Below, in pieces: positions 1 to 45,624 of a stretch of 45,624 bases of DNA (its first letter is position 1; every line of letters starts with the position of its first letter). The DNA is from an uncultured Nitrospirota bacterium. Lineage in GTDB: Bacteria; CG2-30-53-67. The translations under genes and the position numbers were made by a program. The notes under the pieces are model-generated. The model worked only from the letters and a program-made list of their open reading frames with translations. It was not told the origin of the DNA and searched no databases. The stretch lies in contig CAMYMF010000016.1 in NCBI GenBank assembly GCA_947259355.1, forward strand, positions 1 through 45,624. The letters run 5' to 3'.

Positions 1-236
1 CCCTTCCTGGCTTCCTCGAAATCACGCTTATCGTCAAAGGGCAGGGATTTTCGAAGACCCTGCTGCAACTCAATCGTAAACTTGGAAGGCATTTTTCCTT
101 TGTTGTCAAAGTGCTTGCCTTCCATTGCACCAGGATCCGACAGCACACCGCCTCCACCCGCGGCGAAGGCTACGTTGCTGATGCCCCATAACAACATAAT
201 GGCAAAGGGTAGTGTCACAGTCTTAAAAATTTTCAT
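1..236 (-). CDS. Alkyl/aryl sulfatase (metallo-beta-lactamase type), N-terminal part only
   Basis: The minus strand encodes about 78 residues that run off the left edge of the window. They open with a signal peptide (MKIFKTVTLPFAIMLLW, then a cut near AFAAGGGG), so the protein is exported. The mature start, with motifs KMPSKFTIEL and LPFDDKRDFEEARKG, resembles the N-terminal arm of SdsA1/YjcS/BDS1-type alkyl sulfatases, where a 'LPF.D..DFE.A..GF' segment precedes the metallo-beta-lactamase fold. The family cleaves sulfate esters such as SDS. Start: ATG at 236-234 with an AAAGGAGG ribosome site at 248-241. The zinc-binding motifs lie outside the window, so the call rests on the N-terminal arm alone. 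Confidence 0.65.
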   Translation of the reverse strand, partial: MKIFKTVTLPFAIMLLWGISNVAFAAGGGGVLSDPGAMEGKHFDNKGKMPSKFTIELQQGLRKSLPFDDKRDFEEARK

Positions 237-632
237 TTTGCCTCCTTTGGGAATGCAAAGATTTCCGGAATAAGGGAGTATGGGAAACGCTGTGCAACTG
301 TTTACCGGTGAATTCATGCCAGTGTTGATTAGAATTAAGCACAACCTTTGTTTGGGCCCGACATCCTAATCATCACAGGTGTGGTGTCTGCTATACGTTG
401 AAGGCCGGCCTCAATCTTCGGTAAGGCTTGCACCGAGGGTTGGGGGCGCTTGATTTGTTGCCCGTTCGTTTCCATTTCTTCGACCAAGGTTGGATCTTGG
501 ACAAGTCTCACTCGAACAAAAGCGGCCCGAATATATTTGAGAAATAGGATCTTTGCAAGTTGATTGACCTGCTCAGTGACCGTCTCACCCCTTTGCCAGA
601 GGGGGAGGTCTTACAATAGCACCCACGATAAA

Positions 633-712
633 CCATCCCCCTCTTTCCTAAAGAGGGGGATGGATAGATTAGACTTCGCAATCCCCCTCAATCCCCCTTT
701 GAGAAAGGGGGA
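633..712. repeat. Two GGGGGA/TCCCCC intergenic hairpins
   Basis: The 594 bp between the sulfatase start and the AsmA gene hold no convincing gene. They contain two perfect inverted repeats. The first, 633-663, has 14-bp arms (CCATCCCCCTCTTT) and a 3-nt loop. The second, 692-712, has 9-bp arms (TCCCCCTTT) and loop GAG. A related hairpin is at 4438-4456. Such dispersed hairpins with C-rich/G-rich arms are common in intergenic DNA of several environmental phyla. No T-run follows, so they are not clear terminators. The short open frame crossing them (564-818) has no recognisable content. Confidence 0.7.
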
Positions 713-830
713 ATTAAAGGGAGTGCCCTTTAAGAAAGGCAGAGGTGATGCAATGGGGATTGGCAAATTTGGGAAGTACACATATAATCAGGCAGCACTC
801 TTAATTCAACAATGCTGAAGGAATCAGAAC

Positions 831-3800
831 GTGGGCAAAACCCGCAAAGTGCTTTTGTGGACCGCCGGTGGACTCGGCGTACTTCTAATCCTACTGATCA
901 TTGTCACACTGGCCCTGCCACACTTCCTCGACTCTGAGGCGGTGAAAGCGAGGGTGGAGGAGATCATTTCTCAAAAACTTGCCGGCCAGGTCACCTACCA
1001 GAGCACGGATCTGTCATTCTTTCCCCGTCCCCATATTGAGATCGACGAGGCGGTCGTTTCTGTCGCTGAAAGACTTGCTGGGACGCTGGACGCGTTGACC
1101 GTATATCCGAAGCTTCTTCCTCTTTTCAAAGGTCGTATCCGCGCGGCCAAGGTGGAATTGGAAGGGCCCGACTTCGATCTGACGCTGCCGGCAAGGCTGG
1201 ATAGAAACGAAACGATCGCGAAGCCGCGATCCGTCGACGCGATCGCAGAAGAGTTGGCCCGCCTTTTAGCCCCCCTGGCCCTAATGGCACCGGATCTCAT
1301 TCTCGTCGTTGACGGAGGCAGTCTCAATCTGCTGGACAAGGGTCAGTCGCTCTTCCTGTTTCAGGATCTCGACGTCCGAGTCGTTTTCCCGCCGGGCAGG
1401 TTCGGAATCGACCTCTCCTGCCGTTCGAATCTGTGGGAACAGATCACCATAGACGGGGGTTTCGATCCAGCCGATCTCACCGGCAAGGGAGAAATCGATG
1501 TGACGGGCCTCAGAGCGGACAGACTCATAGCCTATTTCCATCCTGAGCCCACTTCGGCCCGTTTGAAAGAGATGGGCGCGCTCATGGCGGAAACCATGGA
1601 AGTGGCGCTTCAACTGGATCGACGGAAAGCGGTGGTCACCCTCAATGACTTGAGTATGGAGGCTCCGCGACTCGAACTGTCCGGAGAGCTCGTTTTGGAC
1701 GAAGCGTCGGGAGAGTCGAGCCTGAAATTGGAAGGACGGGAGCTCGATGCAACAACGATTCGCAAGGCGGCCCTTGTCCTGGCAGGCCATATCCCCGTGA
1801 CAGAGGACATCTTCAATGTTCTGAGGGGCGGATCAATCCCCGTGATGACCCTTGAGAGTGAGGGGCAGTCATTGGCGGATCTGGGCAACATCGACAACAT
1901 GATCATCAAGGGCAAGATGCAGGATGGAAATGTCTTTGTTCCGGGCGCCAATCTGGACCTTGAAGATGTCTCTGGGGACGCGATCATTTCAAAGGGTATT
2001 CTGGAAGCGAGCAATCTTCAGGCAAGACTGGAAAACGCCACAGGGCGTGAGGGCAAGTTGCGACTCGGCCTGATCGGCAAGGATGCCCCCCTTCACCTCG
2101 AAGCGCTCATCGAGGCCGACTTGTCTCAGGTACCGCCGCTCCTGAAGCAACTCATTGATAATGACGCCTTTCTCCGGGAGATGGGTGGCATTGAGGAGAT
2201 CGCGGGTGGTGCGGTGGGTCGTCTCGTACTTGGCGAGAGCACTGCTGCGGTGAAAGCGAGGGTGGACGTCTCCCAGTTCAGCCTCTCCGCTAAGTATCAG
2301 CGAATTCCCCATCGAATTGAGATAGAGGCGGGTGAGTTTTCGTATGACGGCGACACGATCGGTGTCGCCAATCTCAGTGGGAAAGTGGGCCGGTCTAGTT
2401 TTTCCGAATTGACTGCGCAATTGAATACGGAGAAGGCGCCGAACCTTGACGTCTCATCGGGAAGGGCAACCCTGGATCTCAGTGAAGTTTATTCATGGAT
2501 ATCATCGTATCCGCAGATGGGCAAAGCACTGAAGGACGTGAAATCCCTCAGCGGTACTGTGACCGTGTCCGCCATCACGCTCAAAGGGTCCTTATTCAAG
2601 GCCGAAACCTGGCGTTTCAAAACTACGGGCACGATGAGAAACCTGGCAGCAGATTCGACACTCGTACCGGGGGTGGTTCAAATGTCGGGAGGGACCTTCG
2701 ATGCCACCGAGCAGAAGCTCACCTTCTTGGATGCCCCGACGAGACTTCTGGACGCTTCGTTGCAGGTATCGGGACTCGTCAGCGACTACACAAAGGGAGT
2801 TTCAACAGCCGAGATCTCTCTCGGAGGAGATGTCGGCCCCGAGGCCGTTCGATGGATCTCTGAGCGCACCAACCTCCCGCCGGATCTGGACTTCCAAGCG
2901 CCTGTCTCACTATCCACTGCCAATCTTATCTGGAACAAGGGCGGCACGACATCCTTTAAGGGCAATCTCTCTTTGCCCCGTGGCACCAGGGTCTCGGTTG
3001 ACCTAACCAGGACACCGGAGGAACTGATCATCAGGGATCTGGGCGTGAAGGATCAGGAGTCGGATTCTTCTCTTTCTGTCCACCTCAAGAAGAGGGAATT
3101 TCATTTATTCTTCTCGGGCAACCTGACGGCCGGCACTACCGAGAGAATTCTGGTGAAGAGTCGATTTTCCAGAGGATGGGTGCGAGGCAACTTCGAGACC
3201 CATGTAATTCTAGATCAACCGGCCAGATCTATGGGCCGGGGAAAACTGGAGGGAAAGGACCTCATCTTCCCCTGGAACTTGGGCATCCCGACCAGGATCG
3301 ACTATATCTCCCTGGATGCCATGAAAGATCGTCTCAATGTCGAGTCCATGGCTGTGACGTGGGGAGACAGGCAGATCACCCTGCAGGGAGACATTCGCCC
3401 TTCCAAAAATATCTGGCTCGCGGACATGAGCCTTGCGACCAACGGGATCGAATGGGAGACGCTGCGGAAAGCGTTCGAGAAAGAAAAAGGAGACAAAACA
3501 AAGCAGAAGGATGATTTCTGGGATCTCCCAATACAAGGGGTTGTGCGGGTCCAATCGGATTACTTCACCTACGACAAATACTCCTGGAAGCCGGTTCGTG
3601 CAGATGTCTCCCTCGGCAGGGATGAGATCAGCGTTGCCGTCTCGGAGGCCGATCTCTGCGGCATCTCCTTTCCCGGGGTTCTGAAAGTGACGCCCCGCTC
3701 GCTTTCACTCGATTTCCAACCGGTCTCCAAGAACCAGGAATTGGATCCCGCCATCGCGTGCCTCTGGAAAGAGGAGCGGTACATGACGGGTAACTATGAC

Positions 3801-4364
3801 TTAACGAGCGCCCTCACGGCCCAGGGTGCGGTGGGGGAGCTGCGTGAAGGACTGCATGGCAATATCGCATTTAACGCCGCCGCCGGTCGCATCTACAAAG
3901 CACGCTCGCTAGTCAGGGTTCTCGCCTATATCAATGTGACGGAAATCTTCCGGGGAAGGCTGCCCGACATGTCGACGGAAGGACTGCCGTACCAATCGGT
4001 GACCATCCGAGGAGAATTCCAGGGGGGAAAACTGGTGCTCCAGGAGGCGATCCTCGATGGACCGACCGTCGAAATTGTCGGGCAGGGAGAGATCAATCTC
4101 AACGACAATACACTGGATTTGAAATTTCTGGTCGCGCCTTTGAAAACAGTCGATTCCGCTGTCGGAAAGATTCCGATCATCGGCGGCATGACCCGCGGCA
4201 CGCTGGTGACCATACCCGTGAGAGTTACAGGGGCGCTGGGCGATCCTCAGGTTACCACTCTTAGCTCTTCGGCTGTTGGATCGAAATTAACCGGCATGCT
4301 GAAGAAGACAGTCAAATTTCCTTTCAAGATTTTCGAGCCGGTCACACCGGGCACGAGCCAATAA
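831..4364 (+). CDS. AsmA-family protein (large, YhdP/TamB-like envelope protein)
   Basis: A 1177-residue protein with one N-terminal membrane anchor (about residues 8-30: LLWTAGGLGVLLILLIIVTLAL), followed by an AsmA-type start (HFLDSEAVKARVEEIISQKL; VTYQSTDLSFFPRP). A long beta-rich periplasmic body follows, and an AsmA-like C-terminus (GALGDPQVTTLSSSAVG, then LTGMLKKTVKFPFKIFEP). AsmA-like proteins are thought to form hydrophobic grooves that move phospholipid between inner and outer membranes. Start is GTG at 831, preceded by AAGGAA; no better start lies upstream. The gene stands alone between two intergenic regions that carry C/G-rich hairpins. The family is clear; the substrate is not visible from sequence. 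Confidence 0.85.
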   Translation: MGKTRKVLLWTAGGLGVLLILLIIVTLALPHFLDSEAVKARVEEIISQKLAGQVTYQSTDLSFFPRPHIEIDEAVVSVAERLAGTLDALTVYPKLLPLFKGRIRAAKVELEGPDFDLTLPARLDRNETIAKPRSVDAIAEELARLLAPLALMAPDLILVVDGGSLNLLDKGQSLFLFQDLDVRVVFPPGRFGIDLSCRSNLWEQITIDGGFDPADLTGKGEIDVTGLRADRLIAYFHPEPTSARLKEMGALMAETMEVALQLDRRKAVVTLNDLSMEAPRLELSGELVLDEASGESSLKLEGRELDATTIRKAALVLAGHIPVTEDIFNVLRGGSIPVMTLESEGQSLADLGNIDNMIIKGKMQDGNVFVPGANLDLEDVSGDAIISKGILEASNLQARLENATGREGKLRLGLIGKDAPLHLEALIEADLSQVPPLLKQLIDNDAFLREMGGIEEIAGGAVGRLVLGESTAAVKARVDVSQFSLSAKYQRIPHRIEIEAGEFSYDGDTIGVANLSGKVGRSSFSELTAQLNTEKAPNLDVSSGRATLDLSEVYSWISSYPQMGKALKDVKSLSGTVTVSAITLKGSLFKAETWRFKTTGTMRNLAADSTLVPGVVQMSGGTFDATEQKLTFLDAPTRLLDASLQVSGLVSDYTKGVSTAEISLGGDVGPEAVRWISERTNLPPDLDFQAPVSLSTANLIWNKGGTTSFKGNLSLPRGTRVSVDLTRTPEELIIRDLGVKDQESDSSLSVHLKKREFHLFFSGNLTAGTTERILVKSRFSRGWVRGNFETHVILDQPARSMGRGKLEGKDLIFPWNLGIPTRIDYISLDAMKDRLNVESMAVTWGDRQITLQGDIRPSKNIWLADMSLATNGIEWETLRKAFEKEKGDKTKQKDDFWDLPIQGVVRVQSDYFTYDKYSWKPVRADVSLGRDEISVAVSEADLCGISFPGVLKVTPRSLSLDFQPVSKNQELDPAIACLWKEERYMTGNYDLTSALTAQGAVGELREGLHGNIAFNAAAGRIYKARSLVRVLAYINVTEIFRGRLPDMSTEGLPYQSVTIRGEFQGGKLVLQEAILDGPTVEIVGQGEINLNDNTLDLKFLVAPLKTVDSAVGKIPIIGGMTRGTLVTIPVRVTGALGDPQVTTLSSSAVGSKLTGMLKKTVKFPFKIFEPVTPGTSQ

Positions 4365-4437
4365 TAGATATCCCCGCCCAAATGAGATGGATTGCTCACC
4401 GTCAAAAGGGGTTCCCGTCTTGCACTTGTTGCGGGGT

Positions 4438-4456
4438 TCCCCTTTAGAAAAGGGGG
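4438..4456. repeat. GGGG/CCCC hairpin downstream of the AsmA gene
   Basis: CCCCTTT-AGA-AAAGGGG with a flanking wobble pair, the same type as the hairpins at 633-712. It lies 74 bp after the AsmA stop. It could act as a weak 3' end signal, but there is no U-tract. The rest of the 393-bp gap (4365-4757) holds only the promoter at 4662-4690 and AT-rich sequence. Confidence 0.55.
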
Positions 4457-4661
4457 GAGACTACCACATTGCACAAAGCCACAGAGACTCTGACCCCGCC
4501 GGCGGCGGTGGTTCCACCAGATCAATAAGCCATTGATCCAAGAAGAGCCGTAAGTGATTGAAAGTAATTATAATCTCGGCTCGATACAACCCCAAGTATC
4601 CCCCGGCCCTGAAGTTCCAAGAGAGAGCAAGCCGCCTATTTCTTGTAGAATCATTTTCCAA

Positions 4662-4690
4662 TTGACAAATCCATACTTATCTAATATTTT
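4662..4690 (+). promoter_or_regulatory. Sigma-70-type promoter for the DUF3313 lipoprotein gene
   Basis: A consensus -35 box TTGACA (4662-4667) is followed after 17 nt by TATTTT (4685-4690, 4 of 6 matches). It sits in an AT-rich stretch about 68 bp upstream of the start codon at 4758. No operator-like dyad was noticed. Confidence 0.55.
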
Positions 4691-4757
4691 TTGTCTCCAT
4701 ATTTTCTGCACTGTATTGATCAGCACAATTATTTATTTTACAGGGGAGTGATTGTTG

Positions 4758-5540
4758 ATGGTTCGTTTATCGAGGATTATATTTGTTCCTTCCGCCATTC
4801 TTGGTTTCATGCTGACCACCGGATGCGCCACGCCTAAAATCCCTTATTCCGGATTTCTCAAGGACTACTCCTGTTTTCAAGCGTGTGCTCTGGACAAGCC
4901 GGAAAGGGTGCCTACAGCCATGGGGCCGATCGCCGGTGCCGACCTCGTTTACGTGAAAGAGGATGTAAAGATCAGCGCCTTCACCAAGGTGATGGTGGAC
5001 CCTGTGGTTTTTCGATTCCACGAAGACGCCAAGCCGAATGCCGCTGGTTCGCAGGAATTGCAGCGACTGAGGCATGCCTTCCACGAGGCCATGGCCGATG
5101 CGCTGGAAGATGCCTATCCTCTGGTCGATGAATCGGGCCCCGACGTTTTGCGTGTCCGGGTGGCCATCACCGAGGTGGTGCCGAGCAATCCTCTACTGAA
5201 CACGGTTTCATCCATTTCACCCGTGGGTCTCACGGTGAGCACCATCAAGAAAGGTCTTACCGGGTCTCATGCCTGCGTGGGGCAGGCATCCATGGAAGTG
5301 GAAATCCTTGCCTCCGAAACCAATGAACGACTCGCCGCAGCCATCGATGTAAAGCCGGGTGAGAAGTACAAGTTCATCCAGGGGCTGCAGAAGTGGGGTC
5401 ATGCGGTGGATGCCTTCCGATTCTGGGCCCTCGGTTTACGAGAATGGCTTGACTCGGCGCACGGAAGAAGTGTTTATAGCTGCAAGGAATACCCCGCCAG
5501 CAGAGATGACTGCGCACCCAAGGCTCAATATGAACTTTGA
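4758..5540 (+). CDS. DUF3313-family lipoprotein
   Basis: A 260-residue lipoprotein. The signal peptide ends in a clear lipobox (FMLTTGC), so the mature protein begins at the Cys of GCATPK. The body has the features of DUF3313 lipoproteins: a 'YSGFL.DYS' start, a VMVDPVVFRF strand, and a central segment on dosing of a cell-envelope trait (RVRVAITEVVPSNPLLNTVS; 'GQASMEVEILAS'). The family has no established function. TTG codons lie at 4752 and 4755, but ATG at 4758 is best spaced from AGGGGAG (4742-4748), so it was chosen. A consensus promoter lies upstream. The gene converges with the M48 protease gene, with 54 bp between stops. Confidence 0.75.
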   Translation: MVRLSRIIFVPSAILGFMLTTGCATPKIPYSGFLKDYSCFQACALDKPERVPTAMGPIAGADLVYVKEDVKISAFTKVMVDPVVFRFHEDAKPNAAGSQELQRLRHAFHEAMADALEDAYPLVDESGPDVLRVRVAITEVVPSNPLLNTVSSISPVGLTVSTIKKGLTGSHACVGQASMEVEILASETNERLAAAIDVKPGEKYKFIQGLQKWGHAVDAFRFWALGLREWLDSAHGRSVYSCKEYPASRDDCAPKAQYEL

Positions 5541-5594
5541 GAACGGGGCAACAATCCGCCTTATACTATCATCTGTCCCGATTGTTCCTACTCA

Positions 5595-7088
5595 TCAGCG
5601 TTGCAGAGACGGTAGAGAGGCCGGCTTGTAGGGCTCTGAGACGGCAATCTTGATGGGGCCCGCTTGCAGAGGCGTGTCGACCGCAATGCCGTTCATTACC
5701 GCCGTCTCCTGAGGATCCCAGATATTTCCGGTGCGTTCCGAGAATTGGTCCAGATCTTCCCCCGCCCTGGCAGAGACGATATGCACCCGTGTCACCTGGA
5801 TCGATGCTTTCTCTTCGGCCGTTAGCGGGCGAAAGGCCAGGGCGGTCTCGCGAAGTGCCGGCCCATAGCGCTCCGTCGCCAATCCAATCATCTGGTAGAT
5901 GAACCCGCGGGCCCCGACCCAGAGAAAGTGCATGTATACCGGCTCTCTGCCCGAATGGTCGGTGAAAGTGAGCAGGTAGGCCGGCCAATCCCCGATCTTG
6001 ACGGCATCGCTCCGGGAAGGCGCGATGCCGAATTCCGCTTCCAAGGCCGCCCTGAATGCCCTCGCGATTTCCTCCGGTCCGCTGCCAACCCCGATCACGC
6101 CAATAAAAATCAGGGCGTCCTGGCGGGGCGATATCGCGCCAACCGCATGCCTGGCATTGACGGTTTTCCAGTCCCTCGGAAACTCGATAAAGAAGTCCAG
6201 GTCTGGATGGAGAAATTTCTGGCCCTGAAAAATCCCGTTGGCAGGATTCGTCCCGACAGTAATTCCCTCAAGTCTCTCGAGGAAGACACCCTTGTCCCTC
6301 GCAACCCCCACTCCCTTTGCCCGGCTGATCGATTGGGCCCGCTCAGTGATGTCTCTGACCCGCCGCGGTGCTGTGGGATGGGTGTTGAAAAAACTGAAAC
6401 CCTTCGTGGTGCCGGTTTGGAGCTGCTCCTGCCGCTCAATTTGCTCCAGGATTGCGGCCAGGGCCGCAGGGTCATAGCCGGCCCTCGCCGAAAGCTGCTG
6501 CCCCAATTCGTCGGCCTCCAACTCGTGTTGGCGGCTGTAAGAGGCCATAAATGACGCGCCCACCGTCGCAGCCGGCAGATTCAAGATGTTTCCAAGGTCC
6601 TGGCTGATCACCCGCCCGACGGCTCTGCCCGGCAAAGTGAACAGGCTTGGCAGTCGTTGTCTTGACAGCTGTTTTGCCGTGTGTCGGCGGTCCACATGAA
6701 CGATTTCATGGGCCACCACATTGGCCAATTCGTCCTCGGAGTTTGCCAGGGCCAGGAGCCCCCGGGAAACATAGACAAAGCCGCCGGGGGCAGCGAAGGC
6801 ATTGGGCTCAGGCTGATCCACGATCTGGAAGGTATAGTCGAACCTCCGGTCGACAATCTGGCCTGTCAGCCGGTGGCCTATTTCGCTCAGATAAGAGAAG
6901 ACCGCCGGTTTATCAACAATTCCCATTTGTTGCGCCACCTGCCGCGAAACTTCCATCCCAAGCTGACGGTCGGTCTCCGTTGACTGCAGCAGGAGTTCAC
7001 TCGGACGACCCGCGCAGCCCAAAAGAGAAGAGATCACGATCGATAAAATGATCGACGCACGTGTTGGACGTATCAAATCCAGAGCCAC
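5595..7088 (-). CDS. M48-family zinc metalloprotease, lipoprotein
   Basis: A 497-residue predicted lipoprotein (lipobox SSLLGC, Cys 25). The M48 protease domain carries the zinc motif HEIVH (residues 127-131), with third-ligand context HELEADELG downstream and the family's 'NAFAAPGGFVYVSRGLL' strand before it. Residues about 290-410 form a second domain (HPDLDFFIEFPRDWKTVNA...), and the C-terminus is LysM-like (RVHIVSARAGEDLDQ ... NGI ... LQAGPIKI). BepA/LoiP-like M48 lipoproteins take part in outer-membrane protein quality control. Start is GTG at 7088 with AGGGGAG five bases upstream. An upstream repeat cluster separates it from the divergent HU gene. Confidence 0.88.
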   Translation of the reverse strand: MALDLIRPTRASIILSIVISSLLGCAGRPSELLLQSTETDRQLGMEVSRQVAQQMGIVDKPAVFSYLSEIGHRLTGQIVDRRFDYTFQIVDQPEPNAFAAPGGFVYVSRGLLALANSEDELANVVAHEIVHVDRRHTAKQLSRQRLPSLFTLPGRAVGRVISQDLGNILNLPAATVGASFMASYSRQHELEADELGQQLSARAGYDPAALAAILEQIERQEQLQTGTTKGFSFFNTHPTAPRRVRDITERAQSISRAKGVGVARDKGVFLERLEGITVGTNPANGIFQGQKFLHPDLDFFIEFPRDWKTVNARHAVGAISPRQDALIFIGVIGVGSGPEEIARAFRAALEAEFGIAPSRSDAVKIGDWPAYLLTFTDHSGREPVYMHFLWVGARGFIYQMIGLATERYGPALRETALAFRPLTAEEKASIQVTRVHIVSARAGEDLDQFSERTGNIWDPQETAVMNGIAVDTPLQAGPIKIAVSEPYKPASLPSLQR

Positions 7089-7243
7089 GAGCTCTCCCCT
7101 CTTAAAGATACGTCGGTGAAACAGGACTCGGCGCCCTACTGAACCGATGAATTATATCGTCCGAAGAAGAGAGTGAACCAACGCTGTCCTGAATTTCGAT
7201 GGGCGTCAGCCCTCTCAACCGCTGCCCCTCGGTGCTTCCCCAC

Positions 7244-7389
7244 GGTGCCAGGTACATTGCATTTTGAATCGTTAACAAAGAATAGGAAGGCTGGCAATCG
7301 ATGGATATAATCGATGGATATATTGTGCTCCGCGGTGCCAGGTACTGCCCCGCGGTGCCAGGTACTGCTCGCATCTGGGTGCCAGGTAC
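7244..7389. repeat. Cluster of four GGTGCCAGGTAC repeats
   Basis: Four identical copies of the 12-mer GGTGCCAGGTAC at 7244-7255, 7334-7345, 7354-7365 and 7378-7389, all in the same orientation. Two carry the extended context CCGCGGTGCCAGGTACTGC. The same word flanks the tyrosine transposase gene at 12.4-13.9 kb, so these look like REP-type target sequences of that RAYT family, here without a transposase. They lie between the M48 protease gene and the HU gene, upstream of the HU promoter. Confidence 0.75.
7297..7322. repeat. 13-bp perfect tandem duplication
   Basis: ATCGATGGATATA occurs twice back to back (7297-7309 and 7310-7322), between the first and second GGTGCCAGGTAC copies. It may be a replication-slippage product; no function is evident. 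Confidence 0.7.
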
Positions 7390-7466
7390 AGTATATTATA
7401 TGTTGGGGTCGACCCGCATTGGACGAGAAAAAGAAGCAGATCCGTTCCTTTGCCCCATCTTTATTC

Positions 7467-7494
7467 TTGAAAATCTCTCAAAGTCTGATATATT
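7467..7494 (+). promoter_or_regulatory. Sigma-70-type promoter for the HU gene
   Basis: TTGAAA (7467-7472, 5 of 6) and TATATT (7489-7494, 5 of 6) are spaced by 16 nt in an AT-rich stretch about 67 bp before the HU start codon. The match is good for a strongly expressed nucleoid protein gene. Confidence 0.5.
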
Positions 7495-7560
7495 ACCGGA
7501 TCGTATTTTGAGTCGGCTTGCATGTTTGTGACGGGATTAATCACTTGAAGGGAGGCAGAC

Positions 7561-7971
7561 ATGGCAACAAGAACAACCAGGAAGAAAGCAGCGAAGAAGA
7601 CGACCAAGAAGAAAACGGTACGCAAGAAAACCACGGCTCGGAAGAAGACAGCGGCGAGGCGAACGAGCACAAAGATCCCGGTTTATGAGAAGATCGGCAA
7701 GAGGCAATTCGTAGAGATCATCCAACTCTCCGTCCCGGAGCGGGAGCTGACCCGAGCAGATGCGGAAGCGATCCACGACAACATCATGTCGAGCATCGTG
7801 CAGACCGTCACGAAGAAGAAAGGCTCCGCCGCACTGGCCGATGTGGGGAGAGTCAAGTACACCATGCGAAAAGCCCGCATGGGGCGGAACCCGCAGACGG
7901 GCGCCGCCATCAAGATCCCTGCCAAGAAGACCGTGAGATTCACGGTGGCCAAGGCCCTGAAGAGTATTTAA
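7561..7971 (+). CDS. HU-family DNA-binding protein with lysine/arginine-rich histone H1-like tail
   Basis: A 136-residue protein in two parts. Residues 1-42 are almost only K, R, T and A (TRKKAAKKTTKKKTVRKK), a disordered basic tail like eukaryotic histone H1. Residues about 45-136 are an HU/IHF fold, including the arm signature GRNPQTGAAIKIPAKK and the end VRFTVAKALK. HU bends DNA and organises the nucleoid; such tails are known to increase DNA compaction in some bacteria. A strong GGGAGG ribosome site precedes ATG 7561. A predicted promoter lies upstream and a stem-loop downstream, so it is probably monocistronic. Confidence 0.9.
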   Translation: MATRTTRKKAAKKTTKKKTVRKKTTARKKTAARRTSTKIPVYEKIGKRQFVEIIQLSVPERELTRADAEAIHDNIMSSIVQTVTKKKGSAALADVGRVKYTMRKARMGRNPQTGAAIKIPAKKTVRFTVAKALKSI

Positions 7972-7999
7972 TCATTACTGCATCGTTGATCCATTCCTG

Positions 8000-8030
8000 G
8001 CAGGCGCTCCCGAAAAGTGGGGGCGCCTGC
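8000..8030 (+). terminator. Stem-loop terminator candidate after the HU gene
   Basis: GCAGGCGCTCCC pairs with GGGGGCGCCTGC across the loop GAAAAGT: 12 pairs with one wobble, starting 29 bp after the HU stop. The tail that follows is C/T-rich (CCCTTCCCTCCTTGTT) and not a pure T-run, so intrinsic termination is likely but not textbook. Confidence 0.55.
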
Positions 8031-8143
8031 GCCCTTCCCTCCTTGTTGATAAAGCCTATTCCCGAAGCCTGGGTGTTGATACCGTAACAGATCAGACCTG
8101 TCTCTGCTAGCCGCCACGGGTGTAACCGGACGGCCTCTCGGCC

Positions 8144-8788
8144 TTAGATCCAGCGCCGCAGATTGGACCGGTAGCGCCGAATGGCGATCCAGATCGCAGC
8201 GGCCAGCATGACCAGGAGAGCAAGGGTGCGGTCGCCGTACAGCGAAAAAAGCGCCAGGGCCATGAGGAGCGACTCCACGAGCGCGCCGGTAAGCATCCGG
8301 CTCCACGCGGCAATACGCTGGCGGACATGCATGTAGCGGATGATCTCTTCGTACCGCAGCTGCATGGCGATGATGGCGTTGATCAGCCAGAACGATCCTA
8401 TCAGTACCAGCAGCACATAGGCTACGGGATGCGTGAGCCGATAGGGAAGATTGCGGTTGAGCGCAACGGGCAGATAGAATAGAAGAGCCCACAGGGGTGT
8501 CCAGAAAACCAGAATTCGTAGCAATACGATATGGAATAGATGCTTCCGGCCTATGGGAAGCGCCAGAAGATAGTTTCGGGACATGATGTGCTGGGCCCGC
8601 CAGGTCACCCCCGTGAGATAGTTGACGGGGAGAAAGGCGAGAAAAACACAGGTGTAAACGGCGAGGTAAAGGTACAGCAGAATCCCCGTCGCCTGATAGA
8701 GCAGCCCGAAAACAAACGCCACCGCGAAAACCAGAACCCAATAGAGCTGATAATCCCTGAAATCCCGTTTGAGGAAATGGCGAATCAT
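8144..8788 (-). CDS. ABC-2-type transporter membrane protein
   Basis: A 214-residue hydrophobic protein with about five or six membrane segments (for example VLVFAVAFVFGLLY, LYLAVYTCVFLAFLPV, VAYVLLVLIGSFWLINAII, ALLVMLAAAIWIAI). It directly follows the ATPase gene on the same strand. The chosen ATG (8788-8786) overlaps the ATPase stop codon as ATGA, which points to translational coupling and to a permease partner. The open frame extends further upstream inside the ATPase gene, but the coupled start is far more natural. No family name is recognisable beyond ABC-2 type; the cargo is unknown. Confidence 0.7.
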   Translation of the reverse strand: MIRHFLKRDFRDYQLYWVLVFAVAFVFGLLYQATGILLYLYLAVYTCVFLAFLPVNYLTGVTWRAQHIMSRNYLLALPIGRKHLFHIVLLRILVFWTPLWALLFYLPVALNRNLPYRLTHPVAYVLLVLIGSFWLINAIIAMQLRYEEIIRYMHVRQRIAAWSRMLTGALVESLLMALALFSLYGDRTLALLVMLAAAIWIAIRRYRSNLRRWI

Positions 8789-9501
8789 GGCTGTTCGATC
8801 CTTGCTGCCACACCATCGGCCAGGGAGGGCGTTGCGCACGATTTCATAAAATCGGATACGGCTTGATGGACAACCAACCGCCCTTTTTTCAGAATCAGGA
8901 TATGGGATGCCGCCTCATTCAGGTCTTCCAGGATATTCGTCGCAAAGAGGATGGTGGCTCCCGAGGATTGATGGCGTTCCTTCAACGTCGCCATGAACTT
9001 ACGTCTGCCCACGATGTCGAGGACCGCGGCGATCTCATCGATGACGAACAAGCGCGGTACCTGGCACAGGGCCGCAACGATCTGCACCCGGCGGATTTCT
9101 CCTGCCGAAAGATTGACGATTCGGGCCCCCGGTGAAATTCCCCACTCGGCGAGCAGCGGCGCCTCCAAACTTACCTGGTACTTCGGATAGAAGAAACGGT
9201 TGAATGCGAGAAACTCGGATGCCGTCCAGTCCGCGGGCATGTCCACCTTTTCCGAGAGGTAGGCAATCTCCCTGCGCTGCAGGTAGTTGTCGTTCGCCGG
9301 CGCCAAGCCGTCCACCATGATCCTGCCCGAATGGGGACGTCGAAACCCCATGATTGTATCGAGCAAGGTGGTCTTGCCCGCGCCGTTTTCCCCCAGAATG
9401 GCTGTGAAAGAGCCCGGCGCGATGGCAAAGGAGATTTCGGTCAAAATCTCCCGCCCGTTCTCAACGGCTACACAGACTTTTTCTGCCCGCACGCCAAACA
9501 T
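8785..9501 (-). CDS. ABC transporter ATP-binding protein with atypical H-loop and Q-loop
   Basis: A 238-residue ABC ATPase. Walker A is GENGAGKTT (residues 37-45), the signature is LSAGE (131-135) and Walker B is LFVIDE (151-156). Two switch positions are unusual. The H-loop reads ILFATNILED, with Asn 189 where the catalytic His normally stands. The Q-loop region reads IAYLSEKVD with no Gln. The protein otherwise resembles CcmA/drug-exporter-type ATPases paired with ABC-2 permeases. It is coupled by ATGA overlap to the membrane protein downstream. Reduced ATP turnover is possible but not shown. Confidence 0.88.
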   Translation of the reverse strand: MFGVRAEKVCVAVENGREILTEISFAIAPGSFTAILGENGAGKTTLLDTIMGFRRPHSGRIMVDGLAPANDNYLQRREIAYLSEKVDMPADWTASEFLAFNRFFYPKYQVSLEAPLLAEWGISPGARIVNLSAGEIRRVQIVAALCQVPRLFVIDEIAAVLDIVGRRKFMATLKERHQSSGATILFATNILEDLNEAASHILILKKGRLVVHQAVSDFMKSCATPSLADGVAARIEQP

Positions 9502-9623
9502 CCTGCGTCATTTCCTCCCAACCCGTTCCCTTGGCTGATTGGTTTGACATCCGTCTTTGATTATTGTATTTTTGCACGCAATTTTCAATGCCGAAGTGCC
9601 GCTAGCCGTGCAGGAGACGTTTC

Positions 9624-9857
9624 ATGAAAAAGGAGTTGAAATACCTGGAGAAAATTCTCGAAATCTATACCATCGCTGCACGACGCGAACAGGCGGCCTA
9701 CGATTTCTATATTGCCGCCGCCAAAAAAGTGGCGAGTGATGAAGAAAAGAAGATCTTTCTTGATCTGGCTGAATTCGAGATGCAGCACCTGAAGCTGATG
9801 GAGAAACACTGTGCGCGAACCCTGGCCCGTATGAAGGAAGTTCAGCAGCAGGGATAG
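9624..9857 (+). CDS. Small ferritin-like (rubrerythrin-type) protein
   Basis: A 77-residue, mostly helical protein with two ferritin-like half-motifs: REQAAYDFY (about residues 21-29) and EFEMQHLKLMEKH (about 51-63). They supply the E...E..H carboxylate/histidine pattern of a diiron site. It is about half the usual length of a four-helix rubrerythrin domain, so it would need to dimerise to build the site. An AGGAG ribosome site is seven bases before ATG 9624. It is the first of four plus-strand genes and may share an operon with the predicted selenoprotein, which has a full ferritin-like domain. Confidence 0.7.
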   Translation: MKKELKYLEKILEIYTIAARREQAAYDFYIAAAKKVASDEEKKIFLDLAEFEMQHLKLMEKHCARTLARMKEVQQQG

Positions 9858-9890
9858 CACGATTCAACGGGAACCGATAGGAGCACAGGC

Positions 9891-10307
9891 ATGCCGGCCG
9901 TCAAGATTCATGCCCACCCCATTGCGGTACATTTTTCCAATGGCCTGGTCCCGGTGTCGATTTTCTTTCTTTTTGTCTTCGGAGTTACCCATGCCAGAGA
10001 CATGGAGATCGTCGCCTTCTATACGCTCGTCATTGGGACCCTGGGCTCCCTGCTGGCACTGGGAACGGGGCTTTTTGACTGGAAGAGGAACTACAAGGGC
10101 GCCTGGGTGCCGGTGTTCAAGAAGAAGCTAACCGCGGCGATTCTGTCGATCTTGGCGGGGACGGCCGCCTGTCTCCTGCGGTATGCGCAACCGGAGCTCC
10201 TATATTCGCTCGATTTGCTATCGATTATCTATGTGGTCTTGAATCTCTTCATGCTCGGCTGCGTGACGGTGGCCGGGTATCTGGGTGGCAAACTCGTCTT
10301 TCAATAG
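9891..10307 (+). CDS. DUF2231-like integral membrane protein
   Basis: A 138-residue protein with four predicted membrane helices. The N-terminus HAHPIAVHFSNGLVPVS matches the 'HP..VHFP.gL' opening of DUF2231 proteins, and GTGLFDW at the end of helix 2 is also typical. The conserved histidines near the membrane surface suggest metal or heme binding, but no function is established for the family. It lies 33 bp after the small ferritin-like gene and 75 bp before the FAD oxidoreductase. Confidence 0.72.
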   Translation: MPAVKIHAHPIAVHFSNGLVPVSIFFLFVFGVTHARDMEIVAFYTLVIGTLGSLLALGTGLFDWKRNYKGAWVPVFKKKLTAAILSILAGTAACLLRYAQPELLYSLDLLSIIYVVLNLFMLGCVTVAGYLGGKLVFQ

Positions 10308-10382
10308 AGGGGTGACGCGCCCCTTTGACTATTCGCAGGCTGCCGCATTTCGTGCGTTCCGCGCACTCTCTGGTCAGACCTT

Positions 10383-11498
10383 ATGGGGCAACATCTCATC
10401 CTCGTCGGCGGTGGTCACGCACACATGATGACCCTGCTGCACGCCCGCGATTTTGTTCAACGGGGCCACCAGGTCACGCTCGTCGGGCCGACCCCCTATC
10501 ACTATTACTCCGGGATGGGCCCCGGCGTGCTCTCGGGAATCTACCGGCCGGAGGAGATCCGTTTTCATGTCCAGAAAATGATCGAAGATCGGGGCGGCAG
10601 GTTCGTTCAGGGAAAGGTCGTGCGGATTGACGGGTCCACTCGCACCCTGCATCTGGCGTCGGGTGAATCCCTGGTCTATGACGTGGCCTCCTTCAATACA
10701 GGGAGCGAGGTGCCGAAGGACCGGCTCCCGGTTGTCAGCGATGCGATGCTGACCGTGAAGCCGATCGAGAAGCTCATCGAAGGAAAGGGGCTCGTCCTGG
10801 AACTGCTGCGTGCGGGGGCACCCCGCCTCCTCGTGGTCGGCGGCGGCGCGGCCGGCGTGGAGATTGCGGGTAATCTGCATCGCCTCGTTCAAAAAGAAGG
10901 CAGGACGGCCGCCATTACCGTGGTCGCGGGCAAGCGCGTCCTTGCGGCCTTCCCGGAGAAGATGCGACGCCTGGCCTTAAAGTCCCTCACGGCACGGGGC
11001 ATTGACGTGATCGAGGGCGATTACGTCTCCAGGTTTGCCGATGGAAGGGCTCGACTGAACGATGAACGTGAGGTCCCAGCGGATGTTGTCTTCCTGGCGC
11101 TCGGGGTGAGGCCCTCCCCTATTTTCTCTGACTCGGGCCTTCCCACAGGCGAGGATGGCGGGCTTCTGGTGAATCATTATTTGCAATCCGTGGCCCATCC
11201 CGAGATCTTCGGCGGCGGCGATTGCATCTCTCTTGAGGGGAACCCACTGGATAAGGTTGGTGTCTATGCCTTCCGGGAGAACCCGATTCTCTTGCACAAC
11301 CTACTGGCTGCTCTGGAGGGGCGAGAAATGAACTCATTTCAGCCACAAAGAGAGTATTTGCTGATTCTTAATCTGGGAGACGGAAAGGGGATTTTTTGCC
11401 GTCGCCCTTGGGTCTGGCATGGACGACTCGCGTTTCGGATTAAGGACGCCATCGATCGCAAATTCATGCGGACATTCCAGGTTTCCGGCGAACACTAG
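10383..11498 (+). CDS. FAD-dependent pyridine nucleotide-disulfide oxidoreductase, SelD-N-terminal type (TIGR03169-like)
   Basis: A 371-residue flavoprotein. The N-terminal FAD-binding motif reads LILVGGGHAHMMTLL, where the GGGHAH form is characteristic of TIGR03169, the domain often fused to the N-terminus of selenophosphate synthetase (SelD). A second dinucleotide motif, LLVVGGGAAGVEIA (about residues 150-163), would bind NAD(P)H. The FAD-ribityl motif FGGGDC (about 279-284) is followed by a C-terminal dimerisation part. Related NDH-2/sulfide:quinone reductases pass electrons to quinones; here the substrate is unknown. It is 79 bp upstream of the predicted selenoprotein gene, which makes a selenium-linked role plausible. 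No strong ribosome site precedes ATG 10383. Confidence 0.8.
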   Translation: MGQHLILVGGGHAHMMTLLHARDFVQRGHQVTLVGPTPYHYYSGMGPGVLSGIYRPEEIRFHVQKMIEDRGGRFVQGKVVRIDGSTRTLHLASGESLVYDVASFNTGSEVPKDRLPVVSDAMLTVKPIEKLIEGKGLVLELLRAGAPRLLVVGGGAAGVEIAGNLHRLVQKEGRTAAITVVAGKRVLAAFPEKMRRLALKSLTARGIDVIEGDYVSRFADGRARLNDEREVPADVVFLALGVRPSPIFSDSGLPTGEDGGLLVNHYLQSVAHPEIFGGGDCISLEGNPLDKVGVYAFRENPILLHNLLAALEGREMNSFQPQREYLLILNLGDGKGIFCRRPWVWHGRLAFRIKDAIDRKFMRTFQVSGEH

Positions 11499-11577
11499 GG
11501 CTATGGTTCCCGAAAGATCGCTCAGCACATTCGGATCACACCGTAGGGTGTATGCCCTGCCAGCAAGGAGAAACAGC

Positions 11578-12405
11578 ATGGGACTGCGAGATTTCTTCAA
11601 ACCGGTGCCAACATGGAGCGCGGATCAGGTGCGGGAGTTTCTAAAGGGTCAAAATCCTGCGGAGTTCAACCTTGTCGATGTGCGGGAGCCCTCCGAATAT
11701 GAAAAGGAGCACCTCCCCGGTGCCAGGCACATTCCACTCGCCCAGCTCGCCCGACGCATCCGGGAGCTGGATCGGGAGAAGCCGACCATTGCCTATTGAC
11801 GCTCCGGTGTGCGCAGCCGGTCGGCTGTCGGACTGCTCGAAGGTTTCGGGTTTATGAAGGCCTACTCCATGGCTGGGGGCATCGACGCATGGAACGGGTT
11901 CACAGCGTCCGGTCCCCCCGAGATGGGCATGCTCGTCTTCGCAGGCACGGAAAGTCCTGAGGAGCTCATTGCCCTGTCCTGGGCCCTGGAAGAAGGCTCC
12001 CGCCGATTCTATGCTGCGGTGGCAGGTACCCTGCAGGACAAGGAGGCCGGAGCATTTTTCGAAAAACTGGTGCTCGCCGAGGAGAGTCATAAGAAGACCG
12101 TTGTTCAGCTTTACGGTGAAATCACCGGGAACGAATCCTCTTTAGCCCTCTCGGAGCGGGGGGACCTCCAGGACATCATGGAAGGTGGGGTGCGCGTCAG
12201 CGAAGCCCTCGAATGGGCGCAAGGCAAGGAAGCCGCCGATATTCTGCAATACGCCATGTCCCTGGAGATCAATGCCTACGACCTCTATCTCAAAATGGTG
12301 AAACGTTTTGAAGAGGAGCCACCGGCCACGATTTTTGAGACCTTGGCCAAAGAAGAAGAAGTGCACTTGAACAGAATGGCAGAGCTCTTGGGAACACGAA
12401 CGTGA
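11578..12405 (+). CDS. Predicted selenoprotein: rhodanese (Sec74) fused to a ferritin-like domain
   Basis: One 275-residue reading frame interrupted only by an in-frame TGA at 11797-11799. Residues about 8-112 are a rhodanese domain: VDVREPSEYEKEHLPGARHIPL, then IAY-(TGA)-RSGVRSR, then FGFMKAYSMAGGIDAWNG. The TGA falls exactly where rhodaneses have their catalytic Cys (YCRSGVRS), and the frame continues unchanged with full homology, so Sec at residue 74 is the best reading. Residues about 125-270 are a rubrerythrin-like four-helix domain with diiron motifs (EEGSRRFY, EESH, SLEINAYDLY, EEEVH). ATG 11578 follows AAGGAG with seven bases spacing. A SECIS-like hairpin follows the TGA. The alternative, a TGC-to-TGA mutation or sequencing error, is less likely given that hairpin. 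Confidence 0.85.
11803..11832 (+). promoter_or_regulatory. Bacterial SECIS element (GGUC apical loop)
   Basis: Directly downstream of the TGA, CAGCC (11814-11818) pairs perfectly with GGCTG (11823-11827) around the loop GGTC (11819-11822). A G-U pair extends the stem, and TCCG (11803-11806) pairs with CGGA (11829-11832) below an internal loop. The apical GGU starts 20 nt after the UGA. In E. coli fdhF the GGU starts 19 nt after it. SelB is known to recognise such a loop. The hairpin lies inside the coding region, as bacterial SECIS elements do. Confidence 0.75.
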
Positions 12406-12416
12406 CCCCCCTCCCC

Positions 12417-12498
12417 GGTGCCAGGTACGCATCGCATGGCTGTCCACTGACAGCGGTGCCAGGCACGATGTGGCGCTATGTATTGTGGTGCCAGGTAC
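12417..12498. repeat. Left flanking repeats of the RAYT element
   Basis: GGTGCCAGGTAC at 12417-12428 and 12487-12498 plus the variant GGTGCCAGGCAC at 12455-12466. All three have the same orientation, opposite to the cluster on the other side of the transposase. The first copy begins 12 bp after the selenoprotein stop. The remaining 12499-12716 shows no gene. Confidence 0.75.
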
Positions 12499-12716
12499 TG
12501 AGGCAGCGGAACTAACCCTAATCGCCAAATCGGCGGGACTGCGCACATCAGGGGCCATGCTATTTGCGTTTAGGGGGTTAATTCGGATGGGTTGAGACGC
12601 AGAACTTTCCAAGGGATTAGATTGGCTGATCAGATGATTTGGGGTATGGACACACCCCGACCGTCGCTCTGGTAAAAGGAGCTTCGGGGGCAGCACAGTA
12701 TCAGTTGTGAGTGTCG

Positions 12717-13619
12717 TTACCTTGAAAGTGCGTAGAGGCTCTCCGCACCGAATACACGTCTTGGCACACACTCTCGTCGGGTGCACAGTGCAGGCTGTAT
12801 TTGTGCATAGAACTCCCGAACAAACCGTCGGGAACCGAGCACAATGCTCTGGGTGAAATACTGGCACCGATGACGCAGCAGCGCGGCCTTCTTAAGTCTG
12901 TATCCCGCTTGTTCTTCTTCCTCTAGTATAGCCGCTGGAATAGCCCGTTTGCCATCTCTCCTGTTCAGGCTGCCGGCTTCATAGACGAATCTGCGGTAGC
13001 GATCCACTCTACCGGTTGAATCCCCATAGGGTTCTGGCAGGTCCAATGAGAGAAAGCCACCCCGGTTCCCGCACTGCATGTGGTAGCCGAGCCCACAGAA
13101 CCGATATGTTTCAGGTCGATCGACCAGGTTTGCCCGTAACGCGTTGAGATCGACATACGCCATGCAGTTAATGAGGGCTTCGTCCCGCTCAAGCACTACG
13201 CTCTCGAACCGGCCTGACCAAAGGGTCCCTTTACGATCGTGTTGCTTGTTGTACCAATCGGAGAATCCCTTCTTGATCTGCTTCATGAATTCAGACAGAT
13301 CGGACCAGCGTTTTCGAAGTGTGGGAATCTCCTCGTCAGAGAAGTCTTTGCGGTTGCCGTACCGACGCCGAAAGCGTCGCTTAACCTCCTCGTCGGAAAA
13401 AGAATCACCATCCTGCATCTGCACAATCATGTGGAAATGGTTAGACATAATGCAGAAACCGAAGACTTTGACAAAAAAAATCTGGCTCAGCTCCCGGGTC
13501 CGATCGAGCAAGTACTGTTTTTCCAGGTCAGCCAGCAGAAACTGCTGGCCGGCGATGCGCGAGTGGACATGATAACACTGACCAGGTGCCTTGATGGCGG
13601 ATCTTGGGATTCTCGGCAT
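12717..13619 (-). CDS. REP-associated tyrosine transposase (Y1_Tnp/RAYT)
   Basis: A 300-residue single-strand transposase of the HUH class. Features: the start AIKAPGQCYHVHSRIAG; the metal-binding HUH motif in FCIMSNHFHMIVQ (about residues 55-67); and YVDLNALRANLVDRP (about residues 157-171), which holds the candidate catalytic Tyr. The lysine/arginine-rich middle (SDEEVKRRFRRRYGNRKDFSD) is typical of the 'transposase' form found in environmental bacteria. The C-terminal tail is longer than in IS200 TnpA. ATG 13619 has an AGGAGG ribosome site. It is probably active at the surrounding GGTGCCAGGTAC repeats. Confidence 0.88.
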   Translation of the reverse strand: MPRIPRSAIKAPGQCYHVHSRIAGQQFLLADLEKQYLLDRTRELSQIFFVKVFGFCIMSNHFHMIVQMQDGDSFSDEEVKRRFRRRYGNRKDFSDEEIPTLRKRWSDLSEFMKQIKKGFSDWYNKQHDRKGTLWSGRFESVVLERDEALINCMAYVDLNALRANLVDRPETYRFCGLGYHMQCGNRGGFLSLDLPEPYGDSTGRVDRYRRFVYEAGSLNRRDGKRAIPAAILEEEEQAGYRLKKAALLRHRCQYFTQSIVLGSRRFVREFYAQIQPALCTRRECVPRRVFGAESLYALSR

Positions 13620-13782
13620 GGCTTCCTCCTGTTGGAAAAGGGTTCACAGAAGAAGCTCCAAATCCGTCCCTAGAATAATCTGACAAGCAATAATGGATTG
13701 AGGAGCAACGAGGATCTCTAGCGGCAAGAATCTAGCGGATGGCTTTTCTTATCAAAACACCGGTTCATCTGTCAAGCGGAAC

Positions 13783-13882
13783 GTACCTGGTACTGCGCCG
13801 TGTACCTGGTACTGCGGCGTGTAAACGTACCTGGCACTGGGTCCGAGCGAAAACGTGGCTGGGCGAAGACGTACCTGGCACC
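13783..13882. repeat. Right flanking repeats of the RAYT element
   Basis: GTACCTGGTAC at 13783-13793 and 13802-13812, GTACCTGGCAC at 13827-13837 and GTACCTGGCACC at 13871-13882. These are the reverse complement of the left cluster. GTACCTGGTAC is itself a perfect odd palindrome (GTACC-T-GGTAC). The last copy ends 16 bp before the stop of the rhodanese-hydrolase gene. Confidence 0.75.
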
Positions 13883-13897
13883 GAGGAGGGGTGGGGA

Positions 13898-15070
13898 TCA
13901 GTGGGGCGCGGCGGCGCACTCGTTCTTGCCCAGTTCCATCTCCGAGGCCTCGTCCTCGTCAACGGTCTTCTTCTGCAGGTTAACGAGGCGTATGTCGGCG
14001 TAAATGGGCGGCTGGGATTTGATCTGCGTCTGGATGTAGCGGACGAAGCCCTCCTCATCGCCGATTTGCAGCGCAGCGTTTGTTTTGCGAAGCTTCCCGA
14101 GGGTTCCCATGACGAGTCCCTCGCCGTTCATTTCAGCGGGATTGCTGAAATGGGTGGGCAATACCACCAGATCGTCGCGGTAGTCTTTGAGTTTCCGAAA
14201 GAGCGAGTCATAGAGCATATGGGCCCACGCCACCACCTTTCCGCCCAGATCGGGCCGTCCCACGCCATCGACGAAGAGGGTATCCCCCGTGAGCAAGTAC
14301 TGATCGTCCACGAGATATGTCGTGCTGCCCGGCGTGTGGCCCGGCAGAAAGAGCGCCATTACCCGAATCCGACTCTTTCCGATTTCGATGATCTGCCCAT
14401 CGGTCAGCGGGGCACGCTTCAAAGGTGCATCCTCACTGTCGGCGCTTTGTATAAAATAGGTGGCGCCCGTCGCTTGCGCAAGGGCCGGTCCCCCCGAGAT
14501 ATGATCGGCGTGCAGGTGCGTATCGAGAACCGTGGTGATCCTGGTGCGGTGCTCCTTGGCCAGATCGAGGTAAGTCTGAATGTGGCGGCCGGGGTCGACC
14601 ACCGCCGCTTCACCGTCTGAGATCAGCATATAGGAAAGACACCCCTTTCCCACGCGATTGATCTGGAAAAAGAGGCCCCCCTTGCCTGCCTTCGGATAGC
14701 CCGGAATCTTCCGGGCGGCGTAGTAGTCCCCCCAACCGACGGTGCCGCCTTTGAGGTTCACCGCTTTGTAGCCCCGCTGGTTCAGCAGATCCGCCACGTA
14801 GGCGGAAGAGTCGCCTTTCGCACAGACCACTGCGACGGGCCTTCCCTTGGGAATCCCTGCAATGATTTCGTCCTCCTGATCGAAAAAATCGAAATAGGGT
14901 ATGTGCAGCGTCTCGGGGGTCTTCTTCCCTTCCAGTTTCCAGCGCTCATATTCGATGTCGTTGCGCACATCCAGGAGGAGCCAGTCCTCTTTGCCGTCCA
15001 GTAACTCCCGCAGCTTTTCCGGACCGATCGTTCGAACACGATTCCGGACATCTCCGATTTCATCACGCAT
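13898..15070 (-). CDS. Rhodanese-metallo-beta-lactamase fusion (persulfide dioxygenase-like)
   Basis: A 390-residue protein. Residues about 10-115 form a rhodanese domain with an intact active-site loop (VVCAKGDSSA, Cys 83). Residues about 130-365 form an ETHE1/glyoxalase II-type hydrolase domain with the zinc/iron motif THLHADH (about 184-190), PGHTPGST, and TGDTLFVDGVGRPDL. Related enzymes oxidise glutathione persulfide to sulfite, and the rhodanese moves the sulfane sulfur. The rhodanese is at the N-terminus here, whereas well-known fusions such as CstB or PRF carry it at the C-terminus. ATG 15070 follows GAGGAG; the frame also allows a TTG at 15130 with weaker support. It is divergent from the PEP carboxylase gene. 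Confidence 0.85.
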   Translation of the reverse strand: MRDEIGDVRNRVRTIGPEKLRELLDGKEDWLLLDVRNDIEYERWKLEGKKTPETLHIPYFDFFDQEDEIIAGIPKGRPVAVVCAKGDSSAYVADLLNQRGYKAVNLKGGTVGWGDYYAARKIPGYPKAGKGGLFFQINRVGKGCLSYMLISDGEAAVVDPGRHIQTYLDLAKEHRTRITTVLDTHLHADHISGGPALAQATGATYFIQSADSEDAPLKRAPLTDGQIIEIGKSRIRVMALFLPGHTPGSTTYLVDDQYLLTGDTLFVDGVGRPDLGGKVVAWAHMLYDSLFRKLKDYRDDLVVLPTHFSNPAEMNGEGLVMGTLGKLRKTNAALQIGDEEGFVRYIQTQIKSQPPIYADIRLVNLQKKTVDEDEASEMELGKNECAAAPH

Positions 15071-15301
15071 GATCCCAATCTCCTCTTGTATTTTGACGAA
15101 GGCGCTTGTCCGCGGAGTCCCTGTTTGCAAGACGTCTCCCTATATATATGGATGCGAGACTTTCTGTCAACCATTCCCTAATAAAAAGCTTGAAGTTAGT
15201 TACATATATTATTGTATTATATGCTTTTTTAACTCCTAGTATCAGGCCGGTTGCTTTTCGTGCAGATCTTGTTTACCATCAGACGGACTTGGGAGGAAAT
15301 T
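15071..15301. other. AT-rich divergent promoter region
   Basis: This stretch lies between the divergent rhodanese-hydrolase and PEP carboxylase genes. The part from 15140 to 15235 is strongly AT-rich (for example TTACATATATTATTGTATTATATG), unlike the GC-rich surroundings. No pair of -35/-10 boxes stands out with proper spacing; TTGAAG (15190) and TATTAT (15215) are 19 nt apart. Both promoters probably lie here. Confidence 0.4.
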
Positions 15302-18103
15302 ATGGGTCCAGCAAAGTCGATTGGCACCGTTCCAGCAAAACTGCGCCCTCTTCGGAGCGACATCGAGCAGTTCCAGCAATGGCTCGACCAGGTCATTCTG
15401 GAGCAGGAGGGCACAGCGTTTCTGCAGGTCGTACGGGAGATTCGCAGCCGTTCTTTGGAACTGCGCGAAGCCTACAGCGCCGCCAAAGAAAAAAAGCTCG
15501 TCCGTCTTCTCGCAGCCTTGCAGCCTCCGGACGCGACCCGGCTCATCCGGTATTTTTCCATCTTTCTCCAACTGGTCAACATTGCCGAGAACAGCCACCG
15601 TATCCGGCGGATGCGACATTATGCCGCCCTGCCTTCGCCCCGCCCCAACAAAGGCTCCGTGGAAGAATTGGTTCGCGACCTCAAAGCGGGCGGCGTCCCC
15701 TTCGATCGCATCGAGGCCCTCCTTCCCGAGATGACCATCGAACTGGTTTTCACCGCCCACCCCACCGAGGTGCGTCGGCGGATCGTGATGGTCACGCACG
15801 ATGCTCTGGCGCACCATTTGCGGGATCTTGAGGAGCGTCGGCTGACCCCCGGTGAACGGGAAGCTTTACAGGCGAAGATTCTGGGTGCGATTACAGCTCT
15901 CTACCAAACCGAAGAGGCGCGCGCCGTGCGCCCCAAGGTCACCGACGAAGTGGCCAATACCCTCTATTATCTGGAACACATTCTCTACGATGCTCTCCCG
16001 GAGACGTTGACGGCCCTGGGCGCGGAGATTCAAAAAGCATACGATCGAAGAGTCGATATCCCTCCCCTGCTTCGCTTCAAGACCTGGATTGGCGGCGATC
16101 GTGACGGCAACCCCTATGTCACGCACGACATGATCCCCACAGCCCTCGGTCTGCAGCGAAGCGCTCTACTCGGTCGCTATCTGGAATCCCTGGAAGCACT
16201 CAGTCGCCAATGCACCCTGTCGAACGGCATCTGCCGCATTCCGCGGCGCCTTTTGCGTTCTCTTGAGGAGGACGCACGGCGTTTCCCGGCTCTCGAGACT
16301 TCCCTGAAGGAGCGTTTTCCCAGTGAGCCCTTCCTGCGCAAACTGGAATTCCTGAAAACCAAAGTGCGCCTAACGAGAGAGCATCCTCCCGAGAAGGGGC
16401 GCATGCCTTCAAGTTTTCGCGGCTACCGCTCCGCCCAGCCCTTTCTGGACGATCTGCGGCACTTCCGTGACGGGCTGGTTGCGGCCGGCGGCCAGCGGAT
16501 AGCGGAGGACGCGCTCGATCTGCTGATTCTGCGGGTCCGGCTCTTCGGGTTTCATTTTGCCAGCATGGATGTGCGTCAGCATGCGGGTCGCCACACTGAG
16601 GCGGTTGCTGAGATACTGAAACGAAGCGGAGTGGTCTCGGGCTATGAAAGACTGCCCGTCTCGCAACAGCTGGCCACGATCCGCCCCCTGTTGCACCGCC
16701 GCAAAAGGCTGATCACCCGCGATACCGCCCTCTCCCGGGAATCCCGAGAGGTTGTTGAAACGTTTCGCACCATCGGCGAGTCGCAGAAGTTCTTCGGTAC
16801 TGAGTCACTGGACACCTACATCATCAGCATGACCCGTCATCCCGTCGACGTGCTCCATGTGCTGCTCCTCGCCAAAGAGACCGGCCTGTTCCGCCCCGCC
16901 CGGAATCAAGCCGTGAGCCGTCTTGACATTGTGCCCCTTTTTGAAACCATTGACGACCTGCGACGGGCACCCGAGATGCTCACGGCCCTTCTGGACGAGC
17001 CGGCCTACTCGATGCAGCTCTCGGCCCGGAAGCGGCGGCAGGAGGTAATGCTCGGCTACTCCGACAGCAACAAGGACGGCGGCTTTGTCACCTCGAACTG
17101 GGAGCTCTACCGCGCCCAGAAGGCGCTGCATCGCACGGCGGCGACTCGAGGGATCCAGTTGACCTTGTTTCACGGCCGGGGCGGCACCATCGGCCGGGGC
17201 GGCGGTCCCCTGAACCAGGCGATCCTCGCCCAGCCTGCGTGCACCCTGGATGGCCGGATCAAGATCACCGAACAGGGCGAGATGATTTCGAGCAAGTACA
17301 GCCACCCCGTGATTGCGCGGCGAAACCTGGAACTCGTCCTCTCGGCGGTGCTTCGCCTCTGTCTGACATCGGAATGTCCCGTGGACGACCCGGAGGAAGA
17401 TGCGCACGAAACGGTCATGGATGAGCTCTCGGGCATTGCCCACGACTTCTATCGCGAGTGCGTCTATGAAGACCCCGCGTTTCTTCGGTATTTCCTCGAC
17501 GTCACGCCGATTCGTGAGATCAGCCGACTCAAGATCGGCTCCCGGCCGGCCCGGCGAAAATCAGGGGAGCGGATCGAGGATTTGCGGGCCATCCCATGGG
17601 TCTTCTCCTGGACCCAGAACCGCCTGCTGCTTCCCGGGTGGTATCCTTTCGGAAAGAGTATCGAGCGCTTTCTCAAGCGACACCCCAGAACGGGGCTCAA
17701 AACCCTCCAGCGGATGGTGCGCAACTGGCCTTTCTTCGAGTCCGTGGCCGACCTTATCGAGATGACCCTGGCCAAGGCGGACATGCGAATGGCCTCGCAT
17801 TATGCAGCGTTGGGACGGAATCGCGACGAGACTCGCCGGATTTTCACCCGGATCCGACGGGAGCACGCGCGCAGTGCCAAGATGATCCTGGCCATCACCG
17901 GCCGTCAAAATCTGCTGGACCATCAGTACGTGCTTCAGCATGCCATCCCCCTTCGCAACGCCTACCTTGACCCCATTCACCTGCTGCAGGTCGATCTGCT
18001 TCGCCGATCGACGGCAGAGCGAAAACGTCTCTCGCCCGACGCGGCGCTGGCGCTGCTTCGCACCTTCAACGGCATTGCGGCGGGGATGCGAAATACCGGT
18101 TAG
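15302..18103 (+). CDS. ppc: Phosphoenolpyruvate carboxylase
   Basis: A 933-residue protein of full family length. The catalytic motifs are all present: VFTAHPTEVRRR (PEP-site His), GGDRDGNPYVT, the GYSDSNKDGGFVTSNW block, and the glycine-rich FHGRGGTIGRGGGP. It ends MRNTG, matching the conserved NTG C-terminus of the family. It carboxylates PEP with bicarbonate to oxaloacetate, refilling the TCA cycle or supplying reductive-branch intermediates. ATG 15302 follows GGGAGG with a seven-base spacer; in-frame upstream starts lack support. It stands alone and converges with the MscS gene (31 bp between stops). Confidence 0.96.
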   Translation: MGPAKSIGTVPAKLRPLRSDIEQFQQWLDQVILEQEGTAFLQVVREIRSRSLELREAYSAAKEKKLVRLLAALQPPDATRLIRYFSIFLQLVNIAENSHRIRRMRHYAALPSPRPNKGSVEELVRDLKAGGVPFDRIEALLPEMTIELVFTAHPTEVRRRIVMVTHDALAHHLRDLEERRLTPGEREALQAKILGAITALYQTEEARAVRPKVTDEVANTLYYLEHILYDALPETLTALGAEIQKAYDRRVDIPPLLRFKTWIGGDRDGNPYVTHDMIPTALGLQRSALLGRYLESLEALSRQCTLSNGICRIPRRLLRSLEEDARRFPALETSLKERFPSEPFLRKLEFLKTKVRLTREHPPEKGRMPSSFRGYRSAQPFLDDLRHFRDGLVAAGGQRIAEDALDLLILRVRLFGFHFASMDVRQHAGRHTEAVAEILKRSGVVSGYERLPVSQQLATIRPLLHRRKRLITRDTALSRESREVVETFRTIGESQKFFGTESLDTYIISMTRHPVDVLHVLLLAKETGLFRPARNQAVSRLDIVPLFETIDDLRRAPEMLTALLDEPAYSMQLSARKRRQEVMLGYSDSNKDGGFVTSNWELYRAQKALHRTAATRGIQLTLFHGRGGTIGRGGGPLNQAILAQPACTLDGRIKITEQGEMISSKYSHPVIARRNLELVLSAVLRLCLTSECPVDDPEEDAHETVMDELSGIAHDFYRECVYEDPAFLRYFLDVTPIREISRLKIGSRPARRKSGERIEDLRAIPWVFSWTQNRLLLPGWYPFGKSIERFLKRHPRTGLKTLQRMVRNWPFFESVADLIEMTLAKADMRMASHYAALGRNRDETRRIFTRIRREHARSAKMILAITGRQNLLDHQYVLQHAIPLRNAYLDPIHLLQVDLLRRSTAERKRLSPDAALALLRTFNGIAAGMRNTG

Positions 18104-18134
18104 TCTGGTGAGCATTGCGGGACGGGGCCGAATC

Positions 18135-19193
18135 TTAGCCGGGCATTTCCTTGATATAGAGGTCCTGCTTGGGAAAGGGGATCTCGATCCCAGCCTCGCC
18201 GAAAGACTTGTATACCCGGGAATTAAGGGCATGTAGAACGCGACCCCGATACACGGGCGCTTCGATCCACGCCAGCAGCTCAAAGAGAAGTCCCGAGTCC
18301 CCGAACTCCCGAAAGCGCACACGAGGGGCCGGATTGTCACTGACGTGCTCCACGCCCGCGGCACAGTTTAGCAGCACTTTCTCGACCTGATCGACGTCAC
18401 TACCGTACGCGACGGAAACCTTGACCCGCACCCGCATCTTCTGGTGGGGTCCGCTGGTTTCGTTGACGATCTTGGCGTTGGCGATCACGGCATTGGGTAG
18501 CGTTACTTCGATATCGTCACGCGTCAAGAGGCGGGTGGATCGAATGCCGATGTCCGTGACCACGCCGCGCAGTCCGCTGTCCAGAATGATGAAATCACCG
18601 ATCCGGTAGGGCGCATCGGCCAAGATAAAAACCCCGGCAAACAGATTGGCCAGCGAATCCTTGGCCGCAAAGCCGACGGCGATACCGACGATTCCGGCCG
18701 ACGCAATCCAGGAGGTCAGATTGATGTTCCACGCGATGAACGCAAAATAGAGCGCGCCTGCGATCACCACCACTTTCCAGACAATGTCAAAGAGCGGCAG
18801 GGTCTTCGGCTGAATCCAGGGCATCCGGTGGACCTGCCGGCTCAGAGCCGCAAGCAGGATCGCGCCAATCCGCATGGCCGCCGTCGCCCAGAGAACGACG
18901 GCCAGGGTCTTGAGAATACCAAAGGCCACGTAGTGGATCGATGCACTCGGTTTCAGAACCAGAATGGCCGATCCGATCCCGGCGAGGACGATGGAATAGA
19001 CCACCGGGATTCGAATCGTGTGCGCCACGTCCTCATCGACGGAGGTCTGAGTCCGCCGGCTGACCATGCGGATGACCTGATCAAAAACCGCACGGACGAT
19101 CAACGCCAGAATCACCGACCCCACCAGGATGAGGCCTGCCTGCACCATCGGCATACCGGAGAGATCATTCCAGAGGCTCATGAGCTGATCCAT
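18135..19193 (-). CDS. Small-conductance mechanosensitive channel (MscS family)
   Basis: A 352-residue channel with four or five predicted helices. The pore helix and beta domain are well conserved: GIVGIAVGFAAKDSLANLFAG, then ILADAPYRIGDFIIL and GVVTDIGIRSTRLLTRDDIEVTLPN. The C-terminal alpha/beta domain includes RVRVKVSVAYGSDVD and SRVYKSFGEAGIEIPFP. MscS channels release solutes on hypo-osmotic shock. ATG 19193 has AAGGAG five bases upstream; the frame continues to 19262 without support. The 275 bp before the oxidoreductase gene hold no gene. Confidence 0.9.
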   Translation of the reverse strand: MDQLMSLWNDLSGMPMVQAGLILVGSVILALIVRAVFDQVIRMVSRRTQTSVDEDVAHTIRIPVVYSIVLAGIGSAILVLKPSASIHYVAFGILKTLAVVLWATAAMRIGAILLAALSRQVHRMPWIQPKTLPLFDIVWKVVVIAGALYFAFIAWNINLTSWIASAGIVGIAVGFAAKDSLANLFAGVFILADAPYRIGDFIILDSGLRGVVTDIGIRSTRLLTRDDIEVTLPNAVIANAKIVNETSGPHQKMRVRVKVSVAYGSDVDQVEKVLLNCAAGVEHVSDNPAPRVRFREFGDSGLLFELLAWIEAPVYRGRVLHALNSRVYKSFGEAGIEIPFPKQDLYIKEMPG

Positions 19194-19468
19194 TGCGACT
19201 CCTTTCGTTCCATATGGACACCGGCTTGCGCGGGGCTTTGCGGTAAATGACTTCCCGTTCAAGAAAGGAGCTTATTATTCGACGCGGCTCGAGTCAAGGG
19301 GTAAGACGAATGACGGGATCGGCCGGTCTCACAGCCGTGCGGAGGCCTTTGACGCCCCGTGTCATTAATCTATATCATTTTCAACGGCCGGCCACTCTCA
19401 GGCAAGGCATGGCCGGCACGAAGCAGACGAGCCTATCTCTGGACGTGGGCTGCACGTGACAGCGAGAG

Positions 19469-20539
19469 TTACAGCAGCGGCTCATCCGTGTAGGCCACGT
19501 TGGCCTCTTCCGATTGATGGCGCGGCAACATTTTCCCGGCACGGACGTCATCCACCCAGTCGGGATTGAGGAGAAAGGATTTGGCGCTCAAGGCGAGGTC
19601 CGCGTCCCGCAGAGCCGCGGCTGCGCTGCTCTGATCATATATGCCGCCGCAAATCATCAGAGGCAAATTGCTCACCTCCCGGGTCAGCCGGGACATGGTT
19701 TGATCGGTGCCGAAGGCCGTTTCGGTGAAGTCATAGGTGGAAAGCGATATGGCATCAATGGGCTCCGCCGACAGAAGTCGGATCATCTGCTGCCACTCCT
19801 CCCGGCTCTCAAAGAGGGACACTTCGCTGTCGGCCACCCCCCAGTTGGAAATCCTGAAGGTCAGCAGCCGCGCTGCCGGCACCGCCGGCCGGACCGCCCG
19901 GATGACTTCCCGGGCGAAGCGAAAGCGGTTCTCCACGGGACCGCCGTAAGCGTCGGTTCGCTTGTTTGAATAGACGGAGAGAAACTGGTTGATGAGATAT
20001 CCGTGGGCGCCGTGGATTTCGAGGCCGTCAAAACCGGCGGCCATGGCGCCTCTGGCCGTCTCGGCAAACCCCCGTATCACATGATCGATATCAAAGGGCC
20101 CCATGGCGTCGGGAATGGGATAGGGTTTGCCGGTCATCGGATTGTCCTGTTTGGGCGCCACAGCGCTCGGCGCGATGACCCGCCCTGCCGGGTTGATGTC
20201 GGGCCACGCCATGCGGCCACAGTGAAATATCTGCATGATGGCCACTGCACCGTGGGACTGGATCCTCTGGACCACCGGCGTCCAGGCATCAATCTGTCGC
20301 TGGGTCGTCATTCTCGCCTGCTTCGGATAGCCCTGGCTGCTCTCGTAGTCGGTCACAATGGCTTCGGTGTAGACCACAGCCGCTCCGTTTTTCGCTCGGC
20401 GTACCAGAAAATCGAGGACATCCTGTCGGGGAATGCTGTCGCCGGGCGACGACATGCGGGTCATGGGGGCCACCCCGAGACGATTGCGGAAAGTGATGTT
20501 CTTCATTTGAAAGGGCGAAAAGATGACTACGGTGCTCAT
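19469..20539 (-). CDS. NADH:flavin oxidoreductase, old yellow enzyme family
   Basis: A 356-residue TIM-barrel flavoprotein. The start FSPFQMKNITFRNRLGVAPMTR and the block EIHGAHGYLINQFLS-xx-NKRTDAYGG-xx-ENRFRFA are diagnostic. The His-x-x-His pair of the active site is not obvious: the motif is IHGAHGY, with the His pair retained. OYE enzymes reduce activated C=C bonds with FMN and NAD(P)H; the natural substrate is unknown. The Shine-Dalgarno site is weak, and no operon partner is seen. An 88-bp gap separates it from the DUF2459 gene on the same strand. Confidence 0.9.
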   Translation of the reverse strand: MSTVVIFSPFQMKNITFRNRLGVAPMTRMSSPGDSIPRQDVLDFLVRRAKNGAAVVYTEAIVTDYESSQGYPKQARMTTQRQIDAWTPVVQRIQSHGAVAIMQIFHCGRMAWPDINPAGRVIAPSAVAPKQDNPMTGKPYPIPDAMGPFDIDHVIRGFAETARGAMAAGFDGLEIHGAHGYLINQFLSVYSNKRTDAYGGPVENRFRFAREVIRAVRPAVPAARLLTFRISNWGVADSEVSLFESREEWQQMIRLLSAEPIDAISLSTYDFTETAFGTDQTMSRLTREVSNLPLMICGGIYDQSSAAAALRDADLALSAKSFLLNPDWVDDVRAGKMLPRHQSEEANVAYTDEPLL

Positions 20540-20627
20540 GGCCCAATGGCTTTCTTTTTGGGATCGACAAAGATATCAGGACGCCTAGATCGATATAAGA
20601 GAAAAATACCGCAGCGGATCTGCTTTA

Positions 20628-21305
20628 TCAACCGTTGGATCCGCTGGCGTCGCGGCAGGGATCTTCTTCCGGAAGGCCCTCTTTGACTTGGCGCCAGAGA
20701 TTCCCGGCGGTCAGGGCATAGACGGCTGAGATGGGAAAACCGGTTGCCCGCAGGGCACGGGCCGTCCAGTTGTTGCAGGTGTTCCAGGCGACGTAGGTCC
20801 CGGTGGCTCGGTAAAAAGCACTGTTCTCTTGAAGCCCCGACCCAAGGCGGATGGCCCGTCCCTTGGCATCCCGCTCATAGCTGCCGCGGATGTAACGGAC
20901 CATATTCTCTAATCCGCGCTCGGAGATATGAACAGCCAGAACGCTTGCTTCCCCGTAGTGCGCGATCGGGACCACGGTCAGCCCGACCATATGCAGGACA
21001 CCCGCCGTCGGGAGGGCGACGGCCCGAAGAGCCATACCAGCCGTGACTCTCTCGGCCCGGTAAAACCGCTCATCCCCCCAGCCGACTTCGATAAATACCG
21101 CCGCGGGAAAGTCGGCCATCTCCGGCCAGAGGTGGGGCGCAATATCGGCTGTGCCCAGGGCGATCCCCGTGTGCCAACCATGATTGATGACGTAGATCGT
21201 CCTGCATGCAGAGCGCGCTTGCGGAGGATAGAGATGGCGCTCGACGCCGACGCAGCCCCACGCGATGGAGATGGTCATTAGCAAGATGAGGATGAGCCGT
21301 CTCAT
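20628..21305 (-). CDS. DUF2459 (urease-region TIGR02117-like) protein
   Basis: A 225-residue exported protein, with N-terminal hydrophobic stretch LILILLMTISIAWGC (possible lipobox IAWGC). The family pattern is clear: YVINHGWHTGIAL, then EVGWGDERFYRA, and VAWNTCNNWTARAL near the C-terminus. His, Asp and Cys residues in these motifs suggest a cysteine-protease or acyltransferase-like fold, but the function is unknown. It starts 6 bp after the end of the unknown membrane protein gene, so the two are probably cotranscribed; its GAGGAG ribosome site lies inside the 3' end of that gene. Confidence 0.75.
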   Translation of the reverse strand: MRRLILILLMTISIAWGCVGVERHLYPPQARSACRTIYVINHGWHTGIALGTADIAPHLWPEMADFPAAVFIEVGWGDERFYRAERVTAGMALRAVALPTAGVLHMVGLTVVPIAHYGEASVLAVHISERGLENMVRYIRGSYERDAKGRAIRLGSGLQENSAFYRATGTYVAWNTCNNWTARALRATGFPISAVYALTAGNLWRQVKEGLPEEDPCRDASGSNG

Positions 21306-21311
21306 AGAACA

Positions 21312-22250
21312 TCAGCTCCTCACGATGCGCAAACCTCGGGCCGAGAATTCGGAGACCCAGCGAAGGGGGTGCTCCACGTCGACGATGGCTTGCCGGCTCC
21401 CCTGCCGCAGGCGGAGCTGGTCTTTTCCCGGCACCGGCGCAATGGTGCCATCGTCTTTGGAAATGGTCATGAAGGGGCGCCGCCAGACATACACCTCGAG
21501 ACGGTCCTGAAACAGCGCCATGGCGAGCAGTGTGCCGTTGATACGGCCCGGACTGCGGACCCAGGCGAAAAGATCCTGTGCACTGCGCAACGGCCTCGGC
21601 CCCCGGAGCTTCGGGAGCTTGCCGATGAAGGCAAGAATCGGGAAGGCAACGAAGACGATGATGGCCGTGGGGAGACCGAACATCAGCGTGAGGAGGAGTT
21701 CCTCCCCTTGCGAATGCCACCGTATGGCCCGATTGATCTGATCCGATCGGGCCAGAAATTCGGCTCCCACCGCACGCCCCTCTACTTCGAGGCTGGCCAC
21801 CACGTCGTCCAGGATGTCCTTGTAAGTCCGAAGGGTCGATCCCCGCGCGAAGTTCTCCACCCAGAAGAAGGAATCGCCGGCGGTAAAGAGATAGATGTAA
21901 CGCCTCGATTTGCCCCGCTTTTCGAGAAAGAACCGGCCGTTGTCGAAGACAGGAATGGCCGCCTCATAGGTGGGCTTCAGGTACTGACGGTATTGTCGGA
22001 TTTGCTCTTCGGCCTCTCCCTCTGGGGGACGGGTCGAGATGTAGAGCCGGCCCGCCCCGGTGAACCGGTTCTTGTGCCAGCCGTTCTCTTCGATCCGGGA
22101 GGTGGGCCCGTCGGGGACGCGGCAGCGAAAGCCCTCTGCCTCAAACGCCACCCACGCAACCGGATCGGGGCGGATGAAGAGGAAAATCATCCAGACAAAG
22201 GCCAGAATGCCCCCCAGAATCAGTGTCAGCAGGCGAATCATCTTTACCAT
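21312..22250 (-). CDS. Membrane protein of unknown function
   Basis: A 312-residue protein not recognised as a named family. It has an N-terminal membrane helix (LLTLILGGILAFVWMIFLFI), then an external domain of about 150 residues (DPVAWVAFEAEGFRCRVP ... RYIYLFTAGDSFFWVENFARG), and a second membrane helix pair near residues 190-212 (LMFGLPTAIIVFVAFPILAFI). The C-terminal 90 residues (LFAWVRSPGRINGTLLAMALFQDRLEVYV) look like a PH-like or beta domain facing the cytoplasm. It forms an apparent operon with the DUF2459 gene downstream. Function unknown. Confidence 0.65.
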   Translation of the reverse strand: MVKMIRLLTLILGGILAFVWMIFLFIRPDPVAWVAFEAEGFRCRVPDGPTSRIEENGWHKNRFTGAGRLYISTRPPEGEAEEQIRQYRQYLKPTYEAAIPVFDNGRFFLEKRGKSRRYIYLFTAGDSFFWVENFARGSTLRTYKDILDDVVASLEVEGRAVGAEFLARSDQINRAIRWHSQGEELLLTLMFGLPTAIIVFVAFPILAFIGKLPKLRGPRPLRSAQDLFAWVRSPGRINGTLLAMALFQDRLEVYVWRRPFMTISKDDGTIAPVPGKDQLRLRQGSRQAIVDVEHPLRWVSEFSARGLRIVRS

Positions 22251-22404
22251 GGGCGACTCCGTCCTTTCGGGTGCTCTCTCCGTCTATTGGGAACTCCGCC
22301 AGAGCGGAATCTAAAGAGGTCGAAAAAACCGTCTCATAGCAGAATAGATTTAGTTTAATCCTAAAAGCCCGGTCTGCCAAGGGGCCGGTGTTGCAATAAC
22401 GAGC

Positions 22405-22433
22405 TTTCAAATCAGACCCTATCCTGCTACAAT
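22405..22433 (+). promoter_or_regulatory. Possible promoter for the hybrid histidine kinase gene
   Basis: A good -10 box TACAAT (22428-22433, 5 of 6) with a weak -35 TTTCAA 17 nt upstream. It lies 40 bp before the kinase start. The weak -35 suggests it may need an activator. Confidence 0.3.
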
Positions 22434-22472
22434 GGGCGCCTGACGAAACGGGAAAAAAGGTGTCGCTAACTT

Positions 22473-25400
22473 ATGAACGAACAAAGAGTGATCTCTTTGA
22501 AGCGTACCGGGGGCGGGAGCCGCCTTGACGTTAGGCTGGCATCCCATTGGCCCGTCCTGCTCGTCCTGCTCGTCGGCGCGGCATTGTCTATCTTTCTGTT
22601 CCGGACCGCCCGAAGCTGGGAGATGGGACACGTGCGAGACGACTTCGAAAAGGCTGTGGCAGTGCAAACAGCCGCCTTTCGCGAGACGGTGGATCTTCTC
22701 ATCCACGAATTGGAATCTCTCTATGCCTTCTACACTGCGTTGGGAGAGGTGACGCGAGCAGAGTTTCGACTCTTTGCAACGAACCTGCTCGGATCGAACC
22801 CAACGATCCAAGCCTTGGAGTGGATCCCCCGCATTCCCGCACAAGCGCGGACCGCCTATTCAGAGGCGGCCAGGGCTGACGGCTACCCGGCATTTGAAAT
22901 CCGAGAGCGGGACCCGCAGGGCAATCTGGTCAAAGCAGGTCCACGGGATACGTATTTTCCCGTCTATTTTGTGGAGCCCTATCTTGGCAATGAGGCCGCG
23001 CTCGGTTACGATCTGGCCTCGGATCCGACTCGCCGGCAGGCCTTGATGGAGGCCCGGAACATTGGGAAGCCCCATGCCACCGGCAGGATCCGGCTCGTTC
23101 AGGAACAGAGCGATCAATACGGATTCCTCGCATTTTATCCGGTCTATGAAGCGGGCGTTCCTCTGCACTCTCCGAAGCATCGATTGGAATATCTGAAGGG
23201 CTTTGTCCTCGCCGTGCTCAGGATTAATGACATGTTGGCCCGCACCCTGAAGCCCCTGGGCCAAACGGACATCGAGACCTACCTCTTCGATCGGGCAGCG
23301 CCTGAGGACGAACGATTTCTTGGTTCGTATCCGTCCAGGTTCGTTGCAGACGATGGCTCGGAACGACTGACGGAAGCCGCACTCCGCAAGGGAATATACC
23401 GAGCCGAGTCGATGGATGTCCTCTACCGGCAGTGGCTGCTCCTCGGCACACCGACGCCTCACTTTCTAGCTGCCCGAAGGACCCCGCAACCGTGGGTATT
23501 CCTGCTGGGCGGACTGCTGTTCACCGGGATGCTCTCTGGAACGTTCTGGCTCGGCATCAAGCGGCAAATGGAGACTCGCGACTGGGCCTATCGGCTGATG
23601 GAGTCCAAGAAAGAGTTGGAGGAAGAGGCTGCTTCGCGCCAGCGGGTGCAAAAGGATCTGGATCGGCGGGTACGCCATGCGGAGATGCAGGTCCGAATCG
23701 GCAAGGCGCTCACCAAGGGTGAACACCTCGACCCCATGCTCCGGGATTGCGCAGAGGCTCTGGTTGCGCATCTCGATATCGATGTCGTCCAAATATGGAT
23801 CCTCGAAGAGGGCCAGGCCTTTCTCCAGCTAAAGGCCAGGGCCGGTTTGTCCACCGACGCCGGTGCGCCGGCAGAGCGCATCCCCGTTGGCAGTGGTCCC
23901 ATCGGATCGATTGCGGCCACACAGACACCCTGTTTTACCAACGAACTCTTTCGCCATGGCGCGGGAACGGATTGGGAATGGGTACCACAGCAAGATTTGG
24001 TGGCCTTCGTGGGCTACCCCCTGATCGTTGAGAATCGGATCGCCGGCGTTCTTGCCGCGTTTTCCCGAACGCCCATCGATCCCATTGCCGAAAAGGCGCT
24101 TGCCTTCGTTGCCGACGAAATCGCGATCGGGGTCACACGAAAAGAGACGGAAGAGCTTCTGCGTCGGGAACGGGACCGGATCCAGACATATCTGGACGTT
24201 GCCGGTGTGATGCTGCTCGCGCTGACTGTGGATGGGCGCGTCGCGCTCATCAACCGGCAGGGATGCCAGATTCTGGGGTATAAAGAAGAGGAGATCCTCG
24301 GCCAAGACTGGTTTGAGAACTTCCTTCCCCGAGCCATCCGCGAGGAAGTGCGTCGGGATTTCAGACAGTTGATGGCGGGAAAACTGGAGGCTGTGGAGTA
24401 TTTTGAGAAGCCTGTGATCACCGATCGGGGCGAAGAGATACTGATCGCCTGGCATAACACACTCCTGCGTGACAAGTCCGGTGAGATCGTGGGCACCCTG
24501 AGCTCAGGGGAGGACATCACTGAGCGACGCAAAATGGAAAAGGAACACCTGAAAATGCAGAAATTGGAGTCCCTCGGGGTACTTGCGGGAGGGCTGGCCC
24601 ACGATTTCAACAACCTGCTCACGGGCATTCTCAGCAACGTCGGCCTTGCCAAGCTGACGGCCGGCTCTCGAGAGGAGACCGTCGAGCGGCTGGAAGACGC
24701 CGAACGGGCGTCTCTGCAGGCCAGGGACCTTATCCTGCAGCTCCTGACATTTTCCAGAGGGGGTGCCCCCATCCGCAAAAGCATAAGTATCGTTGAACTC
24801 CTGGAGGAAAGCGTCAGCTTTGCACTGAGAGGGTCGAACGTGGCGTGTGAGTATCGACTAGGAGAGGAGCTCTGGCCCGTGTCAGTGGATGAAAGCCAGA
24901 TCAGCCAGGTCATTCATAATCTCATTCTCAATGCGGATCAGGCCATGCCGGCAGGGGGCACTATCACGGTGAGTCTCAGCAATGCAAACATTTCCGCCGA
25001 TGAGGTTCCCGGTCTTGAGGGGGGAAACTACGTGTTACTCTCCGTGGCAGACCGGGGCCTGGGTATTCCTCAGGAGCAGCTCCCACATATATTTGACCCC
25101 TATTTCACAACGAAATCAGGAGGCAGCGGCCTCGGTCTTGCGACGGTCTACTCCATCGTGCAGCGGCACAACGGTCACATCGCCGTAGACTCCGAAGTCA
25201 ACGGCGGCTCTACCTTTCGCGTCTATCTGCCCGCAACGGCGCGCGCAGTGGTCTCAAAAGAAAACACTGCCGAGAGCTGCATCACCGGCGGCGGCAGGGT
25301 GCTGATCATGGACGATGACGAACTGATTCGGAACGCGGCGGGAGAAATGCTGCGCCGCCTCGGCTACGAGGTTGTCTTTGCACGGGACGGCGAGGAGGCC

Positions 25401-25685
25401 CTTGAGAAGTATCAGCAGGCCAGAGCCGACAAGGAGCCCCTCGACATTTTGATAATGGATCTGACCATACCGGGGGGCATGGGCGGCAAGGAAGCGATTG
25501 AAAAGCTCCGGGAAATCGATCCCGAGGTGAAAACAATCGTATCGAGCGGCTACTCGAGTGATCCCGTGATGGCGGAAGCCGAGAAATACGGCTTCAACGG
25601 CGTGGTCGCCAAACCCTACACGATGGCCGAGTTGAGTCACGTGCTCCATGATGTGATGCGCAAAACGGGTCTGCTCGGGGCATAG
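22473..25685 (+). CDS. Hybrid sensor histidine kinase (CHASE-GAF-PAS-HisKA-HATPase-receiver)
   Basis: A 1070-residue hybrid kinase. Two membrane helices (about 27-45 and 344-362) bracket a periplasmic CHASE-type sensor domain (residues about 60-330; NPTIQALEWIPRIP; FLAFYPVYE). Inside the cell follow a GAF domain (about 400-560), a PAS domain (about 570-690; LINRQGCQILGYKEEEILGQDW), HisKA with phospho-acceptor His 710 in AHDFNNLL, an HATPase (N-box LILNADQAM, DRGLGIP, GGSGLGLA), and a C-terminal receiver (RVLIMDDDELIR, phospho-acceptor Asp 996 in LIMDLTIPGG). CHASE domains usually bind small ligands. The adjacent RND pump genes are plausible targets, but no DNA-binding output is encoded nearby. 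Confidence 0.93.
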   Translation: MNEQRVISLKRTGGGSRLDVRLASHWPVLLVLLVGAALSIFLFRTARSWEMGHVRDDFEKAVAVQTAAFRETVDLLIHELESLYAFYTALGEVTRAEFRLFATNLLGSNPTIQALEWIPRIPAQARTAYSEAARADGYPAFEIRERDPQGNLVKAGPRDTYFPVYFVEPYLGNEAALGYDLASDPTRRQALMEARNIGKPHATGRIRLVQEQSDQYGFLAFYPVYEAGVPLHSPKHRLEYLKGFVLAVLRINDMLARTLKPLGQTDIETYLFDRAAPEDERFLGSYPSRFVADDGSERLTEAALRKGIYRAESMDVLYRQWLLLGTPTPHFLAARRTPQPWVFLLGGLLFTGMLSGTFWLGIKRQMETRDWAYRLMESKKELEEEAASRQRVQKDLDRRVRHAEMQVRIGKALTKGEHLDPMLRDCAEALVAHLDIDVVQIWILEEGQAFLQLKARAGLSTDAGAPAERIPVGSGPIGSIAATQTPCFTNELFRHGAGTDWEWVPQQDLVAFVGYPLIVENRIAGVLAAFSRTPIDPIAEKALAFVADEIAIGVTRKETEELLRRERDRIQTYLDVAGVMLLALTVDGRVALINRQGCQILGYKEEEILGQDWFENFLPRAIREEVRRDFRQLMAGKLEAVEYFEKPVITDRGEEILIAWHNTLLRDKSGEIVGTLSSGEDITERRKMEKEHLKMQKLESLGVLAGGLAHDFNNLLTGILSNVGLAKLTAGSREETVERLEDAERASLQARDLILQLLTFSRGGAPIRKSISIVELLEESVSFALRGSNVACEYRLGEELWPVSVDESQISQVIHNLILNADQAMPAGGTITVSLSNANISADEVPGLEGGNYVLLSVADRGLGIPQEQLPHIFDPYFTTKSGGSGLGLATVYSIVQRHNGHIAVDSEVNGGSTFRVYLPATARAVVSKENTAESCITGGGRVLIMDDDELIRNAAGEMLRRLGYEVVFARDGEEALEKYQQARADKEPLDILIMDLTIPGGMGGKEAIEKLREIDPEVKTIVSSGYSSDPVMAEAEKYGFNGVVAKPYTMAELSHVLHDVMRKTGLLGA

Positions 25686-25732
25686 CTTCCTCAGCGGCCC
25701 TCCGATGGCTTGGAAAACGGGGACAAGAATTG

Positions 25733-26824
25733 ATGCGAGGGGCTCTCTTTTCTTTTTTCATGACCTTCCTCTTGCTCTGCAGCAACCGTGCGCTGGCTGA
25801 ACCGGCCAAAGCAAAGCCGCCGCCCGCGGCCCTGGTGGTCACGGCTGCCGTGGAACAGGGCGAGATTCGCCCGCCGCTGATACTGGTCGGTACCGCGGAG
25901 CCCCGCTACACGGCAGAGGTTGCCTGCGAAGTGGACGGACTGGTCGAGCAGCTCACCGTTCGCCGAGGGGACCGGGTCCACAAGGGGGACCTTCTGGCCA
26001 AGCAACGCACCCTTCCCCTGAAACTTCGCCTCCAGGAGTCGCGAGCCCAGCTCCGGGAAGTGCTGGCCAGGATCGAGAAGGCCCAGGCCGACGTGCGGCG
26101 GGCCGAGAGACTCTTTGACCAGAAGTTTATCTCGGAAGAGCAGCTCCAGGAGCGGCGGACGGATCTCGATGCCCTTGGTCAGCGGGAACGCCGTCTCCGA
26201 GCAGCCATCCGCATTGTGGAAGACAGCCTGGCCCGCATGGAGATTCGAGCCCCCTTTGACGGCAGCATTGTGGCGGAGCGGACCGAGGTCGGCCAGTGGC
26301 TCGACGCGGGCGACCCGGTGATCGTGTTGAGCGATCTGTCGGTGATCCATATCATGGTGCCAATCCCAGAACAGCAGATCCACCGCATCACACGGGGCGG
26401 CTCGGTGGCCGTGACCATCGACGCGTTGCCGGGCCGGGCGCTCTCGGGGACGATCAGTGCCATCGTCCCCCGGGCCGACACGGGCTCCAGAAGCTTTCCC
26501 GTTCAGGTCAACGTCGAAAACCGGGACGGCGCCATTCTGGCCGGCATGCTTGCGCGGGTTACGTTTCATCCCGTCACCCTTGCCGCCGCGCTGGTCGTGC
26601 CCAAGGACGCGCTGGTCCCGCAACCGGAGGGTGGCGGCTACCTCGTCAAGGTTTCCAACGGGACTGCCAGCTGGGTCCAGGTGAAGGTCTTGGAGAGTTA
26701 CGGCGACCGTTACGCCGTGGAGCCGCTTAACAAAGATCTGGCTGCGGGCGATCGGGTCATCGTTCGGGGCAACGAACGGGTGCGTCCCGGGCAGACCGTC
26801 CGAGAGGCAGCCCCCATCCCTTGA
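25733..26824 (+). CDS. RND efflux periplasmic adaptor (membrane fusion protein)
   Basis: A 363-residue exported protein (signal peptide FFMTFLLLCSNRALA). It carries a barrel-sandwich lipoyl domain (VACEVDGLVEQLTVRRGDRVHKGDLLAKQ), a long coiled-coil hairpin (LRLQESRAQLREVLARIEKAQADVRRAE ... EEQLQERRTDLDAL), the second lipoyl half (MEIRAPFDGSIVAER), and beta-barrel/MP domains ending with DRVIVRGNERVRPGQTV. It links an inner-membrane RND pump to an outer-membrane channel. ATG 25733 was chosen over the overlapping TTG at 25730. It is 47 bp after the kinase gene and 17 bp before the pump gene. No TolC-type gene is present. Confidence 0.92.
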   Translation: MRGALFSFFMTFLLLCSNRALAEPAKAKPPPAALVVTAAVEQGEIRPPLILVGTAEPRYTAEVACEVDGLVEQLTVRRGDRVHKGDLLAKQRTLPLKLRLQESRAQLREVLARIEKAQADVRRAERLFDQKFISEEQLQERRTDLDALGQRERRLRAAIRIVEDSLARMEIRAPFDGSIVAERTEVGQWLDAGDPVIVLSDLSVIHIMVPIPEQQIHRITRGGSVAVTIDALPGRALSGTISAIVPRADTGSRSFPVQVNVENRDGAILAGMLARVTFHPVTLAAALVVPKDALVPQPEGGGYLVKVSNGTASWVQVKVLESYGDRYAVEPLNKDLAAGDRVIVRGNERVRPGQTVREAAPIP

Positions 26825-26841
26825 GGTAGAATCCGTCAACC

Positions 26842-29800
26842 ATGGATCTCATTTCCACCGCCATTCGCAGGCAGGTCGGGGTCACCGTCGGTGTCCTGCT
26901 GGTCACGCTCTTCGGCGCGATCAGTCTGCTGCGTACCCCCATTCAACTCACCCCTGAGGTGGCACGTCCCGAAATTACCGTGTCCACCATCTGGACCGGG
27001 GCCAGCCCCGAAGAGGTGGAAAAGGAGATTGTCCAGCGACAGGAAGATCAGCTCAAGGGGGTCGAAGGGGTGCTGGAGATGGACTCGGAATCCCGCGACA
27101 GCGAGGGGCGGGTCGTACTGACGTTCCAGGCCGGTGCCGACATGGACAGCGCCCTGCTCAAGGTCAGCAATCGCCTGAATCAGGTCCGGGACCTCCCGCT
27201 CGATGCCGAGCGGCCCGTCATCTCCAGTGTCAACACCCAGGACCAGCCCATCGCCTGGTTCATCCTCAAGCCACTGCCGGGAAACACGAACCCCATTTAT
27301 ACTTACAAACTCTTTGCCGAGGACAACATCAAGGCCCGGTTCGAACGGGTTCCGGGAGTGGCACAGAGCAATGTGCGGGGCGGCCAGGACCCGGAATTGC
27401 AAGTGGTGATCGACCCCGCCAAGCTCTCAGCCTATGGGCTGACCCTGCAGGAGTTCATCCAGGGCCTGGATCAGGACAATGTTAACATCTCCGCGGGAAG
27501 CCTGGACGAAGGCAAGCGCCGCTACATCGTCCGGACCCTCGCCAAATACGAAACTCCGTTCCAGGTGGAGGCGGTCGCCCTGAAAACGGCCTCGGGAGAA
27601 CGGATCTTCGTCCGGGACGTGGCCGAGGCCCGTTTCGGATATAAACGGGCCGACATTTCGGTGCGACAGAATGGCGAGCCCGCCATCGCCCTGAACGTCC
27701 TGCGGGAGTCGGGCTCCAACGTGCTGGAAGTCATGGCCGCGCTCAAAGAGACGCTGCGCGAGCTCAACGAGGGAATTCTCAAACGGGAGGGGCTCTTCAT
27801 AATCCAGGTCTACGACGAAACGAACTACATCGACTCCAGCATCGATCTGGTCCAGCAGAACCTCTGGGTCGGAGGCTCCTTGGCGGTCCTGGTGCTGCTG
27901 CTCTTCCTCCGCTCCTTTCCCTCCACCCTGATCATCGCCACCGCTATTCCCATCTCGGTGGTGGGCACTTTTATCGTGATGGCGCTGTCCGGCCGGACCA
28001 TCAATGTCGTCTCCCTGGCGGGTCTGGCCTTTGCCGTGGGCATGGTGGTGGACAACGCCATCGTGGTCCTGGAAAACATCTACCGCCATCGTCAGATGGG
28101 CGAGGATCGCGAGACAGCCGCACTCCGGGGGACCCAGGAAGTCTGGGGGGCCGTCCTCTCATCCACCCTGACGACCATCGCGGTGTTTCTCCCCATTCTG
28201 TTTATCGAAGAAGAGGCGGGGCAGCTCTTTCGGGACATCGCCATCGCCATCTGCGGCGCCGTCGGGCTCTCCCTGATCGTATCGGTAACCGGCATCCCTT
28301 CCTTCGCCGTTCGTATTCTGGGCAAGGCCGCCGTCGTGACTCGCGAGGAAGCCCGAACAGACACACGGCGCAGTTTCCGCAACCTCTTCGGCCTGATTCC
28401 CCGGGCGGAACGTTTCACCGATGGGGTGGCCGAACTGGTCTACGGAATCAGCAGGCGTCTCGCTGCCAAAGTGCTGGTCATTCTGGTGTTCACAGCGGCC
28501 TCGCTCTCACTGGCCTACTTCCTGGCGCCCAAGCCCGAATACCTCCCCACAGGTAACCGCAACCTCATCATCGCCCTGCTCCTGCCCCCCTCGGGTTACA
28601 ACGTCGATGAGTTCACCCGCATCGGGCAGGACCTGGAGGCACAGTTCCGCCCACTCTGGGACGAGAGCATGACGCCTCCGGCCGGGGTTCCCCGGATCGT
28701 GCATTTCTTCTATGTGGCCCGGGGGCGGCAGATCTTCATGGGAATGCGGTGTGCGGAACCGGCCCGGATCCGGGAGGTCATTCCCTTTGTCAAGGAGACA
28801 TTGGGCACGGTACCCGGCATGATCGCGGTGGTGCGGCAGGCGTCTCTCTTCAGCCGCGCCCTTTCCGGGGGACGGAGTGTCGATGTGGAGCTCTCAGGGC
28901 CTGATCTGGCCCAGCTGGTGGACGTCGGGGGGCAGACATTCCGCCAGTTGCGCACGGCGCTGCCCGAGGCCCAGTTGCGTCCGGTGCCGAGCCTCGATCT
29001 GGGCAATCCGGAGGTCCGCGTTATTCCGGACCGGGTCCGCCTCGCGGATCTGCGTCTGAGCGCCCGGGAGCTGGGCATTGCCGTGGACGCCTTTCTGGAC
29101 GGCACCAAGGCCAGTACGGTCAATGTCAACGGCGATGAACTCGATTTGACCGTTGTGGGCAAGGCGCAGGAGGTGGCCCGTACACAGGACCTGGAGCGCT
29201 TGCTCCTGCGCACACCCACCGGGCAGACAGTCACCATCGGCTCGGTGGCCTCGGTCAGCCTCGTGGCAGGACCGGAACAGATCAACCATGCGGAACGGGA
29301 ACGGACGATCACCATTCAGGTCAGCCCTCCCGAGGAGACACCGTTGGAAGCCGCCATGGAAAGCATCCAGGCAGAGGTGATTGAACCATTCCGCGAGCAG
29401 GGGCTCATTGGGACCGACGTGAGCGTGCGCCTGGCGGGGACAGCCGACAAACTGCGCACGACCTTCGATGTCATGAAATGGAACTTCCTCCTGGCCCTGA
29501 TCATTACCTATCTGCTCATGGCCGCCCTCTTCGAGAGCTTCTTCTACCCCCTGGCTATCATGTTCTCGGTGCCCCTGGCCATGGGAGGCGGTTTCCTCGG
29601 CCTCTGGTTGGTGAATGTGCTGCTCACCTACCAGGCCCTGGATGTGCTGACCATGCTCGGTTTCATCATTCTTATCGGCACCGTGGTGAACAACGCCATC
29701 CTCATCGTGCACCAGACGCTCAATTTCATGCGGAACGACGGGATGGAGAGCAACGAGGCCCTCCGGGAATCGGTCCGCACCCGGGTACGCCCCATTTTCA

Positions 29801-30000
29801 TGTCGGTGGGCACGTCGGTTTGCGGCATGCTCCCGCTGATCCTCTTCCCCGGCGCCGGCAGCGAGCTCTACCGCGGACTTGGCAGCGTGGTGGTCGGAGG
29901 CCTGGCCCTCTCAGCCGTCTTCACCCTTTTCCTGGTACCGGCCATGTTCAGCCTCCTCATGGACCTGCGCACAAAGGTCGCGGGTCGCGTGGTCCGCTGA
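26842..30000 (+). CDS. RND-family efflux transporter permease
   Basis: A 1052-residue protein of full RND length. The N-terminus has the first helix and then the porter domain (TIWTGASPEEVEKEIVQRQEDQLKGVEG). Helices 2-6 carry the proton-relay Asp in GMVVDNAIVVLENIYRH, and the second half repeats the pattern (helix 10: LIGTVVNNAILIVHQTLNF). Such pumps export drugs, bile-like compounds, lipids or metals; the pattern favours the broad HAE-1-like group over heavy-metal CzcA types, but the substrate cannot be told. It follows the adaptor by 17 bp and forms its operon. Downstream, 306 bp carry no gene before the GGDEF-EAL protein. Confidence 0.94.
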   Translation: MDLISTAIRRQVGVTVGVLLVTLFGAISLLRTPIQLTPEVARPEITVSTIWTGASPEEVEKEIVQRQEDQLKGVEGVLEMDSESRDSEGRVVLTFQAGADMDSALLKVSNRLNQVRDLPLDAERPVISSVNTQDQPIAWFILKPLPGNTNPIYTYKLFAEDNIKARFERVPGVAQSNVRGGQDPELQVVIDPAKLSAYGLTLQEFIQGLDQDNVNISAGSLDEGKRRYIVRTLAKYETPFQVEAVALKTASGERIFVRDVAEARFGYKRADISVRQNGEPAIALNVLRESGSNVLEVMAALKETLRELNEGILKREGLFIIQVYDETNYIDSSIDLVQQNLWVGGSLAVLVLLLFLRSFPSTLIIATAIPISVVGTFIVMALSGRTINVVSLAGLAFAVGMVVDNAIVVLENIYRHRQMGEDRETAALRGTQEVWGAVLSSTLTTIAVFLPILFIEEEAGQLFRDIAIAICGAVGLSLIVSVTGIPSFAVRILGKAAVVTREEARTDTRRSFRNLFGLIPRAERFTDGVAELVYGISRRLAAKVLVILVFTAASLSLAYFLAPKPEYLPTGNRNLIIALLLPPSGYNVDEFTRIGQDLEAQFRPLWDESMTPPAGVPRIVHFFYVARGRQIFMGMRCAEPARIREVIPFVKETLGTVPGMIAVVRQASLFSRALSGGRSVDVELSGPDLAQLVDVGGQTFRQLRTALPEAQLRPVPSLDLGNPEVRVIPDRVRLADLRLSARELGIAVDAFLDGTKASTVNVNGDELDLTVVGKAQEVARTQDLERLLLRTPTGQTVTIGSVASVSLVAGPEQINHAERERTITIQVSPPEETPLEAAMESIQAEVIEPFREQGLIGTDVSVRLAGTADKLRTTFDVMKWNFLLALIITYLLMAALFESFFYPLAIMFSVPLAMGGGFLGLWLVNVLLTYQALDVLTMLGFIILIGTVVNNAILIVHQTLNFMRNDGMESNEALRESVRTRVRPIFMSVGTSVCGMLPLILFPGAGSELYRGLGSVVVGGLALSAVFTLFLVPAMFSLLMDLRTKVAGRVVR

Positions 30001-30306
30001 TCCCGCTATATCAAGCCCGATCGCCCCGGCCAAGCTTTGGGAGTTTCTTCCCGACTGTATACGAATATCAAAACAAGTGATTTACATTTATTATCAAAGC
30101 GTTGTCTTGATCACATAACACATGGCATTAAGTCTCCCGATGATCATTGGTATCCCATGCGTACTCTCGCCTCAAGCTTTCTAAAATTCTTCCGATAGGA
30201 AGCATGGGAGCAAACGTTTGATCTCTATCCCATCTCATCACCGAATCAGGGGTGTTTGCCAAAACATCTTTCTCAGTGGCGCCATGCGAGCCATGAAGAG
30301 GGGGCT
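30001..30306. other. Gene-free gap between the RND pump and the GGDEF-EAL gene
   Basis: AT-rich part 30050-30130 (GTGATTTACATTTATTATC) may hold the promoter of the GGDEF-EAL gene, but no well-spaced -35/-10 pair was found. No terminator with a T-run is visible after the RND stop. Confidence 0.4.
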
Positions 30307-32460
30307 ATGAAAAAACCGGACGTGACACGAAAAAAACCCGTGGTACTGATCGTCGACGACGACGAGACCCTTCAGTTGGTCATGCAGTCCTCTCTGGAAT
30401 CGGAGGGCTTGACGGTGGCGCTGGCTGCCAGTGGTGAAGAGGCGCTGCAGACCTTCCCGGCCGTCTGTCCGGACATCGTCATTCTGGATGTCATGATGCC
30501 CGGAATGGATGGTTTTGCCACCTATGCTGAACTACAGAAACTGCCCGAGGCAAAAGACACGCCCATGATCATGATTACGGGGGTGGACGATCTAGACTGC
30601 ATTTGCCGCGCCTATGCCGTCGGGGCCTGTGATTTCATCACGAAACCGATGAAACTGCCCATCTTCACCCATCGGGTGAAATACATTCTCCGGGCCACGC
30701 AGACCGTGAAGGCACTGGCTGCAAGCGAAGCCCGCTTGGAGAACGCCCAGCGGATCGCTCGGCTGGGGCACTGGGAATGGCACATCCAGGAGAATGCCTT
30801 CTTTTGTTCCGACGACATCAGCCACATCGCGGGCCTTACGCATCCGCATACCCTGCCGACCTACGAGGCCTTCGTGAACGTGATTCACCCCGACGACAAG
30901 GCGCACTTTCTCAAAGCCATCAAGGCCGCAGAGACTCGGTTGGAGCCCTTCGATCTGGAGCATCGCATTCTGACCGCACAGGGTGCGATACGCTCTGTCC
31001 ATCATCAGGCCGAAGCCCTTCGCGACACCACGGGAGCCGTTCGGGTCATCGGCACCCTCCAGGATGTGACGGAGCGGAAGCAGGCAGAAGAGAGAATCCG
31101 CTATCTTGCTTATTATGACGAGCTCACCGCGCTGCCGAACCGCACCTGTTTCAAGGAACATCTGGAGCAAACCCTCAAAGTGGCCCGCCATCACAAACGG
31201 ATCGCGGGAGTGCTCATTCTCGATTTGGACGATTTCAAACGCATCAACGAAACCTTCGGACATGCTGCGGGAGACCACCTGTTGAAAGAGGTTTCAGAAC
31301 GCCTTTCGAAATTTGTGCGGATGGATGATGTCATTTCGCGCCCGGGATGTGAGGACTCAGAGAGCAGTGTCTCCCGCTTCGGCGGTGATGAATTCACCCT
31401 GCTGCTCACGGAAATCCGACGGGAAGAGGATGCGGGGCGCGTGGCCGAACGGATCCTGCAGGTCTTGTCGGAGCCCTTTCGGCTCAACGGCCAGGATCTG
31501 GTGGTGACCGCCAGCGCGGGGATCGCGCTCTTTCCCCACGACGGTGAAGATATAGACACGCTGCTCAAGAACGCCGACACTGCCATGTATCATGCAAAAC
31601 GCCGTGGACGAAACAATTGTGAATTCTATACACACTCCATGAATGCGGCCTCCTTTGAGCGCCTTTCCCTGGAGAACGACCTGCGCAAAGCATTGGAGGG
31701 CGAACAGTTCCTGGTGCACTACCAGCCCATCCTCGATATCAATACGAGAAAACTCACCGGTATGGAAGCCTTGCTGCGATGGAACCATCCCGATCGCGGC
31801 ATGGTCTCACCGGGCGATTTCATTCCGCTGGCGGAGGAGACGGGGATGATTGTTCCCATTGGAGAATGGGTCCTGAGGGCCGCATGCACCCAGAACAGGG
31901 CCTGGCAGGAAGCCGGTTTTGAAGCGGTCAGTGTGTCGGTCAACCTCTCACACCGGCAATTTGAAGATCCGAAACTCTATGAGGCCATCGCCAACGGAGT
32001 CAATGCCTCCGGTTTGGCACCGCACTACCTGGTTCTGGAGCTGACGGAGAGCACCACCATGAAGAATGCCGAGACCACCATTGCCTCCTTGAACAAATTT
32101 AAGCAAATGGGTATCCGGCTCTCCGTCGATGACTTCGGCACCGGATATTCATCCCTCGGCTGTCTCCGTCGCTTTCCGCTCGATGTGCTGAAAGTGGATC
32201 GCAGTTTCGTCAGGGAAATCACAACCAATACAGACCAGACGGAAATTACCAAAGCCATTATCGCTCTCGCCCGAACACTGCGCCTGAAGGTAATCGCCGA
32301 AGGCGTGGAAACAGAAGAGCAACTCCTCTTTCTCCGTGCCCTCGGGTGCGACGCCGTCCAGGGATTTCTCTTCAGTCCTCCCGTTGCGGCCGATGCCTTT
32401 GCAAGATTTCTTACGCCTTGCGCAGTGCCGCCGCAGCCTGAAGTGGGGCAGGTCTGTTAG
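30307..32460 (+). CDS. Receiver-PAS-GGDEF-EAL protein (c-di-GMP turnover)
   Basis: A 717-residue response regulator. Receiver domain: acidic pair VDDDE, phospho-acceptor Asp 61 in ILDVMMPGMDG, Lys in FITKPMK. A PAS/PAC domain follows (about 140-255; EHRILTAQGAIRSVHHQAEAL), then a GGDEF domain with intact GGDEF at 359-363 and an EAL domain with intact EALLRW at 487-492, DDFGTGYSS, LKVDRSFV and AEGVETEEQ. Both catalytic halves look functional, so it may make or break c-di-GMP. About 10 extra residues (RPGCEDSESSVS) precede GGDEF. ATG 30307 was chosen for its AGAGGGGG ribosome site. It may receive phosphate from the upstream hybrid kinase. Confidence 0.92.
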   Translation: MKKPDVTRKKPVVLIVDDDETLQLVMQSSLESEGLTVALAASGEEALQTFPAVCPDIVILDVMMPGMDGFATYAELQKLPEAKDTPMIMITGVDDLDCICRAYAVGACDFITKPMKLPIFTHRVKYILRATQTVKALAASEARLENAQRIARLGHWEWHIQENAFFCSDDISHIAGLTHPHTLPTYEAFVNVIHPDDKAHFLKAIKAAETRLEPFDLEHRILTAQGAIRSVHHQAEALRDTTGAVRVIGTLQDVTERKQAEERIRYLAYYDELTALPNRTCFKEHLEQTLKVARHHKRIAGVLILDLDDFKRINETFGHAAGDHLLKEVSERLSKFVRMDDVISRPGCEDSESSVSRFGGDEFTLLLTEIRREEDAGRVAERILQVLSEPFRLNGQDLVVTASAGIALFPHDGEDIDTLLKNADTAMYHAKRRGRNNCEFYTHSMNAASFERLSLENDLRKALEGEQFLVHYQPILDINTRKLTGMEALLRWNHPDRGMVSPGDFIPLAEETGMIVPIGEWVLRAACTQNRAWQEAGFEAVSVSVNLSHRQFEDPKLYEAIANGVNASGLAPHYLVLELTESTTMKNAETTIASLNKFKQMGIRLSVDDFGTGYSSLGCLRRFPLDVLKVDRSFVREITTNTDQTEITKAIIALARTLRLKVIAEGVETEEQLLFLRALGCDAVQGFLFSPPVAADAFARFLTPCAVPPQPEVGQVC

Positions 32461-32532
32461 ACTTGCCCGCCCGTTCGTAACCACCCACACAGAGAGGGGC
32501 CCGGCTTGGTGACCGCTCCCCTCCCCTGCGGA

Positions 32533-32874
32533 CTACTCCACGGACTTCACGCTGATCTTTTTCGCTTGTACCGCTTCCGCCTTCGGCAGGACCAGACGGA
32601 GTGTGCCATTCTGGACGGTTGCAGCGATCTTGTCCGCATCGAATTCTGCAGATATGGTGAAGGCCCGGCGGTAATCTCCCAGGGTGTACTCCGAATAGGT
32701 GAGACTGTGGTGCGGCACCTTCTCCGTAGACACGGTGCCGCTGATGGTGAGGGTGTTCTTCTCCAGGGTTATGTCCATCCCCTTCTCGTAGGCCGCTTTC
32801 ACACCCGCGGCATGGACTTTGTACGGCAGTTGGATGGTTCGGACGAACTCACCACAGCCTCGCTCGCGCCGCTG
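32533..32874 (-). pseudogene. Chimeric Hsp20 (small heat-shock protein) remnant
   Basis: An open frame of 114 codons from an in-frame TAA (32877-32875) down to its stop has no good start codon. The protein reads RRERGCGEFVRTIQLPYKV followed by VKAAYEKG, which is the second half of one Hsp20 domain. It is joined directly to MDITLEKNTLTISGTVS and YSEYTLGDYRRAFTISAEFD ... NGTLRLVLPKAE, which is the middle and end of another. The alpha-crystallin core is therefore out of normal order. This looks like two adjacent hsp20 genes collapsed by deletion. The region upstream, to 33058, has no Hsp20 start. It is probably not functional, though translation of the 89-residue 3' part from GTG 32802 cannot be excluded. 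Confidence 0.7.
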
Positions 32875-33058
32875 TTAAGTCCTGTACCCCCGTGCCGTGG
32901 CAGCGCAATTTGAGCAGGATCCCTGCGTCACGAAAGGCCGAAAGGGCTTGCCCCTTTGCTTTTTCCCTTGCGTTACGCCGAACTCTGGAAATACTATTGT
33001 AGGGTTTGGAAGCGATTACCTCTGGTGACTCTCGTTTCACAAAGCAAGGAGGAATTCC

Positions 33059-34423
33059 ATGACCCTGAGAAGTGTGGACAGACCGTGGGAGGCACTCCAT
33101 GACGTCATCGCATCAAATAATATGGCGGCACTGCAGGCCTTTCTGGAAACCCTGGGTCCAACCGAAACGGCCCGGGCGATTTCCCGGTTATCCCAGGAAG
33201 ATCAGAACCAATTGTTTGCGCTTCTGACCCCCGCCGTAGCCGCCGAAGTCATCGAAGATGTCTCTGAAAAGCAGGCCGCGGACCTCATCGAAGTTTTGCC
33301 GCCCAAACAGGCCGCGGCCATCATCGATGAATTGCAGAGCGATCTACAGGCGGATCTCCTGGGAGAGATCTGCTCGGAGAGTGCCGAGGCCATTCTTGAT
33401 GAAATGTCTCCGGAGGAAGCGGAAGAGGCTCGGGAGCTGATGGCCTTTCCGCCGGACACCGCCGGCGGGATCATGATCGCCGAGTTTCTCGCCTTCCGGG
33501 AAGACCGAACGATCCAGTACGTCTTGGATCGACTACAGAGGAATCGGGAGACCTACGCCCGGTATCACGTGCAGTATCTCTATGTGCGGGACGGACAAGG
33601 ACGCCTGACAGGCGTGTTGCGGATGCACGATCTGCTCTTCCCGGAGCGCACCCGTCGGCTGAAGGAGCTCATGATTCCGAACCCCCTCTACATCGAGGCC
33701 ACGGCGTCCATCCAAGATCTACAGGCGTTTTTTGACGAGCACAAGCTCTTCGGGGTGCCCGTCGTCGATTCGGAGACAAGGATGTTGGGCGTGGTGCTGC
33801 CCCATGATGTGGAGGAGGCGGCCCTGAAGCAGGCAGACCGTCAGTTTCTCGGCACCAGTGGTATTGTGGGCGGGGAGGAGTTTCGCTCCATGCCGCTGGC
33901 CCTGCGGTCGCGGCGGCGTCTGTCGTGGTTGAGTATCAACATCGTTCTCAATATCATCGCCGCCAGCGTCATTGCCCTCTACCAGGACACGTTGGCCGCC
34001 GCGATTGCGCTTGCCGTCTTTCTGCCGATCATCAGCGACATGAGCGGTTGCTCGGGCAACCAAGCCGTTGCGGTCAGTATGCGGGAGCTCACCCTTGGCC
34101 TGGTCCGCCCCAACGAAATGCTGCGGGTCGTCGGGAAGGAGGCCTCCCTGGGACTCATCAACGGGCTGGTCCTGGGAATTCTACTCGGCGGTGCGGCGCT
34201 GCTCTGGAAGCAAAATCCCGTGCTCGGTCTTGTGGTGGGTGTGGCCCTGATGCTCAATACCCTGCTGGCCGTCTCGCTGGGGGGCCTGCTGCCCTTGGCG
34301 CTGAAACGCCTCAAGCTCGATCCGGCGCTGGTGTCGGGACCCATCCTGACCACCGTGACCGACATGTGCGGCTTCTTTCTGGTATTGAGTTTTGCCACCA
34401 TGGCCTTGCCGCGCCTGAGTTAA
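33059..34423 (+). CDS. mgtE: MgtE-family magnesium transporter
   Basis: A 454-residue protein with the three MgtE parts. An N-terminal superhelical domain occupies about residues 20-130 (ALLTPAVAAEVIEDVSEKQAADLIEVLPPKQAA). A CBS pair follows (about 135-255; AGGIMIAEFLAFREDRTIQYVLDRLQ; PLYIEATASIQDLQAFFDEHKLFGVPVVDSE). The C-terminal pore domain has five helices, including PIISDMSGCSGNQAVAVSMRELTLG and PILTTVTDMCGFFLVL. The N-terminal and CBS parts sense cytosolic Mg2+ and gate the channel. A strong AAGGAGG precedes ATG 33059. Ser/Cys in SDMSGCSGNQ replaces the PMGGNAGTQ of classical MgtE, so ion preference may differ. Confidence 0.88.
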   Translation: MTLRSVDRPWEALHDVIASNNMAALQAFLETLGPTETARAISRLSQEDQNQLFALLTPAVAAEVIEDVSEKQAADLIEVLPPKQAAAIIDELQSDLQADLLGEICSESAEAILDEMSPEEAEEARELMAFPPDTAGGIMIAEFLAFREDRTIQYVLDRLQRNRETYARYHVQYLYVRDGQGRLTGVLRMHDLLFPERTRRLKELMIPNPLYIEATASIQDLQAFFDEHKLFGVPVVDSETRMLGVVLPHDVEEAALKQADRQFLGTSGIVGGEEFRSMPLALRSRRRLSWLSINIVLNIIAASVIALYQDTLAAAIALAVFLPIISDMSGCSGNQAVAVSMRELTLGLVRPNEMLRVVGKEASLGLINGLVLGILLGGAALLWKQNPVLGLVVGVALMLNTLLAVSLGGLLPLALKRLKLDPALVSGPILTTVTDMCGFFLVLSFATMALPRLS

Positions 34424-34439
34424 CGTTTATCAGACAGTC

Positions 34440-34952
34440 TCACGCGGGCGGTGCAACGCCGAAGCCCGGTGCATCGCTGGGGTAGAGGATCCCCTGTTCC
34501 AGGCGGAGGGCGCCGGCAAAGGGATCGCCCCGCAGGTCGAGATGCCGGTCCAGATGGGCGTAGACCACATTCGCCCGTGACAGCGCAAAATACAGAGACG
34601 CCGCAATGGCCATGGCCACACCGTAGTTTCCGCAGGTGGCCACGGTGATGGCATCGAATCCCCGCCGCACCGCGTCCATCACCTGGGCAAAAGCGATCCG
34701 ATCCTTCCGGGTACCCGAGGGGTTGTCTCCTTCGAACTTGAGATAGAGCTGCCGAAGCCCGACCTCCCGTTCGATGTTCCGCGCTCGCGTCAGGACGGTA
34801 TCGCCCACCTCCGACTCCAGAATGTTTTCATAAGCCTCCAGACGTTCATCGAGGGGACGGGCCGGATCGGCGGCGATCTTCCTTTCCCGATCCACCTCGG
34901 GCCCCAGCGTCACGGTGCCAGGTCCTGCGCCGAAACATCGCGGGCAACCCAA
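34440..34952 (-). pseudogene. Threonine synthase/dipeptide-epimerase deletion chimera
   Basis: Residues about 20-120 match the N-terminal half of a PLP-dependent threonine synthase (SEVGDTVLTRARNIEREVGL, KFEGDNPSGTRKDRIA with the PLP Lys, VATCGNYGVAMAIAASL). The text then switches abruptly to YAHLDRHLDLRGDPFAGALRL and LYPSDAPGFGV, which follow the C-terminal pattern of enolase-superfamily dipeptide epimerases. The catalytic parts of both are missing, so the product cannot work as either. Only weak starts exist (TTG 34952); the frame runs upstream to the stop of the universal stress gene. It is best explained as a large deletion between two genes. Confidence 0.7.
34914..34925. repeat. Isolated GGTGCCAGGTCC repeat variant
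   Basis: One base differs from the GGTGCCAGGTAC word of the RAYT element. It lies at the 5' end of the threonine synthase remnant and encodes its GPGTV. It may be a lone REP copy or coincidence. Confidence 0.35.
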
Positions 34953-35012
34953 TCTTAACTCGGGGTGGGTTTCAATGGGAAAAAGGGGGCCAGCGGTCAG
35001 CGCGTCGGCTGG

Positions 35013-35951
35013 CTATCCTTTCACAGGGGAGACGAACCCCTCCGGTTTGAGCGTTAAAACGGCACAGTCGACTTTCTGCAGGATCTTCTCGGCCGTATTG
35101 CCAACAAGCAGTCCCGGGATGCCGGCCCGCGCCACACTGCCCATGACAAGCAGATCGATCTGCTGCGACTCGACAGCGTCGGGGATGAGAACACTGGGGC
35201 GGCCTCGCAGGAAATGCAATTGTCTGGGGGGCAGGGTCACGTTGCATTTTCTAACCAGGGCGTCCACGCCGGATCGGTAGGCGCTTTCAATGTCCCGAAC
35301 AATCCGATCGACCTCCTCAGGCGCAATATCGAGTCGATTACGCAGCGTCTTTTCGTAATAAAAAGTCCAAGCATGCACCACATGGAGATCTGCCTGAAAC
35401 ATCGAACTCAACGAGTTGGCCACCCGGATCACCCGCTCGCTGAGAACTACGGTGCCGGGCTCCGAGGGAATGGGGTTGACCGCCGCCATTATCCGTCCGA
35501 CGGCCGTATCCGCCTCGGGTCCTAATACCCATACCGGGCAGGGGCATTTGCGGATCAGAGACATGGCGGTGCCGCCGAAAAGCAGGCGGTGCTTCGTGTC
35601 TCGTTCTGACGCACTGCGGATCACCAAGTCGTGTTTGTGCTGTATCACCATCTTAATAATTTCGATGAAGGCCGTGCCATAGAGCACCTGGGTCTCTATG
35701 CGAAGGCTCCCGGTGTCCGTGGCACGAACGAGATCCTCCAGCCTTGCGGCACGGTCCTGAACGACGGCCTCTACTATATCCGGTCGGCCCCCAATAGAAA
35801 ACATGCGTAACTCGTCCGACCGCTGCTCCAGGGCGTCCACAACGGTAACGGCGGCGTTGCTCGCTTTGGCGAGGGCTACCGCCTGGGTGAGAGCTGGCTG
35901 GGCATCGGCCTCCGCGTCCACCACGACCAAAATGTTGTTGAACAGATTCAT
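35013..35951 (-). CDS. Tandem universal stress protein (two UspA domains)
   Basis: A 312-residue cytoplasmic protein with two UspA domains. The first, about 1-150, starts FNNILVVVDAEADAQPALTQAVALA; its nucleotide motif is degenerate. The second, about 155-312, has the intact ATP-binding motif GSVARAGIPGLLVGNTAEKIL. UspA proteins accumulate under starvation and oxidative stress. ATG 35951 lies 8 bases after GGGCGG; the frame continues upstream without homology. Its stop (35015-35013) leads straight into the threonine synthase remnant, so those two genes were probably adjacent. Confidence 0.9.
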   Translation of the reverse strand: MNLFNNILVVVDAEADAQPALTQAVALAKASNAAVTVVDALEQRSDELRMFSIGGRPDIVEAVVQDRAARLEDLVRATDTGSLRIETQVLYGTAFIEIIKMVIQHKHDLVIRSASERDTKHRLLFGGTAMSLIRKCPCPVWVLGPEADTAVGRIMAAVNPIPSEPGTVVLSERVIRVANSLSSMFQADLHVVHAWTFYYEKTLRNRLDIAPEEVDRIVRDIESAYRSGVDALVRKCNVTLPPRQLHFLRGRPSVLIPDAVESQQIDLLVMGSVARAGIPGLLVGNTAEKILQKVDCAVLTLKPEGFVSPVKG

Positions 35952-36305
35952 ACCCACACCGCCCTTTCGGCTTTGCGTATCCGGCGCCCCGTCACGCTCA
36001 CAGGATCGCAAAGAGAAAACGTTCCGGCGCTTGCTTTGCCGCTCCCGCCACCAAGGACCCACACAAAGAGAAGCGGATTTCCTTGTCTTTATCAAAGCGA
36101 ACCACAAGTTCAAGACCCTGTCAAATGGGTCTTCAGTCTACCCCCGAGGCCTCAATTTCTGCTTGTCAACCCCCCCTTTTTGTGTGCGGACTACTCCCGT
36201 TCTTTCCGTGGCGTGATAGTGGCCGGCGAGCCATCACGGCGTGATGCCATTGCCCATGCAGCCCGGATAACCCCAGACACAAACACGCCGTCAGGCCCTC
36301 GGAAA
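35952..36305. other. Gap between the universal stress gene and the NhaA remnant
   Basis: 354 bp with no recognisable gene. Divergent promoters would lie here; none with good boxes was identified. A short C-run and T-run (AACCCCCCCTTTTTGTG, about 36168-36184) is the only compositional oddity. Confidence 0.4.
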
Positions 36306-36528
36306 ATGTCGATGCAACGCATCCGTGAGTTCTTGAGACAGGCGTCCGCGGGCAGCTTGCTGCTCTTTGCAGCGGCCGCCCTGGCCATGCTCGTCAAGGA
36401 CTCCCCTCTGGCCGGTGCCTACAATGCACTGCTGCTCCTGCCCGTTGAGGTCCGGGTGGCCCTCTGCATCTGGCCAAACCAGCCGTGCTTTGGGTCAATG
36501 ACGGACTCATGGCCATTTTCTTTTGGAC
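36306..36528 (+). pseudogene. nhaA: NhaA Na+/H+ antiporter remnant (frameshifted, truncated)
   Basis: The frame starting at ATG 36306 gives MQRIREFLRQASAGSLLLF, AAALAMLVKDSPLAGAYNALL and LPVEVR, the N-terminus of NhaA with its first helix. Then homology jumps to another frame, LAKPAVLWVNDGLMAIFF, part of helix 2. It ends abruptly after about 70 residues of a normal 380-400, with unrelated sequence behind it. The rest of the gene is deleted. The surrounding gene-poor stretch (36529-36749) carries only a GC-rich dyad near 36668-36687. Confidence 0.75.
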
Positions 36529-36749
36529 ATCCGTCCAGCAGGGATCCAGGCGGTCCCTCCCACCCTTCACGGAGCTCCTTGCCTGTAAGGAAATTCTGCG
36601 GCGGCCGTCCAATTCATGGAAAGAGGCCTTATGGCAACGTGCTGACTCGGTGCTGATTGCAGCCCAGGGGCCCCGAGGCTCGGGGTTCTTGGCCGGCATG
36701 GGCGCCGGCCATGCGGCTCCTGGGCAGCCCCGTGTGGGGAGGAATGAAA

Positions 36750-36953
36750 ATGACTTGTACCAAGTGTGCCTCGAAAATGTTTCGGACCAACCTGAATTAC
36801 GAGACCTTCGGCGTCGACAACTATATGGTCGTGCCGGACGCCGTCTTCTACAAATGCCCGGTCTGCGGACACCGCCATTTTCTGACGGCGAAAGGCCGGA
36901 AAAAGATTTTTGTAAAGGGTCAGAAGATCAAAGACGTCCCCTTTGATGTGTAA
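36750..36953 (+). CDS. Small zinc-ribbon-like protein
   Basis: A 67-residue protein with two CxxC knuckles, CTKC (residues 3-6) and CPVCGHRH (about 43-50), separated by a hydrophobic YETFGVDNYMVVPDAVFYK segment. It probably binds one Zn2+. ATG 36750 fits a GGGGAGG ribosome site with 7-nt spacing better than the in-frame ATG at 36744. No known function; it sits in decayed sequence after the NhaA remnant and could be a survivor or a short hypothetical protein. Confidence 0.55.
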   Translation: MTCTKCASKMFRTNLNYETFGVDNYMVVPDAVFYKCPVCGHRHFLTAKGRKKIFVKGQKIKDVPFDV

Positions 36954-37136
36954 ATGCCCCGGGCCAGATAGCGTGACAACTACGGCGTTACCAACAAACG
37001 CTTCTCATGACGTCTTTTTGCCAGAACCTTGTCTGCGCCGTACCGGGGACGCCTTGGCGGGCCTTTGAACCCTATCCGGACGAACGTTCAGTCACTCTTC
37101 GGGATTCGGGCCGGCGGGGTATGTTGAGAGCGTCTG

Positions 37137-37155
37137 CGTCTGGACGATCCAGACG
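37137..37155. repeat. Short perfect hairpin in a gene-poor gap
   Basis: CGTCTGGA-CGA-TCCAGACG, 8-bp arms. The 36954-37214 gap has no gene. No T-run follows, so a terminator role is unproven. Confidence 0.35.
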
Positions 37156-37214
37156 TCATGGCGGGCCGCATCGACCCCAAGCGGCGCTGCGCCAACCCCT
37201 CCACATGGGGGGTT

Positions 37215-37619
37215 CTATTCTCTCAGCAGGACATAAAAGGGGATGCCCGACTCTTTCCACCCGGCGGCCGCGTCTTCGAGGATACTCCGGGCTGTTTCCA
37301 TCTCTTCGGAGGCTCTCCTGCGAAGGGATTTGAGGTTGTCGAAGAGCAAGACATAGCCGGTCGCGTCCAGCCATTCCAAGTCGTTCAAACATTCCTCAAA
37401 CGCGTCCCAGTTTCCGCCGAAATAGGATGGAAACTGCAATATTCTTGCTGTCTTTCGAAGGAAACCCCGTTTCGTGCTCACCCGGGAGAAGTTGAGTCGG
37501 AAGAATGCCAGTTCGTGGGCGGCGGCGAGCCCTGCGATTTCCGAGACATCCGTTTGGTCGCTCAGGGAGTAGACGCCCGATAGCGACACATCTTTGAATC
37601 GTCTGATCCACTCTTCCAT
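37215..37619 (-). CDS. Barstar-family ribonuclease inhibitor
   Basis: A 134-residue protein. FPSYFGGNWDAFEECLNDLEWL (about residues 63-84) is the diagnostic barstar motif with the inhibitor's key acidic residues, and an alpha/beta body follows (YVLLFDNLKSL). Barstar binds and blocks a small guanyl RNase in the cytoplasm. The gene starts 3 bp after the stop of the RNase gene (TAAGCTATG), so the toxin and antidote are cotranscribed and probably coupled. There is no other gene downstream on this strand. Confidence 0.88.
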   Translation of the reverse strand: MEEWIRRFKDVSLSGVYSLSDQTDVSEIAGLAAAHELAFFRLNFSRVSTKRGFLRKTARILQFPSYFGGNWDAFEECLNDLEWLDATGYVLLFDNLKSLRRRASEEMETARSILEDAAAGWKESGIPFYVLLRE

Positions 37620-37622
37620 AGC

Positions 37623-38033
37623 TTACTCCCGGATCCTCTTGAAAGTTTCGTAGTGATCGGCGGTGTAATAGAACTCGCCGCCCGTGCCGGCCACGATACG
37701 GCGGGCACCGCGATGGCGAACCCCGGGTGTCTTGACCGTATACTCCCGATAATAACCCCGAGGCTTCAACGGAAGGCGCCGCTCACGATTCCCGAAAATG
37801 GTGCCGTCCTTCCGGTAAGGAAACGGACCGCCGGCCTTGATCAGCGCCAGTGTCTTCACCGCTTCCCGGGGAAGCTCGCCGAGGGCGATCTCGTCCGCAC
37901 GCAGCGACGTGCGACCGGTTTCCTCATCGGGCTTGCTCGGTGCCGACGCCCTCTCCGACCCCCCGCTGCACGCGGCCACGACGGCCCAAAGGATCAGCAC
38001 AACGGTGCCCACAATCGTGCGTGCCGTATACAT
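37623..38033 (-). CDS. Guanyl-specific ribonuclease (barnase/RNase Sa-like), lipoprotein
   Basis: A 136-residue exported RNase. The N-terminal signal ends in a lipobox (VVAAC), so the enzyme would be lipid-anchored, which is unusual since most members are freely secreted. The catalytic domain has the family order: LPREAVKTLALIKAGGPFPY, GTIFGNRERRLP, YYREYTV (catalytic Glu), RGARRIV (Arg), DHYETF (His). It cleaves RNA after G. ATG 38033 follows GGAG by seven bases; the frame upstream to 38105 is unsupported. Its inhibitor gene follows within 3 bp. The pair may serve in nutrient acquisition or in contact-dependent antagonism. Confidence 0.85.
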   Translation of the reverse strand: MYTARTIVGTVVLILWAVVAACSGGSERASAPSKPDEETGRTSLRADEIALGELPREAVKTLALIKAGGPFPYRKDGTIFGNRERRLPLKPRGYYREYTVKTPGVRHRGARRIVAGTGGEFYYTADHYETFKRIRE

Positions 38034-38220
38034 CGCAATGCTCCAGCCAAGAAGGCAGCCACCCACCTCACCTTTAAGCGCAATCGTTAGCAGAGGGGAG
38101 GCCATCGGTCAAGGACCGGCCGCTTTTTCTTGTCCACGACCCCCGGGGAGATGCAGCATCGGATGACAAAAAAGAGAAGGCGATGTACATTACAACAAGC
38201 TCTACCAGGGAGGTCCATTT

Positions 38221-38850
38221 ATGAGAAGACAGATTATCACGGCGGGTCTATGGCTGGTGGCCGCTGGGCTACTTTTCGGCTGCGCCACGACCCCAAAGGC
38301 CGACATGCCGATCGAGCGACACTCCGTGGCGCCCGGAGAACAGGTGACCCGCAAGGGCCAACCCCTGAGACTTCTGGGGAGTCCCATTGCCATGGGCCAA
38401 AAGCTGCCGGCCACAGGGCTCGTGGATGCCGGCACGATGAAACCGCTGGATCTTGCAGGCCTGAGAGGCCAGGTACTGTTTCTAAGTCTTGTTCCCTCCA
38501 TCGACACGAAGGTCTGTGAGGCGCAGACTCATTACCTGGGGGAAGAAGGCGACAAACTCCCGGCTGGTGTGACACGGATCACTGTGAGCCGGGACACCCC
38601 CTTTGCGCAGAAACGCTTTGCCCAGGCGGCGAAACTGACGGACTTGCAATATCTCTCCGACTATAAGAAGGGCGAGTTTGGAACGGCCACCGGTCTTCTC
38701 GTCGATGAGATCATGCTCCTGGCCCGCTCGGTGATCCTGGTCGACAAGGAAGGGGTGGTGCGCTATATCCAAGTGGTGCCGGAACTGACACACCTTCCGG
38801 ACATGGAGGCCGCCTTCAGGGTCGCGGAGCAACTGGTTCAGGAGAAGTAA
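38221..38850 (+). CDS. Thiol peroxidase (Tpx) as a lipoprotein, lacking the resolving Cys
   Basis: A 209-residue protein of the Tpx peroxiredoxin class. It has a lipoprotein signal (LLFGC, Cys 21), whereas most Tpx enzymes are cytoplasmic or periplasmic and soluble. The peroxidatic site is intact: LVPSIDTKVCEAQT (Cys 99). The resolving Cys, in the E. coli motif PFAQSRFCGAEG, is replaced: here PFAQKRFAQAAKL (Ala 134). A 1-Cys mechanism using an outside reductant would be needed. ATG 38221 follows GGGAGG. The gene stands alone, divergent from the RNase gene and followed by the exported protein gene. Confidence 0.88.
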   Translation: MRRQIITAGLWLVAAGLLFGCATTPKADMPIERHSVAPGEQVTRKGQPLRLLGSPIAMGQKLPATGLVDAGTMKPLDLAGLRGQVLFLSLVPSIDTKVCEAQTHYLGEEGDKLPAGVTRITVSRDTPFAQKRFAQAAKLTDLQYLSDYKKGEFGTATGLLVDEIMLLARSVILVDKEGVVRYIQVVPELTHLPDMEAAFRVAEQLVQEK

Positions 38851-38974
38851 CCTCGCATGGACCGGACGAAGTGGCTTGAACTGAACAGCCCCGAAGGGAG
38901 CCTCGCCCTGGGAATTGAGCGCGGTATCTCTTCGGCTCTCCGGTGATGAAGTAACCAACGTGTTCGGAGTCGTC

Positions 38975-40315
38975 ATGGGCTCTGCAAGCCTCAAACCATT
39001 CAACTTGCTGTTTGTCGGGGTGCTGGTCTGCGCAGTGCTGATGCTGCCCGTCGCGTTCCCCGCGGAGGCGCTCGTCGTGGAGCGAACCACCGTCATCTAC
39101 CCCCTCTCGTCCCCCTATTACCCGGTGGTGCTCACCGGAAAGGATCTGCCCCCCCTGCTCAATCGCCCCCTCAAAGCGCTGGCACTCTATGCCGTGAACG
39201 CCGGGGAGCTTCGCCCCATCCCGTTTCAGATTGATCGGCGCGATGCGGCGGGGGCATTTCAAATCCCCACGGGGGACGCGCAACGGACCGTTGAAGCGGA
39301 AGCGGTCCTAGACGGCAACGATGAATGCGTCTTCATGGCCTCCGACATCGGCGACAAGACAGCACGTGTTCCAGACACTCTCGGTGCCTCAGCGGGCGCG
39401 GAAATCGAGCTGCGCGACCCGCACACGGGCCAAAGAGGATGGGTTTATGGCCTGGTGTTTGAAGAGCGGCCTCCCGTTCTGTCGCCCGCCGATTATGTCG
39501 CCTACGACCCCGAGCGGGATACGGTGGAATCGGACATTGTTCGGATTGGCTTCGCACAGGAGAAGCCTTTTCTCATCGATACGATCCTGTGGAAAGAGGC
39601 CGAAACACGCCGCTATGCGCGCAACTTCACCGATACCATGAAGATCCGGCACCGGGGCAAACTCCTGCGGGCTGTTCCCTTCGAGAGAACACAGGGCGAC
39701 TACACATCGAGACTGACGGCCGTCAGGGACGGGCCGGTCCGTGTGATTCGAAGAACGAGCAACAGGGTCCGCGTTCTTTGGCGGCTCAAGACCCCTTCCA
39801 TCTCGATTGATTTTATTCATTATGCCAACGCTTTTTTCATGGACACCCGTCTGGATCTTCCCTTCAGACCGGGTCTGTTCTTCTCCGATGTGGAGACCGT
39901 GATGAGCCTCGACGGCCGGCCCGACCCGGGGCTCCCGCGCACGGAGGTTTTCACCCATTCGCTGCGGGACGGTGTGCCCATCGACGGCACCATGTCCGAC
40001 CAGAAGAAACTGCTGAACTTCTCATCGGACAATGCCCTGGTTCTCGCCAACACCTTCGGTAAGATTCTGGTTGCCCTGGAGGTGGAACGGGGCTCGCCCA
40101 TTCGGGCCCGGCCCTATCTGATGGATGATGCGGCTCTCGCGGATCCCCCGGAGAACATCCCGGGACAGTTCGGCAACGTGGGATTTCTTTCAACGGGATG
40201 GGACAGATTGGACACCGCTGTACACCACCTGGTGGTCAGCGTCTATATGATCAGGGCTATTACGGTGGACGACGCGTTCCGGACGCTGCGACAGGCGCCA
40301 TCTTTCATCCGCTAG
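38975..40315 (+). CDS. Exported protein of unknown function
   Basis: A 446-residue protein with a signal peptide (LLFVGVLVCAVLMLPVAFPAEA). The rest is beta-rich with repeated patterns such as LSSPYYPVVLTGKDLPPLLN, PIPFQIDRRD and DGPVRVIRRTSNRVRVLWRLKTPSISIDFIHYANAFFMD. No family is recognised, and catalytic residues are not evident. ATG 38975 was chosen because GGAG stands five bases upstream and it opens the signal peptide; TTG 38915 would add 20 residues. The TAG stop falls at the start of a palindromic repeat element. Function unknown. Confidence 0.6.
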   Translation: MGSASLKPFNLLFVGVLVCAVLMLPVAFPAEALVVERTTVIYPLSSPYYPVVLTGKDLPPLLNRPLKALALYAVNAGELRPIPFQIDRRDAAGAFQIPTGDAQRTVEAEAVLDGNDECVFMASDIGDKTARVPDTLGASAGAEIELRDPHTGQRGWVYGLVFEERPPVLSPADYVAYDPERDTVESDIVRIGFAQEKPFLIDTILWKEAETRRYARNFTDTMKIRHRGKLLRAVPFERTQGDYTSRLTAVRDGPVRVIRRTSNRVRVLWRLKTPSISIDFIHYANAFFMDTRLDLPFRPGLFFSDVETVMSLDGRPDPGLPRTEVFTHSLRDGVPIDGTMSDQKKLLNFSSDNALVLANTFGKILVALEVERGSPIRARPYLMDDAALADPPENIPGQFGNVGFLSTGWDRLDTAVHHLVVSVYMIRAITVDDAFRTLRQAPSFIR

Positions 40316-40492
40316 CCCGGATATTGCATGAGTGATCGTGGCGAAAGGCCGTAGAAGCAACGTAGGCAAGGCGCAGCGAATTTTCTGGCTGAAGACATAT
40401 TGAAATATGTCGAAGTCAGGCAATTCGCTGCAACGCCGCATATGGCAGCTTATCCGGCATCGCAGTAGATTTGCTCATGCAATATCCGGGCT
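40314..40492. repeat. 179-bp nested palindromic element (MITE-like)
   Basis: Perfect 19-bp terminal inverted repeats AGCCCGGATATTGCATGAG (40314-40332) and its complement (40474-40492). Inside, GCAGCGAATT (40373-40382) pairs with AATTCGCTGC (40422-40431), and GACATAT-TGAA-ATATGTC (40394-40411) caps the centre. The element has no gene. It supplies the last two bases of the stop codon of the preceding gene. The word AGGCAAGGCGCAG recurs in the element at 41270-41387. Confidence 0.75.
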
Positions 40493-40551
40493 GGGTGGCT
40501 GCGGCGCAAGACCTTTGGCAATCCAAAGAACCGCTGCAAAAGGAGAATGTC

Positions 40552-41265
40552 ATGACAAAGGGCAACTATTTCGTTGTGGGCGGCAGTTCGGGGATCGGAA
40601 GAGAAATTGTCCAAGGGCTTTCGCAGGGGGAACACCGTATCTATGTCGGGTCGCGCGAGCCCCGGCAGATCGAGGAAATTGCTGGTGTGAAACACATCCA
40701 ACTGGACGTGCTCGCGCCGTCGTGGCCCGAGGTTGGCCTTCCCGAAAGCCTCCAAGGGCTCGTCTACTGCCCCGGCAGCATCCGGTTGCGCCCCTTTCAT
40801 CTCCTGAAGGATGAAGAATTCCTGGAAGACTTTGCGCTGAATCTGCTTGGCGCGGTGCGCATCCTCCGCACTATGTTGCCGAGACTCCAGAGCTCACCGG
40901 TACTGGCATCGGTCGTCTTGTTCAGCACCGTCGCCGCACAGACGGGTATGCCCTACCATGCTTCCATTGCGAGCGCCAAGGGCGCCGTCGAGGGTCTCAC
41001 GCGGGCGCTGGCCGCCGAGTGGGCCCCGGGCATCCGAGTCAATGCGGTGGCGCCTTCCTTGACCGACACCCCCCTTGCGCACCGCCTCCTCTCGAGTGAT
41101 GAGAAACGAACCGCCGCCGCTGAACGCCATCCTCTCCAACGCGTCGGCTCTCCGTCGGATCCGGCGGAGATGGCGCTCTACCTTCTCAGCGATCGGGCCA
41201 CCTGGATCACCGGCCAGATCTTCCATGTGGACGGCGGCATCTCCTCTGTTCAGAAGCTCAACTGA
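40552..41265 (+). CDS. Short-chain dehydrogenase/reductase lacking the catalytic Tyr
   Basis: A 237-residue Rossmann protein. The nucleotide motif is VVGGSSGIGREI (residues 8-19), and the catalytic Ser 125 region reads VVLFSTVAAQ. The usual YxxxK triad reads I139-A-S-A-K143 in HASIASAKGAVEGL, so the Tyr is absent but Lys is kept. The remainder is classical (EWAPGIRVNAVAPSLTDTPLA and the end ITGQIFHVDGG). It may bind NAD(P) as a regulatory or atypical oxidoreductase. ATG 40552 follows AAAAGGAG; the frame upstream falls in the repeat element and is not used. The substrate is not evident. Confidence 0.88.
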   Translation: MTKGNYFVVGGSSGIGREIVQGLSQGEHRIYVGSREPRQIEEIAGVKHIQLDVLAPSWPEVGLPESLQGLVYCPGSIRLRPFHLLKDEEFLEDFALNLLGAVRILRTMLPRLQSSPVLASVVLFSTVAAQTGMPYHASIASAKGAVEGLTRALAAEWAPGIRVNAVAPSLTDTPLAHRLLSSDEKRTAAAERHPLQRVGSPSDPAEMALYLLSDRATWITGQIFHVDGGISSVQKLN

Positions 41266-41269
41266 CGGA

Positions 41270-41387
41270 GTCCCGCAGCCTGTTTTGAAGATTGAACAAT
41301 GTATGGGTGCTCGTCAGGGCAGGCGCCGCAGGCAAGGCGCAGACGCACGACGGGCGGAGAGATATTGATCAGACGCTTCTGCGGGAC
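41270..41387. repeat. Second inverted-repeat element (related core)
   Basis: GTCCCGCAG (41270-41278) pairs with CTGCGGGAC (41379-41387), enclosing about 100 bp that include AGGCAAGGCGCAG (shared with 40314-40492). It starts 5 bp after the SDR stop. It may help end transcription or be a small mobile repeat. No gene. Confidence 0.55.
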
Positions 41388-41431
41388 GCCCCATGGGGGG
41401 CTTGGTCGCCCTCGCGTTAGAGTTACCCATG

Positions 41432-44400
41432 CTATAGCGGGCGGCTCGATTCCTTCACGATACCCCATTTACCGTTTTCCCAGATCAGATCGAGGGTCTT
41501 CACGACCCGGTCACCGTACCCATCCGAACGATACTCCTGTTCAAAAGTGGCCCGGGCCCGCACATCCCCGACTTGGTCCTTCCGAATGTTGCCGATGATG
41601 ATTTCAATGAAGGACGGTTTGAGCAGTCGTCTTTCCCGCTGGATGTACCACGACTTCAGACTGGAGCGACCCGGCGGTTGGAAGGTCTTCGAGTAATGGG
41701 AGAGGTAGGCTTCCAGATTTTGCGCCGCCCAGTTCGCTGCCCAGGAATGGACGAAAGAATCAATCACGCTCAAATCAGGCTTGTCGGCCGTGGTGGCAAC
41801 GGTTACCGTTTCGGGCAGCACCGGTGCCGTTGGAATGGAAGCGACCCTTGTCGGCGCCGCCGACGGAGGCGCTGCGACGGGCTCTACCTTTTGGACAGAC
41901 CGCTGTTCGCTCGCAGCCGTAGGGGCGGCGCTCGCCAGGACTTCGCTGCGAGGCGTGCTCGATGTCTTGCCCTGCAGCATTGTCTGGAGGGACCGAACCG
42001 TCTCCTCCGCAGACGCGTCCGATGGCTTGCCGGGCAGTGCCGCCACCTGGAGCCGCTCCGCCGCCTCACGCTGGGTAGCCAGTTCGCGATGCAGCGCCAC
42101 CAGTTCCCTCTTCAGATCATCCCGTCTTCCCTGTACGGCTTTGAGCGTGTCGGCCAGAAGGGTGTTCTGATCCCTCACCTGGGCAAGCTCAACCATTAAC
42201 TCGCGACTGGCGGTTTCGGACTCGCCCGCCGCCACACGCTGGTTCTCAAGCTCTTGCGCCACGCGCGCCAGCTCCTTGTGAAAAGCCTGTCGATCACTCT
42301 GCTGCTGATCAAATGCTTCTTCCATGACCTGCAGCTGTTCCCGAACGGCGGTGAGCTCTTGTCCCAATCGATCCTGGACGTCGGCGGATTTCGCCAGTGC
42401 CTCGTGCCGGGAATCCTGGAGCGACCGGATCTCTTTGCGTGCCCCGACCAGATCTGACAGCAGGGTATCGCGCACTGTCTCAAAGCTGGCTGCAATCCGG
42501 CGTTGGGTGGCAAGCTCCTCGGCAACCCCGGCGAGCTTCCCGGCCAGCTCCTGTCGCTCGCCGAGGCTCTTTTCCATCTCCGCGAGCTGCGCTCGCAGCG
42601 AGGTTAATTCCTCGCTCAGCGCCTGCTGTGCCCGGACCGACGCTTCGTCCGCCGCCTGACGTGATTCGCGCAGCGCCTTGAGCTCGCTCTTCGCAGAGGC
42701 CAGCTCCGTCGTCATCCCCTGCTGATCGCCGAAGCCTTTCTTCATTTCCGCCAGCTGCGCTTTCAGCGAGGTCACCTCCTGGCTCAGCGCCTGCTGTGCA
42801 CGGGCCGACGCTTCGTCCGCCACCTGGCGTGACTCCCGCAGGGCCTTGAGCTCCCTTTTCGCAGACGTCAGCTCGGCACTCAGTGTCTCACGGGTTCCTG
42901 CAAACGCTGCCACGTTACCCTGTTGGTTCTTAAACGCCACTGTCAAATCTGCCACCTGGGCGGCCAAGCCCTGGTGATTGCCGAGATCCTTTTTCATCTC
43001 TGCCAGCTGCGCCCGCAGCGAGGTCACCTCCTGGCTCAGTTCCTGCTGTGCGCGGGCCGACGCTTCGTCCGCGGCCTGGCGTGACTCCCGCAAGGCTTTC
43101 AGCTCGCTTTTGGCAGACGCCAGCTCTGCCGTCATCCCCTGCTGATCGCCGAAACCTTTCTTCATTTCGGCCAGCTGCCCTTTCAGCGAGGCCACCTCCT
43201 GCTTGAGCGCCTGCTGCGCGTCGGCCGATGCTTCGTCCGCGGCTTGGCGTGACTCCCGCAGCGACCGGATCTCAGCCTTCAATGTGCTCCGGTCCACCTG
43301 TGCGCTTTGCAGCGCAGTTCCCAGCTCGATGTTCTCAGCCTGTACGCCGGAAAGCTCCGCTGCAAATGACTCGCGGGCCGTCTGGAAGCTCTGCGCAGTG
43401 CGACGCTGTGTTTCAAGTTCCTCCGTAACCTTCGCCAACGTCACGGACAGGCCCTGCTGGTCGTGCAGGGCATCGTCCATCTCCGCCAGCTGGGTCCGAA
43501 GAGAGGCGATCTCCTGCCCGAGCTGTGCCTGCGCCTGGGCGGCCTCAGCGACCCTTTCCTGCCGAGCCGTCCGGAGGCCCTGAATCTCCTCACGGGCCGA
43601 GGCCAGTTCGGAAACCAGCTCTTGCCGGGCCGTCTCGAGACTGCCCGCGATTTGCCGCTGACTTTCCAACTCTCCCGCGAGTTTGCTCAGTGACGCTTGC
43701 ATCTCCTGGTGAAACCCCTGAGACTGCGTGGACGCCGCCCGTTGCGAAGCCAATTCCTCGCGCAAAGAGCGAAGCTCTTTTTGCAACTGCTCCCGCTCGC
43801 CGGCCAGACTATCCGCTTTTTTCCCCTGCTCTTTGACATCATTACTGACCGCAGCCAGTTTTGCCGAGACTCCCTTCTGCTCGCTCAGGGTTTTCTCCAT
43901 GCCGGCCAGCTGCGTGCGGAGGCCCGTCAGCTCCTGGCCCAGCTGCGCCCGCGTTTTTGCGGTCTCATCGACGGTTTGCTGCCAATCTTGACGGAGCGCC
44001 CGCAGCTCTTCCCGGGCCGTTTTCAATTGGTCCTCCAAGGTGCCTTTGGCTTCTTTCGCTTGTGCGCGGGTGTCACGCTCGGCAGCGAGTGTCTTACGCA
44101 GGGCACTCAATTCAGTCTTGAGTGCCGCGCGCTCGTTGAGCACCGCACCCAGCTCGTCGCCCATCGAGACAATCCGACCCTGCATGGCGGCCAACTCCGA
44201 CGCCAGCGTGTCCCGCGCCTCGTCGGACTGGGCGGTTCTCTCGCGCTGGCTCTTCAATTCCTTTTCCGTTTGGGTCCACTGCGAAAGCAGGGCCTCATTC
44301 TGGCTCTTCTGCTCACGGAGCGTCTGTTCCAGTTGGCGGAGTTCGGACCCGAGGGCGGCCAGGCCCTGTCCCATCTGCTGGCGGTCCGTCGCGCTCTGCT

Positions 44401-45624
44401 GCAGAAGTGCCTGCTGGGCCTGCAGCTCACGAGCCAGGGGGGCCAGCCCTGCCTTCACATCCTTCTTATCAGACTCCGCCGCTTCCAGCGCGCGGGTCAG
44501 GGCTTCGATCCGTTCACGAGCTGCTGTGAGTTCTGCCGTCAATGCCTGCTGCGCTGCTTGGGCCGCTTCGTCAGCGCGCTCAGCTTTGGCCACCACGGCG
44601 CCTGGTGGGCTCACTGGCATATCCGGCGACACGGCTTTCTCAACGGCAGGCTGAGTCGGTGCCGGCGCTTTCTCTTTCTCCGGTGCAGCTTCTTTCGCCT
44701 GACGGGCCACGGTCATTGCATCGGATGGGACGATCCGGACATAGTCACCGGACACCCAACCGCTCAGCTCTCCGGCCTCAACTTTCAGCCATTTGTCGCG
44801 CGCCTCCTTGATCTCGAGGACTGTCCCGGGATCGAGGGTCTTGATGACACGATAGGTACGACCGGGTCCTCGGCGAAGATTGAGACGCGCGCGGGTCCGG
44901 CCGGTGCGAACCTGGACGGGGGGTGCTGGTTCGTCAGAGGGAGAGAGTGTGCCGACACTGAGATCGGCAGCCTGCACCAACTGCCGGGGATCTGTCTGAA
45001 GACTGCCGAGAATGCCACCTTGGATATTCCGAAACAGCTCTCTTTCCCATTTTTTCCCCTTCGATTCAAGGGTGGCGGTGACGACAATGACAGCGTTCTG
45101 GGCGGGCGCTACATAGAGATACTGTCCACCGTAACCCACCGCCACAAACGCTTCGTTCCCACCTGGGCGCAAATACCAGAGAAAGCCGTAGGTGCCGTAA
45201 ACCTCATGCCTGCCAATCCGGCTTACACGGGTGGAGGTTTGGACCCATGCCGCTGGGACGATCTGACGGCCGCGGTACCGGCCACCATCCAGATAGAGCT
45301 GACCGATTTTCGCGAAATCAAGCGGGATGAGCGAGAGATTGTTGCCTCCCTGATAGATGCCCTGGGGATCTCGATCCCAGCCGTAGAGGGTAACGTTCAT
45401 GGGTGCGAGCAGTTTGCGGATCGCATAGTCTTTGGCACTCATTCCCGTGGCGGCGCTCAGCACGGCGGAAAGCAGGTGGGTATCGCCGGTGCTATACTGA
45501 TGATGCGTGCCCGGATCGGCTACCAGCGGTTGGTCGAGGACGGCCTGGACCCAGTCCCCGTTGAGCACCCATCCATTGTATGACTGATAACTCGTGGGCG
45601 TGAGGCCGGACGTCATGCTTAAAA
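41432..45624 (-). CDS. Serine hydrolase-SH3-coiled-coil-NTF2-like giant fusion (5' end outside window)
   Basis: Partial, with 1394 codons visible from the ATG at 45616 and the frame open beyond (LSMTSGL, a beta-lactamase-class-C motif start). Visible parts: serine hydrolase (about 1-200, with YST at 41-43 for the YxN motif and GYGGQYLYVAP; the SxxK nucleophile is off the edge). An SH3 domain follows (about 240-296; RARLNLRRGPGRTYRVIKTLDPGTV). Then come about 870 residues of coiled coil (about 345-1220) with internal repeats, and a C-terminal NTF2-like domain of the type found in Cds6 L,D-transpeptidases (FVHSWAANWAAQNLEAYLSHY ... FEQEYRSDGYGDRVVKTLDL). The parts suggest periplasmic cell-wall action. 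It converges with the SDR and its repeat. Confidence 0.85.
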   Translation of the reverse strand, partial: LSMTSGLTPTSYQSYNGWVLNGDWVQAVLDQPLVADPGTHHQYSTGDTHLLSAVLSAATGMSAKDYAIRKLLAPMNVTLYGWDRDPQGIYQGGNNLSLIPLDFAKIGQLYLDGGRYRGRQIVPAAWVQTSTRVSRIGRHEVYGTYGFLWYLRPGGNEAFVAVGYGGQYLYVAPAQNAVIVVTATLESKGKKWERELFRNIQGGILGSLQTDPRQLVQAADLSVGTLSPSDEPAPPVQVRTGRTRARLNLRRGPGRTYRVIKTLDPGTVLEIKEARDKWLKVEAGELSGWVSGDYVRIVPSDAMTVARQAKEAAPEKEKAPAPTQPAVEKAVSPDMPVSPPGAVVAKAERADEAAQAAQQALTAELTAARERIEALTRALEAAESDKKDVKAGLAPLARELQAQQALLQQSATDRQQMGQGLAALGSELRQLEQTLREQKSQNEALLSQWTQTEKELKSQRERTAQSDEARDTLASELAAMQGRIVSMGDELGAVLNERAALKTELSALRKTLAAERDTRAQAKEAKGTLEDQLKTAREELRALRQDWQQTVDETAKTRAQLGQELTGLRTQLAGMEKTLSEQKGVSAKLAAVSNDVKEQGKKADSLAGEREQLQKELRSLREELASQRAASTQSQGFHQEMQASLSKLAGELESQRQIAGSLETARQELVSELASAREEIQGLRTARQERVAEAAQAQAQLGQEIASLRTQLAEMDDALHDQQGLSVTLAKVTEELETQRRTAQSFQTARESFAAELSGVQAENIELGTALQSAQVDRSTLKAEIRSLRESRQAADEASADAQQALKQEVASLKGQLAEMKKGFGDQQGMTAELASAKSELKALRESRQAADEASARAQQELSQEVTSLRAQLAEMKKDLGNHQGLAAQVADLTVAFKNQQGNVAAFAGTRETLSAELTSAKRELKALRESRQVADEASARAQQALSQEVTSLKAQLAEMKKGFGDQQGMTTELASAKSELKALRESRQAADEASVRAQQALSEELTSLRAQLAEMEKSLGERQELAGKLAGVAEELATQRRIAASFETVRDTLLSDLVGARKEIRSLQDSRHEALAKSADVQDRLGQELTAVREQLQVMEEAFDQQQSDRQAFHKELARVAQELENQRVAAGESETASRELMVELAQVRDQNTLLADTLKAVQGRRDDLKRELVALHRELATQREAAERLQVAALPGKPSDASAEETVRSLQTMLQGKTSSTPRSEVLASAAPTAASEQRSVQKVEPVAAPPSAAPTRVASIPTAPVLPETVTVATTADKPDLSVIDSFVHSWAANWAAQNLEAYLSHYSKTFQPPGRSSLKSWYIQRERRLLKPSFIEIIIGNIRKDQVGDVRARATFEQEYRSDGYGDRVVKTLDLIWENGKWGIVKESSRPL
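42659..43260. repeat. Heptad-preserving tandem repeats within the coiled-coil gene
   Basis: Inside the fusion gene, the word GCGTGACTCCCGCA or a close variant recurs at 42659, 42827, 43079 and 43247. The spacings are 168, 252 and 168 bp (56, 84 and 56 residues), giving a 420-bp super-repeat. A second anchor, GCTGATCGCCGAA-CCTTTCTTCAT at 42721 and 43141, is also exactly 420 bp apart. All periods are multiples of 21 bp, so the seven-residue coiled-coil register is kept. Confidence 0.8.

Follow-up and report, generated by a model that had tools for sequence, protein, structure and literature searches.

The genes considered here lie in a window (the whole stretch of DNA analysed, 45,624 nucleotides) of a draft genome that is assembled in 94 contigs and is approximately 90% complete. 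The features on which the discussion draws are a rhodanese–ferritin fusion gene interrupted by an in-frame TGA, its neighbors and a dispersed repeat:

7244–7389, 11719–11730, 12417–12498 and 13871–13882: copies of GGTGCCAGGYAC, flanking the fusion and its neighbors
9891–10307, plus strand: DUF2231 membrane protein (Pfam), upstream of the oxidoreductase
10383–11498, plus strand: FAD/NAD(P)H pyridine nucleotide-disulfide oxidoreductase (Pyr_redox_2, 5.8e-32; TIGR03169, 8.9e-82)
11565–11570, plus strand: Shine-Dalgarno-like AAGGAG, 7 nt before the ATG at 11578 (read from the sequence)
11578–12405, plus strand: gene of the rhodanese–ferritin fusion, a predicted selenoprotein of 275 residues, plus stop
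11620–11895, plus strand: rhodanese domain with the six-residue active-site loop U-R-S-G-V-R (PF00581, E 1.5e-20, 74 bits)
11797–11799, plus strand: in-frame TGA in place of the catalytic Cys, predicted selenocysteine (Sec) codon for residue 74 (homologue codon census)
11813–11828, plus strand: predicted SECIS hairpin with a 6-pair stem (one pair being G-U) and GGUC as its apical loop, kept in Sec but not in Cys homologues
11947–12402, plus strand: ferritin-like four-helix domain (PF02915, Rubrerythrin; E 3.1e-11, 44 bits against a cut-off of 22.8)
12717–13619, minus strand: IS200/Y1-type transposase gene beside copies of GGTGCCAGGYAC
13898–15130, minus strand: rhodanese/metallo-beta-lactamase (MBL) protein, a persulfide-dioxygenase-like fusion (PF00581, 3.3e-10; PF00753, 1.2e-18)

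The fusion frame opens with the ATG at 11578 and runs for 275 codons (11578–12402, plus strand) to a terminal TGA stop at 12403–12405. Its sole internal stop is the TGA at 11797–11799, which sits within the segment IAY-U-RSGVR, i.e., in the six-residue catalytic loop of rhodaneses. A preliminary description of this DNA had proposed one frame open save for this TGA, had placed the TGA at the rhodanese active-site Cys and had seen homology continue in the same frame on both sides. All three points are upheld: the frame can be read from 11578 to 12405, the Pfam Rhodanese match spans the TGA and is followed by the Rubrerythrin match, and homologues have a Cys codon at this place. The anticipated split also occurs, in that standard, mechanical ORF calling divides the gene into 11419–11799 and 11809–12405, the way in which gene callers blind to Sec break the Sec forms of the fusion. 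An Rfam search of the window returned no match, none of the plasmid records spans the fusion, and a close-relative search of named genome contigs gave weak rhodanese matches only.

Among 121 homologues of the fusion the active-site codon is TGA in 40, TGC in 63 and TGT in 18, with no other codon and, in particular, neither TAA nor TAG; the Cys codons that the preliminary description had suggested looking for in relatives are therefore present in 81/121. Within the window’s phylum the fusion occurs in 5 of 8 genomes, of which 4 have the UGA; the fifth belongs to the same genus as the source genome (G001), and its contig stops short of the UGA codon. Same-family relatives that span the codon have TGA in every case (3/3, at 48–52% identity), and a second small phylum (12 genomes) contributes 4 further UGA members. 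In a large phylum of which 395 genomes were sampled evenly, the fusion is found in its Sec or Cys form in 107, which adds a common architecture to those of the known selenoproteins. When the Sec/Cys state is mapped on a protein tree (118 rows), a minimum of 14 changes is required and at least 9 are forced by supported branches, a natural experiment on what Sec gains a sulfurtransferase. SelB is present in all five Cys-form genomes tested, so Cys in these genomes is not simply a consequence of the loss of the Sec system. In G293 (L044/L054) the bases around the active-site codon are N, which makes the codon unreadable.

Selection at the protein level extends past the TGA. Seven pairs of Sec genes were compared, and each has dN/dS below 1 both upstream and downstream of the UGA, although in the near-identical pair L120/L122 it is only weakly so upstream of the UGA (0.025/0.039). 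For the part downstream of the UGA, the comparison of the window gene with its same-genus relative G001 gives a dN of 0.096 and a dS of 1.18. The genome also possesses the machinery for decoding: a tRNA-Sec with anticodon TCA, SelB (404 bits), SelA (630 bits) and SelD are all present, i.e., the four components for which the preliminary description had proposed a search, and both outcomes that it had named as fatal to the Sec reading, absence of selB and tRNA-Sec and a mere sequencing error at the codon, are excluded. Nearly all of the fusion genomes tested likewise have SelB and SelD. The N-terminal piece of SelD in the source genome has its own in-frame TGA; this Sec-type SelD (G000, C32:6674–7393) lies in two overlapping frames, possibly through an assembly frameshift.

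That the TGA is a true stop, in a pseudogene, by sequencing error or between two short genes, is scarcely credible: the two called ORFs and the incomplete, 94-contig state of the genome speak for it, but a lone error or a decaying gene cannot produce a pattern of TGA or Cys codons only, recurring at one codon in 121 genes, and both the purifying selection past the TGA and the Sec machinery stand against it. Two other TGA codons were considered as Sec codons and rejected. In a second rhodanese of the same genome (C43, L003), which is of Cys type, the TGA is simply the stop codon that ends the gene, and in L036 the flagged TGA is likewise a terminal stop, the member having Cys.

The hairpin downstream of the UGA provides a further line of evidence. 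In the window gene its loop begins approximately 19 nt after the UGA and is small, with a G (GGUC), in keeping with what a SECIS requires of its apical loop, namely small size, a G and a position shortly after the UGA. The Sec genes of the first two phyla share CGCAGCCG, followed by 2–3 bases that vary and by a right arm of GCTGC type, approximately 13–29 nt after the UGA; the right arm of L024, unlike the others, is GCGGC. An uninterrupted stem of at least 6 bp in either of two registers is found in 33/40 Sec genes vs. 5/81 Cys genes. Among genes with CGC-AGC as left arm, the Ala codon of the right arm (+9) is GCT in 32/34 Sec but 3/26 Cys genes, against a background share of GCT among Ala codons of 13% across the Sec genes, and the six Sec genes with CGG-AGC or AGG-AGC retain a hairpin by pairing in a different register, GGCTC being the matching arm. 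Because the two registers were picked after the Sec sequences had been viewed and the genes are related, such that the rows are not independent, p-values for the hairpin overstate its certainty. Folded alone, the window hairpin is no better than shuffled sequences (z 0.35; p 0.39), and the weight lies in the comparison of Sec with Cys genes: since it is kept in the former and not in the latter, the hairpin is very probably the SECIS. Two Cys members, L056 (G221) and L101 (G511), retain a hairpin of SECIS type, which suggests a recent change from Sec to Cys.

The same in-frame UGA in 40 of 121 relatives with Cys in all others, the Sec machinery, the conserved hairpin and the protein-level selection after the UGA together make it highly likely, as judged from comparison of sequences, that the gene encodes a selenoprotein in which Sec occupies the catalytic position of a rhodanese domain joined to a ferritin-like diiron domain. 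An AlphaFold2 model of the fusion (13 sequences; pLDDT 86, pTM 0.84) has two domains. The modeled rhodanese domain matches rhodaneses in the PDB with Z up to 18 (3tp9), and the modeled four-helix bundle matches ferritins and bacterioferritins with Z of approximately 15. The rhodanese loop C/U-x-x-G-x-R is invariant or nearly so in the homologues. In the ferritin-like domain the predicted diiron ligands follow the pattern E, ExxH, E, ExxH (two ExxH and two Glu), and E138, E168, H171, E230, E260 and H263 are each kept in 115–117 of 117 homologues. The attachment of a ferritin-like diiron domain to the rhodanese, claimed in the preliminary description from short motifs, is thus borne out by the PF02915 match, the full ligand set and the fold model. 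There is strong support for the predicted Sec decoding, fold and diiron ligands; the role of Sec74 as nucleophile and the binding of iron by the C-terminal domain would follow from what is established for the two families. The Pfam scan found no rubredoxin FeS4 domain, and the protein, which ends after the bundle, is in this respect unlike a classical rubrerythrin. Twenty-six of the 38 near-complete Sec members have no further Cys. Sec74 therefore probably lacks a resolving partner in the same chain, which favors an external reductant or sulfur acceptor.

A 2026 review (PMC13188914) lists rhodanese selenoproteins of at least five forms and mentions none of them with a ferritin-like or rubrerythrin domain. 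In forms 2 and 4 (PF00581, motif UxxG) Sec is apparently at the catalytic Cys, in the same U-x-x-G as in the fusion. The UxxG motif of form 2 (representative MBM9537886.1) is present in the fusion, and form 2, which is described by PF00581 only, may be the same family described by its rhodanese domain alone; here it is set against the fusion by description. The resemblance to form 5, TsoB, a DsbD fusion with two Sec, is weak. The available models of rhodanese selenoproteins scored below their cut-offs (NF041203, 19.9 vs. 115 bits; NF045694, TsoB, 16 vs. 805 bits), no NCBIfam model spans the whole fusion, and in the open-access literature we found no description of a rhodanese selenoprotein fused to ferritin or rubrerythrin. 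What appears to be new is the joining of a catalytic Sec and a diiron ferritin-like domain on a single chain, rhodanese selenoproteins themselves being already known. The 81 Cys-type PF00581–PF02915 fusions found share architecture, ligands and active site with the Sec fusion, but have Cys for Sec and generally no conserved hairpin.

Other relatives are more distant. Rubrerythrins and ferritin-like diiron proteins share the four-helix fold and the ligand pattern, but the protein of the window has no rubredoxin and is fused to a rhodanese. Persulfide reductases in which a pyridine nucleotide-disulfide oxidoreductase is paired with a rhodanese are known (PDB 3nta, 6pfz; PMC7969121). In these NADH-dependent enzymes and in CoADR-RHD (3nta, 3icr, 6pfz) the two form one fused chain, whereas in the window they are separate adjacent genes, the rhodanese having Sec and an attached diiron domain. 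PRF (5ve3) and Rho-PDO also fuse a rhodanese to a non-heme iron domain, but theirs is a mononuclear metallo-beta-lactamase and that of the window a ferritin-like diiron domain. Despite a similar logic, the fusion belongs to neither the persulfide reductases nor the persulfide dioxygenase–rhodanese fusions.

The oxidoreductase ends 79 nt upstream of the fusion and is its probable operon partner. Its top NCBIfam match is TIGR03169 (Nterm_to_SelD), over the full length, with 275 bits against a cut-off of 310, and by this score it is related to TIGR03169 yet not filed as a member. A TIGR03169-type domain fused to SelD has been proposed to reduce a selenium compound that serves as the SelD substrate (Zhang 2008, PMC2432076), and NADH-oxidoreductase fusions are the most common and a widespread type of SelD fusion (Mariotti 2015, PMC4561486). 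In neighbor clustering the oxidoreductase is by far the commonest neighbor of the fusion: a homologue adjoins it in 30/121 loci, upstream or downstream and always co-oriented, and most loci are without this partner. Adjacency is more frequent in Sec (19/40) than in Cys loci (11/81; Fisher p 1e-4), but with phylogenetically independent pairs, which have low power, the association is not significant; as the signal is lost once phylogeny is considered, we do not claim it. In no locus examined do the fusion and oxidoreductase genes adjoin selD. A ferritin-like half without a recognisable rhodanese, directly after the same oxidoreductase (L053:6815–7372, G290), appears to be a truncated or rearranged member.

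Further neighbors recur less regularly. Homologues of DUF2231 are near four Sec loci, not always adjoining the fusion. The rhodanese/MBL gene lies 1.5 kb downstream of the fusion, with the IS200-type transposase gene between them, and its link to the fusion is uncertain; it matches Blh (NF040641) weakly and resembles the uncharacterised Rho-PDO fusions of cable bacteria (PMC13047784). Two Cys members adjoin genes of the metallo-beta-lactamase family whose matches to persulfide-dioxygenase-type models fall short of the cut-off. A membrane hydroxylase/sterol-desaturase-like gene, whose family was assigned by eye, is near the fusion in 12 loci (e.g., L134, L123), mostly just upstream and at Sec and Cys loci alike.

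From these parts we tentatively propose a persulfide mechanism. The UGA at 11797–11799 is very probably decoded by tRNA-Sec and SelB, directed by the downstream hairpin, to yield the 275-residue protein, in which Sec74 of the N-terminal rhodanese would be the sulfur-accepting nucleophile and the C-terminal four-helix domain would hold two irons by means of E138, E168, H171, E230, E260 and H263. Sec74 would accept sulfane sulfur from a persulfide or polysulfide to form a Se–S adduct. Reduction of this adduct would yield sulfide, the electrons coming from the neighboring NAD(P)H/FAD oxidoreductase at loci that have it, or the sulfur would be handed on. The diiron domain would reduce O2 or H2O2, or oxidise the bound sulfur. 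The result would be a coupling of sulfur handling to oxygen defense in presumed anaerobes, where Sec would offer a faster nucleophile that is more easily regenerated after oxidation. The preliminary description had put forward a persulfide- or selenium-processing enzyme that responds to oxygen or peroxide; from domain content and gene neighbors such a role is plausible. Selenium and peroxide as alternative substrates would fit the same parts of the fusion.

An unlikely but credible alternative is a selenol peroxidase or rubrerythrin-like scavenger of O2 and H2O2, in which Sec74 would reduce peroxide or sulfenate, the diiron center would reduce peroxide and the oxidoreductase would give electrons. 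The rubrerythrin-family diiron domain with its conserved ligands is consistent with this, as is the flavin NAD(P)H oxidoreductase at the 30 loci, but the intact rhodanese fold and U/C-x-x-G-x-R loop point to sulfur transfer, rubredoxin is missing, and the Sec members without other Cys have nothing of that kind to resolve a selenenic acid.

It is improbable that the rhodanese serves as a selenium donor, bearing reduced selenium for SelD while a SelD-type oxidoreductase keeps it reduced and the diiron domain removes the oxygen that destroys selenide. The affinity of the partner to TIGR03169, a domain elsewhere fused to SelD and predicted to make its substrate, the wide occurrence of such SelD–NADH fusions, and the presence of SelB and SelD in nearly all fusion genomes tested argue for it. 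Against it are the TIGR03169 score below cut-off, the lack of selD beside the two genes in the loci examined, the restriction of the partner to a quarter-share of loci (30/121) and the fact that Sec itself is the sole direct sign of selenium on the rhodanese. In its most elaborate form, an oxygen-protected module in which a Sec rhodanese carries the chalcogen, the diiron domain removes O2 or peroxide and a SelD-related flavoprotein is the reductant, possibly feeding SelD, we regard the proposal as very doubtful; a flavoprotein of the SelD-fusion type does offer a testable route to identifying the reductant or the carrier of the SelD substrate.

It is equally improbable that the diiron center acts like a persulfide dioxygenase, oxidising rhodanese-bound sulfur to sulfite or thiosulfate. 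The logic would be that of the PRF fusion (PDB 5ve3), and persulfide-dioxygenase-like MBL genes are found next to two Cys members and in the vicinity of the window gene, but the iron domain here is of ferritin type, a fold unrelated to that of the mononuclear MBL dioxygenases, and most carriers belong to lineages that are likely anaerobic. The persulfide mechanism with Sec74 as sulfur carrier remains our preferred, if tentative, reading.

The window also contains nine exact copies of GGTGCCAGGYAC, where 0.01 would be expected. Together with the transposase gene at 12717–13619 they suggest a REP/RAYT-like repeat system, of which one copy (11719–11730) falls on the conserved LPGA motif encoded in the rhodanese part of the fusion gene.
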